Below the pieces are notes generated by a model. That model did no database searches and was not told the DNA's origin. It saw only the letters and a program-made list of their open reading frames with translations. From Methanolobus bombayensis (GTDB lineage: Archaea > Halobacteriota > Methanosarcinia > Methanosarcinales > Methanosarcinaceae), in NCBI RefSeq assembly GCF_017873415.1, contig NZ_JAGGKD010000012.1:1-59036 (forward strand): 59,036 nt of DNA. The letters are read 5' to 3'. This document shows, one piece after another, positions 1 through 59,036 of this stretch. Position 1 is the stretch's first letter. Each line of letters opens with the position of its first letter. The position numbers were made by a program, and so were the translations under genes.

Positions 1-119
1 TTCCTGTTCTGGAGTAGACTGTATTTTAATTGGTAATGTCAATTGCATAAAAAATACCTGATTTATATTATGATTTAAGATTATTTAATTGTTAGCGTTT
101 GATACTGTTTTTTGATTGG

Positions 120-190
120 TTTATGACGCTTTCACCCCCTACTTGTCGCTACGTTCCGAGGAAGGGGACTTCTCACTTTTGAGTTAAACT
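120..190. other. Possible right end of an IS200/IS605-type element
   Basis: The gene-free first 198 bases are AT-rich until about 120, then turn GC-rich. A CCCC tract near 137 and a GGGG tract near 166 could pair around CTTGTCGCTACGTTCCGAGG, followed by GACTTCTC. This resembles the structured 3' ends next to tnpB genes in archaeal IS200/IS605 elements. That likeness is from memory. No transposase is in view, and a tnpB would have to lie to the left of the window. Confidence 0.2.
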
Positions 191-198
191 TGTGATTC

Positions 199-2931
199 TC
201 ATCTGTCAGCCATCGGGACGGTGAACCAGAAAGTACTACCCTGACCTGCCCCATTATCAGATACAAAAAGCTCTTCACCATGACATTTCAGTGCCATCCG
301 GGAAATAGTAAGCCCAAGTCCCTGACCGCTTACGCGCGAGGTACCAACCCTCTGGAACCTATCAAATATTTTTTCTTTGTAATCTTCAGGTATTCCTGGA
401 CCTTCATCAGACACACTGATTCTCCATTTATCCCCTTCATTCAGGATTTCAACATTGACCCTTCCACCTCTCGGAGAATATTTGATAGCATTGGAAAGCA
501 GATTGTAGAAAACTTCCTCGATTATTGGATTAACAAGCGCATTGCACTGCATAGGAGAATTCAGTTCAATATTTATACCGTCATCATTAGCTTTTAAGAG
601 CAGCCTTTCGAGTGCACTGTAATAAATCTGCTGCAGGTCAAGCACCTCTGTAGTCATATCAGATGCATAATTAAGCCTGGCAAATAAAGAAGCTGAATCT
701 ATTGTTTTCTTTAGTTTAGCAGTACTGCTCACAACATTTTCCAGAAGATGTTTTTTTTCTTCATCGGTTTCCATTTCCTCAAGATAACCGGCAAATCCCT
801 CTATCAAAGAAACCGACCCGAGAAGGTCATGACTTGTAATATCTGCAAACATATCTTTGACCTCATTGGAATATTCAAGCTGTTGTGCATGTTCCCTTAT
901 TGCTGATTCCAGCACCCGCCGTTCACTTATATCTCGACCAATAGCAAACATTCGCTTCTTGCCATTGAATTCCATCATCTGGAGCTTGACTTCCAAAGGA
1001 ACGGAACTACCATCCTTCTTGAGAATCTCCAGCTCTATTGTCACAATTTCTTTTTCCATTGTCTCAGCTATGATATCCGGAACCTGTGGACGGATTTCAG
1101 GTTCAAGCAATTCCGCCACATTAAGAGTTGTGAATTCATGTTCCTGCATACCCAGTATGTCTTTCATTGCCCTGTTGACTTCCAGTATACGTCCTTCAGT
1201 ATCAAAAAGACAGATAAGGTCGCTGGCATTATCAAAAATAGCACGCATTTTTGTTTCTGATTCCCTGAGAAACATGCCGGCTTTTTTCTTTTCAGTAATA
1301 TCGCGACCTATCAGAACAATGTATGTTATACCCTCATTCTCAACAAATGAAAAACTTATCTCCGCAGGGAAAGAAGAACCATCCTTTCTTAGAAGTTCGG
1401 ACTCCATTACAAGATGACCATGCTCAGCAACATCACCTACCAGTTTCTGAATGTTGCATCCGGCAATAATACATCCGGAATTAAAAACGTCTTTTTCAAG
1501 TACTTCAGATCTTGAATAACCAAGATCATCAAAGATCCTGTCACTTACATAGATGAATTTTTTTGTTATTGCATTAAGCACCATGATATAATCACTGGAT
1601 TGATTTATCAGATTACGATAAAGTTCCAGTGAAGTGAAGGAGTCCCTGAGTTTGATAGTTTCAGCCAGGATATTTGCGGCAGATTGAAGGAAATTAATAT
1701 CGTGTTCGTTGAATATTCTCCTTTTGTCAGAGTGAACACATAATACACCATACATATTTCCCCTTTCACCTATGATCACAGTTGCACTACTCACTATGCC
1801 ATGTTCATGGAGATAACGGGGCACAAAGAACCTTTCCTCTTTATGCAGGTCCTCTATTATCAGCGGAATGCCAGTAAGAGCTGTGTACCCTGCAGGAGAA
1901 CCAGTATCTTTTTCCACAAGTGCGGAACCTATACACCATTCACTAAGACCGTAGCCATATCTTAGCAGAAAATTACCATCCTCAAGCACTTCCATAATAA
2001 GAGAATATTTTATTCCCAGAGTATCAGCTATCAGTTTTAATGTATAATCCATCAAAGCGCTTATATTACTACACGAAAGAGCTTTTTCTCCAAGCCTGGA
2101 AAGAGCACTTTCCTGGAGATTCATGAGCTCCATTTCATGCTCAAATTCTTTTCTTTCGCTAATATCCAGTATAGCGCCGTGGAAATGGGTTATATCATTA
2201 CCATTATCGCGAACTGCATAGGAGCGTTCCAGAACCCATCTTTTTTCACCATCTGCTGTACGAATCATGTACTCTTTTGAAAAATGATTTCCCATACATT
2301 TCTCAACAGAATCCTTCACAGAATCCAGATGATCGGGATGAACAATATCCGCATAAGCAAGATTTCCCGAAACAAATTCATCAGGGCTGTATCCAAATTG
2401 AGATATGTTTTCTGAGACATACTCCACAGACCATACATCATCACCACGCCATAGGAAAGATACGAACGGCAGATGTGATGCCTTCAGGTCATTTCCATCA
2501 AATGAAGATTCATTTGCACATACTGTCCTAATTGTATCATCTCTTAAAAGGCACATTTTCCTGCCGGATCCAGTTGTCCCATCAAGTGAAAATACCTCAC
2601 AGGTCAAATACCTGAGATTACCTTTTGAGTCTATGATCTTGAAGGTACGGGATTTTTCCTTTTCCCACATACCCTCTGATGAAAGAATGAACTCAGAAAA
2701 GTAATCTTGTTCTTTATTATCAGAAAAAAGAAAGTCATCTGATCTTTTCATCATTAGTTCTTCGGCTGTAAGTCCAGTCATATCCTGAACAGCAGTATTT
2801 GAATAAAAGATCTGATCATATTCATCAAAACAAATAATCCCTATATTTAGTCTTGTGAACAGATCCTGTTCAATATTTTCCAGGAGTTCAGGCAGAACGG
2901 AGCCAGCCGTATTTTCAGAACTAGCAGACAT
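199..2931 (-). CDS. Soluble PAS/GAF sensor histidine kinase
   Basis: A 910-residue cytoplasmic sensor kinase with no membrane segment. Domains in order: PAS (about 20-130), PAS (150-262, ending in the PAC motif ILDISERK), GAF (272-435), PAS (437-553, ending IGRDITEKKK), PAS (556-675), a dimerisation/phosphoacceptor helix pair (685-760) and a HATPase domain (790-905) with N-box NLLSNAIKYS, G1 DEGPGIP and G2 GQGLGLTISR. The H-box reads ITSHDLLGSVSLIEGF, with HD where most HisKA kinases have HE; this style is common in methanogen kinases. The start is the ATG at 2931. No response regulator is adjacent, so the partner is unknown and may be encoded elsewhere. Kinase assignment is firm; the signal sensed cannot be read from sequence. 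Confidence 0.92.
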   Translation of the reverse strand: MSASSENTAGSVLPELLENIEQDLFTRLNIGIICFDEYDQIFYSNTAVQDMTGLTAEELMMKRSDDFLFSDNKEQDYFSEFILSSEGMWEKEKSRTFKIIDSKGNLRYLTCEVFSLDGTTGSGRKMCLLRDDTIRTVCANESSFDGNDLKASHLPFVSFLWRGDDVWSVEYVSENISQFGYSPDEFVSGNLAYADIVHPDHLDSVKDSVEKCMGNHFSKEYMIRTADGEKRWVLERSYAVRDNGNDITHFHGAILDISERKEFEHEMELMNLQESALSRLGEKALSCSNISALMDYTLKLIADTLGIKYSLIMEVLEDGNFLLRYGYGLSEWCIGSALVEKDTGSPAGYTALTGIPLIIEDLHKEERFFVPRYLHEHGIVSSATVIIGERGNMYGVLCVHSDKRRIFNEHDINFLQSAANILAETIKLRDSFTSLELYRNLINQSSDYIMVLNAITKKFIYVSDRIFDDLGYSRSEVLEKDVFNSGCIIAGCNIQKLVGDVAEHGHLVMESELLRKDGSSFPAEISFSFVENEGITYIVLIGRDITEKKKAGMFLRESETKMRAIFDNASDLICLFDTEGRILEVNRAMKDILGMQEHEFTTLNVAELLEPEIRPQVPDIIAETMEKEIVTIELEILKKDGSSVPLEVKLQMMEFNGKKRMFAIGRDISERRVLESAIREHAQQLEYSNEVKDMFADITSHDLLGSVSLIEGFAGYLEEMETDEEKKHLLENVVSSTAKLKKTIDSASLFARLNYASDMTTEVLDLQQIYYSALERLLLKANDDGINIELNSPMQCNALVNPIIEEVFYNLLSNAIKYSPRGGRVNVEILNEGDKWRISVSDEGPGIPEDYKEKIFDRFQRVGTSRVSGQGLGLTISRMALKCHGEELFVSDNGAGQGSTFWFTVPMADR

Positions 2932-3032
2932 TTAAATCCCACTTTGTAATCCAATCCAACTAAAGTATAGCTGGGGCTCATATATACATTGTGGTTATGA
3001 TATATCTAGAAAGTGATAGAAACCGTATGGTT

Positions 3033-3575
3033 TCAATCTATATGTACAGAACGTGCAACACCCAGTTCTTTTATGTCCATTATGACCTCAAGGACACCAT
3101 TATGATATCTTGCTTTGGCAGAATCAGGGTCTACACTGGTTGGAAGATCGATGCTCTCTTCATACATCATCTCTTCATTTTCCGCACTAAGCTCAAGTAA
3201 TGTCTCAGTAACGTTCAGTCCTATATCCTCTTTTTCAACATCAGGTATCTCGATTGTAACATGTACCCTGTCATCGATCTCAAATACATCCATAAGAAGC
3301 TTTCTGTCATTTACCCTGAACTGCTGTATAATGGATTCTGCTTCCTCGTCCTCATCTTCATCATCAGAGAATACATTCCCGAATTCCCTGATCTCCGGTT
3401 CTTCCCCGGGATGTCGGGACACTGAAAAACCATAAAAGAATGGCTGCTTTTCAAAATCATCGAAGTTAAGACCGAACTTTTCTATCATCTGATCTATGAT
3501 ATCTTCTATATCTGTAAAACTGCCTTCGATAAAGATATCGTCAAAAAAACCTCGCTTTTTTCTTTTGTCAGCCAT
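3033..3575 (-). CDS. hsp20: Hsp20/alpha-crystallin family small heat-shock protein
   Basis: A 180-residue protein. Residues about 1-85 are a charged N-terminal arm with an acidic stretch (DDEDEDEEAE). Residues about 90-178 match the alpha-crystallin beta-sandwich: DRVHVTIEIPDVEKEDI, then LSAENEE, and the HNGVLEV segment that corresponds to the A-x-x-x-GVL signature of the family. Such proteins hold unfolded proteins in an ATP-independent way. It is longer at the N-terminus than the 140-150 residues typical of archaeal Hsp20. Related archaeal proteins are sometimes annotated as GvpH, but no gas-vesicle gene is near. It is transcribed alone, divergently from the small gene at 3740. Confidence 0.8.
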   Translation of the reverse strand: MADKRKKRGFFDDIFIEGSFTDIEDIIDQMIEKFGLNFDDFEKQPFFYGFSVSRHPGEEPEIREFGNVFSDDEDEDEEAESIIQQFRVNDRKLLMDVFEIDDRVHVTIEIPDVEKEDIGLNVTETLLELSAENEEMMYEESIDLPTSVDPDSAKARYHNGVLEVIMDIKELGVARSVHID

Positions 3576-3739
3576 AGATAAACACCGCTTTGCTAGGTAG
3601 ATAGAAGTCGCACTATTTATGCTTTGGGAACTATTTCATTCTTTTGGGGCGAATGACCCATGATTGAAGTATATAAAAACCACGAATCAATACATATATT
3701 AACTGTGTCAATACAATTTAAGATGTACAGGTGATAAAG

Positions 3740-3946
3740 ATGGATGACAGCTTAAAAATGCAACCATTTATTGTGGAACACCTGATGGGAAAAGATGTTT
3801 CGGTATACTGTGGTGGCATCCTGACTTTCCGCGGAAATGTCAAAGCATGCAGTGACGGCGTCCTGACGCTTGAGATTACCGAAAAACGTTATTCACATAT
3901 ATCCATCAACAGTATAATAACTATAAATTACGATGATAATTCCTGA
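3740..3946 (+). CDS. Small Sm-like conserved protein
   Basis: A 68-residue protein. AGGTGA at 3729-3734 sits five bases before the ATG at 3740, so I prefer this start over the in-frame GTG at 3731. The pattern GKDVSVYCGGILTFRGNVKACSDGVLTLE followed by a short hydrophobic strand (SIITINY) is like the five-stranded Sm fold, where the first strands carry a variable G-x-L-x-G-x-L motif. The Sm resemblance is my reading of the pattern, not a proven family match. A TATA-like ACATATATTA near 3692 fits a promoter for it. The function is unknown; RNA binding would be the natural guess if the fold is right. Confidence 0.6.
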   Translation: MDDSLKMQPFIVEHLMGKDVSVYCGGILTFRGNVKACSDGVLTLEITEKRYSHISINSIITINYDDNS

Positions 3947-3977
3947 TAGTGAATAGTTTTACTATTTTTGAAATTAT

Positions 3978-3992
3978 GGCTTTGTAGAAATC
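3978..3992 (+). repeat. Left terminal inverted repeat
   Basis: 15-bp terminal repeat, differing from the partner at 4448-4462 only at the fifth base (T for C). Confidence 0.6.
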
Positions 3993-4079
3993 TCCAGTAT
4001 TTGTGTGCAAATTTAACTTAGAAATAATTTGACAAAATAGCAATGGTTGTTGAATAGGAAACCTTTGGAAAGATTTCCT

Positions 4080-4304
4080 TTACTCGATCATTTCTGAATC
4101 TTTAACAGGTTCAAAATATTCGCAGTTATTACAAAAATAACCCTTTTTAATCCATTTTCTTTTACCTTCCGTAGGCACTGTTTCTTGAGCATACAAAGCA
4201 ACAAGATAAGCAGATTTACATTTGTGACAGACTGGTAATTTTCTACCAGTACTACCCCTTCCTTGTTGTCTACGTATTCCCATATGTCCTTTATTGTGAA
4301 CCAT
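4080..4304 (-). CDS. Zinc-ribbon protein inside the inverted-repeat element
   Basis: A 74-residue basic protein with two CxxC pairs (CHKC at about 26-29 and CNNC at about 58-61), the spacing of a zinc ribbon, and a basic N-terminal arm (RRQQGRGSTGRK). I do not recognise a named family. A TATA-like sequence (GTATAAATAA on the minus strand, around 4331) lies about 27 bases before the ATG, so the mRNA may be leaderless. It lies wholly between the inverted repeats and so is likely cargo, or a remnant of the zinc-binding part of a transposase. No DDE catalytic region is present. It could also be a free-standing DNA- or RNA-binding protein. Confidence 0.55.
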   Translation of the reverse strand: MVHNKGHMGIRRQQGRGSTGRKLPVCHKCKSAYLVALYAQETVPTEGKRKWIKKGYFCNNCEYFEPVKDSEMIE

Positions 4305-4447
4305 AGTTAAACAGATGTGGTTTTATTATTTATACCTGTGTATATGATATAGTCTATGCACAGAAATTATATTTGTGACACATATATTCAAAAATTATAT
4401 ATTTTGCTTAATTTACTGAATTTGGTTGATGATATTAAATTGAATAT

Positions 4448-4462
4448 GATTTCTACAGAGCC
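4448..4462 (-). repeat. Right terminal inverted repeat
   Basis: Reverse-complement partner of 3978-3992. The same end sequence recurs at 40934. Confidence 0.6.
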
Positions 4463-4571
4463 GAAATTGCATATAATTATAATCCATGGTGCTTAATGTA
4501 TCGGACAGACAGGAAAATTATAACCCATTGAAAACCTATTTTAAACAGATCAGTTACCGGAGTCATAGATA

Positions 4572-5948
4572 ATGGACATGGATTACGACGCTTTTATAGT
4601 TGGTACCGGAGTTGCAGGCTCTTCACTTGCGTACAAATTACGAGCCGCAGGGATGAAAGTTGGCATCGCAGACAAAACTGATTTTGGAGGAATTTGTGCA
4701 CACCACGGCTGTATTCCCAAGAAAATACTGAGCGGTGCAGCTGAGATCGTTGATGGTGGAAGACGCATGAAAGGAAAGGGTGTCAGTTGCGATCCAAAAC
4801 TGCAGTGGACTGACATAATACGTTTCAAGGACCAGCTGGTCCACTCATTTACCGACCCTAAAGAAGCAGCTTTCAAAAAAGCAGGCGTTGATACATATCA
4901 TGGAATGGTGAGCTTCCACGACCATAACACCTTACTTGTCGGAGACAAACTTGTCTCTGCAAAGCATATTTTACTGGCAATAGGCGCAACTTCAAGAAAA
5001 ATAGACATACCCGGTGCAGAATACCTTACTACAAGCGATGAATATCTGGATCTGAAAGAACTGCCTGATAAAATAATTTTTGCAGGTGGAGGATATATCT
5101 CATTCGAATTTGCTCATATTGCCGCAAGAGCCGGAGCCGATGTGACCATTATCCACAGAGGAGAGAATCTCCTGAAAAACTTTGACCCTGATCTTGTCCG
5201 CATATTGCTGGACGCATCGGAAAAAGCAGGAATAAAAATAATAACCGGGCAGGAACTCAGAGAGGTCAGGCAAAAGCAAAAAAAGAACTTAAAAGCTGAT
5301 GTATGTGACACAGAACTTGAAATTATCACTTATAGTAAAAAATTAGAATCTGAAGTAATCCACAACTGTAACATGGTTGTTCACGGTCTTGGAAGAGTAC
5401 CTGACATCGACGGACTTGAAGCTGAAAAGGCCGGAGTGGCAATTGAAAATGGTGCAATCGCAGTGAATGAATACCTGCAAAGCATCTCAAATCCCTCAGT
5501 CTATGCTGCCGGAGATTGTATCCGGCCCGGACCTGCACTAACTCCAACGGCCAGCCTTCAGGCAAATGTAGTAGCATCCAATATCATTGAAGGAAATAAA
5601 TATACAGTGGACTATTCAGGAATAGCTTCCGCAGTATTTACCATACCAACACTTGCTGCAGTGGGTCTTATGGAAAAAGATACCAATGAAAATCATAAAG
5701 TCCTCTTTAATGACCTGAGCAAGCTTTATTCTGCAAGAAGGACAAATCTTGGATACTCTGCTTCCAAGGTCATAATTGAAAAAGATACAGAAAAGATCGT
5801 CGGAGCCCATGTGATCGGTCCCGGAGCGGATGATACCATCAACATCTTTACCCTTGCTGTAAAATCAGGACTTACACTTTCCCAGGTAAGAGAAGCAATG
5901 TATGCTTATCCTGCCAATAGTTATGACGTGAAGTATATGCTCAAGTGA
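4572..5948 (+). CDS. FAD-dependent pyridine nucleotide-disulfide oxidoreductase
   Basis: A 458-residue flavoprotein of the glutathione reductase/dihydrolipoamide dehydrogenase/mercuric reductase superfamily. Seen in order: N-terminal FAD-binding GTGVAGSSLA, the redox-active disulfide in GGICAHHGCIPKK (C-x4-C), a second nucleotide-binding motif FAGGGYISFEFAHIAARAG, the FAD-ribityl motif VYAAGDC, and a C-terminal dimerisation domain. That domain ends AYPANSYDVKYML, without the clear HAHPT-type His-Glu pair of lipoamide dehydrogenase, which argues against lipoamide as substrate. The C-terminus is also short of the vicinal Cys pair of MerA. The natural substrate is open: a low-molecular-weight disulfide such as coenzyme M/B-type or cysteine disulfides is possible. 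A monocistronic transcript, convergent with the MFS gene, is likely. Confidence 0.88.
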   Translation: MDMDYDAFIVGTGVAGSSLAYKLRAAGMKVGIADKTDFGGICAHHGCIPKKILSGAAEIVDGGRRMKGKGVSCDPKLQWTDIIRFKDQLVHSFTDPKEAAFKKAGVDTYHGMVSFHDHNTLLVGDKLVSAKHILLAIGATSRKIDIPGAEYLTTSDEYLDLKELPDKIIFAGGGYISFEFAHIAARAGADVTIIHRGENLLKNFDPDLVRILLDASEKAGIKIITGQELREVRQKQKKNLKADVCDTELEIITYSKKLESEVIHNCNMVVHGLGRVPDIDGLEAEKAGVAIENGAIAVNEYLQSISNPSVYAAGDCIRPGPALTPTASLQANVVASNIIEGNKYTVDYSGIASAVFTIPTLAAVGLMEKDTNENHKVLFNDLSKLYSARRTNLGYSASKVIIEKDTEKIVGAHVIGPGADDTINIFTLAVKSGLTLSQVREAMYAYPANSYDVKYMLK

Positions 5949-5973
5949 GTATTTATTTCATCGACCTATTTGT

Positions 5974-7275
5974 CTATTCTGATGCACTTGAACTGCCTGA
6001 TCCGTCAAATGAACGCAGGCGCATGGAGAGAATAAAGACACAGCCAATTATAGCTGCTGTTATAAGGAAAGACCATCTTCCGGCAAGTTCGTAAATAAGA
6101 CCACCGCCAATAAGTCCGAAAATACCAGCAAAACTTGTAACACTACCTGAAATTCCCTGAACAAGACCCTGATCATCTTTTCCCGCCAGTCTGGCAAGCA
6201 TTGATTGTATCGAAGGCCACATAAGACCATTTCCAAGAGCAAGAAGGACGGCTGCCACATATGTAAAAAATGTACCTCCAAATGCCAGCACTACAAAGTT
6301 CAGACCTAGAATAAAACTTCCGCCTATTATCATTGTAGAGTCCCTTGATCTCTTAGATACATAGGAAAGTACAGGTCCTTCTACTATCACAAGCACTATG
6401 CTCAAAAATGAGAAGAAGAAACCGAGTTCTGCAATGCTCCACTGGAGATAATCCGCTGCATGAACAGGAAATGAAGTGTAGAATGTGCTGAAACCCAGAA
6501 ATATCAGGAAATAGATAATGAACATAAGCCGAAGGTTGCCCATATTCCAGACGTACCTTAAACCACGTTTGTGATCTTCACCGGAATTATTTACGGCTAT
6601 TGGATGTGAATTACTATCCACCTGTCCTGTATCAGTCCTGTAGTTTCGGGTTTCCGGAATATAGAATGCTACCATCAAAGTTCCTGCAAGGGCAATTAAT
6701 ATTGCAGCCAGCACCGGGAGTGCCTCACCATAGACCGTTACACTCAGAATACCTGCAAGCGCAGGTCCCACTATAAAACCTAAATTTGTTGATACGGAAA
6801 GTTTGCCAAAATTCTTGCTCCGGTCATTATCAGTACTGATGTCAGCGATATATGCATTTGCTACTGCAACATTACCCCCTGTCAGACCATCAAGTGCCCT
6901 TGCTATGAAAAGAATCAACAAAGGAACAGTGAGCATAAATGTCCCAAGGGGACCTGAGTTTACATTTACCAGTATTATTATGGGTACAAAGAGAGCTATA
7001 AAAAAAAGTATCCATGAAAAAAGAGTACCTGCCTGGCTGACAAACAGGACTTTTTTCCTGCCGTATGTATCAGACCATTTGCCAAGAAGTGGGGAACCTA
7101 TCAACTGGAAAAACGGATACATCGAGGAAAGAATCCCATATATCAGAGCGTTGCCGCCAAATCTTTCCACCAGAAAAATAAGGAAAGGAAGAACTAGACT
7201 TATCCCCATGGTACCGATAAAGTTCACCATGAGAAGAGGATACACAGATATTTTGTTCCCTGTTTCTTCTGACAT
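5974..7275 (-). CDS. MFS transporter, drug-efflux (TetA-like) type
   Basis: A 433-residue membrane protein with about 12 hydrophobic helices split into two halves by a hydrophilic loop (about 205-235, rich in Ser/Asn/His). The conserved loop 2-3 motif A is present as GKWSDTYGRKKVLF, and ADISTDNDRSKNFGKL and the following GFIVGPALAG match motifs of the 12-TM drug:H+ antiporter group. It probably exports a small hydrophobic compound in exchange for protons. The start is the ATG at 7275. The 100 bp upstream, before the CRISPR array, carry its promoter. Substrate is not predictable. Confidence 0.85.
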   Translation of the reverse strand: MSEETGNKISVYPLLMVNFIGTMGISLVLPFLIFLVERFGGNALIYGILSSMYPFFQLIGSPLLGKWSDTYGRKKVLFVSQAGTLFSWILFFIALFVPIIILVNVNSGPLGTFMLTVPLLILFIARALDGLTGGNVAVANAYIADISTDNDRSKNFGKLSVSTNLGFIVGPALAGILSVTVYGEALPVLAAILIALAGTLMVAFYIPETRNYRTDTGQVDSNSHPIAVNNSGEDHKRGLRYVWNMGNLRLMFIIYFLIFLGFSTFYTSFPVHAADYLQWSIAELGFFFSFLSIVLVIVEGPVLSYVSKRSRDSTMIIGGSFILGLNFVVLAFGGTFFTYVAAVLLALGNGLMWPSIQSMLARLAGKDDQGLVQGISGSVTSFAGIFGLIGGGLIYELAGRWSFLITAAIIGCVFILSMRLRSFDGSGSSSASE

Positions 7276-7376
7276 TTGTTAATATTTTTAGGGTGCAGCT
7301 ACTATATGATATTATTGAGGGGATTGAAAGAAGTCTGTTACCCTAAAATACGGAAATGGATTGTATACATATTATA

Positions 7377-9601
7377 CAATTCATCCCCACGTGTGTGGGG
7401 AACTCATTGGTCCACGATTCGGCACTTGATTCGAGGGCGGTTCATCCCCACGTGTGTGGGGAACTCTCTCTGATTTCTTCTTCATCCCTGGGAGATCTCG
7501 GTTCATCCCCACGTGTGTGGGGAACTCCCTTCTTAAAGCATTGTTTTCCCATTGAAGTTCGGTTCATCCCCACGTGTGTGGGGAACTCTCTTCGGGGTAG
7601 TTTCCAGTGCATGTAAATCACGGTTCATCCCCACGTGTGTGGGGAACTCAATTGCTGCTGTTCACTATTCAGATTAGGTAACGGTTCATCCCCACGTGTG
7701 TGGGGAACTCGTTGTGCTAGGGAAATCGATAGCAGTATTGTACGGTTCATCCCCACGTGTGTGGGGAACTCCCTTGCCTTAACATGACAACCAACACATA
7801 GAACGGTTCATCCCCACGTGTGTGGGGAACTCTCCTTAACCTCATCAGCTACATAGATAGTAACCGGTTCATCCCCACGTGTGTGGGGAACTCGAAAACA
7901 GTATTATATATTTCATATAATTTTTCGGTTCATCCCCACGTGTGTGGGGAACTCATGACATCGTTACCGATGTTTTTTATATCATCCGGTTCATCCCCAC
8001 GTGTGTGGGGAACTCTTCGTTCGAATCCACACTTCCCCGGTAATTCGCGGTTCATCCCCACGTGTGTGGGGAACTCCAGAGATTAACACCGAGCACGTTA
8101 AACGGTCACGGTTCATCCCCACGTGTGTGGGGAACTCGACATCAGAAAGGAACTAAAAGAAGATGGTGTCGGTTCATCCCCACGTGTGTGGGGAACTCAT
8201 AATAGCGTTAGCTCTGACTCTACAGACGAGCGGTTCATCCCCACGTGTGTGGGGAACTCTGAATTTACGGACTATGTTACCGGCAATACGTCGGTTCATC
8301 CCCACGTGTGTGGGGAACTCCTCAGATACAGGTACAATCCAGTTACATAGAACGGTTCATCCCCACGTGTGTGGGGAACTCTAGTTCAACAGTTCTCATC
8401 TTATGATCTCCTTCGGTTCATCCCCACGTGTGTGGGGAACTCTAGGACAGGTTTACGGCCAATGGTGGTGGGTTCGGTTCATCCCCACGTGTGTGGGGAA
8501 CTCCAAACATTTTCAAGTGAGGGTTACATGAAAGCCGGTTCATCCCCACGTGTGTGGGGAACTCATACCCGCCGCTTTTTTCCTTATCCTTAGATTCGGT
8601 TCATCCCCACGTGTGTGGGGAACTCTCTGGATTGAAATTACTCCTGTGTACGGGCTTCGGTTCATCCCCACGTGTGTGGGGAACTCATCACCATCGTCTG
8701 TAATTTGATGTATAGGTGCGGTTCATCCCCACGTGTGTGGGGAACTCTTCATATCTCTTAATAGTGGCCATATACCGGGCGGTTCATCCCCACGTGTGTG
8801 GGGAACTCAGCAGAAGACACAACCACGGACGGTACACTGACGGTTCATCCCCACGTGTGTGGGGAACTCTCCGACATTTGTAGCTGTTGGTGGTGGCTTC
8901 GCGGTTCATCCCCACGTGTGTGGGGAACTCCGCCACTGTTGTTTTTGATGACATCGCGCAGTCGGTTCATCCCCACGTGTGTGGGGAACTCCAGGTACAA
9001 GTCAAGAGCTGGCGATCCTCTTACGGTTCATCCCCACGTGTGTGGGGAACTCATACGGGCAAAGATTGAATGTTGCACCAACTACGGTTCATCCCCACGT
9101 GTGTGGGGAACTCCCTGCAAGACAGCTGCAACAAATGTCCTGAAATGGTTCATCCCCACGTGTGTGGGGAACTCGAGAGAGATCCTCGCTTTGACGAGTT
9201 CTACGTCGGTTCATCCCCACGTGTGTGGGGAACTCTCTATTTTTGCCACCAGACCGGTCACATCGTCCGGTTCATCCCCACGTGTGTGGGGAACTCTTTG
9301 AAGTTTCTGGTCTTGTTGATTCCACTGTCGGTTCATCCCCACGTGTGTGGGGAACTCAACGAATATCTCGGATGGGTACAGGGGTCAAACGGTTCATCCC
9401 CACGTGTGTGGGGAACTCTCATGAATGAGTTTGATGATTATTTTGATTGGCGGTTCATCCCCACGTGTGTGGGGAACTCTCTCGGTTCTCCGGTTTCTCG
9501 TTCTGGTTCTTCGGTTCATCCCCACGTGTGTGGGGAACTCGCTTGTGACGGTTATGACAACACACTCTTCTCCGGTTCATCCCCACGTGTGTGGGGAACT
9601 C
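7377..9601 (-). CRISPR. Type I-E CRISPR array, 37 repeats and 36 spacers
   Basis: I traced every repeat start: they fall at 7377 + 61n up to 9573, so each 29-bp repeat is followed by a spacer of exactly 32 bp. The repeat reads on the minus strand as GAGT-TCCCCAC-ACAC-GTGGGGA-TGAACCG, with a perfect 7-bp stem and a 4-base loop, the hairpin expected for Cas6e. The leader end is at 9601, beside cas2. The distal repeat at 7377 is degenerate (CAA in place of CGG on the plus strand), and the repeat at 9146 has a T for the first C. All spacers look unique by eye. The apparent ORFs on the plus strand through this region are translations of the repeat. Confidence 0.98.
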
Positions 9602-9736
9602 TGTGCGTCTTTTATGTAATCAATAAAGAAATAAGCTTCCGTATTCCATTATTGTTAAGGTTTTATGGGATTTGAATGAGATATCCATATGTTTGACCTC
9701 TGCATCAGTAAAACCCATGAACATAATAAGACCTGA
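9602..9736 (-). promoter_or_regulatory. CRISPR leader
   Basis: The 135 bp between the cas2 stop and the first repeat is AT-rich and non-coding, in the position of an I-E leader that directs transcription of the array and marks the site of spacer insertion. I see no IHF-type site that I could defend, and archaea lack IHF. How integration is targeted here is not evident. Confidence 0.7.
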
Positions 9737-10925
<1,189 letters not shown>

Positions 10926-11609
10926 TCAACGAATAGGACGTACAAGAAGCAAACCACAGCCAAAACCTTTAGCAGGACCAATTCCATTAAAAAGTACTTG
11001 TTTAAACAGCTCTGGTTCAGTTACCGTTAAAAACCCGGTAAAATCAATAGTATTGAAGCTGACATGATGTTTACCACTTGGTTTGTAGAATTTGTGCTTC
11101 CGATAGCTATCCGCACGTACTTTATTAGAATCAATTAAAAAACCATTCTTTTCAGCCTTCTTCTGCAACCATTCAACACCTTTCGTCTGAACAATCTCAG
11201 AGATATCAGGATAGACAGCATTTCTTTTGTTTTCATTTTTTATACGAAACTTTTCATCCATGACCACATCATGCCTATGCTGTTTTCCTTTCTCATCTCT
11301 TTTTGAAACAATTGGATTTGCACGAAGAGAAAAAGATAGATTCTGCCCGGATTTTAATATTGGATCATATTGCTTTACATCGATATCCCACAGACCAGAT
11401 TCATCTTCCGGCTCCCTTTCAGATACAAAGTAAAAAGCAGGTAATTTTCCGTCTGATTCCTGACGATATATAAAACTCCTTTTATCGTCAGCACCTCTTG
11501 AAAATATAGGCCATACCAAACGGTGAATATTATAGCTGTTTCCCATATTTTTCCATGAGGTTTTATTTGAGACTACAGCCGGAAGCAAGCGTGCTCTACT
11601 CATATACAT
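10926..11609 (-). CDS. cas6e: Cas6e crRNA-processing endoribonuclease
   Basis: A 227-residue Cas6e (CasE/Cse3). GGAGG at 11618-11622 lies eight bases before the ATG at 11609, which gives MYMSRARLLP, matching the E. coli start MYLSKVIIAR; the longer in-frame start at 11624 is less likely. H29 in NIHRLVWPIF aligns with the catalytic histidine of E. coli CasE (H20). The C-terminal glycine-rich segment NGIGPAKGFGCGLLLVRP is the hallmark G-loop. It cuts the array transcript within the repeat and stays on the crRNA in Cascade. The gene overlaps the end of cas5 by 10 bp. Confidence 0.96.
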   Translation of the reverse strand: MYMSRARLLPAVVSNKTSWKNMGNSYNIHRLVWPIFSRGADDKRSFIYRQESDGKLPAFYFVSEREPEDESGLWDIDVKQYDPILKSGQNLSFSLRANPIVSKRDEKGKQHRHDVVMDEKFRIKNENKRNAVYPDISEIVQTKGVEWLQKKAEKNGFLIDSNKVRADSYRKHKFYKPSGKHHVSFNTIDFTGFLTVTEPELFKQVLFNGIGPAKGFGCGLLLVRPIR

Positions 11610-12346
11610 GTATCTTTCCTCCAATCAAGCATCGAATAGTATTCCTTCCTATCTGAGAACTGCCACCTTTTCCGGCTCAATATATTATCACGTCTGGAGA
11701 CACTATGTTCGAATGCGATATCTTCTTCAGGATTATCCCAATAGAATCTGCAAACACCATCATTGATTAATTTCCTGACAAAAGCTTCATCTTTAAACTC
11801 AGCATTCGTAAGTGCTTCTTTCATATTAGAACCAGATACTATTATTGGATCAAGGGGGAGTGATAAAGGACATGATTTTCTTCCAAGATACATAGAAAAT
11901 GAAGGCTTTTTCAGACTGTTGCCAATCGTTTCAAGAGAATAAGGCGGATTATCAATTGTTGAAGAAAGAATCACGGTATAAAGTCCGTCACAATAGTAAT
12001 CTCTTGTCGAAAGAATAGTATTTAATTCATATTTTGGAACAGCAAGTTCATCTTTCCTTGTTAAAAATTTCTTCTTATTTCTGCCTTTACCTGAAGCAGG
12101 AACCTGAGACGTGTGATAATCACGAAGCATAACGCCTGAAGAGTTTATAAGAACTCCATAATGATAAGCAGAAGCCAGCTCCAGTTGTTTTTCTTCTTCG
12201 TCCCTACGAATACCCAGAGCTGCTCCCAACAGACCGAATATCGCTGATTTTGAAGGGTGATCAAAACTAGGCCTGTAGGGACCTACTGCAATGTCACCCC
12301 ATGAAACCATTGGACCGTATAAGCGGAAAATCAAATAATCTTTCAC
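11600..12346 (-). CDS. cas5: Cascade subunit Cas5e (CasD)
   Basis: A 248-residue Cas5 of type I-E. The N-terminus FRLYGPMVSWGDIAVGPYRPSFDHPSKSAIFGLLGAALG is the conserved Cas5 RRM region, and the glycine-rich segment near 38-46 is typical. GTG start at 12346 with AGGAG upstream. The protein binds the 5' handle of the crRNA and closes one end of the Cas7 filament. It lies between cas7 (20 bp gap) and cas6e (overlap). Confidence 0.95.
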   Translation of the reverse strand: MKDYLIFRLYGPMVSWGDIAVGPYRPSFDHPSKSAIFGLLGAALGIRRDEEEKQLELASAYHYGVLINSSGVMLRDYHTSQVPASGKGRNKKKFLTRKDELAVPKYELNTILSTRDYYCDGLYTVILSSTIDNPPYSLETIGNSLKKPSFSMYLGRKSCPLSLPLDPIIVSGSNMKEALTNAEFKDEAFVRKLINDGVCRFYWDNPEEDIAFEHSVSRRDNILSRKRWQFSDRKEYYSMLDWRKDTCI

Positions 12347-12366
12347 GCTAATCGACTCCTTTCTGC

Positions 12367-13485
12367 TTAACTGCTTACAAACTTCAGCATTTCTTCTAGA
12401 CTACCTTCTCCTGTATAGGCATTCATATCCAGTCTTTCCTCGCAGCAGTCACCATACACATGTTCCATTTTTTCATTTGTTTTCTGGAGAGACTCTATAG
12501 CATTTTTCAACATGTTTCTCCCTTTTACAGGTTCTAGATAGGAAACTGAAAGTGAACGTGGTTGTTGCTTTCCTTTTTCTATCATCATGTATGAAGCATA
12601 TGCTCTTGAAGCAAAACTATTCTGTTTGCCTGTAGGAGAAACTTTTGCCATTGATTCAACTAAAGCACATAAAGCATTATTTGCAAGCTCTTTATCTCCA
12701 CCAAGATTGCTTTCCAGAAGTTCACGATCAATACAAACATACGTATAGAAAAGACCAGATGCAAACTCTGTTTCACCAAGATGTCCTGAACCCATGTCCT
12801 CATCCCCTCTATTCAGATCATCAACTGCTGTGAAAAAATCGTCTTCAACTGCAACTTCGTTGGTCGTAATAGCATGAGAAACTTGTACTGCTGCTTCAGT
12901 ATTGAATTTTGTATTAGATGCAAGCATACGTCCGAACATAGCAATATCTACAGCGGTGTGGTCCTTTCTCAAAAGATTAAGTTCATCTTTAGAAGGAGCG
13001 CTCCCACTTGATGATATTTTAGTTATAAGCTGATCAATCGCAGATATCTCTTCTGGACTGAAATGTGCCAACTGTTCTATTTCGAGATCCACTAAGGAAT
13101 CTTTCGCTTCTTTATTGGAACCTTTTTTGGATTTTCCAAAAACACCGGCTATTGCTTTAGACCACTCTTTCGCTTCTTTTTCAGAAATAATTGAATTACT
13201 TGATGATACTTCAGTATTGTCTTTCAATATATCTACTAAACTAAGACCAGTTGTCAATGCCTTAAAAATATTAACGCCCATGTTTTTTGTGCGGATACCA
13301 ATATGACTACCAAGGCTTTCTTTGAAGATATCTGATGTCCTCCAGGCTCTCTTAAGACTCTGTGAAGAGACCCTGAGTCTTTGAGTTCCACCCATAACAG
13401 CAGTCTTTGGTCTTCCCAGGTCATCACGGTTCAAATTGGATGGGGGATACGATACGAGTGTATGTATTTGTACAAATTTTGTCAT
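12367..13485 (-). CDS. cas7: Cascade backbone subunit Cas7e (CasC/Cse4)
   Basis: A 372-residue Cas7 of type I-E. The N-terminus FVQIHTLVSYPPSNLNRDDLGRPKTAVMGG and the following QRLRVSSQSLKRAWR are diagnostic of Cse4. GGAGAG lies six bases before the ATG at 13485. Six copies form the crRNA-binding backbone of Cascade, so high expression relative to other subunits would be expected. The middle third contains a Lys/Ser-rich stretch (KSKKGSNKEAK), probably the flexible thumb region. Confidence 0.96.
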   Translation of the reverse strand: MTKFVQIHTLVSYPPSNLNRDDLGRPKTAVMGGTQRLRVSSQSLKRAWRTSDIFKESLGSHIGIRTKNMGVNIFKALTTGLSLVDILKDNTEVSSSNSIISEKEAKEWSKAIAGVFGKSKKGSNKEAKDSLVDLEIEQLAHFSPEEISAIDQLITKISSSGSAPSKDELNLLRKDHTAVDIAMFGRMLASNTKFNTEAAVQVSHAITTNEVAVEDDFFTAVDDLNRGDEDMGSGHLGETEFASGLFYTYVCIDRELLESNLGGDKELANNALCALVESMAKVSPTGKQNSFASRAYASYMMIEKGKQQPRSLSVSYLEPVKGRNMLKNAIESLQKTNEKMEHVYGDCCEERLDMNAYTGEGSLEEMLKFVSS

Positions 13486-13503
13486 TTTATTCTCTCCTAA
13501 ATT

Positions 13504-14007
13504 TTAACTTTTTGTTCCGGGTGCTTTTTCATAGTAACTGTAAGCCCATTCTTTCTTTGTGATATCATTCCACCAGTAGAGACTGTTCGCAAGGTTGCAG
13601 GCATTGACATTTCCATCCATTAACTTAACAATTCGAACAATTGAACTGAACAGTTCTTCCTTGTCCTTGATTTTTAATAGTCTCTTAAAACGTAACCCGC
13701 TAACCTGTGCATTTGAACCATCTTTGACACTTGCCATTTGAGAAGCAAATGATTCTCCACCCTGATGATTTTTCACATGAGCCATCACTCCGGCAATTAC
13801 TGCAACAGAGTCCCTGTTTCCAAACCCAATCTTGTTTAAAGTCAACCACAATTTATGGTAAGCCGGATTAAACACCACATCCACAGTATTGTGGCATCTG
13901 CGAAGATCTGCACGATCTCCTCGATTATTGTCCAAATCCCTCCACCATGTCAGTAAAGCCTGACATGCTTCTGGATTTTTTTCCAAAGAACTTTTCTTTA
14001 TAGTCAA
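13504..14007 (-). CDS. cse2: Cascade small subunit Cse2 (CasB)
   Basis: A 167-residue alpha-helical Cse2. Matching features are LLTWWRDLDNNRGDRADLRRC near the N-terminus, the segment AVIAGVMAHVKNH, and GLRFKRLLKI, which carries the conserved basic residues that contact the displaced DNA strand. Start: AGGTGA at 14014-14019 lies six bases before a TTG at 14007, which I prefer to the TTG at 14013 that touches the SD. Two copies run along the Cascade belly. Confidence 0.92.
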   Translation of the reverse strand: MTIKKSSLEKNPEACQALLTWWRDLDNNRGDRADLRRCHNTVDVVFNPAYHKLWLTLNKIGFGNRDSVAVIAGVMAHVKNHQGGESFASQMASVKDGSNAQVSGLRFKRLLKIKDKEELFSSIVRIVKLMDGNVNACNLANSLYWWNDITKKEWAYSYYEKAPGTKS

Positions 14008-14052
14008 TTCCAATCACCTTTTCAAATACAATTATAGTACAATCAAACATTG

Positions 14053-15639
14053 TTATTTTTTAGATTTCTCAGGCAATCCCAGAGTCTTTCTTATTTTCTT
14101 ACCACCTTCGTAATTGTATCTTCTAAGATCTCTGCGAGCTAAAGCTACTCTTTCAGGATCAACTACACTGAATTGCATGGATTGAGAGTATTGATCAAAC
14201 AATCTTTCAGATACTTTTGAAAGACTCCTAACCCATTGTATTTTCAAATCAATGGCATCCGAATTACTTTCCAGTGCGGAGATTAATTCATTGAGTACAT
14301 GATAAAATACAGATTCTGTATCATTCCAGAATCTGGAATCGATAAAAGAGATATCTCCTCTAATCGGATTTTTGCCGTATAATGCTTTTTTTGTGCAGCC
14401 TTTTGTATTATCACCTATAATTTCAGCAGTCTTTATCAGTTGAGATACGATGGATTCATAAGAGAGCCTGATATTCTCAGGAACATTGAACAAAGGCATA
14501 ATACTTTCATACCAGCAACGGACCTTCATATTATCGAAATCATAACCGAATGCCCATAGTTGAGGAGACCGTTGGAATACATTATCCAAATTTGCCAAAT
14601 CCAACTGTTTCCCTACAAATCGTTCAAAAGACAAAGAAGGATGCTGTCCATTCTCAGGGTCATTTTGAACCAGACCCAGCCAGTGGCGATAAGTTATGCC
14701 ACCAGGCCCCGGATGAAGTGGTATTATATTATCTTTTGTTTCACGATGCGGACTCAGGACATGGCACCAACCTCCTTCATAGTTTACTCCGTAATTCTTT
14801 GTAACATAATGTGAGACAAGTCTGTCAGATTCACATCCACATACATCGCAGACCCCATCCCCGAGATCATCAAAATCAATACTAATTCTACGTGGCATTC
14901 CCCAATACATTTGTTTGGGATTTACGCTCATTGGAGTTGTTTCCGTTCCTTTCTTTTCACTTGTACGGGTGGGTCCCATCCACGGATAAATATCACTTAT
15001 TGCATTATGATCGATATCACCTAAACTTTCAAAATTATTTTCTGAAATTATATTCAACCAAATTGTTTGCCAAAGATCGTTACCCAGAACTAAAGTGGTC
15101 AAAGGTCCACCACCTCTGAGTGAAGTGCGATAACCTTTTCCACCCGTAGGAGCATTTAATTGTAAATTGAATAATGCAGTTGCACAACAAGAAAAACACA
15201 TTTGTGTCACTGTGTCTCTCTTTAAAAAGTGGTCTACGTTATTACTAATTGTGTTACTACCTGGCATTTCCATAAGCAACACATCCACCCTATTTTCAGT
15301 CCCTTCAAATGGTTCATAACCCTGCATAAAACGTTCGTTTTCCCCGTCCAGATTGAAAACATGAGATACACTGTTAAATATCTCCAATAATTTATCGGGT
15401 TTTGGAGGTGCTGTAAAATGTTTTCTCCATTCCCTTTCATTGTTAGGAGACATAGTAGTTTGTACTAATCCGATTAGAAATTGAATCAGAGAACCATTAA
15501 AATCAGGGCGTGGTGCAGCCAGAGAAATTATAGGATTCGAATCCAATTTGCCAGTAATCTCCCATGGAGCTATCTGTTCCTTTTTACCATCCTGTCTATT
15601 TACCCATATCCATTTTTCATGAATCAAATTAAAAACCAT
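14053..15639 (-). CDS. cse1: Cascade large subunit Cse1 (CasA, Cas8e)
   Basis: A 528-residue Cse1. The opening FNLIHEKWIWVNRQDGKKEQIAPWEI, the segment APTGGKGYRTSLRGGGPLTTLV and HPGPGGITYRHWLGLV are conserved family stretches. A CDVCGCESDRLVSHY motif around 265 supplies the two Cys of a zinc-binding knuckle. The C-terminal four-helix bundle ends with ALARRDLRRYNYEGGKKIRKTLGLPEK. Cse1 recognises the PAM and recruits Cas3. The start at 15639 is 16 bp after the cas3 stop. Genes cse1 to cas2 form one transcription unit with cas3. Confidence 0.95.
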   Translation of the reverse strand: MVFNLIHEKWIWVNRQDGKKEQIAPWEITGKLDSNPIISLAAPRPDFNGSLIQFLIGLVQTTMSPNNEREWRKHFTAPPKPDKLLEIFNSVSHVFNLDGENERFMQGYEPFEGTENRVDVLLMEMPGSNTISNNVDHFLKRDTVTQMCFSCCATALFNLQLNAPTGGKGYRTSLRGGGPLTTLVLGNDLWQTIWLNIISENNFESLGDIDHNAISDIYPWMGPTRTSEKKGTETTPMSVNPKQMYWGMPRRISIDFDDLGDGVCDVCGCESDRLVSHYVTKNYGVNYEGGWCHVLSPHRETKDNIIPLHPGPGGITYRHWLGLVQNDPENGQHPSLSFERFVGKQLDLANLDNVFQRSPQLWAFGYDFDNMKVRCWYESIMPLFNVPENIRLSYESIVSQLIKTAEIIGDNTKGCTKKALYGKNPIRGDISFIDSRFWNDTESVFYHVLNELISALESNSDAIDLKIQWVRSLSKVSERLFDQYSQSMQFSVVDPERVALARRDLRRYNYEGGKKIRKTLGLPEKSKK

Positions 15640-15655
15640 GGTATTACCTTCTTCA

Positions 15656-18409
15656 TTATTTATTTATACAGAGACCAATTTCCGAATTGTAAACTAACTG
15701 GATTTGGTTGTTGTATTTGTCTTTTGCAGTACCCTTCCAATTATCCCCGTCTTCCGAGAACATAGGAATCAATATACTCCACTTACCTTTGTCTTTCATT
15801 GAATCCTGAACTTTTTGGATTAATTCATTAACTTCCTTTCCATAGTCCTCTGAGTACCTAATACGGCCACCACTAACACATAACTGGCTCAGTTCCCATG
15901 AAAAAGTATCAGATTTTACCATAGGAATAAGTATTCCATCTTCAAACCGTGCAAGGCGAATGTTCACCGATTCACCAAGGCGAGTTGGAGTTACAACGTC
16001 ATCCAGCCATTGAGTACCCGAACGTTCATAACCCTGTGAAAAGTTTAAAGACTTGAAATTAGCCATGGAGGTTTGAGCCATTGAATCTCCATAGGCACGT
16101 TCATCAAGAACTTTTAATTCAGAGGGAACTTTGGTGCTAGCATCTTTGCCAAAAACACCCTCTATGAAATATCGACTTTCATCCGGTATACAGAATTTTC
16201 TGCGTTCTGCAAGCAAATTAGCAGTAAGCCACAATTGTCCGTGAGATTGGTAAACATATGCCCCTTTAGGGAACATATCCGAATACCAGTCTGCTGAGAT
16301 TTCCCCGTTTAATTTTGGAGAAAGGATTCCGAGAAGAGGAATGCCTCGTTCATCGCAATCACTTAAAGCACCATTTTTGTCACGACAATGGCGTTGTAAA
16401 CGACCAGCTCTCTGAAAAATCAGATCAATTGGAGCAAGATCAGTAACCATATAATCAAAATCTATATCCAAAGACTGTTCTACAACCTGCGTTGCTATCA
16501 GCACTTTACCCTTACGTTTTTGAACATCAGTTTCTTTTCCGAATGTATTAAGAACATCATTTTCAATATTCAGGCGATCTCCCATTACATATCTTGCATG
16601 GAAAAGGATTACAGACTCTTTTCCCAGCTCAGACACAAGTGTATCATATGTTTCAATTGCATCATCAACAGTATTGCGAATCCAGCAACAACACTTTCCC
16701 TCAATTGAACATTTAACAAGCTTTTCTCTGATTGATGATTCATCATTGAAAAATTCAACATTTACAGTACGTTCCGTACCAGCACGAGGTTCTATTTGAA
16801 TTTCCGAAAGATCACTTTCACAAACATGTGTTATAAGAGGATAGTTTCCACTGGAAATGCCCTCTATCGAGTAACCGCGTCCACGACAAAAATGTGACGC
16901 CAGCTCCTGACGATATTTAATTGGTAGTGTGGCGGAAAGAAGAATTGCACTACCACCCAATGAAGCATGGAACTCCAAAAGACTGCATAGCAATCTATGC
17001 ATATATGGATCATATGCATGAACCTCATCAACTATCAGGACATTACGTGATAAACCCAGTAATCTCAGTGATTGATGGTTCGAAGGAAGAATTCCAAGCA
17101 AAGCCTGATCAATAGTTCCTACACCAACATTAGCAAGCAGAGCTTTTTTGCGATTATCAGCTATCCATGTAGAACATTGGAAGGAAACGGTATCATCATC
17201 TGACGAAGAATATCCATAATTACTATTTTCGTCACTCTCAACCCCAATAGATTTACTGTAAACGTCCAATAGGTGACTTTGACCGTGCGCAAGCACAAGT
17301 GAAGGAAGAGAATTATGTTCATACAATTTTTTGTGAGAATCCACTAACCTTCCATACATTGCATTAGAAGTTGCCATTGTTGGCAGACCAAAATAAATAC
17401 CGTTTGCAATACCCTTTGCCATTATACGATGAGCCAAACATAAAGCAGCTTCTGTTTTGCCACTTCCTGTAGCATCTTCCAATATGAAAAGTTGAGCATT
17501 ATCCGCAATAAAACAGCTCGATATATGATCTTGCATTGGACTCGGAACATCAACTTTAGGAAAGAGAATACCCATTCCAGTAATTAGTGAAATCACTGAA
17601 GGCAAAATACCTGAATTGTTCAGCGCTTTTTCTGCTGAAGGCAAAGCGTATTTTTCCCAATACTCCTCCAGAGGAATGGAGGTTGAGAAATATGGGAACT
17701 GCTCGTTTGAAGAACCAATCCAATCACTTACTATTACAGTGCCTGCAAGCAACCACGAAGTACTCTTGAATGCAGTTTCCAAATCTTCAAATTCATATTC
17801 ATAGCCCTCAGGTCCAGAGAGACCTTTGAAAGCATCTTTCAATAACAAAGATGATACTTTTTGTACATATGAACTTGCCATTGCGAGGTCTTCTTCAGTA
17901 AACAATTCATTTTGATTCACCGCAAGTCCATTGTCCATATATCGTTTTGGAGGATTTCCATGATGTCCTGTTACTGATATAACCCATGGAAGAATAAGGT
18001 CATTCCAATCAAATGAATCAAAAGAACTTTTGTCCAGACAAAGCCAGTTTTCATTCCATACAGTTTGCCAGATCGTTCTCCAGAGGTAAAAACCCATGCT
18101 GTCATGTCGTAAAATGTAACTTTTGTTACTACCATGTCCTCTTAAAGACATTAGTATATCTGGTTGAAGATTTTGAAATCTTTCTGAAAATTTACCTAAA
18201 TCATGAATTGCAAGATAGAATGATACCAATGAAATTATTTGTTCATCATTTAGTGGAATATAATCTTTAAATTTTTGCAGAATCAGGTTGTCTTTTCTCA
18301 ATAAGAGATTTCCTGTTGCAGCTACATCTAAACAATGGTATGCCAATAAATGATAATCTGAATTGGAATTACTATCTGCAAAAACAGACTTCCCCCAATT
18401 CTTATACAT
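15656..18409 (-). CDS. cas3: CRISPR-associated helicase-nuclease Cas3, type I-E
   Basis: A 917-residue Cas3. The HD nuclease is N-terminal: H in AYHCLDVA (residue 25), HD in AIHDLGKF (69-70) and TGHHGNPPK (about 147). The SF2 helicase follows: Walker A EDATGSGKTE (about 312-319), DEVH (461-464), SATLP, and the motif V-VI region VVEQSLDIDFDYMVTDLAP with QRAGRLQRH. I start it at the ATG at 18409, because MYKNWGKS then aligns with the E. coli start (YWGKSSKS). An in-frame TTG at 18481 would add 24 residues with no family match. It unwinds and degrades DNA found by Cascade. It is the first gene of the cas operon. Confidence 0.95.
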   Translation of the reverse strand: MYKNWGKSVFADSNSNSDYHLLAYHCLDVAATGNLLLRKDNLILQKFKDYIPLNDEQIISLVSFYLAIHDLGKFSERFQNLQPDILMSLRGHGSNKSYILRHDSMGFYLWRTIWQTVWNENWLCLDKSSFDSFDWNDLILPWVISVTGHHGNPPKRYMDNGLAVNQNELFTEEDLAMASSYVQKVSSLLLKDAFKGLSGPEGYEYEFEDLETAFKSTSWLLAGTVIVSDWIGSSNEQFPYFSTSIPLEEYWEKYALPSAEKALNNSGILPSVISLITGMGILFPKVDVPSPMQDHISSCFIADNAQLFILEDATGSGKTEAALCLAHRIMAKGIANGIYFGLPTMATSNAMYGRLVDSHKKLYEHNSLPSLVLAHGQSHLLDVYSKSIGVESDENSNYGYSSSDDDTVSFQCSTWIADNRKKALLANVGVGTIDQALLGILPSNHQSLRLLGLSRNVLIVDEVHAYDPYMHRLLCSLLEFHASLGGSAILLSATLPIKYRQELASHFCRGRGYSIEGISSGNYPLITHVCESDLSEIQIEPRAGTERTVNVEFFNDESSIREKLVKCSIEGKCCCWIRNTVDDAIETYDTLVSELGKESVILFHARYVMGDRLNIENDVLNTFGKETDVQKRKGKVLIATQVVEQSLDIDFDYMVTDLAPIDLIFQRAGRLQRHCRDKNGALSDCDERGIPLLGILSPKLNGEISADWYSDMFPKGAYVYQSHGQLWLTANLLAERRKFCIPDESRYFIEGVFGKDASTKVPSELKVLDERAYGDSMAQTSMANFKSLNFSQGYERSGTQWLDDVVTPTRLGESVNIRLARFEDGILIPMVKSDTFSWELSQLCVSGGRIRYSEDYGKEVNELIQKVQDSMKDKGKWSILIPMFSEDGDNWKGTAKDKYNNQIQLVYNSEIGLCINK

Positions 18410-18481
18410 ATCACCCAATTTCTTGTCACTCCCATAGATTAATGGCAATATAAATGAACTACAAGTAATCAAATAATTCAA

Positions 18482-18624
18482 GTGTCAAATGATTACTAAA
18501 AGTATAACTGTATACCTTAGATATATACTTTTTTATAGCAACTAAAAACAATACCACATCCAATACTAAATATCCATACATACCCCAATTACAAATATAT
18601 ACCTCTACCACATATCAACATTCA
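18482..18624. promoter_or_regulatory. Divergent cas3/csa3 promoter region with a perfect dyad
   Basis: The intergenic region contains a perfect 9-bp inverted repeat, AAAAGTATA (18498-18506) and TATACTTTT (18524-18532), with a 17-bp spacer containing GTATAC. On the minus strand AAGTATATAT (18521-18530) is TATA-like and would set the cas3 start point near 18498. On the plus strand AAATATAT (18593-18600) is TATA-like and centred about 27 bases before the csa3 ATG, suggesting a leaderless csa3 mRNA. The dyad overlaps the cas3 TATA and is a good candidate operator, possibly for the Csa3-like protein. Confidence 0.5.
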
Positions 18625-19224
18625 ATGCCTGATCTAACTCTAATCACAACACTATATACCCTTGACCCCGTACTGGTCTGCATAACACGCCTTTCGCCAA
18701 CCAGAGTAATAATACTCACAGAAGACGGAGCTGTGGACAAAAAAGTCCAGGCAGAACAGATGCTTGAAACTACTTTTGGGAAAGTAATCGAAATTCAGAA
18801 AATAATTACCTCGCTCTATAATCCGGTGAGAGTTGCACAGGATGTTGCTGATGCCATCGAAAAGGAGCATGACTGGGGTAACAAAGTAGTTATCAACGTA
18901 TCCGGTGGCAGGAAGCCTCAGGCTTTCGGGGCGCTGTTCGGAGCCTATGCCCGGAGTGACATGGTCAAGAGAGTTGTCTATGTGACAGAAGAAGATAATG
19001 TCATGATAGAGTTCCCGATACTGGGATTCAACATATCTCCCACCAAAAAGGCCATTCTTGAACATATAAAACAGGGTGAGAAGACAGTAAGTAAGATCGC
19101 TGTAAAGGTTGGGATCTCCAGAGGGATGGCCTATAACCATATTCGGGAATTGAAAGATATGGGTTATATCTCAGATGAGGATGGTTTCGACATAACCGAT
19201 TCTGGAAGGCTTGCAGTAATTTAA
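18625..19224 (+). CDS. csa3: CARF-domain winged-helix regulator, Csa3-like
   Basis: A 199-residue protein. Residues 1-135 form a Rossmann-like CARF domain: a hydrophobic first strand (LTLITTLYTL), ILTEDG near 30-35, and the signature NVSGGRKPQAFGAL at 91-104, the loop that binds cyclic oligoadenylate in the family. Residues 138-199 are a winged helix-turn-helix (SPTKKAILEHIKQGEKTVSKIAVKVGISRGMAYNHIRELKDMGYIS). This is the Csa3 layout. Csa3 proteins regulate cas and adaptation genes in Sulfolobus, usually alongside type I-A or III systems. Here it sits 143 bp from, and divergent to, a type I-E operon. Ligand: cyclic tetra-adenylate is the usual one in the family, but no Cas10 is in this window to make it. 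Confidence 0.82.
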   Translation: MPDLTLITTLYTLDPVLVCITRLSPTRVIILTEDGAVDKKVQAEQMLETTFGKVIEIQKIITSLYNPVRVAQDVADAIEKEHDWGNKVVINVSGGRKPQAFGALFGAYARSDMVKRVVYVTEEDNVMIEFPILGFNISPTKKAILEHIKQGEKTVSKIAVKVGISRGMAYNHIRELKDMGYISDEDGFDITDSGRLAVI

Positions 19225-19296
19225 TCATTATTTACTTTTTTAGAGCTCACTGTAAATGCAAAAAATTAATTCGGATAAGTGACTTTACCTTTATCC

Positions 19297-20010
19297 ATGA
19301 AAGAACTATACCTTAACGATTGTTACCTGAAAGAGTTTGATGCTACTGTTGAAAGCGTAAAGGACGATAAATTCGTGGTTCTGGACCAGACAGCTTTTTA
19401 TCCTAAATCCGGTGGCCAGCCACACGATACCGGTAAACTTGTAAGAGAGGACGGAACTGAGTTCCCGGTGATCTTTGCAGGAAAATTTGACGGAAACATA
19501 AGCCATGAAGTTTCAGTTCCAGGACTTAAACCCGGTGATAAGGTAAAAGGTATCATTGACTGGGACAGAAGATACCGCTTCATGCAGTATCACACTGCAT
19601 GTCATATACTAAGTGCAATAATCCACAATGAAACAGGTGCCAGAATAAGCGGAAACCAGCTTGGGGAAGAAAAAACACGGGTTGATTTTAATCTGGAAAA
19701 CTTTGACCGAGAGCAGATAGCTTCCTATGAGAGCAAGGTCAATGAGGTTATAGACAGAAATATTCCGGTCAGCATAGATATAATGTCCCGTGAAGAAGCT
19801 TTCAGTATTCCCTCTGTTGTCAAGCTCAAGGATGCATTCCCACCTGAAATCGAGAACATAAGGATAATCACTATCCCCGATATTGATATACAGGCATGTG
19901 GAGGTACACACATTGCAAACACAGGGGATATTCCCCACATATCAATAATAAAAGCAGAGAACAAAGGAAAGAACAACAGGAGAGTCTATTTCAAATTTGT
20001 CGATGAATGA
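19297..20010 (+). CDS. alaX: Alanyl-tRNA editing protein AlaX
   Basis: A 237-residue AlaX of the medium (AlaX-M) type. The N-terminal beta-barrel includes TAFYPKSGGQPHDTG, the strand conserved in the AlaRS editing region. The zinc ligands are H99 and H103 (HTACH) and C201 and H205 (CGGTH). The protein hydrolyses Ser-tRNA(Ala), and possibly Gly-tRNA(Ala), in trans. I chose the ATG at 19297 (MKELYLNDCY) because it matches the family start; an in-frame GTG at 19279 would add six residues. No strong SD site precedes either. It runs towards the sensor kinase and is probably transcribed alone or from csa3. Confidence 0.9.
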   Translation: MKELYLNDCYLKEFDATVESVKDDKFVVLDQTAFYPKSGGQPHDTGKLVREDGTEFPVIFAGKFDGNISHEVSVPGLKPGDKVKGIIDWDRRYRFMQYHTACHILSAIIHNETGARISGNQLGEEKTRVDFNLENFDREQIASYESKVNEVIDRNIPVSIDIMSREEAFSIPSVVKLKDAFPPEIENIRIITIPDIDIQACGGTHIANTGDIPHISIIKAENKGKNNRRVYFKFVDE

Positions 20011-20036
20011 AAAGGATCTAGTATTATTTTTAAAGG

Positions 20037-22427
20037 TCATTCAGTATCGTGGATCTCAGGATTGAACAGAGGCAGGGATAAATGAACTGTTGTTCCAACT
20101 CCTTCCTCACTTTCCACCTCTATTGTTCCGGAATGCAGTTCAACAATATTCTTTGCCAGATACAGACCAAGACCATTACCTCCGTGAATGCGAGTGGCTG
20201 ATCCGTCCACCTGATAGAACCTGTCAAATATCCTGTCCATACATGCACCGGGTATGCCTATACCATGGTCAGTGACAGTAATCTGCACGTCTTTATCTCC
20301 TTCAAGTGCATTTATGGTTATTTCTGATCCTTTTGCTGAGAACTTGATCGCATTGTCAAGAATATAAACAAAAAGATATTTGAGGAATTCACCATTACCA
20401 TAAACAAGGTGCATATCTGAAGGATATTCTTTTACAACATTTACGTCATTATCTTCTATTTTTAAGGAAAGACTGTTAATCGAATTGTCAAGAACGTCTT
20501 TTAAATGTATAGGTGAAAGTACATGATATTTCTCAAAATAAAGGGAGTTCATATTGAGTAATGATTCTATAAGCCTTTCCAGACGCTCTGAGTTAGAAAC
20601 AATGACCTTCATACACTGCTTTTGCTTTTCTTCCAGGTCACCCAGAAGACCCTCATATATTACTTCACTATAACCTTTTATAGAAATAAGAGGTGTCTTT
20701 AATTCATGGGTTATATTGGCCACAAACTCGTCTTTCATCCTGTCCAGTGATTTCAGTTCTTCATAGGCTTTACGTGTTTCATTAAGAAGTCGGATATTCT
20801 CTACGGTGATACCTATCTGATGACCCACGTTGCCCAATATATTAAGGTCGGACTTTGAAATGATGGTATCTTTATCGGGCAGTAGCAATATAAAACCCAC
20901 AAGCTCTTCCCGGGCTATTATAGGCACGTAAACTAATTTCCCGATATTTTCACTGATAATAATATCTCTCAAACAGCCTTTTATTTCACTAACTTTTCCT
21001 GTGATCCAGGTATCCTTCATATACGGAATGATCTGGAAAAGGGGGTCATTCTCTTGTAAACAGTCCAGTTTTTTAGTAATTTCATCCCTGAAACCTGTAG
21101 CTGAACAAAGAATAAATTTGTTCTCAATAGAATTGAAAAGATAAACAGAACCTGTAGAGCAATCAACATAAGAGTTTATCTCTTTAAGAATCTCTCTGAG
21201 AAAATCCTGCATCTCAACTGAAGTTGCGGCAATCATGGCAGTTGATTGTAGTATCAGAAGATTGCGGTTCTTTCTCTGGAGATCTTCCTGAGCAAGTGAT
21301 ATTTCAGTAATATCCTGAGTAGTTCCCCGAAATAGTACTCTTCTTCCTTCGCTATCCCACGTTACTTCACCAAGAGAGTGAAGTATGCAGATCCTGCCAT
21401 TCTTTCTTATCAGCCTGGCACGCACATCAAATTTATAACCGGGAATTGTAAGTGCCAGTTCCACAGCAGAATTAAAAACATCCCGGTCTTCCGGATGCAT
21501 GCGCTCAAGATAGGTATCGCGGCTAATATTCACTTCACTGGGAGCATAACCCATGATCCGGTACATTTCCTCTGACCAGAAATGTTTCTTTGTACGCAGG
21601 TCGATCTCCCAGCTTCCCACACGGGATATCTCCTGCGCCCTTGCCAGTCTTTCACGGTGTTTCAGGATGGATTCTTCTGCTTTCTTTCTTTCAATACTAT
21701 CGATAAAAAGATCGCCTACGACCCTCATTAGTTTGACATAGTTCTGTGACCATTGCTTTTTACGTCCAATGGTATCAAATCCCAGAAAACCTATCATTTC
21801 TCCATCAGACTGTAAAGGAATAGAGAGAACTGATCCAATGCTTTCCTGTTGTAATACACTTTTTTCTTTGCTGGCAGATGCAGGCAGTTTTGATGTGTCA
21901 GGTATATGGACTATCTCAGGGCTGGCCATCTTTTCCATCCACCAGGGAAAATCACGGCCGGGATAATAGTAAATTTTCCTGTTGTCCATATTATTAGTAT
22001 GCCATTGATATACAGTATCAGTCTCTTCCGGTTCAGAGGATAATAATGTTAAATAACTGCGATCTGCATCTGCAAAATCAGCTATTTTTTTTAGTGACTG
22101 CTCAATGGCATCGTCAATATGTTCCGATTTTTTCCCGATAAAATTAGAAGAAATTTCTGCGACAAGATTTTCAAACCTTAACTGAGAGAGAAGCTCAGAT
22201 TCTGCATACTGGCATTTACGTGCCATTTTTGAAACTGTCATCCCAAAGAGAAGAAAAACAAGAAAAACAAAAGAACGTACATAGACATCATAAAAAGTCT
22301 CTTTTTGTTCCATGGAAAAAGGCAGTATATTGTGAGAAAAGAGCAGATGCACTACATAAGTATCAGCAACCAGAAATGTAAGACCAAAAAATATTGAAAT
22401 CAGTAGTATCTTCACGTCTTTTTTCAT
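20037..22427 (-). CDS. Membrane sensor histidine kinase (GAF-PAS-GAF-HisKA)
   Basis: A 796-residue kinase. Two hydrophobic helices (about 5-25 and 55-78) anchor it. Then come GAF (about 90-245), PAS (265-385, with VGSWEIDLRTKKHFWSEEMYRI and a PAC ending GTTQDITE), GAF (400-560), HisKA with canonical H-box FVANITHELKTPLISIKGY, and HATPase with DNAIKFS, DHGIGIP and GGNGLGLYLAKNI. I start at the ATG at 22427, after AGGA; the in-frame TTG at 22466 is weaker. The short extracytoplasmic loop (about 28 residues) suggests that sensing is mainly by the cytoplasmic GAF/PAS parts. No response regulator is adjacent. It is convergent with alaX. Confidence 0.9.
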   Translation of the reverse strand: MKKDVKILLISIFFGLTFLVADTYVVHLLFSHNILPFSMEQKETFYDVYVRSFVFLVFLLFGMTVSKMARKCQYAESELLSQLRFENLVAEISSNFIGKKSEHIDDAIEQSLKKIADFADADRSYLTLLSSEPEETDTVYQWHTNNMDNRKIYYYPGRDFPWWMEKMASPEIVHIPDTSKLPASASKEKSVLQQESIGSVLSIPLQSDGEMIGFLGFDTIGRKKQWSQNYVKLMRVVGDLFIDSIERKKAEESILKHRERLARAQEISRVGSWEIDLRTKKHFWSEEMYRIMGYAPSEVNISRDTYLERMHPEDRDVFNSAVELALTIPGYKFDVRARLIRKNGRICILHSLGEVTWDSEGRRVLFRGTTQDITEISLAQEDLQRKNRNLLILQSTAMIAATSVEMQDFLREILKEINSYVDCSTGSVYLFNSIENKFILCSATGFRDEITKKLDCLQENDPLFQIIPYMKDTWITGKVSEIKGCLRDIIISENIGKLVYVPIIAREELVGFILLLPDKDTIISKSDLNILGNVGHQIGITVENIRLLNETRKAYEELKSLDRMKDEFVANITHELKTPLISIKGYSEVIYEGLLGDLEEKQKQCMKVIVSNSERLERLIESLLNMNSLYFEKYHVLSPIHLKDVLDNSINSLSLKIEDNDVNVVKEYPSDMHLVYGNGEFLKYLFVYILDNAIKFSAKGSEITINALEGDKDVQITVTDHGIGIPGACMDRIFDRFYQVDGSATRIHGGNGLGLYLAKNIVELHSGTIEVESEEGVGTTVHLSLPLFNPEIHDTE

Positions 22428-22856
22428 ATACAATCCTGCTGCAAAGAGAATAATTAATTTTGGCAATATGGATGCCTTAATCTATTTTCAACGGCTTTTA
22501 GACTATGTAAATCTAATATAGAGGATTTTATATATATCTTCCTATTTTATCCGGGAAAACACAAATGAGAAGGCATTCATACAGAAACACAAGGAAGAAA
22601 GAAGATAATTTTAGCCTGGCTATCAATGTATTGTTACAATTCACCTTTATAGTATCATGTACTTAAGTTTTTAAAGAGACAAGTATATGTAAAATGACGC
22701 ATTCACGAAGTAGGTTAAAATAGGTTGAGGTCACTTGAACTGAACCAGGGACTTACAGGACATTATGTAGAAAAAGATATAATTGCATTTGTCATTTAAA
22801 CCTATTAAATCAAAATGAGCAATTAATTATTGCATTTATCTGCGGAGATATTCAAA
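22428..22856. promoter_or_regulatory. 429-bp intergenic region between kinase and serA promoters
   Basis: No gene found. TTTATATATAT around 22527-22537 reads as a TATA box for the minus-strand kinase, and AAGTATATGTAAA near 22681 is TATA-like for serA. That would leave a serA leader of about 150 bases. A 33-codon ORF at 22565 has no SD and no recognisable product. Confidence 0.35.
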
Positions 22857-24428
22857 ATGAAAGTACTAGTTAGTGATCCATTATCAGAACAGGGATTAGC
22901 AATACTTCAGCAGCATTTCACAGTTGATGTCATTACAAAACTTTCCGAAGAGGAACTTGTAGAGAAAATACCGGAATATGACGCACTTGTCATAAGAAGC
23001 GGTACACAGGTTACAAGAAATGTCATCGAAGCTGCCGACAAGTTAAAGATCGTTGGCAGAGCCGGTGTTGGCGTTGACAATGTCGATGTTGAAGCAGCCA
23101 CAGAAAAAGGAATCATAGTTGTTAATGCGCCAGAAGGAAACATGCTTTCCGCCGCAGAACACACTATTGCAATGATGATGGCACTCTCAAGGAACATAGC
23201 ACAGGCAAACGCATCACTCAAATCCAAAAAATGGGAACGCAGCAAGTTCATGGGTGTTGAAGTCAACGGAAAGACACTTGGTGTTATCGGACTGGGGCGT
23301 ATCGGTGCTGAAGTGGCAAAGAGAGCACAGGGCCTGAACATGAATATCCTTGCATACGATCCTTTTGTCTCCGAGGAGAGAGCAAAAGAGATGGGTGTAA
23401 CAATGATGTCTGTGCAGGAGATCGCCAGGGAAGCAGATTTTATCACAGTTCACACACCACTTACCAAGGACACGAGAAATATTATCGATGCTGAAGAGTT
23501 CAACATGATGAAAAGCAATGCAAGGATAATCAACTGTGCACGCGGAGGCATCATTAATGAAGAAGCACTTGCAGATGCCCTTAACAATAACAAGATTGCT
23601 GGTGCCGCAATAGACGTTTTTGTCAACGAGCCACCTCTTGACAGTCCACTCCTTGACTGTGAAACTCTTATAGCAACTCCGCATCTTGGTGCATCAACCA
23701 GGGAAGCTCAGATCAATGTGGCAGTTTCCGTTGCAGAGGAAGTTGTTGCGGTATTAAATGGCGGAACTGCAAAGAACGCTATCAATATACCTTCCGTAAA
23801 ACCGGAACTTATGACAATGCTTGCTCCTTACATACAGCTTGCTGAGACAATGAGTAATGCATGTGCGCAACTTCTGGGCAAGAACTACCAGAAAATCGAG
23901 ATATCATATAACGGAGATATTTCCGAGAAGGATACAAGACCTGTCACCGTTGCTGCGGTAAAAGGAATGCTGCAGGTTGCACTTGGTTCTGCAGTAAACT
24001 ATGTCAATGCAAATGCCCTTGCAAAGTCAAGGAAAGTAGAAGTCATTGAAAGCAAGTCAGAAACCACAGAAGAATTCAGTTCCACCATCAAGGTACAGGT
24101 TACTATGGATGATGAGAAAGTTTCAATTGGTGGTACTGTTGTAGGTGGCAAAGGAAAGATAATCAGTGTCAATGGAGAACATGTAGATATTGTGCCAGCC
24201 GGATACATGATCGTGGCAAAACACTTAAACAAGCCGAATGTTATCGGACCTTGCTGTTTAGTACTTGGAAAGAATAACATCAATATCTCCGGCATGCAGG
24301 TAGGGAGAGCTGAAATAGGTGGAACTACCATAATGGTGCTTAATGTTGATTCGGAAGTACCCGAGGAAATATTGAAAGAGATGAGATCAGTTGAAGGAAT
24401 TATCGATGCCAAGCTCATCAGATTATGA
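22857..24428 (+). CDS. serA: D-3-phosphoglycerate dehydrogenase
   Basis: A 523-residue SerA of the long type. The catalytic part (1-310) has AEHTIAMMMALSRNIAQA, the NAD motif GVIGLGRIGAEVAKRA, the catalytic Arg in NCARGGIINEEAL, the Glu in DVFVNEPP and the His in ATPHLGAST. The allosteric substrate-binding domain follows (about 320-445), then an ACT domain (about 450-523, NVIGPCCLVLGKNNINISGMQVGR) that normally binds serine for feedback control. GGAGAT before the ATG at 22857 decides the start; the in-frame upstream start would add nine residues. It makes 3-phosphohydroxypyruvate, the first step of serine synthesis. The length matches the methanogen enzymes of about 524 residues. Confidence 0.96.
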   Translation: MKVLVSDPLSEQGLAILQQHFTVDVITKLSEEELVEKIPEYDALVIRSGTQVTRNVIEAADKLKIVGRAGVGVDNVDVEAATEKGIIVVNAPEGNMLSAAEHTIAMMMALSRNIAQANASLKSKKWERSKFMGVEVNGKTLGVIGLGRIGAEVAKRAQGLNMNILAYDPFVSEERAKEMGVTMMSVQEIAREADFITVHTPLTKDTRNIIDAEEFNMMKSNARIINCARGGIINEEALADALNNNKIAGAAIDVFVNEPPLDSPLLDCETLIATPHLGASTREAQINVAVSVAEEVVAVLNGGTAKNAINIPSVKPELMTMLAPYIQLAETMSNACAQLLGKNYQKIEISYNGDISEKDTRPVTVAAVKGMLQVALGSAVNYVNANALAKSRKVEVIESKSETTEEFSSTIKVQVTMDDEKVSIGGTVVGGKGKIISVNGEHVDIVPAGYMIVAKHLNKPNVIGPCCLVLGKNNINISGMQVGRAEIGGTTIMVLNVDSEVPEEILKEMRSVEGIIDAKLIRL

Positions 24429-24474
24429 TAAGTTTGAATGATATTATAAAATAAAAGGATGGTAGCAGTTTAAA

Positions 24475-24957
24475 ATGATGCGAAAGCGAATATATCATCG
24501 ATTTCCGCACAGGACTGTAGAGTTTGAACAGAAATACCGCTACCATTCAGACCTTCCTTTTTTTGTGAAAGTGATGGCTAACATGGATGGTAAGTTCGGT
24601 ATGTTCGTCACCGAATCGGTGACAAAGAGAGGACATCGTATTCAGGCCAAGCGAGAGATAAGCGTTGAGATCGTTTACAATGGAATTGATTTTTCACCGC
24701 TTAACTATGATACTGTAGAGGATGTACTCGATACTCTGGAACCGGAAGGCATAGTTGATTTCAGGATACATCTTAGATACAGTTATCTCGATGGAAAATA
24801 TAATCGGGTACCTTTCAGAGGAGATATCTACCTTGCCAGGGCCATCCTTGAGCATGAATTGCTGGTGCTCCAGATAAATCACATTGATGGTCCAAAGAGA
24901 ACCGAGTGTGGCAGGGTTGCCGATACTATCATAGATGAACTTCGCAAGGGGTCCTGA
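24475..24957 (+). CDS. Conserved archaeal protein of unknown function
   Basis: A 160-residue soluble protein I cannot place in a named family. It is basic at the N-terminus (MRKRIYHRFPHRTVEF), then alternates short beta-type strands (FFVKVMANMDGKFGMFVT, QAKREISVEIVY) and ends in a helix (CGRVADTIIDELRKG). A single Cys (in RTECGRVAD) is present. It overlaps the DUF2240 gene by one base (TGATG), so the two are translated together and probably act together. Two ATG codons in tandem open the gene. An informational role is possible from the position just upstream of the ribosomal block, but this is only context. Confidence 0.65.
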   Translation: MMRKRIYHRFPHRTVEFEQKYRYHSDLPFFVKVMANMDGKFGMFVTESVTKRGHRIQAKREISVEIVYNGIDFSPLNYDTVEDVLDTLEPEGIVDFRIHLRYSYLDGKYNRVPFRGDIYLARAILEHELLVLQINHIDGPKRTECGRVADTIIDELRKGS

Positions 24958-25433
24958 TGGACGAGCTTATGCTTGTTGCAGCGACCCCGTTCAAGAGAAA
25001 TAACAAAAGATCCCTGCCCATTAAGGATTTCGAATTTGTGCTTTCCTTTGATCTGAAGTGGATGGCCCCGGATGCTGCTTCGAAGATAAGGGACAAAGCC
25101 ATCGGGGCGCAACTCCTCAGGTTTGAAGGGTCAGAGCTAATTCCTGCATTTGATATTGAGAAAATAGATATACCCCCTGGTTTCAAGCCTTCTCCATCTC
25201 TATTTCAGGAGAGATCACTAATTGAGGACATCATTGCTATAATAGTGGCAAGATGCGGAAAGAATACAAAAGACGTTATCGTCCTGATAAATAATAAGCA
25301 GGAAGAGTTCGATGACCTGGTAGATATTGAAATCGCAGGACTTCTTGTTGCAAAAGATCTGGGATGCGATATCAATCCTATTTACGACCGCGTTTATGAA
25401 AGGGTTTTTAGGACAGAAGAAAAACCCACATAA
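24957..25433 (+). CDS. DUF2240 family archaeal protein
   Basis: A 158-residue protein that fits DUF2240, a family restricted to euryarchaea: AATPFKRNNKRSLPIKDFEFVLSFDLKWMAP followed by AIGAQLLRFEGSELIPAFDI and IPPGFKPSPS. The middle part looks like a winged-helix unit (a helix, a helix, then the strand pair LLRFEGSELIPAF), and the C-terminal part is helical and acidic. No catalytic motif is visible. It is translationally coupled to the 160-residue gene before it and is followed by the 135-bp leader of the ribosomal operon. Confidence 0.75.
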   Translation: MDELMLVAATPFKRNNKRSLPIKDFEFVLSFDLKWMAPDAASKIRDKAIGAQLLRFEGSELIPAFDIEKIDIPPGFKPSPSLFQERSLIEDIIAIIVARCGKNTKDVIVLINNKQEEFDDLVDIEIAGLLVAKDLGCDINPIYDRVYERVFRTEEKPT

Positions 25434-25568
25434 TCTTTATGTACTATTAATGTTATTCAGACACCAGTCTGAGTCTACAGACTAAATATGTTCTTACTTA
25501 ACTGACACCTAACGGATGTTCGAACGCATATTATGCGTGAGTGAGACAAACTCTTGCGGAGGAACATT
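25434..25568 (+). promoter_or_regulatory. Leader of the rpl18e ribosomal operon with two hairpins
   Basis: Two inverted repeats are visible: AGTCTG-AGTCTA-CAGACT (25466-25483) and ACGCAT-ATT-ATGCGT (25524-25538). The second ends about 15 bases before the GGAGG SD of rpl18e. In archaea and bacteria, leaders of ribosomal operons can be bound by one of the encoded proteins. That such control acts here is an inference. Confidence 0.35.
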
Positions 25569-25949
25569 ATGAGCAAGAATACAAACGCAAAAATCCAAAG
25601 AAAGACAAACCCTCGCACTCCCGTGCTAATTGCAGCACTGAAGGAAGAGGCGCGCCAGAACGAAGTTGCTATCTGGAGAGATGTGGCAAAGAAACTGGAA
25701 AAACCTGGAAAAAACTACGCACAGGTGAATCTCAGTAAGATCAACAGGTACGCAAAGGACGGAGAGACTGTCCTTATTGCAGGAAAAGTACTTGGATCAG
25801 GACTTCTTGAAAAGGCAGTCACCGTTGCAGCATACAATTTCAGTGCAACAGCAATGGAAAAGATTGCAGAGGTTGGCGGAAAATGCCTGACCATCGAACA
25901 GATAATGGAAGAAAACCCAAAGGGATCAGGTATCAGGATCTTGCAGTAG
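25569..25949 (+). CDS. rpl18e: Ribosomal protein eL18 (L18e)
   Basis: A 126-residue 50S subunit protein of the archaeal/eukaryotic type: KTNPRTPVLIAALKEEARQNEVAIWRDVAKKLEKP, then SKINRYAKDGETVLIAGKVLGSG. GGAGG lies six bases before the ATG at 25569; a TTG at 25554 is in frame but unlikely. It is the first gene of the block rpl18e-rpl13-rps9-rpoN, whose order is conserved across euryarchaea. The gap to rpl13 is nine bases. Confidence 0.97.
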   Translation: MSKNTNAKIQRKTNPRTPVLIAALKEEARQNEVAIWRDVAKKLEKPGKNYAQVNLSKINRYAKDGETVLIAGKVLGSGLLEKAVTVAAYNFSATAMEKIAEVGGKCLTIEQIMEENPKGSGIRILQ

Positions 25950-25958
25950 GTGAAAAAG

Positions 25959-26378
25959 ATGACAATTATCGATGCAGAAGGACTTATCATGGGCAGGCTT
26001 GCAAGTGCCGTTGCAAAAAAGCTTCTTGCCGGTGAGAAAATTGATATCATCAATGCTGAAAAGGCAGTTATTTCCGGTTCAAAGTTCGCTACAATGAGAG
26101 AGTATGACGAAACCCTGAGAAGAGGGAAACCGGAATTCGGACCATTCTTCCCAAAAAGACCGGACAGGATTCTCAAAAGAACTGTCAGAGGAATGCTTCC
26201 ATACAAACGTGCAAGAGGAAAGGCTGCAATGTCCAACCTTAAAGTGTATGTAGGAGTACCAGAGGAGCTTCAGGAAAAGGAATGCATAACAATGGATGAA
26301 GCAAGTATGAACCGCCTTAGCTCAAACAAATACCTCAGGCTTGGCGACCTAAGTAAGAAACTCGGTGCTAAGATCTAA
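25959..26378 (+). CDS. rpl13: Ribosomal protein uL13
   Basis: A 139-residue uL13. [39 protein letters not shown] is the conserved N-terminal part, and [37 protein letters not shown] is the rRNA-binding core. AGGTGA, which overlaps the rpl18e stop, sits five bases before the ATG at 25959, so I reject the GTG at 25950 as part of that SD. Second gene of the operon. Confidence 0.97.
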
Positions 26379-26395
26379 TAAGGAGGAAGATCATA

Positions 26396-26800
26396 ATGAC
26401 TACTAAAGTTATAACCTCATCAGGTAAGAAGAAGACAGCTATTGCACGCGCAACACTGAAAAAGGGAAATGGAAGGGTACGTATCAACAAGAAACCACTG
26501 GAGATATTCGACCCTGAATTTGCAAAGCTTAAGATCACCGAAGCAATTATGCTTGCAGGTGACGCTGCTGCAGACGTGGATATAGATGTTACAGTAAAGG
26601 GCGGTGGAATCATCGGACAGGCAAATGCCGCAAGGACTGCAATTGCAAGAGGTATTGTTGACTGGACCAACGATACAGCCCTCAGAGATACTTACATGGC
26701 ATACGACCGTAATCTCCTGGTAAACGATTCCAGGCAGACGGAAACCAAGAAGTTTGGTGGACCGGGTGCACGTGCCAAATATCAGAAATCATACAGGTAG
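26396..26800 (+). CDS. rps9: Ribosomal protein uS9
   Basis: A 134-residue uS9. [29 protein letters not shown] opens it, [20 protein letters not shown] is the central signature, and the basic tail [17 protein letters not shown] reaches the ribosomal P site in the family. AGGAGG precedes the ATG at 26396. Third gene of the operon, eight bases before rpoN. Confidence 0.97.
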
Positions 26801-26808
26801 GCGAAAGG

Positions 26809-26997
26809 ATGTTACCAGTTCGATGTTTCAGCTGTGGAAAAGTTGTCTCAAATGTTTGGGAAGAATATAAACAGCGTGTTGCTGAGGGTGAAGAACCGGC
26901 TGCTGTACTGGATGACTTAGGAGTCGTCCGTTATTGCTGCAGAAGGATGATACTCTCACATGTCGAGCTAGTAGATACGCTTGCTCCATACCAGTGA
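26809..26997 (+). CDS. rpoN: RNA polymerase subunit N (Rpb10)
   Basis: A 62-residue RpoN. The zinc site is formed by CFSC near the N-terminus and the adjacent pair in RYCCRRM, the canonical CX2C...CC arrangement of Rpb10. The length is typical. The stop ends at 26997, a single base before the first base of tRNA-Pro, so the tRNA must be cut out of the operon transcript unless it has an internal promoter. Confidence 0.97.
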   Translation: MLPVRCFSCGKVVSNVWEEYKQRVAEGEEPAAVLDDLGVVRYCCRRMILSHVELVDTLAPYQ

Positions 26998-26998
26998 A

Positions 26999-27097
26999 GG
27001 GGCCGTAGGGTAGCCTGGACCATCCTTCGGCGTTCGGGACATATGTATCTGCTATGCGAAACACGCCGTAACCTGAGTTCAAATCTCAGCGGTCCCA
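26999..27097 (+). tRNA. tRNA-Pro (CGG) with a 24-nt intron
   Basis: The acceptor stem pairs GGGGCCG (26999-27005) with CGGTCCC (27090-27096), and A27097 is the discriminator. The anticodon stem is CGGCG (27028-27032) with CGCCG (27064-27068), and the T arm is CTGAG-TTCAAAT-CTCAG. After removing 27039-27062 the anticodon loop reads TTCGGGA, giving anticodon CGG with G37, as expected for tRNA-Pro. CCA is not encoded. It lies between rpoN and rpoK, inside the transcription unit. Confidence 0.93.
27039..27062 (+). other. tRNA-Pro intron, bulge-helix-bulge type
   Basis: The junctions form a textbook BHB: the 4-bp helix TTCG (27033-27036) with CGAA (27057-27060), a 3-base bulge GGA on the 5' side and ACA on the 3' side, each cut after its second base. 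The intron then folds through CATA/TATG. The position, between nucleotides 37 and 38, is the canonical archaeal site. Confidence 0.88.
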
Positions 27098-27297
27098 TAC
27101 CCATTTAAGGCACACTGATATGGATTGAAAGTAATATGACCACATTCGGAGGGATTCCGAATAAATTTATATTTATCAGGGTTATCATTGACCGCATTAA
27201 TGGCTATTCATACAGGAACACTTTTTGGAAGCAATAGGGGTAGCTATCGATAAATAGGCTGTTGATATTTCTATGTATATTTTGATCAGGTGATCTA
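27098..27297 (+). promoter_or_regulatory. Spacer before rpoK with inverted repeat and TATA-like site
   Basis: The 200 bp between tRNA-Pro and rpoK hold a 7-bp inverted repeat, ATTCGGA (27144-27150) and TCCGAAT (27156-27162), followed at once by AAATTTATATTTATC, a TATA-like stretch. The stem could end upstream transcription, or the region may restart transcription for rpoK-rps2. No T-run follows the stem. Confidence 0.35.
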
Positions 27298-27474
27298 TTG
27301 ACTACAGAACACTACACCAGGTATGAAAAGGCGAGAATCGTTGGTGCGAGAGCGCTTCAAATCTCAATGGGAGCACCAGTGCTCATAGATGATCCGAGCA
27401 TGAACTCATTATTCCTTGCCAAGAGAGAATTTGAATTGGAAGTAATTCCAATTACTGTTAAAAGAGATATTTGA
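27298..27474 (+). CDS. rpoK: RNA polymerase subunit K (Rpb6)
   Basis: A 58-residue RpoK, easily missed because it is short and starts with TTG. AGGTGA at 27288-27293 is four bases before the TTG at 27298. The protein begins with the conserved [20 protein letters not shown] and continues GAPVLIDD, ending [13 protein letters not shown], which is the omega/Rpb6 core. It aids RNA polymerase assembly. The stop overlaps the region just ahead of the rps2 SD, so it is co-transcribed with rps2. In many euryarchaea enolase lies between rpoK and rps2; it is absent here. Confidence 0.93.
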
Positions 27475-27491
27475 TAATTTCAGGTGATTTT

Positions 27492-28160
27492 ATGGATTCA
27501 ATTGAAGAAACTACAACTAACGAAGTTAATACTACTGAAGTAGATGCTGAAGTAACAACCGAGGCAGGAGAAGAACAAAAAACAACTTCTCTTGTACCTA
27601 TAGACGAATACCTTGCAGCAGGTGTACACATTGGTACCCAGCAGAAGACCGAGAACATGATGAAATTCGTATATCGTGTCAGAACAGATGGTCTCTATGT
27701 GCTGGACATCCAGGCAACAGACGAGAGGATCAAGCTTGCAGCAGCATTCCTTGCAAACTACGACCCACAGAGAATACTTGTGGTTTCCGCAAGACAGTAC
27801 GGCCAGTTCCCTGCAAAAATGTTCGCAAAGGCAATTGGTGCAAAATCAATGGTAGGAAGATTCATCCCGGGTATTCTCACAAACCCGAAGATAGAGAGCT
27901 TCTACGAACCGGATGTTGTCATAGTAACCGACCCAACGGGTGACGCACAGGTTATCAAGGAATCTGTGAACATAGGAACTCCGGTAGTTGCACTTTGTGA
28001 CACAAACAACATGACATCAAATGTTGACCTTGTAATCCCAACCAACAATAAAGGTAGAAAGGCACTTTCACTTGTCTACTGGCTGCTTGCAAGAGAGATC
28101 GCAAAGGCAAACGATTCAATGTTCACATACGAACTTGAAGACTTTGAAGCAGGAGTATAA
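27492..28160 (+). CDS. rps2: Ribosomal protein uS2
   Basis: A 222-residue uS2. The core starts at about residue 35: [23 protein letters not shown], then [23 protein letters not shown] and [27 protein letters not shown] lies four bases before the ATG at 27492, which fixes the start. The first 33 residues are an acidic, Thr/Glu-rich extension ([17 protein letters not shown]) longer than in most archaeal uS2; it is probably disordered. Confidence 0.97.
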
Positions 28161-28231
28161 ACATAGATACAATTGAAGCATACTACATATATCAAAAAGC
28201 CTTATAGAATAATTATAGGGTGATCAGTAGT

Positions 28232-29029
28232 ATGAGACAGACAACCGTTGCCGGTCAGTTCTACCCGCAAAATCTTAAAAGTCTTAAAAAGGAACTTGGC
28301 AGATGCTTTAAGGATGTGGCGATCTCGGAAAAGCCCATCCTTGGTGCTGTTGTACCACATGCAGGATATATTTATTCCGGACATGTTGCAGCGCAGGCAT
28401 ATGCTCAGCTGCCCAGAGCTGATACCTACATCCTGTTTGGACCTAACCACACAGGATATGGCTCTCCTGTTGCACTTTCCCAGGATACCTGGACAACTCC
28501 GCTCGGTGTTGTAGAAACAGACAGAGAAATAGGAAAGCAGCTTGCAGGAACCATTATAGACTTTGATGAGCTTGCACACCATTATGAGCATTCCATAGAA
28601 GTTCAGATCCCATTTTTACAGCATCGTTTCGGCAGTGATTTTAAAATACTTCCAATATGTATGGGACTTCAGGATGAAGAAACTGCAATGGAAGTAGGTA
28701 AAGAAGTTGCCCTTGCAGCTAAAACTACTGGAAAGAAAGTGGTTTTTATTGCATCCAGTGATTTCACCCATTATCAGCCTGATTCAGTTGCTCGGGAGCA
28801 GGACAGCTATCTGATAGAAGCCATACTGGAAATGGACATTCCAGAGTTTTACAGGCGCAGAGAGGAAAGAAGTATTTCTGCATGTGGATTTGGGCCAATA
28901 GCGGCCACGCTCGCAGCTACAAAGGAATTTGGAGCAAGTAATGTATCATTGATAAAATATGCAACCAGTGGTGATGTAAGCGGTGATATTTCAGGAGTGG
29001 TAGGATACGCGGCAATTATCATAGAATGA
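28232..29029 (+). CDS. MEMO family protein
   Basis: A 265-residue MEMO1-like protein, related to class III extradiol dioxygenases. VVPHAGYIYSGHVAAQAY, GPNHTGYG, HSIEVQIPFLQ and ASSDFTHYQP hold the conserved His/Asp residues that bind metal in the fold. The ATG at 28232 (MRQTTVAGQFYP) is the family start; a GTG at 28220 is in frame but is part of the SD (AGGGTGA). The family is nearly universal in archaea, usually sits before mvk as it does here, and its substrate is unknown. Confidence 0.93.
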   Translation: MRQTTVAGQFYPQNLKSLKKELGRCFKDVAISEKPILGAVVPHAGYIYSGHVAAQAYAQLPRADTYILFGPNHTGYGSPVALSQDTWTTPLGVVETDREIGKQLAGTIIDFDELAHHYEHSIEVQIPFLQHRFGSDFKILPICMGLQDEETAMEVGKEVALAAKTTGKKVVFIASSDFTHYQPDSVAREQDSYLIEAILEMDIPEFYRRREERSISACGFGPIAATLAATKEFGASNVSLIKYATSGDVSGDISGVVGYAAIIIE

Positions 29030-29089
29030 ATGTCAGTAAGGCCAATATTCAAAAATAGACCATAATATCACACAAGGATCAAGAAAGCT

Positions 29090-30007
29090 ATGATCACTTG
29101 CTCCGCGCCCGGAAAAGTTTACCTCTTTGGTGAACACGCAGTTGTATATGGAGAGAGCGCTATCTGCTGTGCAGTGGAACTTCGCACAAAGGTAAGTGTT
29201 GAGAAATCCGATGATATGATCATCGAGTCTGTTCTGGGACGTACCGGACTGGATCACGAGATTCATCCTTACGTATCCCATGCCATTGAAAAAATGAGTC
29301 AGCTGGCAGACATTCAGGGAATAAGAATCGTTATAGAATCAGAACTTCCTGTTGGTTCGGGACTTGGCTCATCAGCGGCAGTTACCGTAGCAATCATACA
29401 GGCATTGAATCATCTTTATAAATGCGGACTTTCTCTGGAAGACATAGCAAAGACAGGACATGAGATCGAAAGAATGGTTCAGGGCAATGCAAGTCCTACG
29501 GATACATACGTCAGCACTATGGGTGGTGTCGTAATGATCCCGCAGAGGAAGAAACTTGACCTTATTAATTGCCCCATTGTAGTTGGTAATACACACAAAT
29601 TCTCTTCTACAAAAGAACTTGTAAGCAATGTTTCAAAACTACGCAGCGATTTCCCATCTATAATCGAGCCAATACTTTCCAATATCGGACGAATGTCAAT
29701 TGTTGCCGAGGAACTTGTTGCAAAAGGCGATTATGAGACCATTGGACAACTGATGAATGTGAACCAGGGACTTCTGGATGCCATTGGCGTGGGAAGCTCA
29801 GAGCTATCAACCCTCGTATATGCAGCTCGCAACAGCGGTGCCATAAGTGCAAAGATCACAGGTGCTGGCGGAGGAGGCTGTATGGTCGCACTGGCCAGGG
29901 AAAACAATGCAGAGGGCATTGCAAAAGCAATAGAGAATGCTGGCGGAGAAGCCATCATTACCAAGAATACAGAAGAAGGCGTGCGATTGGAGTCATTCCA
30001 TGGATAA
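29090..30007 (+). CDS. mvk: Mevalonate kinase
   Basis: A 305-residue GHMP kinase. SAPGKVYLFGEHAVVYG opens it, PVGSGLGSSAAVTVA is the phosphate-binding motif, NASPTDTYVSTMGG carries the catalytic Asp region, and ITGAGGGGCMVAL is the C-terminal motif 3. It phosphorylates mevalonate, feeding the archaeal lipid pathway with its neighbours ipk, fni and idsA. The last eight bases overlap ipk. Length and motifs are normal for archaeal enzymes. Confidence 0.95.
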   Translation: MITCSAPGKVYLFGEHAVVYGESAICCAVELRTKVSVEKSDDMIIESVLGRTGLDHEIHPYVSHAIEKMSQLADIQGIRIVIESELPVGSGLGSSAAVTVAIIQALNHLYKCGLSLEDIAKTGHEIERMVQGNASPTDTYVSTMGGVVMIPQRKKLDLINCPIVVGNTHKFSSTKELVSNVSKLRSDFPSIIEPILSNIGRMSIVAEELVAKGDYETIGQLMNVNQGLLDAIGVGSSELSTLVYAARNSGAISAKITGAGGGGCMVALARENNAEGIAKAIENAGGEAIITKNTEEGVRLESFHG

Positions 30008-30779
30008 CAGTAATATTACCATTCTGAAGATCGGCGGCAGTGTCATTACGGATAAAAGTGCTGATGACGGCGCTGCAAGAACAGATCAGATAGAACGTAT
30101 TGCCAGAGAGATTGCAGGTTTTGAAGGAAAACTTATTATCGTACATGGTGCCGGATCATTCGGACATCCACAGGTAAAGCGTTTTGGCCTTACAGGAAAA
30201 TTCGACCATGAAGGTTCAATAATAACTCACATGTCAGTAAGAAAGCTCAACACAATAGTTGTTGAAGCCTTAAACTCTGTCGGAGTGAATGCACTGCCTG
30301 TTCACCCAATGGCTTGCGCAGTATCAAGTAACAGCCGCATAAAGAGTATGTTCCTTGAACAAATTGAAGAAATGCTTGAAAGCGGATTCGTACCTGTTCT
30401 TCATGGTGACATGGTGATGGACACGGAACTTGGAACTTCCGTTCTCTCAGGGGATCAGATAGTTCCTTATCTTGCAATACAGATGAAAGCCTCAAGAATA
30501 GGAATAGGAAGCGCAGAAGAGGGAGTGCTTGATGATAAAAAGGAAGTAATACCTCTCATCAGCAATGGAAATTTCGAGGAAATAAAGGCTTATCTTGGCG
30601 GTTCCACAAACACCGATGTGACAGGTGGAATGCTGGGAAAAGTACTTGAGCTTTTAGAACTTAGTGAGCAATCAAACAGTACTTCTTATATATTTAATGC
30701 AGGCAATACAGGCAATATTTGTGATTTCCTGAATGGTAAGAATATAGGTACCGCAATTTCAGGTACCAGGACAATTTAG
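30000..30779 (+). CDS. ipk: Isopentenyl phosphate kinase
   Basis: A 259-residue amino-acid-kinase fold enzyme. NITILKIGGSVITDK, IVHGAGSFGHPQVKRFGL (with the substrate His of the family), HGDMVMD and TDVTGGMLGK are characteristic of IPK. The start is the ATG at 30000, inside the end of mvk, with GGAG seven bases before; upstream in-frame residues belong to the mvk region. It converts isopentenyl phosphate to IPP, which marks the archaeal version of the mevalonate pathway. Confidence 0.95.
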   Translation: MDNSNITILKIGGSVITDKSADDGAARTDQIERIAREIAGFEGKLIIVHGAGSFGHPQVKRFGLTGKFDHEGSIITHMSVRKLNTIVVEALNSVGVNALPVHPMACAVSSNSRIKSMFLEQIEEMLESGFVPVLHGDMVMDTELGTSVLSGDQIVPYLAIQMKASRIGIGSAEEGVLDDKKEVIPLISNGNFEEIKAYLGGSTNTDVTGGMLGKVLELLELSEQSNSTSYIFNAGNTGNICDFLNGKNIGTAISGTRTI

Positions 30780-30792
30780 TAAAGGTATCAAC

Positions 30793-31896
30793 ATGAGCAC
30801 TTCCAGAAGAAAGATCGAGCATCTAGAACTATGCGCTGCAAGTCCGGTAGAATCAAGGAAAACAGGACCGGGGTTTGATGATGTGATGCTTGTTCACAGG
30901 GCATTGCCTGAAATGAACATGGATGAGATAGATACTTCAGTCTGTTTTCTGGAAAAAGAAATGAATGCACCGTTCATGATAGCTTCTATTACAGGAGGAC
31001 ACCCGGAGACAACTGCGGTCAATGCAGCACTTGCCGAAGCAGTTGAAGAGCTCGGACTTGGAATAGGTGTAGGCAGTCAGCGTGCTGCCATTGAAGATCC
31101 ATCCCAGGAAGAATCATTCAGTATTGTCAGGGATAAAGCACCCAATGCATTTGTTTACGGAAACATCGGTGCTGCCCAGATAATGGAATACGGCGTTGAA
31201 GGCGTGGAAAAGATAATAGATATGATAGAGGCGGATGCCATTGCAGTTCATCTGAATTTCCTTCAGGAAGCCATACAGCCCGAAGGTGACAGGGATGCAA
31301 CAGGAGCCCTTGATGTGATAAAAGAGATTTGTTCACTTTCAGTACCGGTCATAATCAAAGAGACGGGTGCAGGAATATCACATGAAGATGCATTCATACT
31401 GAAGGATGCAGGAGTCTCCGCTATTGATGTTGGTGGTGTTGGTGGCACAAGCTGGTCAGGCGTGGAAGTTTACCGTGCCAGGGAACGAAATGATACAGAA
31501 TCAGAAATGCTTGGTGAATTATTCTGGGACTTTGGAATACCCACTGCACCCAGTATTGTTGAATGCAGTGTGTCCCTGCCTGTAATTGCCACTGGCGGAT
31601 TAAGAACCGGACTTGACATGGCAAAATCCATTGCACTTGGTGCATCAGTTGCAAGTGCAGCCCTTCCTTTTGTTGAACCGGCATTGAAAGGAAAGGAAGA
31701 CGTAGTGAAAAGTATTGAACATATGCTAAAGGAGTTAAAGGTAGCAATGTTCCTATGCGGTTGCAGGAATATGAAAGACCTGCATCTTGCACCAGCCATA
31801 ATAAGTGGCTGGACACGTGAATATCTGGAACTTCGGGGTTTTAATGTAAAAGACTTCGCCCTTCGTTCAAAGAACAAAGATTTCCAGACAGTTTAA
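30793..31896 (+). CDS. fni: Isopentenyl-diphosphate delta-isomerase, type 2
   Basis: A 367-residue FMN/NADPH-dependent isomerase. FMIASITGGHPETT, GIGVGSQRAAIEDP, AVHLNFLQEAIQPEGDRD, IIKETGAGIS and VGGVGGTSWSGVE are the conserved blocks of IDI-2, with the last binding the FMN phosphate. It interconverts IPP and DMAPP. The gap to ipk is 13 bases, within the mvk-ipk-fni-rnj-idsA unit. Confidence 0.95.
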   Translation: MSTSRRKIEHLELCAASPVESRKTGPGFDDVMLVHRALPEMNMDEIDTSVCFLEKEMNAPFMIASITGGHPETTAVNAALAEAVEELGLGIGVGSQRAAIEDPSQEESFSIVRDKAPNAFVYGNIGAAQIMEYGVEGVEKIIDMIEADAIAVHLNFLQEAIQPEGDRDATGALDVIKEICSLSVPVIIKETGAGISHEDAFILKDAGVSAIDVGGVGGTSWSGVEVYRARERNDTESEMLGELFWDFGIPTAPSIVECSVSLPVIATGGLRTGLDMAKSIALGASVASAALPFVEPALKGKEDVVKSIEHMLKELKVAMFLCGCRNMKDLHLAPAIISGWTREYLELRGFNVKDFALRSKNKDFQTV

Positions 31897-31960
31897 CATT
31901 CATCTATTAAAGGGAAGTTTTTAAAAATAAAACTGTTTTAATAATTGGAGATTAATATAT

Positions 31961-33307
31961 ATGACAGAAATAGGAATTATTGCAGTCGGCGGCTATAACG
32001 AAATGGGCCGTAACATGACTGCCATCAGAATCGACGATGATATCATCATCGTTGATATGGGTCTTCGTCTGGACAGAGTCCAGATACACGAAGACGTTGA
32101 AACAGATAAAATGCATTCTCTCGAACTTATCGAAATGGGAGCAATACCAGATGATACCATCATGAAAGAGGTTAACGGGAATGTACGTGCAATAGTCTGC
32201 ACACATGGCCATCTTGACCACATTGGTGCTATTTCAAAACTGGCACACAGATATACTGCCCCTATTATCGGAACTCCATACACAACAACTCTTATAAAGC
32301 ACCAGATAGACTCAGAGAGAAAATTCGGAGTTAAAAACAATATTGTATCCCTGAATGCAGGCAATTCACTGGAGATCACAAAAGATATTTCCATTGAATT
32401 CGTGAACACCCAGCACAGTATAATAGACACTATTTTCCTTGTGATCCACACTGTAAGCGGATCCATTGTCTATGCATGTGACTTCAAACTTGACAGGACT
32501 CCAACTCTTGGAGAAGCTCCTGACTTTGATAGACTCAAGAAGCTTGGCGAGGAAGGGGTCATTGCACTTATCACAGAGAGTACAAACGCAGGACGTAATG
32601 GAAAAGCACCATCTGAAATGATAGCACATTCGATGTTAAGAGACGTACTGATCGAGACTGAAGAATCTGATGTCGGGATGGTTGTAACAACCTTCGCATC
32701 ACATGTTGCCCGTGTGAATTCCATTGTTAAATTTGCTGAGGAAATGGGCAGGATTCCTGTACTCATGGGACGTTCTATGGAAAGATATATCGCAACTGCT
32801 CACCAGATGGGATACATTGAGCTTCCTGAAACCGTGGAAATATACGGGAACCGCAGAGAGATAGACAAAGCCCTGGCAAAGATCATGGAAAAGGGTAAGG
32901 AAAAGTATCTGCCTGTTGTCACAGGTCACCAGGGTGAACCGGGTGCTGTGCTTGGAAGGATCGCAACAGGTGAAACTCCTTTCAAGATAGACAAAGGAGA
33001 CCGCATAATATTCTCTGCAAATATTATTCCAAATCCGATGACACAGGCAAACCGCTATGCACTTGAGACAAAATTGAAGATGCGCGGAGCCAGGATTTAT
33101 GATAATGTACATGTTTCAGGACACGCATATCGCGAGGATCACTGGGAACTTCTCAGAATGCTCAATCCGGAACACGTGATACCTGCTCATGGAACCATAC
33201 AAATGCACAGTGAGTACATCCAGATGGCTGAAGATGCCGGATATGTACTTGGTGACACTCTTCACCTTCTGAGGAACGGAGAAGAGCTCTACATAGATGA
33301 AGAGTAA
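31961..33307 (+). CDS. rnj: Archaeal ribonuclease J
   Basis: A 448-residue metallo-beta-lactamase/beta-CASP nuclease. CTHGHLDHIGAISKL is metal motif II, and the beta-CASP part includes TESTNAGRNGKAPSE, GRSMERYIATAHQMGY and the VTGHQGEPGAVLGRI block, with HVSGHAYREDHWELLRMLNPEHVIPAHGT at the C-terminus. In methanogens these enzymes are 5'-3' exoribonucleases. It begins at the ATG at 31961 behind GGAGAT. Its place among the isoprenoid genes is shared by many euryarchaea. Confidence 0.93.
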   Translation: MTEIGIIAVGGYNEMGRNMTAIRIDDDIIIVDMGLRLDRVQIHEDVETDKMHSLELIEMGAIPDDTIMKEVNGNVRAIVCTHGHLDHIGAISKLAHRYTAPIIGTPYTTTLIKHQIDSERKFGVKNNIVSLNAGNSLEITKDISIEFVNTQHSIIDTIFLVIHTVSGSIVYACDFKLDRTPTLGEAPDFDRLKKLGEEGVIALITESTNAGRNGKAPSEMIAHSMLRDVLIETEESDVGMVVTTFASHVARVNSIVKFAEEMGRIPVLMGRSMERYIATAHQMGYIELPETVEIYGNRREIDKALAKIMEKGKEKYLPVVTGHQGEPGAVLGRIATGETPFKIDKGDRIIFSANIIPNPMTQANRYALETKLKMRGARIYDNVHVSGHAYREDHWELLRMLNPEHVIPAHGTIQMHSEYIQMAEDAGYVLGDTLHLLRNGEELYIDEE

Positions 33308-33327
33308 AATATTAACCAGGGATGTTT

Positions 33328-34293
33328 ATGGATCTTATCGAAGAGATAAAAAAACGTTCATCACATGTCGATAAAGGAATAGGTGAATACCTCCCCATCG
33401 ACAAGCCACATGAACTGTACAAGGCAGCCAGATACCTTCCTGATGCCGGCGGCAAGAGACTGCGTCCGACAACAGTGATTCTTGCAGCGGAAGCTGTTGG
33501 TTCGGATCTCGAAACAGTTCTTCCGGCAGCAGTGGCTGTGGAACTGGTTCATAATTTCACACTTGTCCATGACGATATTATGGACAGGGACGATATTCGC
33601 CGCGGTATGCCTGCAGTCCATGTGAAATGGGGCGAGGCAGGAGCTATCCTTGCAGGAGATACCCTTTATTCAAAGGCTTTTGAAATACTGACACATGCAC
33701 CAGGAAAGCCTGAAAGTAATCTGAAGTGCATTGATATCCTTTCCAAAACCTGCAGAGATATTTGTGAAGGACAGTGGATGGATGTTGAATTTGAGGGACG
33801 CGATGATGTCACTAAAGAAGAATATCTTGAAATGATCGAGAAGAAGACCGGTGTACTTTATGCAGCATCTATGCAGATCGGTGCTATTCTCGGAGGTGCA
33901 TCAGATGAAGTATCAGATGCATTCTATGAATTCGGAAGACTCATAGGCATTGCATTCCAGATATATGATGACGTTATTGATATGACAACACCCGAAGAAG
34001 TGCTTGGTAAAGTCAGGGGAAGTGACCTTATGGAAGGTAAGAAGACCCTTATTGCAATACATGCACTTAACAACGGTGTTGAGCTCAAGATCTTCGGAAA
34101 AGGTGAAGCTACAGCCGAAGAGATTAATGAAGCAGTAAACCAGCTTGAGGAAGCAGGTTCTATCGATTACGTAAGAGATCTTGCACTTGGATACATCGCA
34201 ACAGGCAAAGAACTTCTTAATGTTGTAGAGGATTCCGAAGCCAAGACCATCCTTATGGCAATTGCAGATTATATGATCACAAGATCATACTGA
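33328..34293 (+). CDS. idsA: Geranylgeranyl diphosphate synthase
   Basis: A 321-residue all-helical trans-prenyltransferase. GGKRLRPTTVILAAEAVG, the first Asp-rich motif HDDIMDRDDIRRG (from residue 81) and the second, QIYDDVIDMT, are present, with GKKTLIAIHAL after it. The product, C20 GGPP, supplies archaeal membrane lipids. I start at the ATG at 33328, five bases after AGGGA; the ATG at 33322 is too close to the SD. Last gene of the block. Confidence 0.93.
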   Translation: MDLIEEIKKRSSHVDKGIGEYLPIDKPHELYKAARYLPDAGGKRLRPTTVILAAEAVGSDLETVLPAAVAVELVHNFTLVHDDIMDRDDIRRGMPAVHVKWGEAGAILAGDTLYSKAFEILTHAPGKPESNLKCIDILSKTCRDICEGQWMDVEFEGRDDVTKEEYLEMIEKKTGVLYAASMQIGAILGGASDEVSDAFYEFGRLIGIAFQIYDDVIDMTTPEEVLGKVRGSDLMEGKKTLIAIHALNNGVELKIFGKGEATAEEINEAVNQLEEAGSIDYVRDLALGYIATGKELLNVVEDSEAKTILMAIADYMITRSY

Positions 34294-34448
34294 TCTGCCA
34301 ATTCTTCTTTTATAAATTTCAAATTCCCAGCTAGTGATAACAATGCATTCATATTGAATTCAGTGCAAAGCTAAAGCTCTAATCTAAAATGGAAAACAAT
34401 TATTCAAAATTTGATTTGATTAAAAATGAAATAAAAAGAGAATTGAGA

Positions 34449-37109
34449 TCAGGAGTTGTCCTGCTTCTCAATTACTGCCTGTGCTGCTGCAAGTCTTGCA
34501 ATTGGCACACGGAAAGGTGAACAGCTTACATAGTTCAGCCCGATATTATAACCGAACTTAACAGAGCTTGGTTCTCCTCCATGCTCACCACAGATTCCTA
34601 TTTTAATATCAGGTCTGGTTGAACGTCCTTTTTCAATTCCTATCCTTACAAGTTCTCCTACGCCATTACGGTCAAGAACAGCGAACGGATCATTTGCCAG
34701 TATGGAATTGTCAATGTAGAACGGAAGGAACTTTCCTGCATCATCCCTGCTGAAACCAAATGTTGTCTGAGTCAGATCGTTGGTTCCGAATGAGAAGAAT
34801 TCTGCTTCCTGTGCAATCTCATCTGCTGTGAGTGCTGCCCTTGGAAGCTCTATCATAGTACCTACAAGATAATCCAGTTTACAACCTTTTTCTGCCATTA
34901 CGGATTCTGCAACATCAACAAGGTCTTTCTTTGTGGAACTGAGCTCATTTACATGTGACACAAGCGGAATCATAATTTCAGGAACTATGTCCATTCCACC
35001 TGCTTTAAGCTCGCATGCAGCCTCAATGATAGCCTTGACCTGCATTGCATATATTTCAGGATAGGTAATACCAAGACGACATCCACGGTGTCCGAGCATC
35101 GGGTTTGTTTCTGCCATGGAGTCCACACGTTCCAGTATCTTGTGGATACGCTCAACTTCTGCTGCATCCCCACCTTCAGATTCAAGAGATGCAAGTTTTT
35201 CTGCGATCTCTTCATGTTTCGGAAGGAACTCATGAAGTGGTGGGTCAAGAAGACGGATAGTGACCGGATAGCCTTCCATAGCCTTGAATATGCCAATAAA
35301 ATCCTTTTTCTGCATCGGAAGAAGTTTATCAAGAGCTTCTTTTCTGCTTTCCGTATCTTCTGCAAGGATCATTTCCCTAACTACAGGAATACGGTCCTCT
35401 CCGAAGAACATGTGCTCTGTTCTGCAAAGACCAATACCCTCAGCACCAAAGTCTCTTGCAACCTGAGCATCGTGAGGTGTGTCTGCGTTTGTCCTTACAC
35501 CCATCTCCCTGAGATCATCAGCCCATGAGAGAAGTGTGTCAAGCTCACCGCTTACACCTGGTGTTATGAGGTCAACTTCGCCAACAATGAGATTACCAGT
35601 ACTTCCATCAATGGAAACATAATCTCCTTCTTTCACCGTGGTTTCAGAAACTGAAAAAGTACAGGCGTTCATATCAATATTGACTGCACCACATCCGGCA
35701 ACACATGGTTTACCCATTCCTCTTGCAACTACTGCTGCATGTGAGGTCATTCCTCCTCTTACAGTCAGGATTCCCTGAGCTGCATCCATTCCACCAATGT
35801 CCTCCGGTGAGGTCTCGGTACGTACAAGAATTACCTTTTCATTGGCTTTTGCCATCTCTTCGGCATGCTCTGCGGTGAAAACAACTTTACCCACAGCAGC
35901 GCCGGGAGATGCTGGAAGGCCAGTAGCAAGAACTTCATATTCGGCCTGAGAATCAATAGTAGGATGTAAAAGACGATCGATCTGTTCGGGAGAAACTCTT
36001 GTGATTGCTGTTCGTTTATCAATGAGACTTTCATTGACCATATCAACAGCAATTTTTAACGCCGCCGCAGCAGTGCGTTTACCAGTACGCGTCTGCAGCA
36101 TGAAGAGTTTACCTTCCTCTATGGTAAATTCAATGTCCTGCATATCCTTGAAATGGTCTTCCAGCTTCTTGTAGATCTCCTCAAGTTGTGCATATGCGTC
36201 TGGCAGGTTATCCTCAAGAGTGGATATAGGTTCAGGTGTTCTAATACCTGCAACAACATCCTCCCCCTGTGCGTTTATGAGATACTCACCGAAGAACCGT
36301 TTTTCTCCTGTTGCAGGATCTCGGGTAAATGCCACGCCGGTACCTGATGTCTCGCCCATGTTACCATATACCATGGATTGTACATTAACAGCCGTACCCC
36401 ATTCTCCAGGTATCTTGTTAAGACGCCTGTAGGTGATTGCTCGCTGGTTGTTCCATGAATTGAAAACAGCATCTATTGCCATCTGAAGCTGTTTACGGGG
36501 ATCCTGAGGGAAATCATTACCTGTTTCTTTCCTGATAATCTCCTTGAAATCTTCCGCAAGTTCTTTGAGGGCACCTGCATCCAGCTCGGTATCCAGTGTT
36601 ACACCAAGTTTCTTTTTCCTGGCGCTGAGAGCAGATTCGAATTTCTCATGCTCAATAGCAAGTACCACATCACCGAACATGGTTAGGAATCTGCGGTAGC
36701 TGTCATATGCAAACCTGTCATTGCCTGTCTTTCTGGACAGACCTATAACCGTATCATCATTAAGACCAAGATTCAGAACAGTGTCCATCATTCCTGGCAT
36801 GGATACTCTTGCACCGGACCGGACAGAAATAAGTAAAGGATTCTCAGTTTCTCCGAACTTCTTGCCAGTTACCTTTTCGAGCTTTATTATCGCGTTGTTT
36901 ATTTGGTCAATAACCTCTTCAGGGTAAGCCCCCTTTTCAAGATAAAGTAAACAAACTTCTGTTGTTATAGTAAATCCTGGAGGGACAGGGATTCCCAGAT
37001 TGGCCATCTCTGCCAGGTTAGCCCCTTTGCCACCCAGCAGATCTTTCATACTATTTTTACCTTCAGTTTCTTCGTTCCCGAAAAAATATACGAATTTGTT
37101 ATCTGCCAC
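34449..37109 (-). CDS. ppdK: Pyruvate, phosphate dikinase
   Basis: An 886-residue PPDK. N-terminal ATP-grasp part: LLGGKGANLAEMANLGIPVPPGF. Swivelling domain: GGMTSHAAVVARGMGKPCV with the phosphorylated His. C-terminal TIM barrel: MLGHRGCRLGITYPEIY, SFGTNDLTQTTFGFSRDD and GICGEHGGEP with the catalytic Cys. GGAGG lies seven bases before a GTG at 37109, which gives VADNKFVYFFG, and I take this start; the longer upstream reading is not family-like. It makes PEP from pyruvate, or the reverse, in carbon metabolism. A TATA-like TTATAAAAG near 37180 fits the promoter. Confidence 0.96.
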   Translation of the reverse strand: MADNKFVYFFGNEETEGKNSMKDLLGGKGANLAEMANLGIPVPPGFTITTEVCLLYLEKGAYPEEVIDQINNAIIKLEKVTGKKFGETENPLLISVRSGARVSMPGMMDTVLNLGLNDDTVIGLSRKTGNDRFAYDSYRRFLTMFGDVVLAIEHEKFESALSARKKKLGVTLDTELDAGALKELAEDFKEIIRKETGNDFPQDPRKQLQMAIDAVFNSWNNQRAITYRRLNKIPGEWGTAVNVQSMVYGNMGETSGTGVAFTRDPATGEKRFFGEYLINAQGEDVVAGIRTPEPISTLEDNLPDAYAQLEEIYKKLEDHFKDMQDIEFTIEEGKLFMLQTRTGKRTAAAALKIAVDMVNESLIDKRTAITRVSPEQIDRLLHPTIDSQAEYEVLATGLPASPGAAVGKVVFTAEHAEEMAKANEKVILVRTETSPEDIGGMDAAQGILTVRGGMTSHAAVVARGMGKPCVAGCGAVNIDMNACTFSVSETTVKEGDYVSIDGSTGNLIVGEVDLITPGVSGELDTLLSWADDLREMGVRTNADTPHDAQVARDFGAEGIGLCRTEHMFFGEDRIPVVREMILAEDTESRKEALDKLLPMQKKDFIGIFKAMEGYPVTIRLLDPPLHEFLPKHEEIAEKLASLESEGGDAAEVERIHKILERVDSMAETNPMLGHRGCRLGITYPEIYAMQVKAIIEAACELKAGGMDIVPEIMIPLVSHVNELSSTKKDLVDVAESVMAEKGCKLDYLVGTMIELPRAALTADEIAQEAEFFSFGTNDLTQTTFGFSRDDAGKFLPFYIDNSILANDPFAVLDRNGVGELVRIGIEKGRSTRPDIKIGICGEHGGEPSSVKFGYNIGLNYVSCSPFRVPIARLAAAQAVIEKQDNS

Positions 37110-37371
37110 CGAATTTCCTCCATGCATAAGAATATGATGGACATTCATTACTATTATTAAGTCGTGCCACAATTGTTCTTTTATAACTTTAAGGTTGTGG
37201 TCTGCGACTGTATGACACGGAGGGCATATGCGGCATGATATCGACATAATCTTGAAGATTATAGATATGTTTTTGTACTGAAAAGAACTAATATTAAAAC
37301 GCTTACGATACTTTTATATACAATAAGAGTGACATATAGTACAAAAACCTAAATATAATGAACGAAGACAT

Positions 37372-37632
37372 ATGAAAAGATTAGGTCAAATCCTGCATAT
37401 TTCAAAGCAGAATGAAGTCGTCGTTAGAGGCGATAAAAAACAGTTTTCCGGGTCTATGAGGGACTTACCCCGAATAAACTCTTTTGTTCTTGACAAATCC
37501 ATCAAGCCCGTCGGAAAGCTTTCCGGCATATTTGGTCCTGTTGATCAGCCTTATTTTACTCTTAAGCCTGACAGGAGAGTCATAGCTTCCGGATTGGAAC
37601 GACTTGTGAATGAACGAGTTTACGTTCAATGA
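37372..37632 (+). CDS. gar1: H/ACA ribonucleoprotein subunit Gar1
   Basis: An 86-residue Gar1 core without the glycine-arginine tails of eukaryotes. RLGQILHISKQNEVVVRG, KSIKPVGKLSGIFGPVDQPYFTLKP is the conserved six-stranded barrel. It works with Cbf5, Nop10 and L7Ae in guide-directed pseudouridylation. TTTATATA at 37313-37320 is the likely TATA box, about 30 bases before the start point. It is followed by tfb, the usual archaeal neighbour. Confidence 0.93.
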   Translation: MKRLGQILHISKQNEVVVRGDKKQFSGSMRDLPRINSFVLDKSIKPVGKLSGIFGPVDQPYFTLKPDRRVIASGLERLVNERVYVQ

Positions 37633-37736
37633 AAGGTTGCAGTTATATGATATATTACTTATGCTGTGAGCTGTGAATGATTGAGGATAAACATATCAAA
37701 TATATTTTCATGAGAGATTCTTTATAGGTGATTTGA

Positions 37737-38750
37737 ATGGTCGAAGTAGAAAGGGTACGATATTCCGATACTTCCGAAAGGGAGAAGATACGTGCAATGA
37801 TCAAGGCACGTAAAGAGAGAGATAAGAGCGCTGAAGTCGAAAAAGCAAAAGTCCAGTGTCCAGAATGTGGAAGCCGCAATCTTGCGCAGGACTACGAGAG
37901 AGCTGAACTCGTATGTTCTGACTGTGGACTTGTGGTTGATGCAGAATTCGTAGATGAAGGTCCTGAATGGCGTGCTTTTGACCATGACCAGAGGATGAAA
38001 CGTTCCCGTGTGGGTGCACCAATGACCTACACAATACACGACAAGGGTCTGTCCACTATGATCGACTGGAGAAACCGTGACTCATACGGTAAATCCATTT
38101 CATCAAAGAACAGGGCACAACTTTACAGGTTGAGAAAATGGCAACGTAGGATAAGAGTAAGTAACGCTACGGAAAGGAACCTTGCCTTCGCTCTGTCCGA
38201 ACTTGACCGTATGGCATCAGCTCTTGGTCTGCCAAGAACTGTACGTGAAACCGCCGCTGTTGTTTACAGAAAGGCAGTTGACAAGAACCTCATACGTGGA
38301 AGAAGTATTGAAGGTGTTGCTGCAGCAGCCCTGTACGCAGCATGCCGCCAGTGCAGTGTTCCAAGAACACTTGACGAGATAGGAGAAGTATCAAGGGTAA
38401 GCAGGAAAGAGATCGGTAGAACATACCGTTTCATCTCAAGGGAACTTTCACTGAAACTCATGCCAACCTCACCAATTGACTATGTACCAAGGTTCTGCTC
38501 AGGACTTAACCTCAAAGGAGAAGTACAGTCAAGAGGTGTTGAAATCCTCAGACAGGCTTCCGAGAAGGAACTTACCAGTGGCCGTGGTCCAACAGGTGTA
38601 GCAGCAGCAGCAATTTACATTGCTTCAATACTTTGTGGTGAGCGCCGTACACAGCGTGAGGTCGCCGATGTTGCAGGTGTAACAGAAGTTACCATCCGTA
38701 ACAGGTACAAGGAACTTGCAGAAGAGCTTGACATTGAGATCATTCTCTAA
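37737..38750 (+). CDS. tfb: Transcription initiation factor B (TFIIB)
   Basis: A 337-residue TFB. The zinc ribbon uses C41, C44, C60 and C63 (CPECG...CSDCG), the B-reader/linker follows ([21 protein letters not shown]), and two cyclin-like repeats fill about 135-337, including a helix-turn-helix ([25 protein letters not shown]) that contacts the BRE. AGGTGA precedes the ATG. It is the general factor that links TBP on the TATA box with RNA polymerase. Confidence 0.97.
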
Positions 38751-38774
38751 GCACAAGAACATATAATTAAAATA

Positions 38775-38823
38775 AACAAAGGAAGTTCATATCAACACTT
38801 CCTTTGTTACAAATTCTTTTTTT
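38775..38823 (+). terminator. Hairpin plus T-run after tfb
   Basis: A perfect 12-bp stem, AACAAAGGAAGT (38775-38786) with ACTTCCTTTGTT (38797-38808), with a 10-base loop, is followed by a T-rich stretch (38816-38823 and beyond). This is the strongest terminator-like structure in the window and separates tfb from the lysE gene. Confidence 0.6.
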
Positions 38824-38894
38824 CTTATAAAAGTAATTATCATTGGATTTTCCAAATCTATTTTAACGTTCAATTTGATTTAGCAGTGGAAACT

Positions 38895-39506
38895 ATGTTC
38901 GAATTGCTGGAGATGCTGGGAATTGGATTCATTCTGGGACTGACAGGTGCACTTGTACCAGGACCGATGCTTTTTGTGACAATAGACACATCTCTGAAAA
39001 GAGGATGGAAAGCAGGACCAGAGGTCTTTGTCGGTCATGCAATTCTTGAATTTCTGGTTTGCCTCCTGATAATCTACGGTATTACATCAGTAAGTGATAG
39101 CACGGTCATGGCAATATCCATATTAGGCGGAGCCACCCTTGTGATATTTGGCCTTATGACAATGAGAGGTGCAAAAGGCGCAGCAGACTCTATGCATGAG
39201 CACAACAAAAGCACCTCTAAGCCTGTACTTGCAGGAATTGTCACCTCAGCCTCAAACCCCTATTTTTGGATATGGTGGCTGGCAGCAGGTAGTGCCCTTG
39301 TGCTCAGGGGTATGGAGATCGGCCTGATAGCAGCAGTGATGTTCATGGCCGGACACTGGCTTGCAGACCTGGGATATTTCACTGTTGTTTCCACATCTTT
39401 CAGCAAGGGAAAAAAACTCATGTCACCAAAGGTTTATGAAAGAGTGCTACTTTCTTGTGGATTATTTCTGGTTCTATTCGGGTCATGGTTCATTTTAGGT
39501 GCATGA
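38895..39506 (+). CDS. LysE family exporter
   Basis: A 203-residue membrane protein with six hydrophobic helices. GIGFILGLTGALVPGPMLFVTIDTSLKRGWKAGPEVFVGHAILEF carries the LysE/RhtB PGP signature, and SNPYFWIWWLAAGSALV matches the conserved helix 4 region. Such proteins export amino acids or related small molecules. Start: the ATG at 38895 or a GTG at 38886; neither has a clear SD. The end overlaps the trm5 region, so the two are co-transcribed. Substrate unknown. Confidence 0.85.
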   Translation: MFELLEMLGIGFILGLTGALVPGPMLFVTIDTSLKRGWKAGPEVFVGHAILEFLVCLLIIYGITSVSDSTVMAISILGGATLVIFGLMTMRGAKGAADSMHEHNKSTSKPVLAGIVTSASNPYFWIWWLAAGSALVLRGMEIGLIAAVMFMAGHWLADLGYFTVVSTSFSKGKKLMSPKVYERVLLSCGLFLVLFGSWFILGA

Positions 39507-39508
39507 AG

Positions 39509-40510
39509 ATGAAAAGAGATTGTATCAGAGTATTGAAAAAAAAAGGTGAGCCAATACGCAGATTACTGCTGGAAATGGACCTGCTGGATAATTCAGCACG
39601 CATTAGCTCAGATGAAGAATACCTCTTGCTTCCACTCACATGCAAGCCGGAGGAAGCAGAACTGAAAGAGCTTCCCGGAGAGTTTGAACTAACCGAGCAT
39701 GAGTTCGAGGAACAGAAAGGCCAGCTTAAACTCGAAGACCTGCTTGACGTTGTGCCCCACTTTGAAATAGTTGGAGATATTGCACTCATCGAGGATGATG
39801 TTCCCGAACCTGAGAAAATGGCTGATGCCATTATGAAAGTGAAGAAGAACGTTAAGACCGTTCTTGCGGCCCAGAGTCCTGTTGAGGGAGAATTCAGAAC
39901 ACGCAGGTTCAGGACTGTAGCAGGAGAGGACAGAACATCCACAATCCACAAGGAATATGGTTCGCGATTTTACATTGATCTTGAGAGAGCTTACTTCACA
40001 CCACGTCTTGCAACCGAACGTTCACGTATACTGGAACAGGTAAAAGAGGGCGAAACAGTTGTGGACATGTTCGCAGGTGTCGGTCCGTACAGCATCATGC
40101 TGGCAAGGAAGAGTCCCGACATCCATGTGGTTGCCATTGACAAAAATCCGGATGCTGTTGAGTTCCTGCGCCGCAATGTTGATCTCAATTCAGTTCCAAA
40201 CGTGGAAGCTATAGAAGGTGACGCGAACCTTGAAGCTGAAAAATATGCCGGTATTGCAGATCATGTGATTATGAACCTGCCTCATAACGCAAATGAATTT
40301 CTTGACGCTGCTGTGAAACTTTGTGCTCCAAATGGAATTATTCACTATTACGATATCACTCCTGAGGACGACCTTTTCGATAGTTCACTGAAACTTATCA
40401 ATGAGGCTGCAAAAAGAGCAGGCAGAACTACTGAACTTATAGAGTCACGTGTCGTCCGTTCCTATGCTCCGCACCAGTTCAATGTCTGCATTGAAGTGAG
40501 AGTGCTCTAG
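39509..40510 (+). CDS. trm5: tRNA (guanine37-N1)-methyltransferase Trm5
   Basis: A 333-residue class I methyltransferase. The SAM site is VVDMFAGVGPYSIMLARK, followed by AIDKNPDAVEFLRRNV, and the active-site block is NLPHNANEFLDAAV, as in Trm5. SRFYIDLERAYFTPRLATER is the conserved linker ahead of the Rossmann part. AGGTG seven bases upstream favours the ATG at 39509 over the one at 39503. It methylates G37 next to the anticodon, and may also serve wyosine synthesis for tRNA-Phe. The tRNA-Pro in this window has G37 and would be a substrate. Confidence 0.93.
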   Translation: MKRDCIRVLKKKGEPIRRLLLEMDLLDNSARISSDEEYLLLPLTCKPEEAELKELPGEFELTEHEFEEQKGQLKLEDLLDVVPHFEIVGDIALIEDDVPEPEKMADAIMKVKKNVKTVLAAQSPVEGEFRTRRFRTVAGEDRTSTIHKEYGSRFYIDLERAYFTPRLATERSRILEQVKEGETVVDMFAGVGPYSIMLARKSPDIHVVAIDKNPDAVEFLRRNVDLNSVPNVEAIEGDANLEAEKYAGIADHVIMNLPHNANEFLDAAVKLCAPNGIIHYYDITPEDDLFDSSLKLINEAAKRAGRTTELIESRVVRSYAPHQFNVCIEVRVL

Positions 40511-40577
40511 CCGATATTAGTAAAGCTTAAGCGAAATTATTAAATCATTATATAGAATTATACTGTCGTTCAGTTTT

Positions 40578-40649
40578 GCCTCTGTGGCTTAGCGGTATAG
40601 CGGCTGATTCGTAATCAGCAGGCCGAGGGTTCGAATCTCTCCAGGGGCT
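40578..40649 (+). tRNA. tRNA-Thr (CGT)
   Basis: The acceptor stem pairs GCCTCTG (40578-40584) with CAGGGGC (40642-40648), and the discriminator is T40649. The anticodon arm is GCTGA-TTCGTAA-TCAGC, giving anticodon CGT (threonine). The T arm is GAGGG-TTCGAAT-CTCTC. No intron and no encoded CCA. Confidence 0.94.
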
Positions 40650-40672
40650 CTATAAATTGCAGTCCAAAGCCT

Positions 40673-40701
40673 CACCTGTCTTGATAGAACCAAGACAGGT
40701 G
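40673..40701 (+). terminator. Perfect 11-bp stem-loop downstream of tRNA-Thr
   Basis: CACCTGTCTTG (40673-40683) pairs perfectly with CAAGACAGGTG (40691-40701) across a 7-base loop (ATAGAAC). A short T-run (GATATTTTTCC) follows about 15 bases later. It could terminate the tRNA transcript or be a separate structured RNA element; the distance to the T-run leaves this open. Confidence 0.4.
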
Positions 40702-40758
40702 GTTCAAATGGACTTGATATTTTTCCAGAGGGATAAGTAGTCATTTAAATTCTAATGT

Positions 40759-40933
40759 CTAATATTTTATTAAGTCTGAGTTAATAATGTGTTTATGGAT
40801 GAATATACCTATTATCAGAATAAACATGATGAAACAAAGTAATTGCATTATTCCTGATTGGAAATCAGTACCAATCAACCATGAATGAACAAATATCAAT
40901 ATAAAAGCAATATAATTCAAGTCATGATTTTTT
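40759..40933 (-). pseudogene. C-terminal fragment of a multi-helix membrane protein, truncated at a mobile element
   Basis: On the minus strand an open frame runs from the edge of the inverted-repeat element at 40934 to a stop at 40759 and encodes about 57 residues with two hydrophobic helices: HDLNYIAFILIFVHSWLIGTDF, then IMQLLCFIMFILIIGIFIH. There is no start codon, and the frame begins exactly at the element border. HxLxYxAFxLxxVHxxLIGTD resembles ferric-reductase/cytochrome-b-type membrane domains, where such His residues bind haem. The rest of the gene is not visible beyond the element. Family assignment is tentative. Confidence 0.5.
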
Positions 40934-41045
40934 GGCTCTGTAGAAATTATCGGGTTTCAAGGAAAAAATCGAATTGATGGAAAATAATGCGCATCAATAA
41001 CTGAGTTTTGCATTAAATATTAAAAATTTAGATTTCTGCAGAGTC
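40934..41045. mobile_element. 112-bp inverted-repeat element (MITE-like)
   Basis: The left end GGCTCTGTAGAAATT (from 40934) and the reverse complement of the right end, GACTCTGCAGAAATC (ending 41045), match at 12 of 15 positions. The left end is identical over 14 bases to the right end of the 485-bp element at 3978-4462. It has no coding capacity. No target duplication is visible in the flanks (GATTTTTT against ATAGCAAT), so it is either old or rearranged. It borders the membrane-protein pseudogene. Confidence 0.5.
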
Positions 41046-41178
41046 ATAGCAATACAGGTTTAATTACTAAATTAAAAATAAACTAAAAGATATTATATAT
41101 GTTATTTTATTCAGCGGGTAACTAAATTTAAGTACAATGTAATATAAAATAGAATTAACAATACATGGGGGTATATTC

Positions 41179-41379
41179 ATAGTAGAAAAGACAACATTAG
41201 ATTGGCTAGCACTTGTTCTTGTAATAATCGGGGGATTAAACTGGGGATTATTTGGAATATCACAGGATCTGAATCTTGTAGCTTTAATTTTTGGCTATAG
41301 TATAATTGCAAGAGTTGTTTACATCCTAGTTGGTTTATCAGCAGTTTATATGATATATTTCGCAACTAAAAAAGATTAA
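41179..41379 (+). CDS. DUF378 small membrane protein with a non-standard start
   Basis: The frame reads VEKTTLDWLALVLVIIGGLNWGLFGI, then LVALIFGYSIIARVVYILVGLSAVYMIYF: two helices and the LNWGL and RVVYILVGL signatures of DUF378. The function of the family is unknown. There is no ATG, GTG or TTG in frame ahead of the conserved part. GGGGG at 41167-41171 stands seven bases before an ATA at 41179, exactly where a start should be, so either ATA is used or an ATG has mutated. The nearby ATG at 41165 is out of frame and stops at once. It follows a MITE-like element by 130 bp. Confidence 0.65.
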   Translation: MVEKTTLDWLALVLVIIGGLNWGLFGISQDLNLVALIFGYSIIARVVYILVGLSAVYMIYFATKKD

Positions 41380-41452
41380 GGTAGTTATCCTACTGTCATT
41401 TTATTTATTTTTTATTTTTCTTATACAGTAAGTGAATTTAATGAGGAAATGA

Positions 41453-42484
41453 ATGGCATTAGACCGAATTCCAGAGTATCCTTTTGAAAGACCCTGCGTA
41501 GTTGTCAGTAAGTGTCTTGGATTTGAAAATGTACGCTATGACGGAGGAATAGTTCATTGTCAGATCATCAATGACATTGAACATTTAGTTGACTTCATAA
41601 CTGTATGTCCCGAAGTAGAAATTGGACTTGGGGTTCCAAGAGAAACGATTAGAATCGTTCGAACAGGTGGAGAAAAAAAACTTTTTCAACCAAAAACCAA
41701 AAGGGATGTTACCGAATTAATGAATTCTTTTACTGATGATTTCTTAAAAAATCTGAATGATGTGGATGGATTCATTTTTAAATCAGGATCTCCGACAATT
41801 GGAATCAGGAACATAAAAATATATTCAGCGGCAGAAAACAGTCCTGTTATAGATCATGGAAGTGGATTCTTTGCAGAAAAAATATTAAATAAGTACGCTC
41901 ATTATCCTATGGAAGAAGATGATAGGCTGAGAAATAAAATAATAAGGCATCATTTTCTTACAATGCTTTTCTCTTTTGCAGACTTTAGAAAAGTTAAAAT
42001 GAAAAAATCAGCGGAAAAATTGTGTCAATTTCATAAGCAGAACTGTTATCTATTTCGTTTGTATGAAAGGGATATAGCAACAAAAATGGAAAAAATTATT
42101 GAAAATATAACTGATAATAGCTTTGACACTGAATCTAAAAATTATGAAAAGCTATTTCATCGTATTTTTTTAAATCATCCAGGAACAAATGAATACACAA
42201 ATCTTGCAAATGTAATATTCTTAAGTGTGGATGATTACCTTAACAAAGCCGAAAAGAAATATCTTAACAAAGTTATTCAAAAGTATGCTGATAACAGGTT
42301 GGGAAACGAAACTTTATTAGAAATACTCAAGCTTTATGTTATTCGTTTTAGCCATTCTAAATCCAAATATTCAAGATTATTCTATCCTTACCCTGAAGAA
42401 TTAAAAACTGAATCTGAGGCTGATAGAGGTAGGGATTTCTGGTCGAATTTCCCTATTCCAAATTCTGAGGAACAGTCAAAATAA
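41453..42484 (+). CDS. DUF523-DUF1722 (YbbK-YbgA-like) fusion protein
   Basis: A 343-residue protein. The N-terminal half (about 1-160) is DUF523: VVVSKCLGFENVRYDGG, EVEIGLGVPRETIRIVR and GFIFKSGSPTIGI. The C-terminal half (about 170-310) is DUF1722/YbgA: RHHFLTMLFSFADFRKVKM and HKQNCYLF. The two domains often occur fused and near photolyase genes; none is seen here. Recent work links such DUF523 proteins to 2-thiouracil breakdown, but I would not name a substrate. GAGGA precedes the ATG. Lys-rich codon use is more AT-biased than in the housekeeping block. Confidence 0.87.
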   Translation: MALDRIPEYPFERPCVVVSKCLGFENVRYDGGIVHCQIINDIEHLVDFITVCPEVEIGLGVPRETIRIVRTGGEKKLFQPKTKRDVTELMNSFTDDFLKNLNDVDGFIFKSGSPTIGIRNIKIYSAAENSPVIDHGSGFFAEKILNKYAHYPMEEDDRLRNKIIRHHFLTMLFSFADFRKVKMKKSAEKLCQFHKQNCYLFRLYERDIATKMEKIIENITDNSFDTESKNYEKLFHRIFLNHPGTNEYTNLANVIFLSVDDYLNKAEKKYLNKVIQKYADNRLGNETLLEILKLYVIRFSHSKSKYSRLFYPYPEELKTESEADRGRDFWSNFPIPNSEEQSK

Positions 42485-42600
42485 CAGTTATAAAATAATC
42501 AATGTTTGACTGTAGTAAATATAAAAATGTAAATTCATGTCATATTTGGTAAAGCAAGGATATATAGATTCAAGCAAAGTTTTACAGTAAAGGGATTAAA

Positions 42601-43044
42601 ATGGTAGAAATGTCTCCAAAAGGTATTATAGAATACCTTCTGAATAATGAAAAACTTGCCGTTCTTGCCACTGAAAAAGAAGGACAGCCATACACAAATT
42701 TAATAGCTTTTGCAACAACAGAAGACTTCAAAAAATTAATCTTTGTCACACCTCGATTCACAAGAAAATACTCTAACATATTATCTTCACACAATGCATC
42801 AATTATGATTGATAACCGGTCAAATGAACTTTCCGATTTTAAAGCTACAAAAGTAATCAATGCAATGGGAACTATTAAAGAAGTAGACAAAGACCCCATC
42901 CTTTCTGAAATATATCTTTCAAAAAATAAACATCTTCATGATTTTTTTTATGCCCCTTCCTCTGCACTTATGATGATGTACATTGAAAAGTACATTATTG
43001 CAACCAATTTCCAGAATGTTGTGGAGATAAACATAGATGTCTGA
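42601..43044 (+). CDS. PNPOx-like flavin-binding protein
   Basis: A 147-residue split-barrel protein of the pyridoxamine 5'-phosphate oxidase-like superfamily: KLAVLATEKEGQPYTNLIAFATTEDFKKLIFVTPRFTRKYSNI is the typical N-terminal strand-helix order, with the FMN/F420-contact strand around 30-50 and a C-terminal strand pair. Members bind FMN or F420, or haem. The last eight bases overlap the following phosphotransferase-like gene, so the pair is translated together. Substrate not predictable. Confidence 0.8.
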   Translation: MVEMSPKGIIEYLLNNEKLAVLATEKEGQPYTNLIAFATTEDFKKLIFVTPRFTRKYSNILSSHNASIMIDNRSNELSDFKATKVINAMGTIKEVDKDPILSEIYLSKNKHLHDFFYAPSSALMMMYIEKYIIATNFQNVVEINIDV

Positions 43045-45178
43045 TTTCATAATCTCTGTAGAAAATATTTCTGAAAAAGACAATATTGATGTGGGTGGGA
43101 AAGCCTATTCCATGGCCATAATTCACAAAAATGGATTCAAAGTACCTGCTTTTTTCTGCGTTAAAGTTAATGCATACAGCAATTATTTAATAGAAAGTGG
43201 ACTGGAAGGTAAGATATTACTTGAGCTGGCCAGAAAAGACTTTTCAAAAATGAGATGGGAAGAGATGTGGGATACTTCCCTTCGTCTAAAAAATCTCTTT
43301 TTGAGTGAAAATATTCCTAAATATATTGAAGATGAAATCAGAGCTGAAATAGCAGGTAAATACACTGAAAAATCACTGGTTATTCGTTCTTCAGCACCAG
43401 GTGAAGATTCTGATACCACTTCTTTTGCAGGAATACACGAATCCTATGTTAACGTAATCAGAATTCAGGACATATTGGAAAGTATAAAGCTTGTGTGGGC
43501 ATCTCTCTGGTCAGATGCTGCAATTCTCTATAGGGAAGAGTTGAATCTTGATATTAAAAATAGCACAATGGCTGTAATTATTCAGGAATTAGTTGAAGGG
43601 GATAAATCAGGAATTATATTTACCAAAGATCCAACCAACGAAGAACAGATGGTTTTAGAATCAGTTTATGGACTTAATGAAGGATTGGTTAGTGGGGATA
43701 TTGAACCTGACAGATGGATACTTGACAGAAAAACAGGTGTAATTCTACAGCATACAGCTCCTTCAACCAGGATAAAAAATATTATACTGAAAGAAATTGG
43801 AACTACTATTAATGAGTTGGAAGCCACTTATTCAAAAAATGAGCCCTTGAGTAATAATGATATTAAAAAATTATACGAGGTTTCAATCTCCTTAGAAAAT
43901 ATATTTTCTTGTCCACAGGACATCGAGTGGACAATGAAAGATGGCGAATTATTCCTTCTACAGTCAAGACCTATTACTACCCTCAAGGATAACGAAAAGC
44001 AGTGGTATTTATCTCTGAAAAGAACCTTTGAGAACTTGAAGAAGTTGCGTTTAAAAATAGAAAACACTTTGATTCCAGAAATGATAGAAGATGCAAAATC
44101 AATCAAGGAAGAACATCTTGAAAACCTCAACGATTCTGAAATCTCAGATCTTATTGATTACAGAAGAAAAGTATTTTTGAAATGGGAATCGATTTACAGA
44201 AAAGATTTCATTCCTTTTGCTCATGGCATGAGACTTTTTGGTGATGTCTATAACAAGAAAATAAAACCTTCAGACCCTTATGAGTTCATGCACCTTCTGG
44301 TAAATTCAAACCTTCTAAGCATCCAGAGAAACAGGCAATTGACTAAACTTGCAACCATGGTTAAAGAAGATAAGGATTTAAGGAAAAATATTGAAAAAAG
44401 GATACTTGAGGGAAATTTTGAAAAAGAGCTCGATAAGTTCGTAGAACTTTTTGGCAAATCATCCTATGTGCAGGATAAGAACCAATTATTAAAGCTTATT
44501 ATTGAATTATCTGAGAAAAAGAAGAACGAAACAAAAAATTCAGATGATTCAAAGTCAATGGAAATTACTTTTTTTTCCAAGTTTGAATTACAAGAGCAAG
44601 AATATGCATCGGAATTACTTGATCTGGGACGTGCAAGCTATCGACTTCGTGATGATGACAACATATACCTTGGAACTATTGAAGGACATTATCTTAATTC
44701 GCTGGAAGAAGGAAAAAAGCGACTTGTTAAAAGGAGTATTCAAAAAAATATAAGTCCAGATGAAATAATAAAAGCTCTGAAACAAAAGGATTATGTTCCA
44801 AAGGTAGAAGAAGTTAGTCAAGTTCCTAATTTCTCAAGAGAAAGCGTCGTTAGACAATTACAGGGACAACCTGCAAGTCAAGGGCTTGCTACAGGGGAGG
44901 CAAGGGTTATTGAACAAAAAGATGATCTATTCTACGTGAAAGCAGGAGATATCTTGGTTTGTGATGCAGTTGAACCAAACATGACATTTGTTGTCCCACT
45001 TGTAGCAGGAATTGTCGAACGGAGGGGAGGTATGTTAATACACGGAGCCATAATCGCACGTGAATATGGGATTCCCTGTGTCACAGGGATTCCTGATGCT
45101 ACAAATATCATAAATAACGGGGATGAAGTTACCGTTGATGGATATCTTGGAATTGTTGTTATAGAAAAAATCGAATGA
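43037..45178 (+). CDS. PEP synthase/rifampin phosphotransferase-like enzyme
   Basis: A 713-residue protein. Residues about 10-320 are the ATP-grasp pyruvate kinase-type domain (VIRSSAPGEDSDTTSFAGIHES, IIFTKDPTNEEQMV, CPQDIEWTMKDGELFLLQSRPI). Residues about 330-600 are helical with no family motif I know. Residues about 620-713 are the swivelling phosphohistidine domain (GGMLIHGAIIAREYGIPCVTG, catalytic His in LIHGA). The C-terminal PEP/pyruvate TIM barrel of PEP synthase is missing, so the layout is that of rifampin phosphotransferase, which passes a phosphate from ATP to a small molecule through the His. At 713 residues it is shorter than the usual 860 or so. The acceptor is unknown. Confidence 0.85.
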   Translation: MSDFIISVENISEKDNIDVGGKAYSMAIIHKNGFKVPAFFCVKVNAYSNYLIESGLEGKILLELARKDFSKMRWEEMWDTSLRLKNLFLSENIPKYIEDEIRAEIAGKYTEKSLVIRSSAPGEDSDTTSFAGIHESYVNVIRIQDILESIKLVWASLWSDAAILYREELNLDIKNSTMAVIIQELVEGDKSGIIFTKDPTNEEQMVLESVYGLNEGLVSGDIEPDRWILDRKTGVILQHTAPSTRIKNIILKEIGTTINELEATYSKNEPLSNNDIKKLYEVSISLENIFSCPQDIEWTMKDGELFLLQSRPITTLKDNEKQWYLSLKRTFENLKKLRLKIENTLIPEMIEDAKSIKEEHLENLNDSEISDLIDYRRKVFLKWESIYRKDFIPFAHGMRLFGDVYNKKIKPSDPYEFMHLLVNSNLLSIQRNRQLTKLATMVKEDKDLRKNIEKRILEGNFEKELDKFVELFGKSSYVQDKNQLLKLIIELSEKKKNETKNSDDSKSMEITFFSKFELQEQEYASELLDLGRASYRLRDDDNIYLGTIEGHYLNSLEEGKKRLVKRSIQKNISPDEIIKALKQKDYVPKVEEVSQVPNFSRESVVRQLQGQPASQGLATGEARVIEQKDDLFYVKAGDILVCDAVEPNMTFVVPLVAGIVERRGGMLIHGAIIAREYGIPCVTGIPDATNIINNGDEVTVDGYLGIVVIEKIE

Positions 45179-45649
45179 AAGCAAATGTTTTTCATTATTT
45201 TAATCATTAAGACTTAACAGATGTACCATCTTGTGAGACTACTATTTATGTCCTTAGAATGATTGATTTAAAATAAATTAATGGGGTACTTTATTCTGAG
45301 ATTTTTAAGGATGCACAATAATAAATTAAGACAAAGCCCAGAATGACTATTTTATTGAGCAAATTGGAATGAAGAGAATAATGGCAGTGTCAAAAATCCT
45401 TTATTCTTAACCAGTATCAAAAATTACAATTAAACACAAATAATTTTTTAGTTTGTGGATTCTATTTAAGTAATAAGATATATCTTTAATTATCTTTACA
45501 ATTACGTTTATTATTATACTATATATGGAGTGAAATTAATAGACTGATTAGTAAATATTCGAAATATATATATTCTATAGAAGAACACCTTTATTTATCG
45601 ATTTGCAAAAAAGCGATCAAAATTTAATAGAAAAGTAGGAGTGGAGTAA
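45179..45649. other. 471-bp AT-rich intergenic region
   Basis: No gene, repeat or stable hairpin found in any frame. AAATATATATATTC near 45564 is TATA-like and is probably the promoter of the fasciclin lipoprotein gene, leaving a leader of about 55 bases. Confidence 0.3.
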
Positions 45650-46213
45650 ATGAAATTATTAAAAATAGTACTATGTTTGCTTATTGCAACAAGTTTACTC
45701 TTGTCGGGCTGTGCAGAACAAACCCAAGAAGAAAGTATGGAAACTGAAGAAATGGTAACTGAAGAGACGGAGACCGAAGAGGAAGAAGCAGTAGAAATGA
45801 ACATTGTTGAGACAGCAGTCGCTGCAGGTTCATTTGATACTCTGGTAACTGCAGTTCAGGCAGCTGGACTTGCTGAAACCTTAAGCGGAGAAGGACCATT
45901 TACAGTTTTTGCGCCAACCGATGAAGCGTTTGCCGCATTACCTGAAGGTACACTTGATGAATTGCTGGAGGACGAGGAAGCACTTACATCCGTACTTACA
46001 TATCATGTGGTCGCAGGAAAAGCAATGTCAGGTGATCTGTCAGATATGATGGTACTTGAAACCTTGCAGGGTGAAGAGGTTACGATATACATAACAGATG
46101 GAAATGTAATGGTCAATGACGCAAACGTAGTTCAGGCAGATATAGAAACCAGTAATGGAGTAATTCACGTAATTGATAAGGTAATACTACCACCTTCTAT
46201 GACAAATGAATAG
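45650..46213 (+). CDS. Fasciclin (FAS1) domain lipoprotein
   Basis: A 187-residue secreted protein. The signal peptide ([15 protein letters not shown]) ends in the lipobox LLSGC, so the Cys at about residue 21 is lipidated. A Glu/Thr-rich linker (about 22-48) precedes one FAS1 domain (about 50-183): [44 protein letters not shown] and [14 protein letters not shown] are the conserved H1 and H2 regions. Such proteins act in adhesion at the outer face of the membrane. GGAGT precedes the ATG. Confidence 0.93.
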
Positions 46214-46674
46214 GTTTAAATAACCTATTTTTATTTTTTGCTTCTAAAAGTCACCTTAAATTATTGATATTGTCGCGATTAAATATCTGTTTCTACACCT
46301 TTTAATCAGGCATTACCTATCGTTTATTTGTAAGTTGATATCAGTTCATCTCCTGTCAATTATCTTTATCGGTATGTTATACGACATGAATCCAGTTGTC
46401 CTGGCCCTTTGCAGTTGAAAATAACAAAGAAATTGAAACGTTCCAATTGTTATTAAAAGAAGACTGGCCAAAAGATTCATTCAGATTCGGCCTTAATCGT
46501 AGTTCCTCAGAAAGAAGCACTTTTTTGAAAAGGGTTAAACGATAGCAAGGAATAAGTGTTGCTCCATTTACGACACAGCTTGTGTCGCAATTTCATCTGT
46601 GTCATTGTGCAGTAGATATCAGTTAATTGTCAAGTGGATAAAAAAACAAAACCCTACCTACCAATATCACCCTC
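46214..46674. other. 461-bp intergenic region with a possible gene remnant
   Basis: A plus-strand open frame from 46396 to 46545 (49 codons from a TTG) encodes SWPFAVENNKEIETFQ followed by LLLKEDWPKDSFRFGLNR. It has protein-like composition but no SD and no ATG, so it may be the remnant of a decayed gene. A 7-bp hairpin CGACACA-GCT-TGTGTCG lies at 46571-46587. Nothing else is seen. Confidence 0.25.
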
Positions 46675-47094
46675 TTACTCATCCTTAATATTCTCCAGAA
46701 TATCCTTTTCCATCTCTTCCAGAGTATCGCCTGAATCCCACAGGAAATTTGGATTGCGCTGGGACATTCTTTCTACCTGTTGTTTTCTGAAATGTTCGCC
46801 GCTTGCATTAACAAAACCCAACAGTATTCCGAGTCCTATGAAAACGTAGATAATGGTGAAGATCTTTCCCAGATCAGTTGCGGGAGTTAGATCACCGAAC
46901 CCTATTGTGGTCAGGGTTATCACAGAGAAATATAGAGAATCAAGCCAGGTCCATCCTTCTATTGAATGGTAGGTAACAGTTCCCAGAGAAAGAGTGAAAA
47001 TAACAAGAGTAAAAATGCTTCGAAATTCAGGCTCCTTGAACATATTGAAAAGCGAGCGGATGAATATGAAGAATGTCAGAACAAATGAAAGCAT
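46675..47094 (-). CDS. Two-helix potassium channel subunit
   Basis: A 139-residue protein with two clear membrane helices around a pore loop: the first at about 28-46, the pore with TLTTIGFGDLTP at about 60-72, and the second (IIYVFIGLGILLGFV) at about 79-94. GFGD is the K+ selectivity filter in the variant also seen in Kir and some archaeal channels. A hydrophobic N-terminus (LSFVLTFFIFIRSLF) may be an additional helix. The C-terminal tail is acidic and short, with no RCK/TrkA domain, so gating is by another means. Four copies would form the channel. Confidence 0.88.
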   Translation of the reverse strand: MLSFVLTFFIFIRSLFNMFKEPEFRSIFTLVIFTLSLGTVTYHSIEGWTWLDSLYFSVITLTTIGFGDLTPATDLGKIFTIIYVFIGLGILLGFVNASGEHFRKQQVERMSQRNPNFLWDSGDTLEEMEKDILENIKDE

Positions 47095-47152
47095 GTTTCT
47101 CCTTTACTCAATCGTTCTTCACATGCAAATACTATTCGCTAAGTTTGAAAAA

Positions 47153-47563
47153 TCACACCATTATCCTGAAACGACACTCATCATCCCCGGCAAGTACAGT
47201 TTTCTCCATCAGAACATCCACATCCCTGCCAAGTCCAAGCCTGAACTTCCTTTTAAGATTCCCCATTGTACAATAGCAAAGTGTCTTTGAAGTACCTTCA
47301 ATATCTTCATTAACAAGCGGACAGTAGCATTTGTCAAAGACCACATAGACATTTCCGTTCTCGAATCTTACACGCCACTCCAGAGACATTTTTTCAAGAA
47401 AATCGAATTCATCCTCAGATGAATTCTTGATCTCCAGCAGCTTATCATCTTTAAGGTGGGTGAAAGGACAATCTTCACCGCATGTTTGCATTATTTTGAT
47501 CCTGGTTGATTCATCCAGATTTTCGTCCAGAGTTACAAGTAAATTCTTGACCCAATTATTCAT
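47153..47563 (-). CDS. Cysteine-rich protein of unknown function
   Basis: A 136-residue soluble protein with seven Cys, in CGEDCPFTHL, DKCYCPLV, LCYCTMG and DDECRFRI. The start is the ATG at 47563 behind AGGGGA. The last motif (GDDECRFRI) recalls the end of V4R-type and thiazoline-carboxylate hydrolase-like domains, which bind small hydrophobic ligands or metals, but I cannot assign a family with confidence. The spaced CxxxC and CxC pairs could hold a metal or a redox disulfide. It is probably transcribed independently of the channel gene. Confidence 0.6.
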   Translation of the reverse strand: MNNWVKNLLVTLDENLDESTRIKIMQTCGEDCPFTHLKDDKLLEIKNSSEDEFDFLEKMSLEWRVRFENGNVYVVFDKCYCPLVNEDIEGTSKTLCYCTMGNLKRKFRLGLGRDVDVLMEKTVLAGDDECRFRIMV

Positions 47564-47683
47564 CAATATTCCCCTTCACGTCGATAATATTCATGTAATA
47601 ATCAATATATTCAGGTCATTTTAATTAAACATCACTTATTAAAAAGATTTATATTAGGTAGTTGTGTTTTTATAAATGGTGGT

Positions 47684-47779
47684 ATGAGATCTAATAATAC
47701 AAAGATAGCGGTAGTCATATCTTTATATCTGTTAATGATGTTTGTTGTTGCTCTTTTAGCCGGTTTGAGCAATACGTGA
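47684..47779 (+). CDS. Possible 31-residue single-helix membrane microprotein
   Basis: ATG at 47684 opens a frame encoding MRSNNTKIAVVISLYLLMMFVVALLAGLSNT. A basic N-terminus is followed by one hydrophobic helix of about 18 residues. TTTATATTA (47648-47656) is centred about 32 bases upstream, which would put the transcript start just before the ATG and make the mRNA nearly leaderless. No homologue is recalled. It could be chance in an AT-rich region. Confidence 0.3.
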   Translation: MRSNNTKIAVVISLYLLMMFVVALLAGLSNT

Positions 47780-47982
47780 CATCTAGATATAATATTCTGG
47801 CCTGCAATGGCATCCCTCAAAATAAGAAAAGTACACACATTAGTCATGTGATAGCTCAGAATAGAATACTAAATGTGCGGTTTATTATTTAGTTTACTTC
47901 TTTTGGAGGAAATTCAAATATCTTAACCTTAGACATATCTGTAGTTCTGTGCAAATTTCAATCATTTTCTACAAATTCCCTG

Positions 47983-48711
47983 TTAATTCATTTCTGGCTG
48001 TAATTCAAGTTTGCGTCCTTTTATCAGAAGCCACAAAGTGAATGATAATTCTCCTATAACTCCCGGCACGATAACTATTATCATGAAGATCCCTGCGTAA
48101 TCAGCATAGTTACTCATGAGGAAACTTGCAAAACTGTCTGCAAGGTAACCAATAGCTGCTATCATCAGAAGTATACCTATGAATTTTGGTATGTAACCCG
48201 ATCTGAAAATCAGATAGCCAAGGACCGCAAGATGAAGTCCGAAGAATATCAGACCTATAAGCCATGTATCATTGAAAGCATATAGAAGCGACATGACCTG
48301 AACCTGCATCTGACCCGTACTGAGCTCCGTAAGATAACTGGCTTCTCCGAAAAGTCGCAGCACGCTGAACAGGTTAAACATGGCAATTCCGAAGATCGTT
48401 GCATTTACAAGCCTAAGCCAGGCTGCTAGCAGTGAAAGACCTTTGCTTACAGGACTGAGCAAAAGGTAAAGAGCCCATGCAACAATCACATCAAAAATGA
48501 CCATGATAATAAATCCAAGTATTCCCATGCGGAACTGACCCAGATTTGACATTATGTTGTCCACGGTCGCTGAAGCATTTTCAGGTACAAAAAGATTCAT
48601 CAGCACAACAAAATTAGCAACAATACCAAGTATAAATATGATCAGATAACTGAAACCGGCAATAATTGCAGCTTTACGTAAAGATATATCACCATCTAAG
48701 TTGTTTGTCAA
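47983..48711 (-). CDS. DUF4386 family membrane protein
   Basis: A 242-residue protein with six hydrophobic helices. The opening RKAAIIAGFSYLIIFILGIVANF, the SKGLSLLAAWLRLVNATIFG segment and LIFFGLHLAVLGYLIFRSGYIPKFIGILLMIAAIGYL are typical of DUF4386. GGAGGGG upstream favours a TTG start at 48711 (LTNNLDGDISLRK) over the GTG at 48726 that lies inside the SD. Function unknown. Transcribed alone. Confidence 0.85.
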   Translation of the reverse strand: MTNNLDGDISLRKAAIIAGFSYLIIFILGIVANFVVLMNLFVPENASATVDNIMSNLGQFRMGILGFIIMVIFDVIVAWALYLLLSPVSKGLSLLAAWLRLVNATIFGIAMFNLFSVLRLFGEASYLTELSTGQMQVQVMSLLYAFNDTWLIGLIFFGLHLAVLGYLIFRSGYIPKFIGILLMIAAIGYLADSFASFLMSNYADYAGIFMIIVIVPGVIGELSFTLWLLIKGRKLELQPEMN

Positions 48712-49221
48712 TTTAACCCCCTCCACTTAAAGATATTAGATAATGTCTATTTAAAGATTCCCTGAAAATAACGCAATAGCAATTGAATTTTTAATTTATT
48801 ATAATCACTGATTATATCACCATATAAGCCACAATTTTCTCAAAAAATATAGCCACCAATTAGAAGTCAGAAAATTGAATTAGAAATAAAAATATGAAAA
48901 TATCATATGAAGAAAATCGATACATGAACCTTCAAATCAGTAAATTAATATAATACAATTCACCAATATAATATTAGTGGCATTCACTAATGCAGAAATA
49001 AATTTCAAAAGAATATTGACAATTTAATGATTTGTGTGGGTTTGATCAGCTTATTGATATTGGGTTCATATCTGCTGATAACAGGCAAGAGTAAACAGGA
49101 ATGCAGGTCTCCAATTGTGTTGATTTTGAAAAGTTGCAGCTGACATATCAGAAACTGATCGTACAAACATACAGAATACCTGGTACACAAAAAAATTGTC
49201 AGCTTTTAAGCAGGCAGCAAA
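48712..49221. other. 510-bp AT-rich intergenic region
   Basis: It contains the promoters of two divergent genes and a 7-bp inverted repeat ATTAGTG (48973-48979) with CACTAAT (48985-48991), a possible operator for the large kinase gene. A 38-codon ORF at 49027 lacks an SD. No RNA gene recognised. Confidence 0.3.
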
Positions 49222-52200
49222 ATGCAAAAAAGTACAACAGGATACAGAGCATTATTTGAAAACAATCATGATGCTATGCTGCTGGTTGATCCTGACAGCC
49301 TGGACATCATCGATGCTAATAGCGCTGCATGCTACTATTATGAGTCATCCTGTGAAGAACTGACCCGGATGAAAATATTTGAAATCATCTCACATCCCGG
49401 GGAAGACTGCAGTCAATGTGTCAAAAGAGCACTCAAAGGACAACAGGATCAATTCATCTGTACTTCCCGGTTTCCAGGTAAAGAAAAATATAATGTTGAA
49501 ATATCTACAATACCGGTCAAAATAGAAAACGAAAACATCCTCTGTTTTAGCATTCGAGATATAACCGAGATCAAAGAAACAGAAAAAGAACTGGCAGAAA
49601 ATCAGGAAAAGTGCCAGATGCTTTCAGACCTGACCTACGAAGGAATCACCATTCATGACAATGGAACTATCCTTGAGATAAATAAAGCTGTATGTCAACT
49701 GACAGGATATACAAAAGAAGAACTTATAGGCAAGAATATTCTGGAAGTTCTTGCACACCCTGATGACGTTGACAACATAAAGAAGCAGATGAAAAAGGAT
49801 AGCACAAAACCCTATGAAATCCGCACCATTAGAAAAGATGGAACTGTAATTATAACTGAGATCGAATCTCACATAATCACATACAAAGGAAAAAAAGTTC
49901 GTGTAGCTGCGGCAAGAGACATCACAGAACGTAAAAAAGCCGAAAAGGAACGAAAGGAAAGTGAAGAGAGATTCAAGACACTGCACAGCGCATCCTTTAG
50001 TGGTATTTTCATCCACAAAGACAATATTATAATTGACTGCAACCAGGGACTTGCAGAAATGACTGGTTACACAGTTGAAGAACTTATCGGAATGAATGGA
50101 CTGCTGCTTACAGCTGAAGCTTACAGGGATGAAGTAATAAACAATATCAATACAGATTATCAAAAAGCATATGAAGTAATTGGAATACGTAAAGATGGAA
50201 GCCAGTATCCGATCAGTGCACATGGAAAAGACATCCCATACAAAGATGGAAAAGTCAGAGTTGTTGAGTTCAGAGATATAACAGAGCAGAAAGAAGCTGA
50301 AGAATCCCTCAAAGAAAGTGAAAAGAAATATCGCGCCCTGTTCGAGAATAACATGAGTGGCATACTTGTCACTAAATCCGTCAGAGACGAAAACGGACAT
50401 CCAATAGATTTTACATTTCTGGATGTGAATGATGCTTTTGAGAAACATACTGGGTTAAAAGCTGAAAATGTAATAGGAAAGCGTGCAACTGAAGTGTATC
50501 CCGATATTGAAAAAAGGGAGAACACCTTTATCGATCTGCACAGAAATGTGATACTGAGCAGAAGTCCCTATAATGTTGAACTATATTCTGAAGAACTGAA
50601 TAAATATTTCAGTATTGCTGCATATCCCGTAGAAGAGGACATTGCTGCTGCCGTTTTCCAGGATATCACCGAACGCAGGATAGCTGAAGAAAAACTGAAG
50701 GAAAGTGAAGAAAAACTAAAGTTGTTCATAGAGCATGCACCAGTATCAATAGCAATGCTGGACCGTGATATGCGACACATAGCAGTAAGTCATAGATGGC
50801 TTGAAGATACCTTTACAGAACGGGATATCATTGGGATACCACATTATGAAGTATACGCGGAGTTGAGTGATGAATTCAAAGAAGCACATAAGCGTGCTCT
50901 GAAAGGGGAAACTGTCCGCAAAGAAGAAGACTTTCTTAAAATGCCTGATGGAAATATGATATGGTCCCGTTGGGAGGTCAGACCATGGAACACAGCAGAT
51001 GGCACCATCGGTGGAATCATCATCTTTTCTGAAGATATCACAAAAAGGAAAGAAGCTGAGATTGCTCTCAGGGAAAGTGAAGCTCTCCTGAATGAAGTAG
51101 GAGAAATAGCTAAGATAGGGGGATGGGAGTATGATATTCCAACATCAACCGTCAAATGGACTCCTGAAGTTTACAAGACATTTGACCTCGGACTCGATTT
51201 CGAACTTGCTTATGGAAATACACTGGGATTCTATTCTTCTGGTTCAAGGAAAAGTGTGGAAAAAGCATTCAAAGATGCTATAGAAAAAGCAGAATCATAT
51301 GACCTTGAACTTGAATTAACTACTCCAGAAGGTAATCACAAATGGGTCAGGACGATCGGACGTCCTACTATAGAAAATGGAAAAGTGGTGAAAATAACCG
51401 GGTCATTCCAGGACATAACTGAGCGTAAGAATGCTGAGAACAAACTGCTAGAGAGTGAAGAAAAACTAAGGCTGTTCATAGAGCATGCACCTGTGGCACT
51501 GGCGATGCTTGACCGCGATATGCGACATGTAGCAGTGAGCCGTTACTGGCTTGATAAATATTCCCTTGCTGACAGGGATATTATCGGGGTATCCCATTAT
51601 GATGTTTTCCCGGATCTAAAGGAAGAATTCAAAGAGGCACACCGCCGCGCTTTGAAAGGGGAGGTTACCAGCAAAGATGAAGATTTCATCTTGAGAGCCA
51701 ATGGAAGTGGAGAATGGGCACGCTGGGAGGTCAGACCATGGAAAACATCAGAAGGTACTATTGGCGGTATTGTGATCTTAACAGAAGATATCACTGAAAG
51801 AAAACAAATACAGGATAAACTACGTGAAAATGAAGCTATTCTGAGTGAGGTAAGCAAGCTCGGACAGATAGGTGGATGGACTCTGGATGTTGAGTCAAAT
51901 AAAGTCACATGGACAGAAGAAGTTGCAAAGATCCAGGATAAAGATGACATTTCAGACCCTGCAGAAAGCCTGGAACTCTTCCTGCCTGAATCAAAAAAGA
52001 TGCTGGAAAAAGCACTTAATAATGTTGTTGAAAAGGCCGAACCTTATGACCTTGAACTGGAGCTCATATCAGCAAAAAGAAAACACAAATGGGTCAATGC
52101 AATTGGAAAACCGGTAATTGAGAATCATAAGGTTGTAAAAATAACAGGCACACTTCAGGACATAACGGCAAGTAAGAATGCTGAGGTAAAGCTGCGGGAA

Positions 52201-55200
52201 AGTGAATCACTTCTGAACGAAGTCGGGAGAATCGGAAAGATCGGAGGATGGGATCTTGATGTAGGATCAAATGTGATCACATTTACACCAGAAGTTGCAA
52301 GGATCCATGAAACTGAAGAAATTGACACTTATGAGAAGGCAATAGAACGCTTTACTCCTGATTCAAAAGCAATACTTGAAAAAGCAACGAACGTTTCAAT
52401 CGAAAAGGGTGAACCATTTGATCTGGAGCTGGAGACCATTACTGCCAAAGGTACTCATAAATGGGTCCGAGTAAGCGCTCGTCCAAAAATTGTTGACGGA
52501 AAGGTCATAAAAATAACAGGTACACTGCAGGATATAACTGAGCGCATAGATATGGAGCAGGAACTCAGGGAAAGCCATGAAAAGTACCAGATGCTTTCGG
52601 ATGCGACCTTTGAAGGCATCATATTCCATGATAACGGTGTAGTCCTGGATGTAAATGAAGCCGTTATCCGTGCTACAGGATATTCAAAAGATGAGCTCCT
52701 TGGAAAGAATATTGTAGAAATGGTCATCCATCCTGAAGACATAAACATAGCTATCCGGAATATGGAAAACAAGGTTGCAAAACCCTATGAAGTTCGCTGT
52801 ATCAGAAAAGATGGATCCGAATATCCGGTTGAAATTGAATCCTATCGCATAAGCTACAAAGGAAGAAAGGTTCGTGTTGCAGCGGTAAGGGACATTACTG
52901 AACGTAAAAAAGCCGAAAAGGATCTTAAAGAAAGTGAAGAAAGATTCAGAGCTCTGCACAACGCATCCTTTGGCGGTATTGTAATTCATGATAAAGGCAG
53001 GATAATTGATTGCAATCTTGGTCTTTCAGATATAACAGGATACTCCCATGATGAGCTCATAAGAATGGATGGGCTGCAGTTGATAGCCGAAAGCCACAGA
53101 GACCTTGTCATGTCCAACATCCTTGCGGAATATGAAAAGCCATATGAAGCAATTGGACGCCGTAAAGATGGCAGCGAGTATCCCCTCAGACTTGAAGCAA
53201 AAAACATACCCTATAAAGGAAAAAAGGTAAGGGTCGTTGAATTCAGGAATATCACTGAACGAAAGAAAGCAGAGGAAGAACTACGCGAGAAGACTGAAGA
53301 ACTTGATCGTTATTTCACATCCAGCCTTGACCTCCTCTGCATTGCCAGCACAGAAGGCATTTTTATTCGATTGAACCCTGAATGGGAAAAGGTGCTTGGA
53401 TATCCTGTCAGTGAGCTGGAAGGACGGAACTTTATGGACTTTGTACATCCGGATGACAAGAAAGCTACCATTGAATCCATTTTCACACTGGCTAACCAGA
53501 ATGAAGTCCTGAACTTTGTAAACCGCTATCGTGCCAGAGATGGAACTTACCACTGGCTTGAGTGGCGTTCTGTTCCTGTAGGAGAACTGGTCTACGCAGT
53601 AGCTAGGGATATTACCAAGCGAAAAGAAGCAGAAGACAAACTGTTTGAGAACGAGGAAAAACTCAGATTGTTCATTGAACATGCACCGGTAGCTTTGACA
53701 ATGCTGGACCGTGATATGCGACACATTGCCGTGAGTCAGCGTTGGCTTGACGACTTCTCCCTTGATATGGACATAATAGGGAAGAAACATTATGAGGTAA
53801 TGCCACAGGTAAAGGAAGAATGGAGAGAAGCACATCAAAGAGCCCTGAAAGGAGAAGTTGTACACAGCAATGAAGATTATTTAGAGAAAAAGGATGGTAG
53901 TGTACAATGGCTGCGCTGGGAACTCAGACCATGGAAAGCAGTAGATGGCTCTATTGGTGGCATAATTATCTTTACAGAAGATATCACAGAACGTAAAGAA
54001 TACGAAGAGAAACTGCTTGAGAGGGAAGCCCTTCTGAATAATGTAGGAAACATTGCAAAGATCGGTGGATGGGAACTTGATCTGATATCCAATAAACCTA
54101 CGTGGACACCTGAAGTTGCAAAGATACATGAACTGGATATGAATGATGCAGCAGATGTTGATATGGGATTATCCTATTACACTCCGGATTCGAGGGAGAT
54201 ACTGGAAAAAGCATTTAATACACTCATAGAAAAAGGCGAACCATATGAACTCGAACTTGAATTCATAACAGCTAAAGGAAATCATAAATGGGTAAGGACA
54301 AGCGGTTATCCGAAGATAGTGGATGGAAAAATAGTAAAAATAACCGGCACACTGCAGGACATTACAGAACACAAGAGTGCAGAAGAAAAACTGCTTGAGT
54401 ATGCTGAGGAACTGGAAGATAAGAACATAGAACTTGACAAAGCCCTGATAAGAGCAGAGGAAGCTACCAGAGCAAAAACTGATTTCCTTGCTAATATGTC
54501 CCATGAGATACGCACACCAATGAATGGTGTGATAGGAATGACAAACCTTCTGCTAACTACAAAACTGAGTGAAGAGCAGAGACACTACGTTGACACTGTT
54601 AATAAAAGCGGAGAAGCTTTGCTTGAACTTATAAACGATATACTTGACATATCCAAGATAGAAGCAGGAAAACTTGAACTTGATGAAGTTGACATAAATC
54701 TACAGGAGATACTGGAAGAAATAGCATCTATTCTGTCTGTCAGAGCGAATGACAGCGGACTGGAACTCATATGTATGGCTGACCCGGATGTGCCGACTTA
54801 CATCAAAGCGGATCCTGTCAGACTTAAACAGTTACTCATAAACCTGGGCGGCAATGCAATAAAATTCACACATGAAGGTGAAGTTGTCATCAGGGCCAGT
54901 CTTGTATCCGAAACAACTTCCAGGGCAACAATACGTTTCTCTGTTAGAGACACAGGTATCGGGATCCCTGATGACAAAAAGAATTTGCTTTTCCGGAAAT
55001 TCAGCCAGGTTGACTCCTCAACTACCCGCTACTATGGAGGAACAGGACTTGGACTTGCAATTTCCAGACAGCTTGTGGAATTGATGGATGGAGAAATTGG
55101 ATTTGAAAGCGAAGAAGGCAAAGGTTCTGAATTCTGGTTCAGGCTGAACTTCAAGAAGCACTCTGGTAGTAAGAAAGCAGAACAAAGATATTCAGAAATT

Positions 55201-56400
55201 GAAGGAATACACGCACTTGTGGTTGATGACAACAGGACAAACCGCGAAGTTCTGACAAATTTGCTTAAATCATGGAATATGAAGGTCGAAGAAGCAGTTG
55301 ACGGACCTTCTGCCATACAGGCTCTTTTCAAAGCTTATGAATCAGGTGATCCGTTTAAAGTAGCTCTTCTGGATATGCAAATGCCAGGAATGGATGGGGT
55401 TCTGCTTGGACGTATCATAAAATCAGACAAGGATCTGAGTGATATTCAATTGATAATGCTGAGTTCTGCAACACAAATGTCTGATAGCTGGAAGCAGAAT
55501 AAAAACAACTTTACAGCATGCCTTTCAAAACCGATCAAATCTTCTGTGTTGCTCACTAAATTATCTGCAATGTTTTCCGAGGATGACGAAAGTGAAAGAA
55601 AAGATACTTCCAAAAAGGGAATTGAAGCATCCGGAATGTACAAAAAAGAAGCAAGGATCCTGCTTGTGGAAGATAATGTTGTGAACCAGCATGTTGCACA
55701 AAGTATACTGCAAAAGCTTGGCATTACTGCAGACGTTGCAAACAACGGACTGGAAGCCATCGAAGCTCTCGAAACGATTGCTTATGATCTTGTATTTATG
55801 GACATACAGATGCCTGAGATGGATGGTCTGGAAGCAAGTAGACATATCCGCAATGAACAATCCTCAGTGATCAATCATAATGTTCCTATTATTGCAATGA
55901 CAGCACATGCAATGAAAGGAGACGAAGATAAATGCATCGAAGCGGGAATGAATGACTATTTGCCAAAACCTGTTAATCTGGAAGCACTTGCACAAGTGAT
56001 CGATAAATGGACGGATCAGGTTTCTGAAGAAAAGCACCATGAAAATATAACTGATGAAGAAAACAAAGATACGCTGATATTTGACAGACGTTCATTCATG
56101 GAAAATATCATGGATGACATAACAATGGCCAGGGAAATAATAGGGATTTTCCAGAAAAATGCACCCCGGCAGTTTGATGAATTGAAAGAATCCGTAAACA
56201 AGGAAGAAATTGAAAATATTATTAAAAATGCCCATTCTCTGAAGGGTTCATCTGCTAGTGTTGGCGGAATATCTTTGAGCAACATTTCTGCTGAAATTGA
56301 AAAACTGGCTGGCTCCGGGGAAATAGATGCGGTTGTGGAAATGCTTCCGGAACTTGAAAAGAACTATGAACTACTGGTCCAGGAATTAGAGAGACTATAA
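49222..56400 (+). CDS. Giant multi-PAS hybrid histidine kinase with two receivers and an HPt domain
   Basis: A 2392-residue soluble protein. About 14 PAS/PAC domains fill residues 5-1740, each ending in a DITERK-type motif. Then come HisKA with H1761 ([15 protein letters not shown]), HATPase ([27 protein letters not shown]), receiver 1 with D2051 ([11 protein letters not shown]), receiver 2 with D2194 ([11 protein letters not shown]) and a C-terminal HPt with H2338 ([12 protein letters not shown]). The PAS array is built of repeated types: [16 protein letters not shown] units begin near 500, 750 and 1480, and IGGWELD units follow each; a [31 protein letters not shown] pair near 130 recurs near 1120. 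All phosphorelay residues are intact. The final response regulator is elsewhere. Confidence 0.95.
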
Positions 56401-56485
56401 ACCGGAATACATCTTCTGATCAATGTAAAAAAACAAAAAAGCAGCTCCAAAAAGAGCCGCTATTCTTACTATATTCTATTATATA
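56401..56485. terminator. Short convergent intergenic region, possible bidirectional terminator
   Basis: Between two convergent genes. A weak stem GCTC-CAAAAA-GAGC near 56443-56456 is preceded by AAAAAACAAAAAAG, which is a T-run for the minus-strand transcript. The stem is only four to five pairs, so support is modest. Confidence 0.3.
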
Positions 56486-59036
56486 TCACACAAGTGCATT
56501 TGCCGAGAATGAGGCAAACATGTCATTGGATTCCATCGAGTCGTCAAATTCAACATCCTCTTGTTTAACTGATGAACTGACACATTGTTTATCCAGACGG
56601 AACTTGGCAACCACAGATTGCATGTTGGAAGCAACATCAGCAAGTCCTTCGGCAGCTTTTGCAAGTTCATGCATGGAAGCTGTCTGTTCCTGGACAGAAG
56701 CAGAAGCCTGTTCCGACCCTGCTGCGGATTGCTCGGATATTGCACTGACTTCTTCAACAGAGCTTGTAACCTGTTCAATGGAAGCGGATTGTTCCTCGGC
56801 AGCTGCAGCGATCTCCTGCACCATTCTTACGATGGTATTGCCAGCCTCAACAACTTCACCAATGGCAGCTACCGACTGTTCAAGGGATTCAGCTCCGGTA
56901 TCTACCTCTTCAGCACCTTTCTTCATGGATGCAACTGCTTCATTGGTTCCATTCTGCATCTGGCCGATCAGTTGTGCTATCTGTTTTGCAGCATTACCTG
57001 AATCTTCGGCAAGTTTTCTTACCTCATCTGCAACCACAGCAAATCCACGACCATGTTCTCCTGCTCTTGCAGCCTCAATAGCGGCATTAAGGGCAAGCAG
57101 ATTCGTCTGGTCTGCAATATTGGTTATCAGGTTGACAATTTCGCCTATCTGCTTGGATTTATCATCAAGGTCATTGATAACTTCAGAAGACTCTCCTACA
57201 GCAGACTTTATGCCTCCCATCTTGGTTTTAAGATCCTCGGACATCTGACCGAGGTTCTGTATCAGATTATTAGACTGAACAGCATTTTCTGAAGCCCTGC
57301 CGGAATTTGAAGCAACCTCCTGGACGGTCAGGCTCATATCACTCATGGCCTTTGATACTTCTTCGGCTTTGCTGGACTGGACCTGCGTACCACGGGAGAT
57401 CTCAGTCACCGTAGTTGTTAACTGTTCTGCTGTTGCCGACAGTTGTTCACTGGAAGATGACATTTCCTGTGCAGTGGCAGCTATACATTCTGCATTATCA
57501 GTTACAAGAACTACTATATCATTCAAAGATACTCTGCAGTTCTCCACACCATCGGTCAACTGCATAAAGTCTCCGACACCACGGACCTTGACTTTTCTTG
57601 TAAGATCATTGGATGCCATGGAATCAAGAACATCACAGGAGTCAGTGATTATATTCTGTAATGTGTCACCGAATCCGTCAAGGGTATAGCTGAGTTCTTT
57701 GAAATCACCCCTGGCATCAATTTCAACCCTGGTACTGAGATTACCATCTGCATAAGCAGTTATTACCCTTGCAGTCTCATTAATAGGATCAACTACCGCA
57801 TCAAGACAATTATTAACTCCTTCAACGATCCTGCGATAATCACCCTGATGTACAGATACATCAGCACGGGTGCTCAATTCACCATTTATTCCTGCATCTG
57901 CAAGCATATTGGCATCTGAAACAAGAGCATTGATGGAATCGATACACAAGTTCAGATTATTTTTGATCTCATTGAAATCACCGCGGTATTCATCCGTTAT
58001 CTTTTCAGGGATGTCACCTTTGGAGATACGGTCGATGTATTCGGCAGAAACATTGAGAGGACCGATGACAGCATCAAGAGTATTGTTAACACCTTCAACG
58101 ATCCTGAGGTAGTCACCCTGATGCTTTGAAGCATCGGCACGTGTACTGAGCTGACCCGCAACAGCAGCCTCTGCAAGCATATTGGCATCTGAAATAAGAG
58201 CAGTGATAGCATCGATACACTGATTCAGGTTATCTTTCAGAGTATTGAAATCACCTTTGTATTCATCAGTTATCCTGTCAGGTATGTCACCTCTGGCAAT
58301 TGAATCGACATAATCAGCAGCAACATTCAAAGGACATATGACAGCATCCAGTGTGTTATTGACACCTTCGATGATTCTTCTAAAGTCACCATAATGTCTG
58401 GAAGCATCGGCACGGGTGTCAAGTCTTCCTTCAATGGCAGCTTCTGACAGCATATTGGCATCAGCGATAAGAGCCTTGAGATTGCCACGAACCTCTTCAA
58501 TTGTGTCGTTTATGAAAGCCTTCTTGCCAGGGAATTGTTCAAGCGGAGCTTCAAAGTTTCCTTCTCCAAACTCCTTGACACATGCCATAGCCTTCTTCTT
58601 CACATTGATGTGACCGGCAACCATATCATTAACACCTTTTGCCATGGTGGCATAGACACCCTGGAACTGGTCTTCAGGCATTACAACATCAATATCCCCG
58701 GCATCATGTTCCCTGCTCATTCTGGACATTTCATCTACGAACATGTTGAGTTCATTGATCAACTGGTTAAAGTTGTTCTTGATCTCATTGAAATCACCAT
58801 AATATTCATCAGTGATCTTCTCAGGAATATCTCCTTTGGAAATACGATCGATGTATTCAGCAGAAACATTGAGCGGACCAATGACAGAATCAAGAGTGTC
58901 ATTGACACCTTCAACAATGGCACGGTAATCACCCTGATGTCTGGAAGCATTGGCACGGGTATCGAGCTGACCTGCAACTGCAGCTCTTGAGAGCATATTG
59001 GCATCAGCCACAAGTGCATTTATCGCATCGATACAC
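56486..59036 (-). CDS. Methyl-accepting chemotaxis-type protein with tandem HAMP-like repeats, partial
   Basis: The gene continues past the right edge; the frame is open to the last base ([14 protein letters not shown]), so the N-terminus is missing. About 850 residues are visible. The first 480 or so consist of repeated HAMP-like units of about 90 residues ([27 protein letters not shown], then [34 protein letters not shown]), four or more copies with one divergent insert. Then comes a long coiled-coil signalling domain with the hairpin tip [32 protein letters not shown], which binds CheA/CheW. No membrane helix is in the visible part, so it may be cytoplasmic. The stop is at 56486. Any sensory domain would be off the edge. 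Confidence 0.93.

Follow-up and report, generated by a model that had tools for sequence, protein, structure and literature searches.

A Csa3-like CARF-wHTH regulator encoded head to head with a type I-E cas operon in Methanolobus bombayensis belongs to a family that recurs in the same divergent position at I-E, I-B, BREX, and UvrD/RecB-DdmDE operons. The favoured explanation, held as fairly probable, is a Methanosarcinales-specific clade in which gene and bidirectional promoter form a regulatory cassette facing these operons, with autorepression and control by a nucleotide ligand that would not originate from a recognisable Cas10 in this genome. The sequence analysis shows the gene, its arrangement and the conservation of that arrangement, changes of partner, duplication of the gene with its upstream DNA, and the absence of a detectable Cas10. 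The window, that is, the whole stretch of 59,036 nucleotides analysed, carries the following features:

7379 to 9599, no strand assigned: I-E CRISPR array with a 61-bp period, 36 exact repeats, and one degenerate terminal repeat
9737 to 10039, minus strand: cas2e, profile match, start codon inferred from the match
10002 to 10925, minus strand: cas1e, profile match
10926 to 11624, minus strand: cas6e, profile match
11600 to 12346, minus strand: cas5e, profile match
12367 to 13485, minus strand: cas7e, profile match
13504 to 14013, minus strand: cas11e (cse2), profile match
14053 to 15639, minus strand: cas8e (casA/cse1), profile match
15656 to 18409, minus strand: cas3, profile match, reading frame opening at TTG 18481, probable start ATG 18409
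18410 to 18624, no strand assigned: predicted bidirectional promoter region, from sequence and a layout common to orthologues
18625 to 19224, plus strand: CARF-wHTH regulator of 199 aa, from the reading frame, profile searches, AlphaFold model, and Foldseek

The regulator comprises a CARF domain (approximately residues 1-130) containing motif 2 (NVSGGRK, residues 91-97), and a wHTH domain (approximately residues 138-195). It scored 117.9 bits against TIGR01884, the NCBI Csa3 profile, passing the curated cut-off of 60.2, and matched the PADLOC models CARF3 PDLC01849 (8.8e-91) and CasR (4.7e-39), along with the Pfam wHTH models HTH_5 and HTH_24. The AlphaFold model was confident (pLDDT 92.6), and its top solved match in Foldseek was to the CARF-wHTH ring nucleases Sis0811/SSO1393 (E 3e-9, TMq 0.63-0.66), with Csa3 (2WTE/6WXQ) at E 3.8e-9 and matched with or without cA4. 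A CARF Rossmann fold and a C-terminal wHTH are both present by model, Foldseek, and Pfam. The sequence-only reading, which had proposed a Csa3-type CARF regulator divergent from a type I-E operon, is borne out in both identity and arrangement. The interval it had assigned to the regulator, 18409-19224, does contain the gene but also takes in the intergenic region, its first position being the probable cas3 start codon.

The I-E operon is complete, as had been claimed, with Cas3, Cas8e, Cas11, Cas7, Cas5, Cas6, Cas1, and Cas2 all matched and an array in addition. The cas3 start is placed at 18409 rather than 18481 because Cas3 proteins of relatives align from approximately residue 24-25 of the 941-aa reading frame. 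Two TATA-like boxes in the intergenic region face outwards, one for cas3 at approximately 18521-18527 on the minus strand and one at approximately 18595-18601, located 24-30 bp upstream of the regulator ATG, a spacing that fits a leaderless transcript. This layout is the same across regulator orthologues. The orthologue upstream regions revealed no palindromic operator present at every locus; only the TATA-like boxes are consistent among them, and the inverted repeats seen in several lie at no common position.

Neighbourhoods of regulator orthologues were fetched and clustered by neighbour gene. The regulator stands head to head with cas3 as first divergent gene in 16 I-E loci of Methanosarcinales, and with cas8b in approximately 16 I-B loci, which are assigned to I-B by cluster with one representative Cas8b confirmed by profile; in two more loci the neighbour falls in another Cas8 cluster, by cluster membership alone. 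The family is almost limited to Methanosarcinales, with 29 of the 32 matches among 393 genomes of the phylum lying in that order. CARF and Cas8e occur together in 20 of 25 Cas8e genomes (Fisher p 6e-10 among 200 relatives, kinship uncorrected), and gene order at the I-E locus is common to four Methanolobus genomes. The I-E loci first listed without a regulator comprised one remnant (G093), one locus cut by a contig end (G110), three unclassifiable loci, and five true absences (G031, G044, G051, G063, and G067). The sequence-only reading had named lack of conservation in related genomes as one outcome that would count against it; the survey was run, and the neighbour is conserved. A chance insertion of the regulator beside this I-E operon draws some support from the five true absences, but is contradicted by the identical orientation at 16 loci, the co-occurrence, and the common gene order, and is rejected as having next to no probability. 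The view of I-E as an unusual partner for a CARF-wHTH protein proves wrong for this lineage, where such proteins regularly stand beside I-E as well as I-B.

The genome holds two further full regulator copies, both 72-73% identical to the window regulator, and one C-terminal fragment. The full copies are located as follows:

L005:9242-9841: copy 2, heading a BREX operon
L006:10063-10662: copy 3, heading an island of UvrD/RecB, DdmDE-like, and DUF499/DUF1156 genes

The genes that diverge from copy 2 encode a TPR protein, a UvrD/RecB helicase-nuclease, a PbeA-like helicase, and BrxF; BrxC, PglXI, GajA, GajB, a BrxH helicase, PglZ, and BrxA come next without a change of strand. The BREX gene set (BrxF, BrxC, PglXI, BrxH, PglZ, and BrxA) is complete, with Gabija (GajA and GajB) inside it; it is termed type 3 by gene content, the PADLOC helicase model being named BrxHI|BrxHII. 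Copy 3 diverges from UvrD/RecB and from genes for a DdmD-like helicase (2e-51) and a DdmE-like protein (1.8e-8), after which come DUF499, a DUF1156 methyltransferase, and a PLD-helicase. The 20 kb surrounding each of the two copies yielded no CRISPR repeats. The presence of paralogues at BREX and DdmDE-like islands shifts the question from why the partner is I-E to why it includes so many kinds of defence operon.

A tree of 52 regulator proteins carrying five partner-context labels contained 15 changes of partner class, compared with an average of 27.7 for shuffled labels, and at the level of sequence shows repeated partner changes in the history of the family. An I-B-linked member is nested in the Methanolobus I-E clade with support of 100/97. 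In G091 the I-B copy is 96.5% identical to the I-E copy of that genome, and in G100 the figure is 98%, their sister pairing being only moderately supported (93/91 and 91/56, respectively). Copies 2 and 3 of the M. bombayensis genome are 93.5% identical, and the 300 bp upstream of them show 64-100% identity per 25-bp bin, with a mean of approximately 80% against 56% for shuffled pairs, despite unrelated first divergent genes. Between I-B and I-E copies, upstream conservation is present to a lesser degree in G100 and is weak in G091. Because the upstream 300 bp or so of copies 2 and 3 are conserved as well, we read the pattern as a likely duplication of gene and bidirectional promoter as a single cassette; a similar pattern would arise by gene conversion between copies.

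CARF domains are generally taken as receptors of cyclic oligoadenylates (cOA) made by Cas10. The genome (3.12 Mb, 35 contigs, 99.98% complete) gave no match in whole-genome profile searches to the Cas10 palm model PF22335 or the RAMP model PF03787, and the sole match to TIGR02578 (Csm1) scored 21 bits over the first 77 model positions, the HD region by position. The earlier observation that the 59 kb hold no Cas10 stands for the window proteins scanned, and the distant type III system suggested as a messenger source is unsupported in this genome and in the closed relatives G001 and G026; the other alternative, sensing of something other than a type III messenger, remains. Within the genus, the regulator is present in 10 of 27 Methanolobus genomes, nine of them without Cas10, including the closed one-contig genomes G001 and G026. 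PF22335 with a set of RAMP genes was found only in G023, whose draft assembly shows the regulator gene as two reading frames that overlap; two other genomes gave single weak RAMP matches. Among the 200 relatives, 33 of 50 regulator-bearing genomes had no Cas10 match; the 46 Cas10 matches include some weak ones, making the 17 genomes with both an upper figure at the threshold used. Association of CARF with Cas10 across these relatives is weakly positive (odds ratio 2.1, p 0.05), and since it is weak and uncorrected for kinship, it permits no claim of exclusion or of dependence. A more distant family member lies within approximately 5 kb of Cas10 in three Cas10-bearing genomes (G152, G155, and G184), from which cOA sensing may be the ancestral function. 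A CBASS-type cyclase as ligand source was considered unlikely, the one SMODS match, in a 461-aa frame, falling below the cut-off (25.3 against 26.5 bits).

Motif 2 (N91-V-S-G-G-R-K97), E123, and D124 vary hardly or not at all across 40 orthologues, E123 being invariant. The corresponding residues of Csa3, Gly96, Arg98, and Glu122, make contact with cA4, whose adenine is contacted by Gly9-Phe10 of motif 1 (PMC8844856). When placed by hand against Csa3 motif 2 (small-small-G-Phi-R), S93-G94-G95-R96-K97 keeps the small residues and the glycine but has Lys where the motif has Arg, and Arg at the hydrophobic position. The beta1-alpha1 loop, placed by hand from secondary structure, reads T9-[LI]-Y11-x-L-[ED]14-P15-V16 and departs from motif 1 (Phi-G-F-(N/D)-x-zeta-F), with both G and F absent. 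Sequence search of solved structures returned nothing significant for the CARF domain, the weak similarity to Can2/DUF1887 (E 0.014) involving a common VN[IV]SGG.K. The pocket in the model looks fit for a nucleotide; judged by its residues, the regulator lacks motif 1, one of the features that define the Csa3 subgroup binding cA4, and might nevertheless bind cOA. Csa3a and Csa3b of Sulfolobales (PDB 2WTE, 6WXQ, and 6W11) share with it the CARF and wHTH domains, fold, TIGR01884, part of the motif 2 pattern, and a conserved glutamate in the beta5-beta6 loop, but differ in an identity of only approximately 15%, in the motif 1 G-F-(N/D) that the regulator is missing, and in partners, Csa3 accompanying I-A with type III in the same cell and the window regulator accompanying I-E with no type III found. 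The GxS/T catalytic motif of the Sis0811/SSO1393 ring nucleases was not seen in the beta1-alpha1 loop of the family, and ring nuclease activity is not predicted.

MM_0565 of Methanosarcina mazei Go1 resembles the window regulator in being a CARF-wHTH gene of approximately 0.6 kb that diverges from a type I operon at its first cas gene, and is its probable orthologue, given that Methanosarcina orthologues, approximately 59-65% identical, mostly occupy the same I-B position. According to its report (PMC7465815), MM_0565 forms a dimer, is encoded by a leaderless gene, and binds its own promoter with a KD of 285 nM; it also bound CRISPR leader DNA (I-B and III-C leader) and the cas1-solo promoter, and did not bind the cas8b promoter. 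Deletion was not achievable, overexpression changed 55 genes with no cas gene among them, and salt stress stabilises the protein. In the text of that report that was covered, oligoadenylate is not mentioned, and I-E, BREX, and DdmDE-like partners are not described. M. mazei is reported there to have I-B and III-C systems, making a cOA source possible, whereas the window genome has I-E and no Cas10 found. The position of the TATA-like box at the window regulator may reflect a leaderless transcript like that of MM_0565.

Within the favoured cassette explanation, we infer DNA binding in this organism, the direction of regulation, and the nature of the ligand. A regulator dimer would bind AT-rich DNA of the shared intergenic region, repress its own leaderless promoter, and set the output of the divergent defence operon, while a ligand of nucleotide type, held where the two CARF domains form a two-fold pocket, would alter wHTH geometry so that control is released or switched. 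In this genome a recognisable Cas10 cannot be the source of that ligand. Autoregulation is supported by analogy with MM_0565. Control of the adjacent operon is suggested by the conserved position and may be wrong; it receives no direct support from the M. mazei data, in which MM_0565 showed no cas8b promoter binding and its overexpression no change in cas genes.

Those same data, namely leader and cas1-solo promoter binding and 55 changed genes without cas genes (PMC7465815), would suit a regulator whose main targets lie elsewhere, at CRISPR leaders, the casposon cas1-solo, or other genes, with its head-to-head position reflecting mere co-inheritance with defence islands. This is improbable: the divergent position is kept across unrelated partners, among them BREX and DdmDE-like islands that showed no CRISPR array, and similarity between the I-E array leader of this genome and the intergenic DNA is not significant (0.24 of shuffles as high). 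Slightly less probable is a CARF domain that no longer senses a diffusible ligand and serves as a constitutive dimeric autorepressor buffering costly defence operons. DNA binding by Csa3 in vitro is indeed independent of cA4 (PMC8844856, PMC8699464) and no cOA source was found in this genome, but the near-invariance of motif 2, E123, and D124 suggests selection on the pocket.

Lower still in our estimation, and unlikely, is a classical cOA-responsive Csa3 that senses cyclic tetra- or hexa-adenylate from a type III Cas10, whether missed, lying in an assembly gap, or supplied via a mobile element. The cA4 binding of S. solfataricus Csa3 (PMC8844856, PMC8699464), the match of the regulator fold to cA4-binding CARFs, the resemblance of motif 2 to Can2, and the more distant clade adjoining Cas10 all speak for such sensing. 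It is opposed by the lack of Cas10 and RAMP in this nearly complete genome and in the closed G001 and G026, by the confinement of Cas10 within the genus to G023 with its two-frame regulator, and by the absence of the motif 1 Gly-Phe required for adenine stacking.

BrxR-type WYL regulators likewise represent one family at many different defence systems, as described in two reports (PMC9122601, PMC9122589); they are bacterial with a WYL ligand domain, whereas the present clade is archaeal with a CARF domain. CARF-wHTH regulators, MM_0565, and Csa3 genes outside CRISPR loci, the last noted in general terms (PMC4012209), were already known. A single CARF-wHTH clade heading I-E, I-B, BREX, and DdmDE-like operons was not found described in the literature searched, with the main 2020 CARF classification outside its scope and priority not established.

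More tentatively, and with the odds against it, one CARF-wHTH lineage could act as a common second-messenger switch for CRISPR I-E, BREX with Gabija, and DdmDE-like defence in one cell, answering a Cas10-independent nucleotide. Authors of the Csa3-cA4 structure called for Csa3 homologues from Cas10-less organisms as a route to other ligands (PMC8844856); such cases are provided by this locus and by its closed relatives, with close copies also at I-E, I-B, BREX, and DdmDE-like operons. Both the ligand and the shared defence regulon are testable in culturable Methanolobus and Methanosarcina species. As a guess, c-di-AMP is a candidate ligand, its basis being the salt effect on MM_0565 (PMC7465815) and a genus-wide cyclase; if true, it would connect osmotic or cell-state signalling with immunity. 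Each of the 27 Methanolobus genomes searched encodes the c-di-AMP cyclase.

The downstream genes for an AlaX-like protein and a histidine kinase (window 19279-22466) are common to this genome and to G001, G007 and G025, which places the I-E locus of these four Methanolobus genomes at one shared chromosomal position. The relative G031 has an I-E locus without the regulator (L130), in which the position expected for the regulator, upstream of cas3, is taken by a CRISPR array; G031 does encode the regulator, at another site.

Further features of the M. bombayensis genome are as follows (L numbers, fetched loci).
L008:9982-13670, contig C2: GajA-GajB (Gabija) within the BREX operon
L006:11083-19711 and L009:55-9426, contig C4: DdmD-like/DdmE-like island
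G000:C4:237710-237862 (L004): C-terminal regulator fragment
G000:C5:66191-66553 (L129): putative SMODS match, below cut-off

The Gabija pair is nested in the BREX operon headed by the second regulator copy, flanked by PglXI and the BrxH helicase gene. The island headed by the third copy encodes, on one strand, a UvrD/RecB helicase-nuclease, followed by the DdmD-like and DdmE-like pair and then by DUF499, DUF1156 methyltransferase and PLD-helicase genes. Approximately 2.2 kb from this third copy lies the fourth, a C-terminal fragment only, with 61% identity over residues 149-199. Broken regulator genes, each in two frames, occur in G023 (L097), where the break is read from a draft assembly, and G084 (L093), both of which carry Cas10, and in G093 (L135) a mere remnant adjoins I-E cas3.

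More distant members (58-59% identical) in G152 (L089), G184 (L090) and G155 (L091) have an AAA/DUF4143 protein on one side and small cas2-like and Csa1-like genes on the other, with a Cas10 match at most about 5 kb away on the same contig. In the M. bombayensis genome, the SMODS nucleotidyltransferase model gave one match, slightly under the cut-off, within a 461-aa frame.
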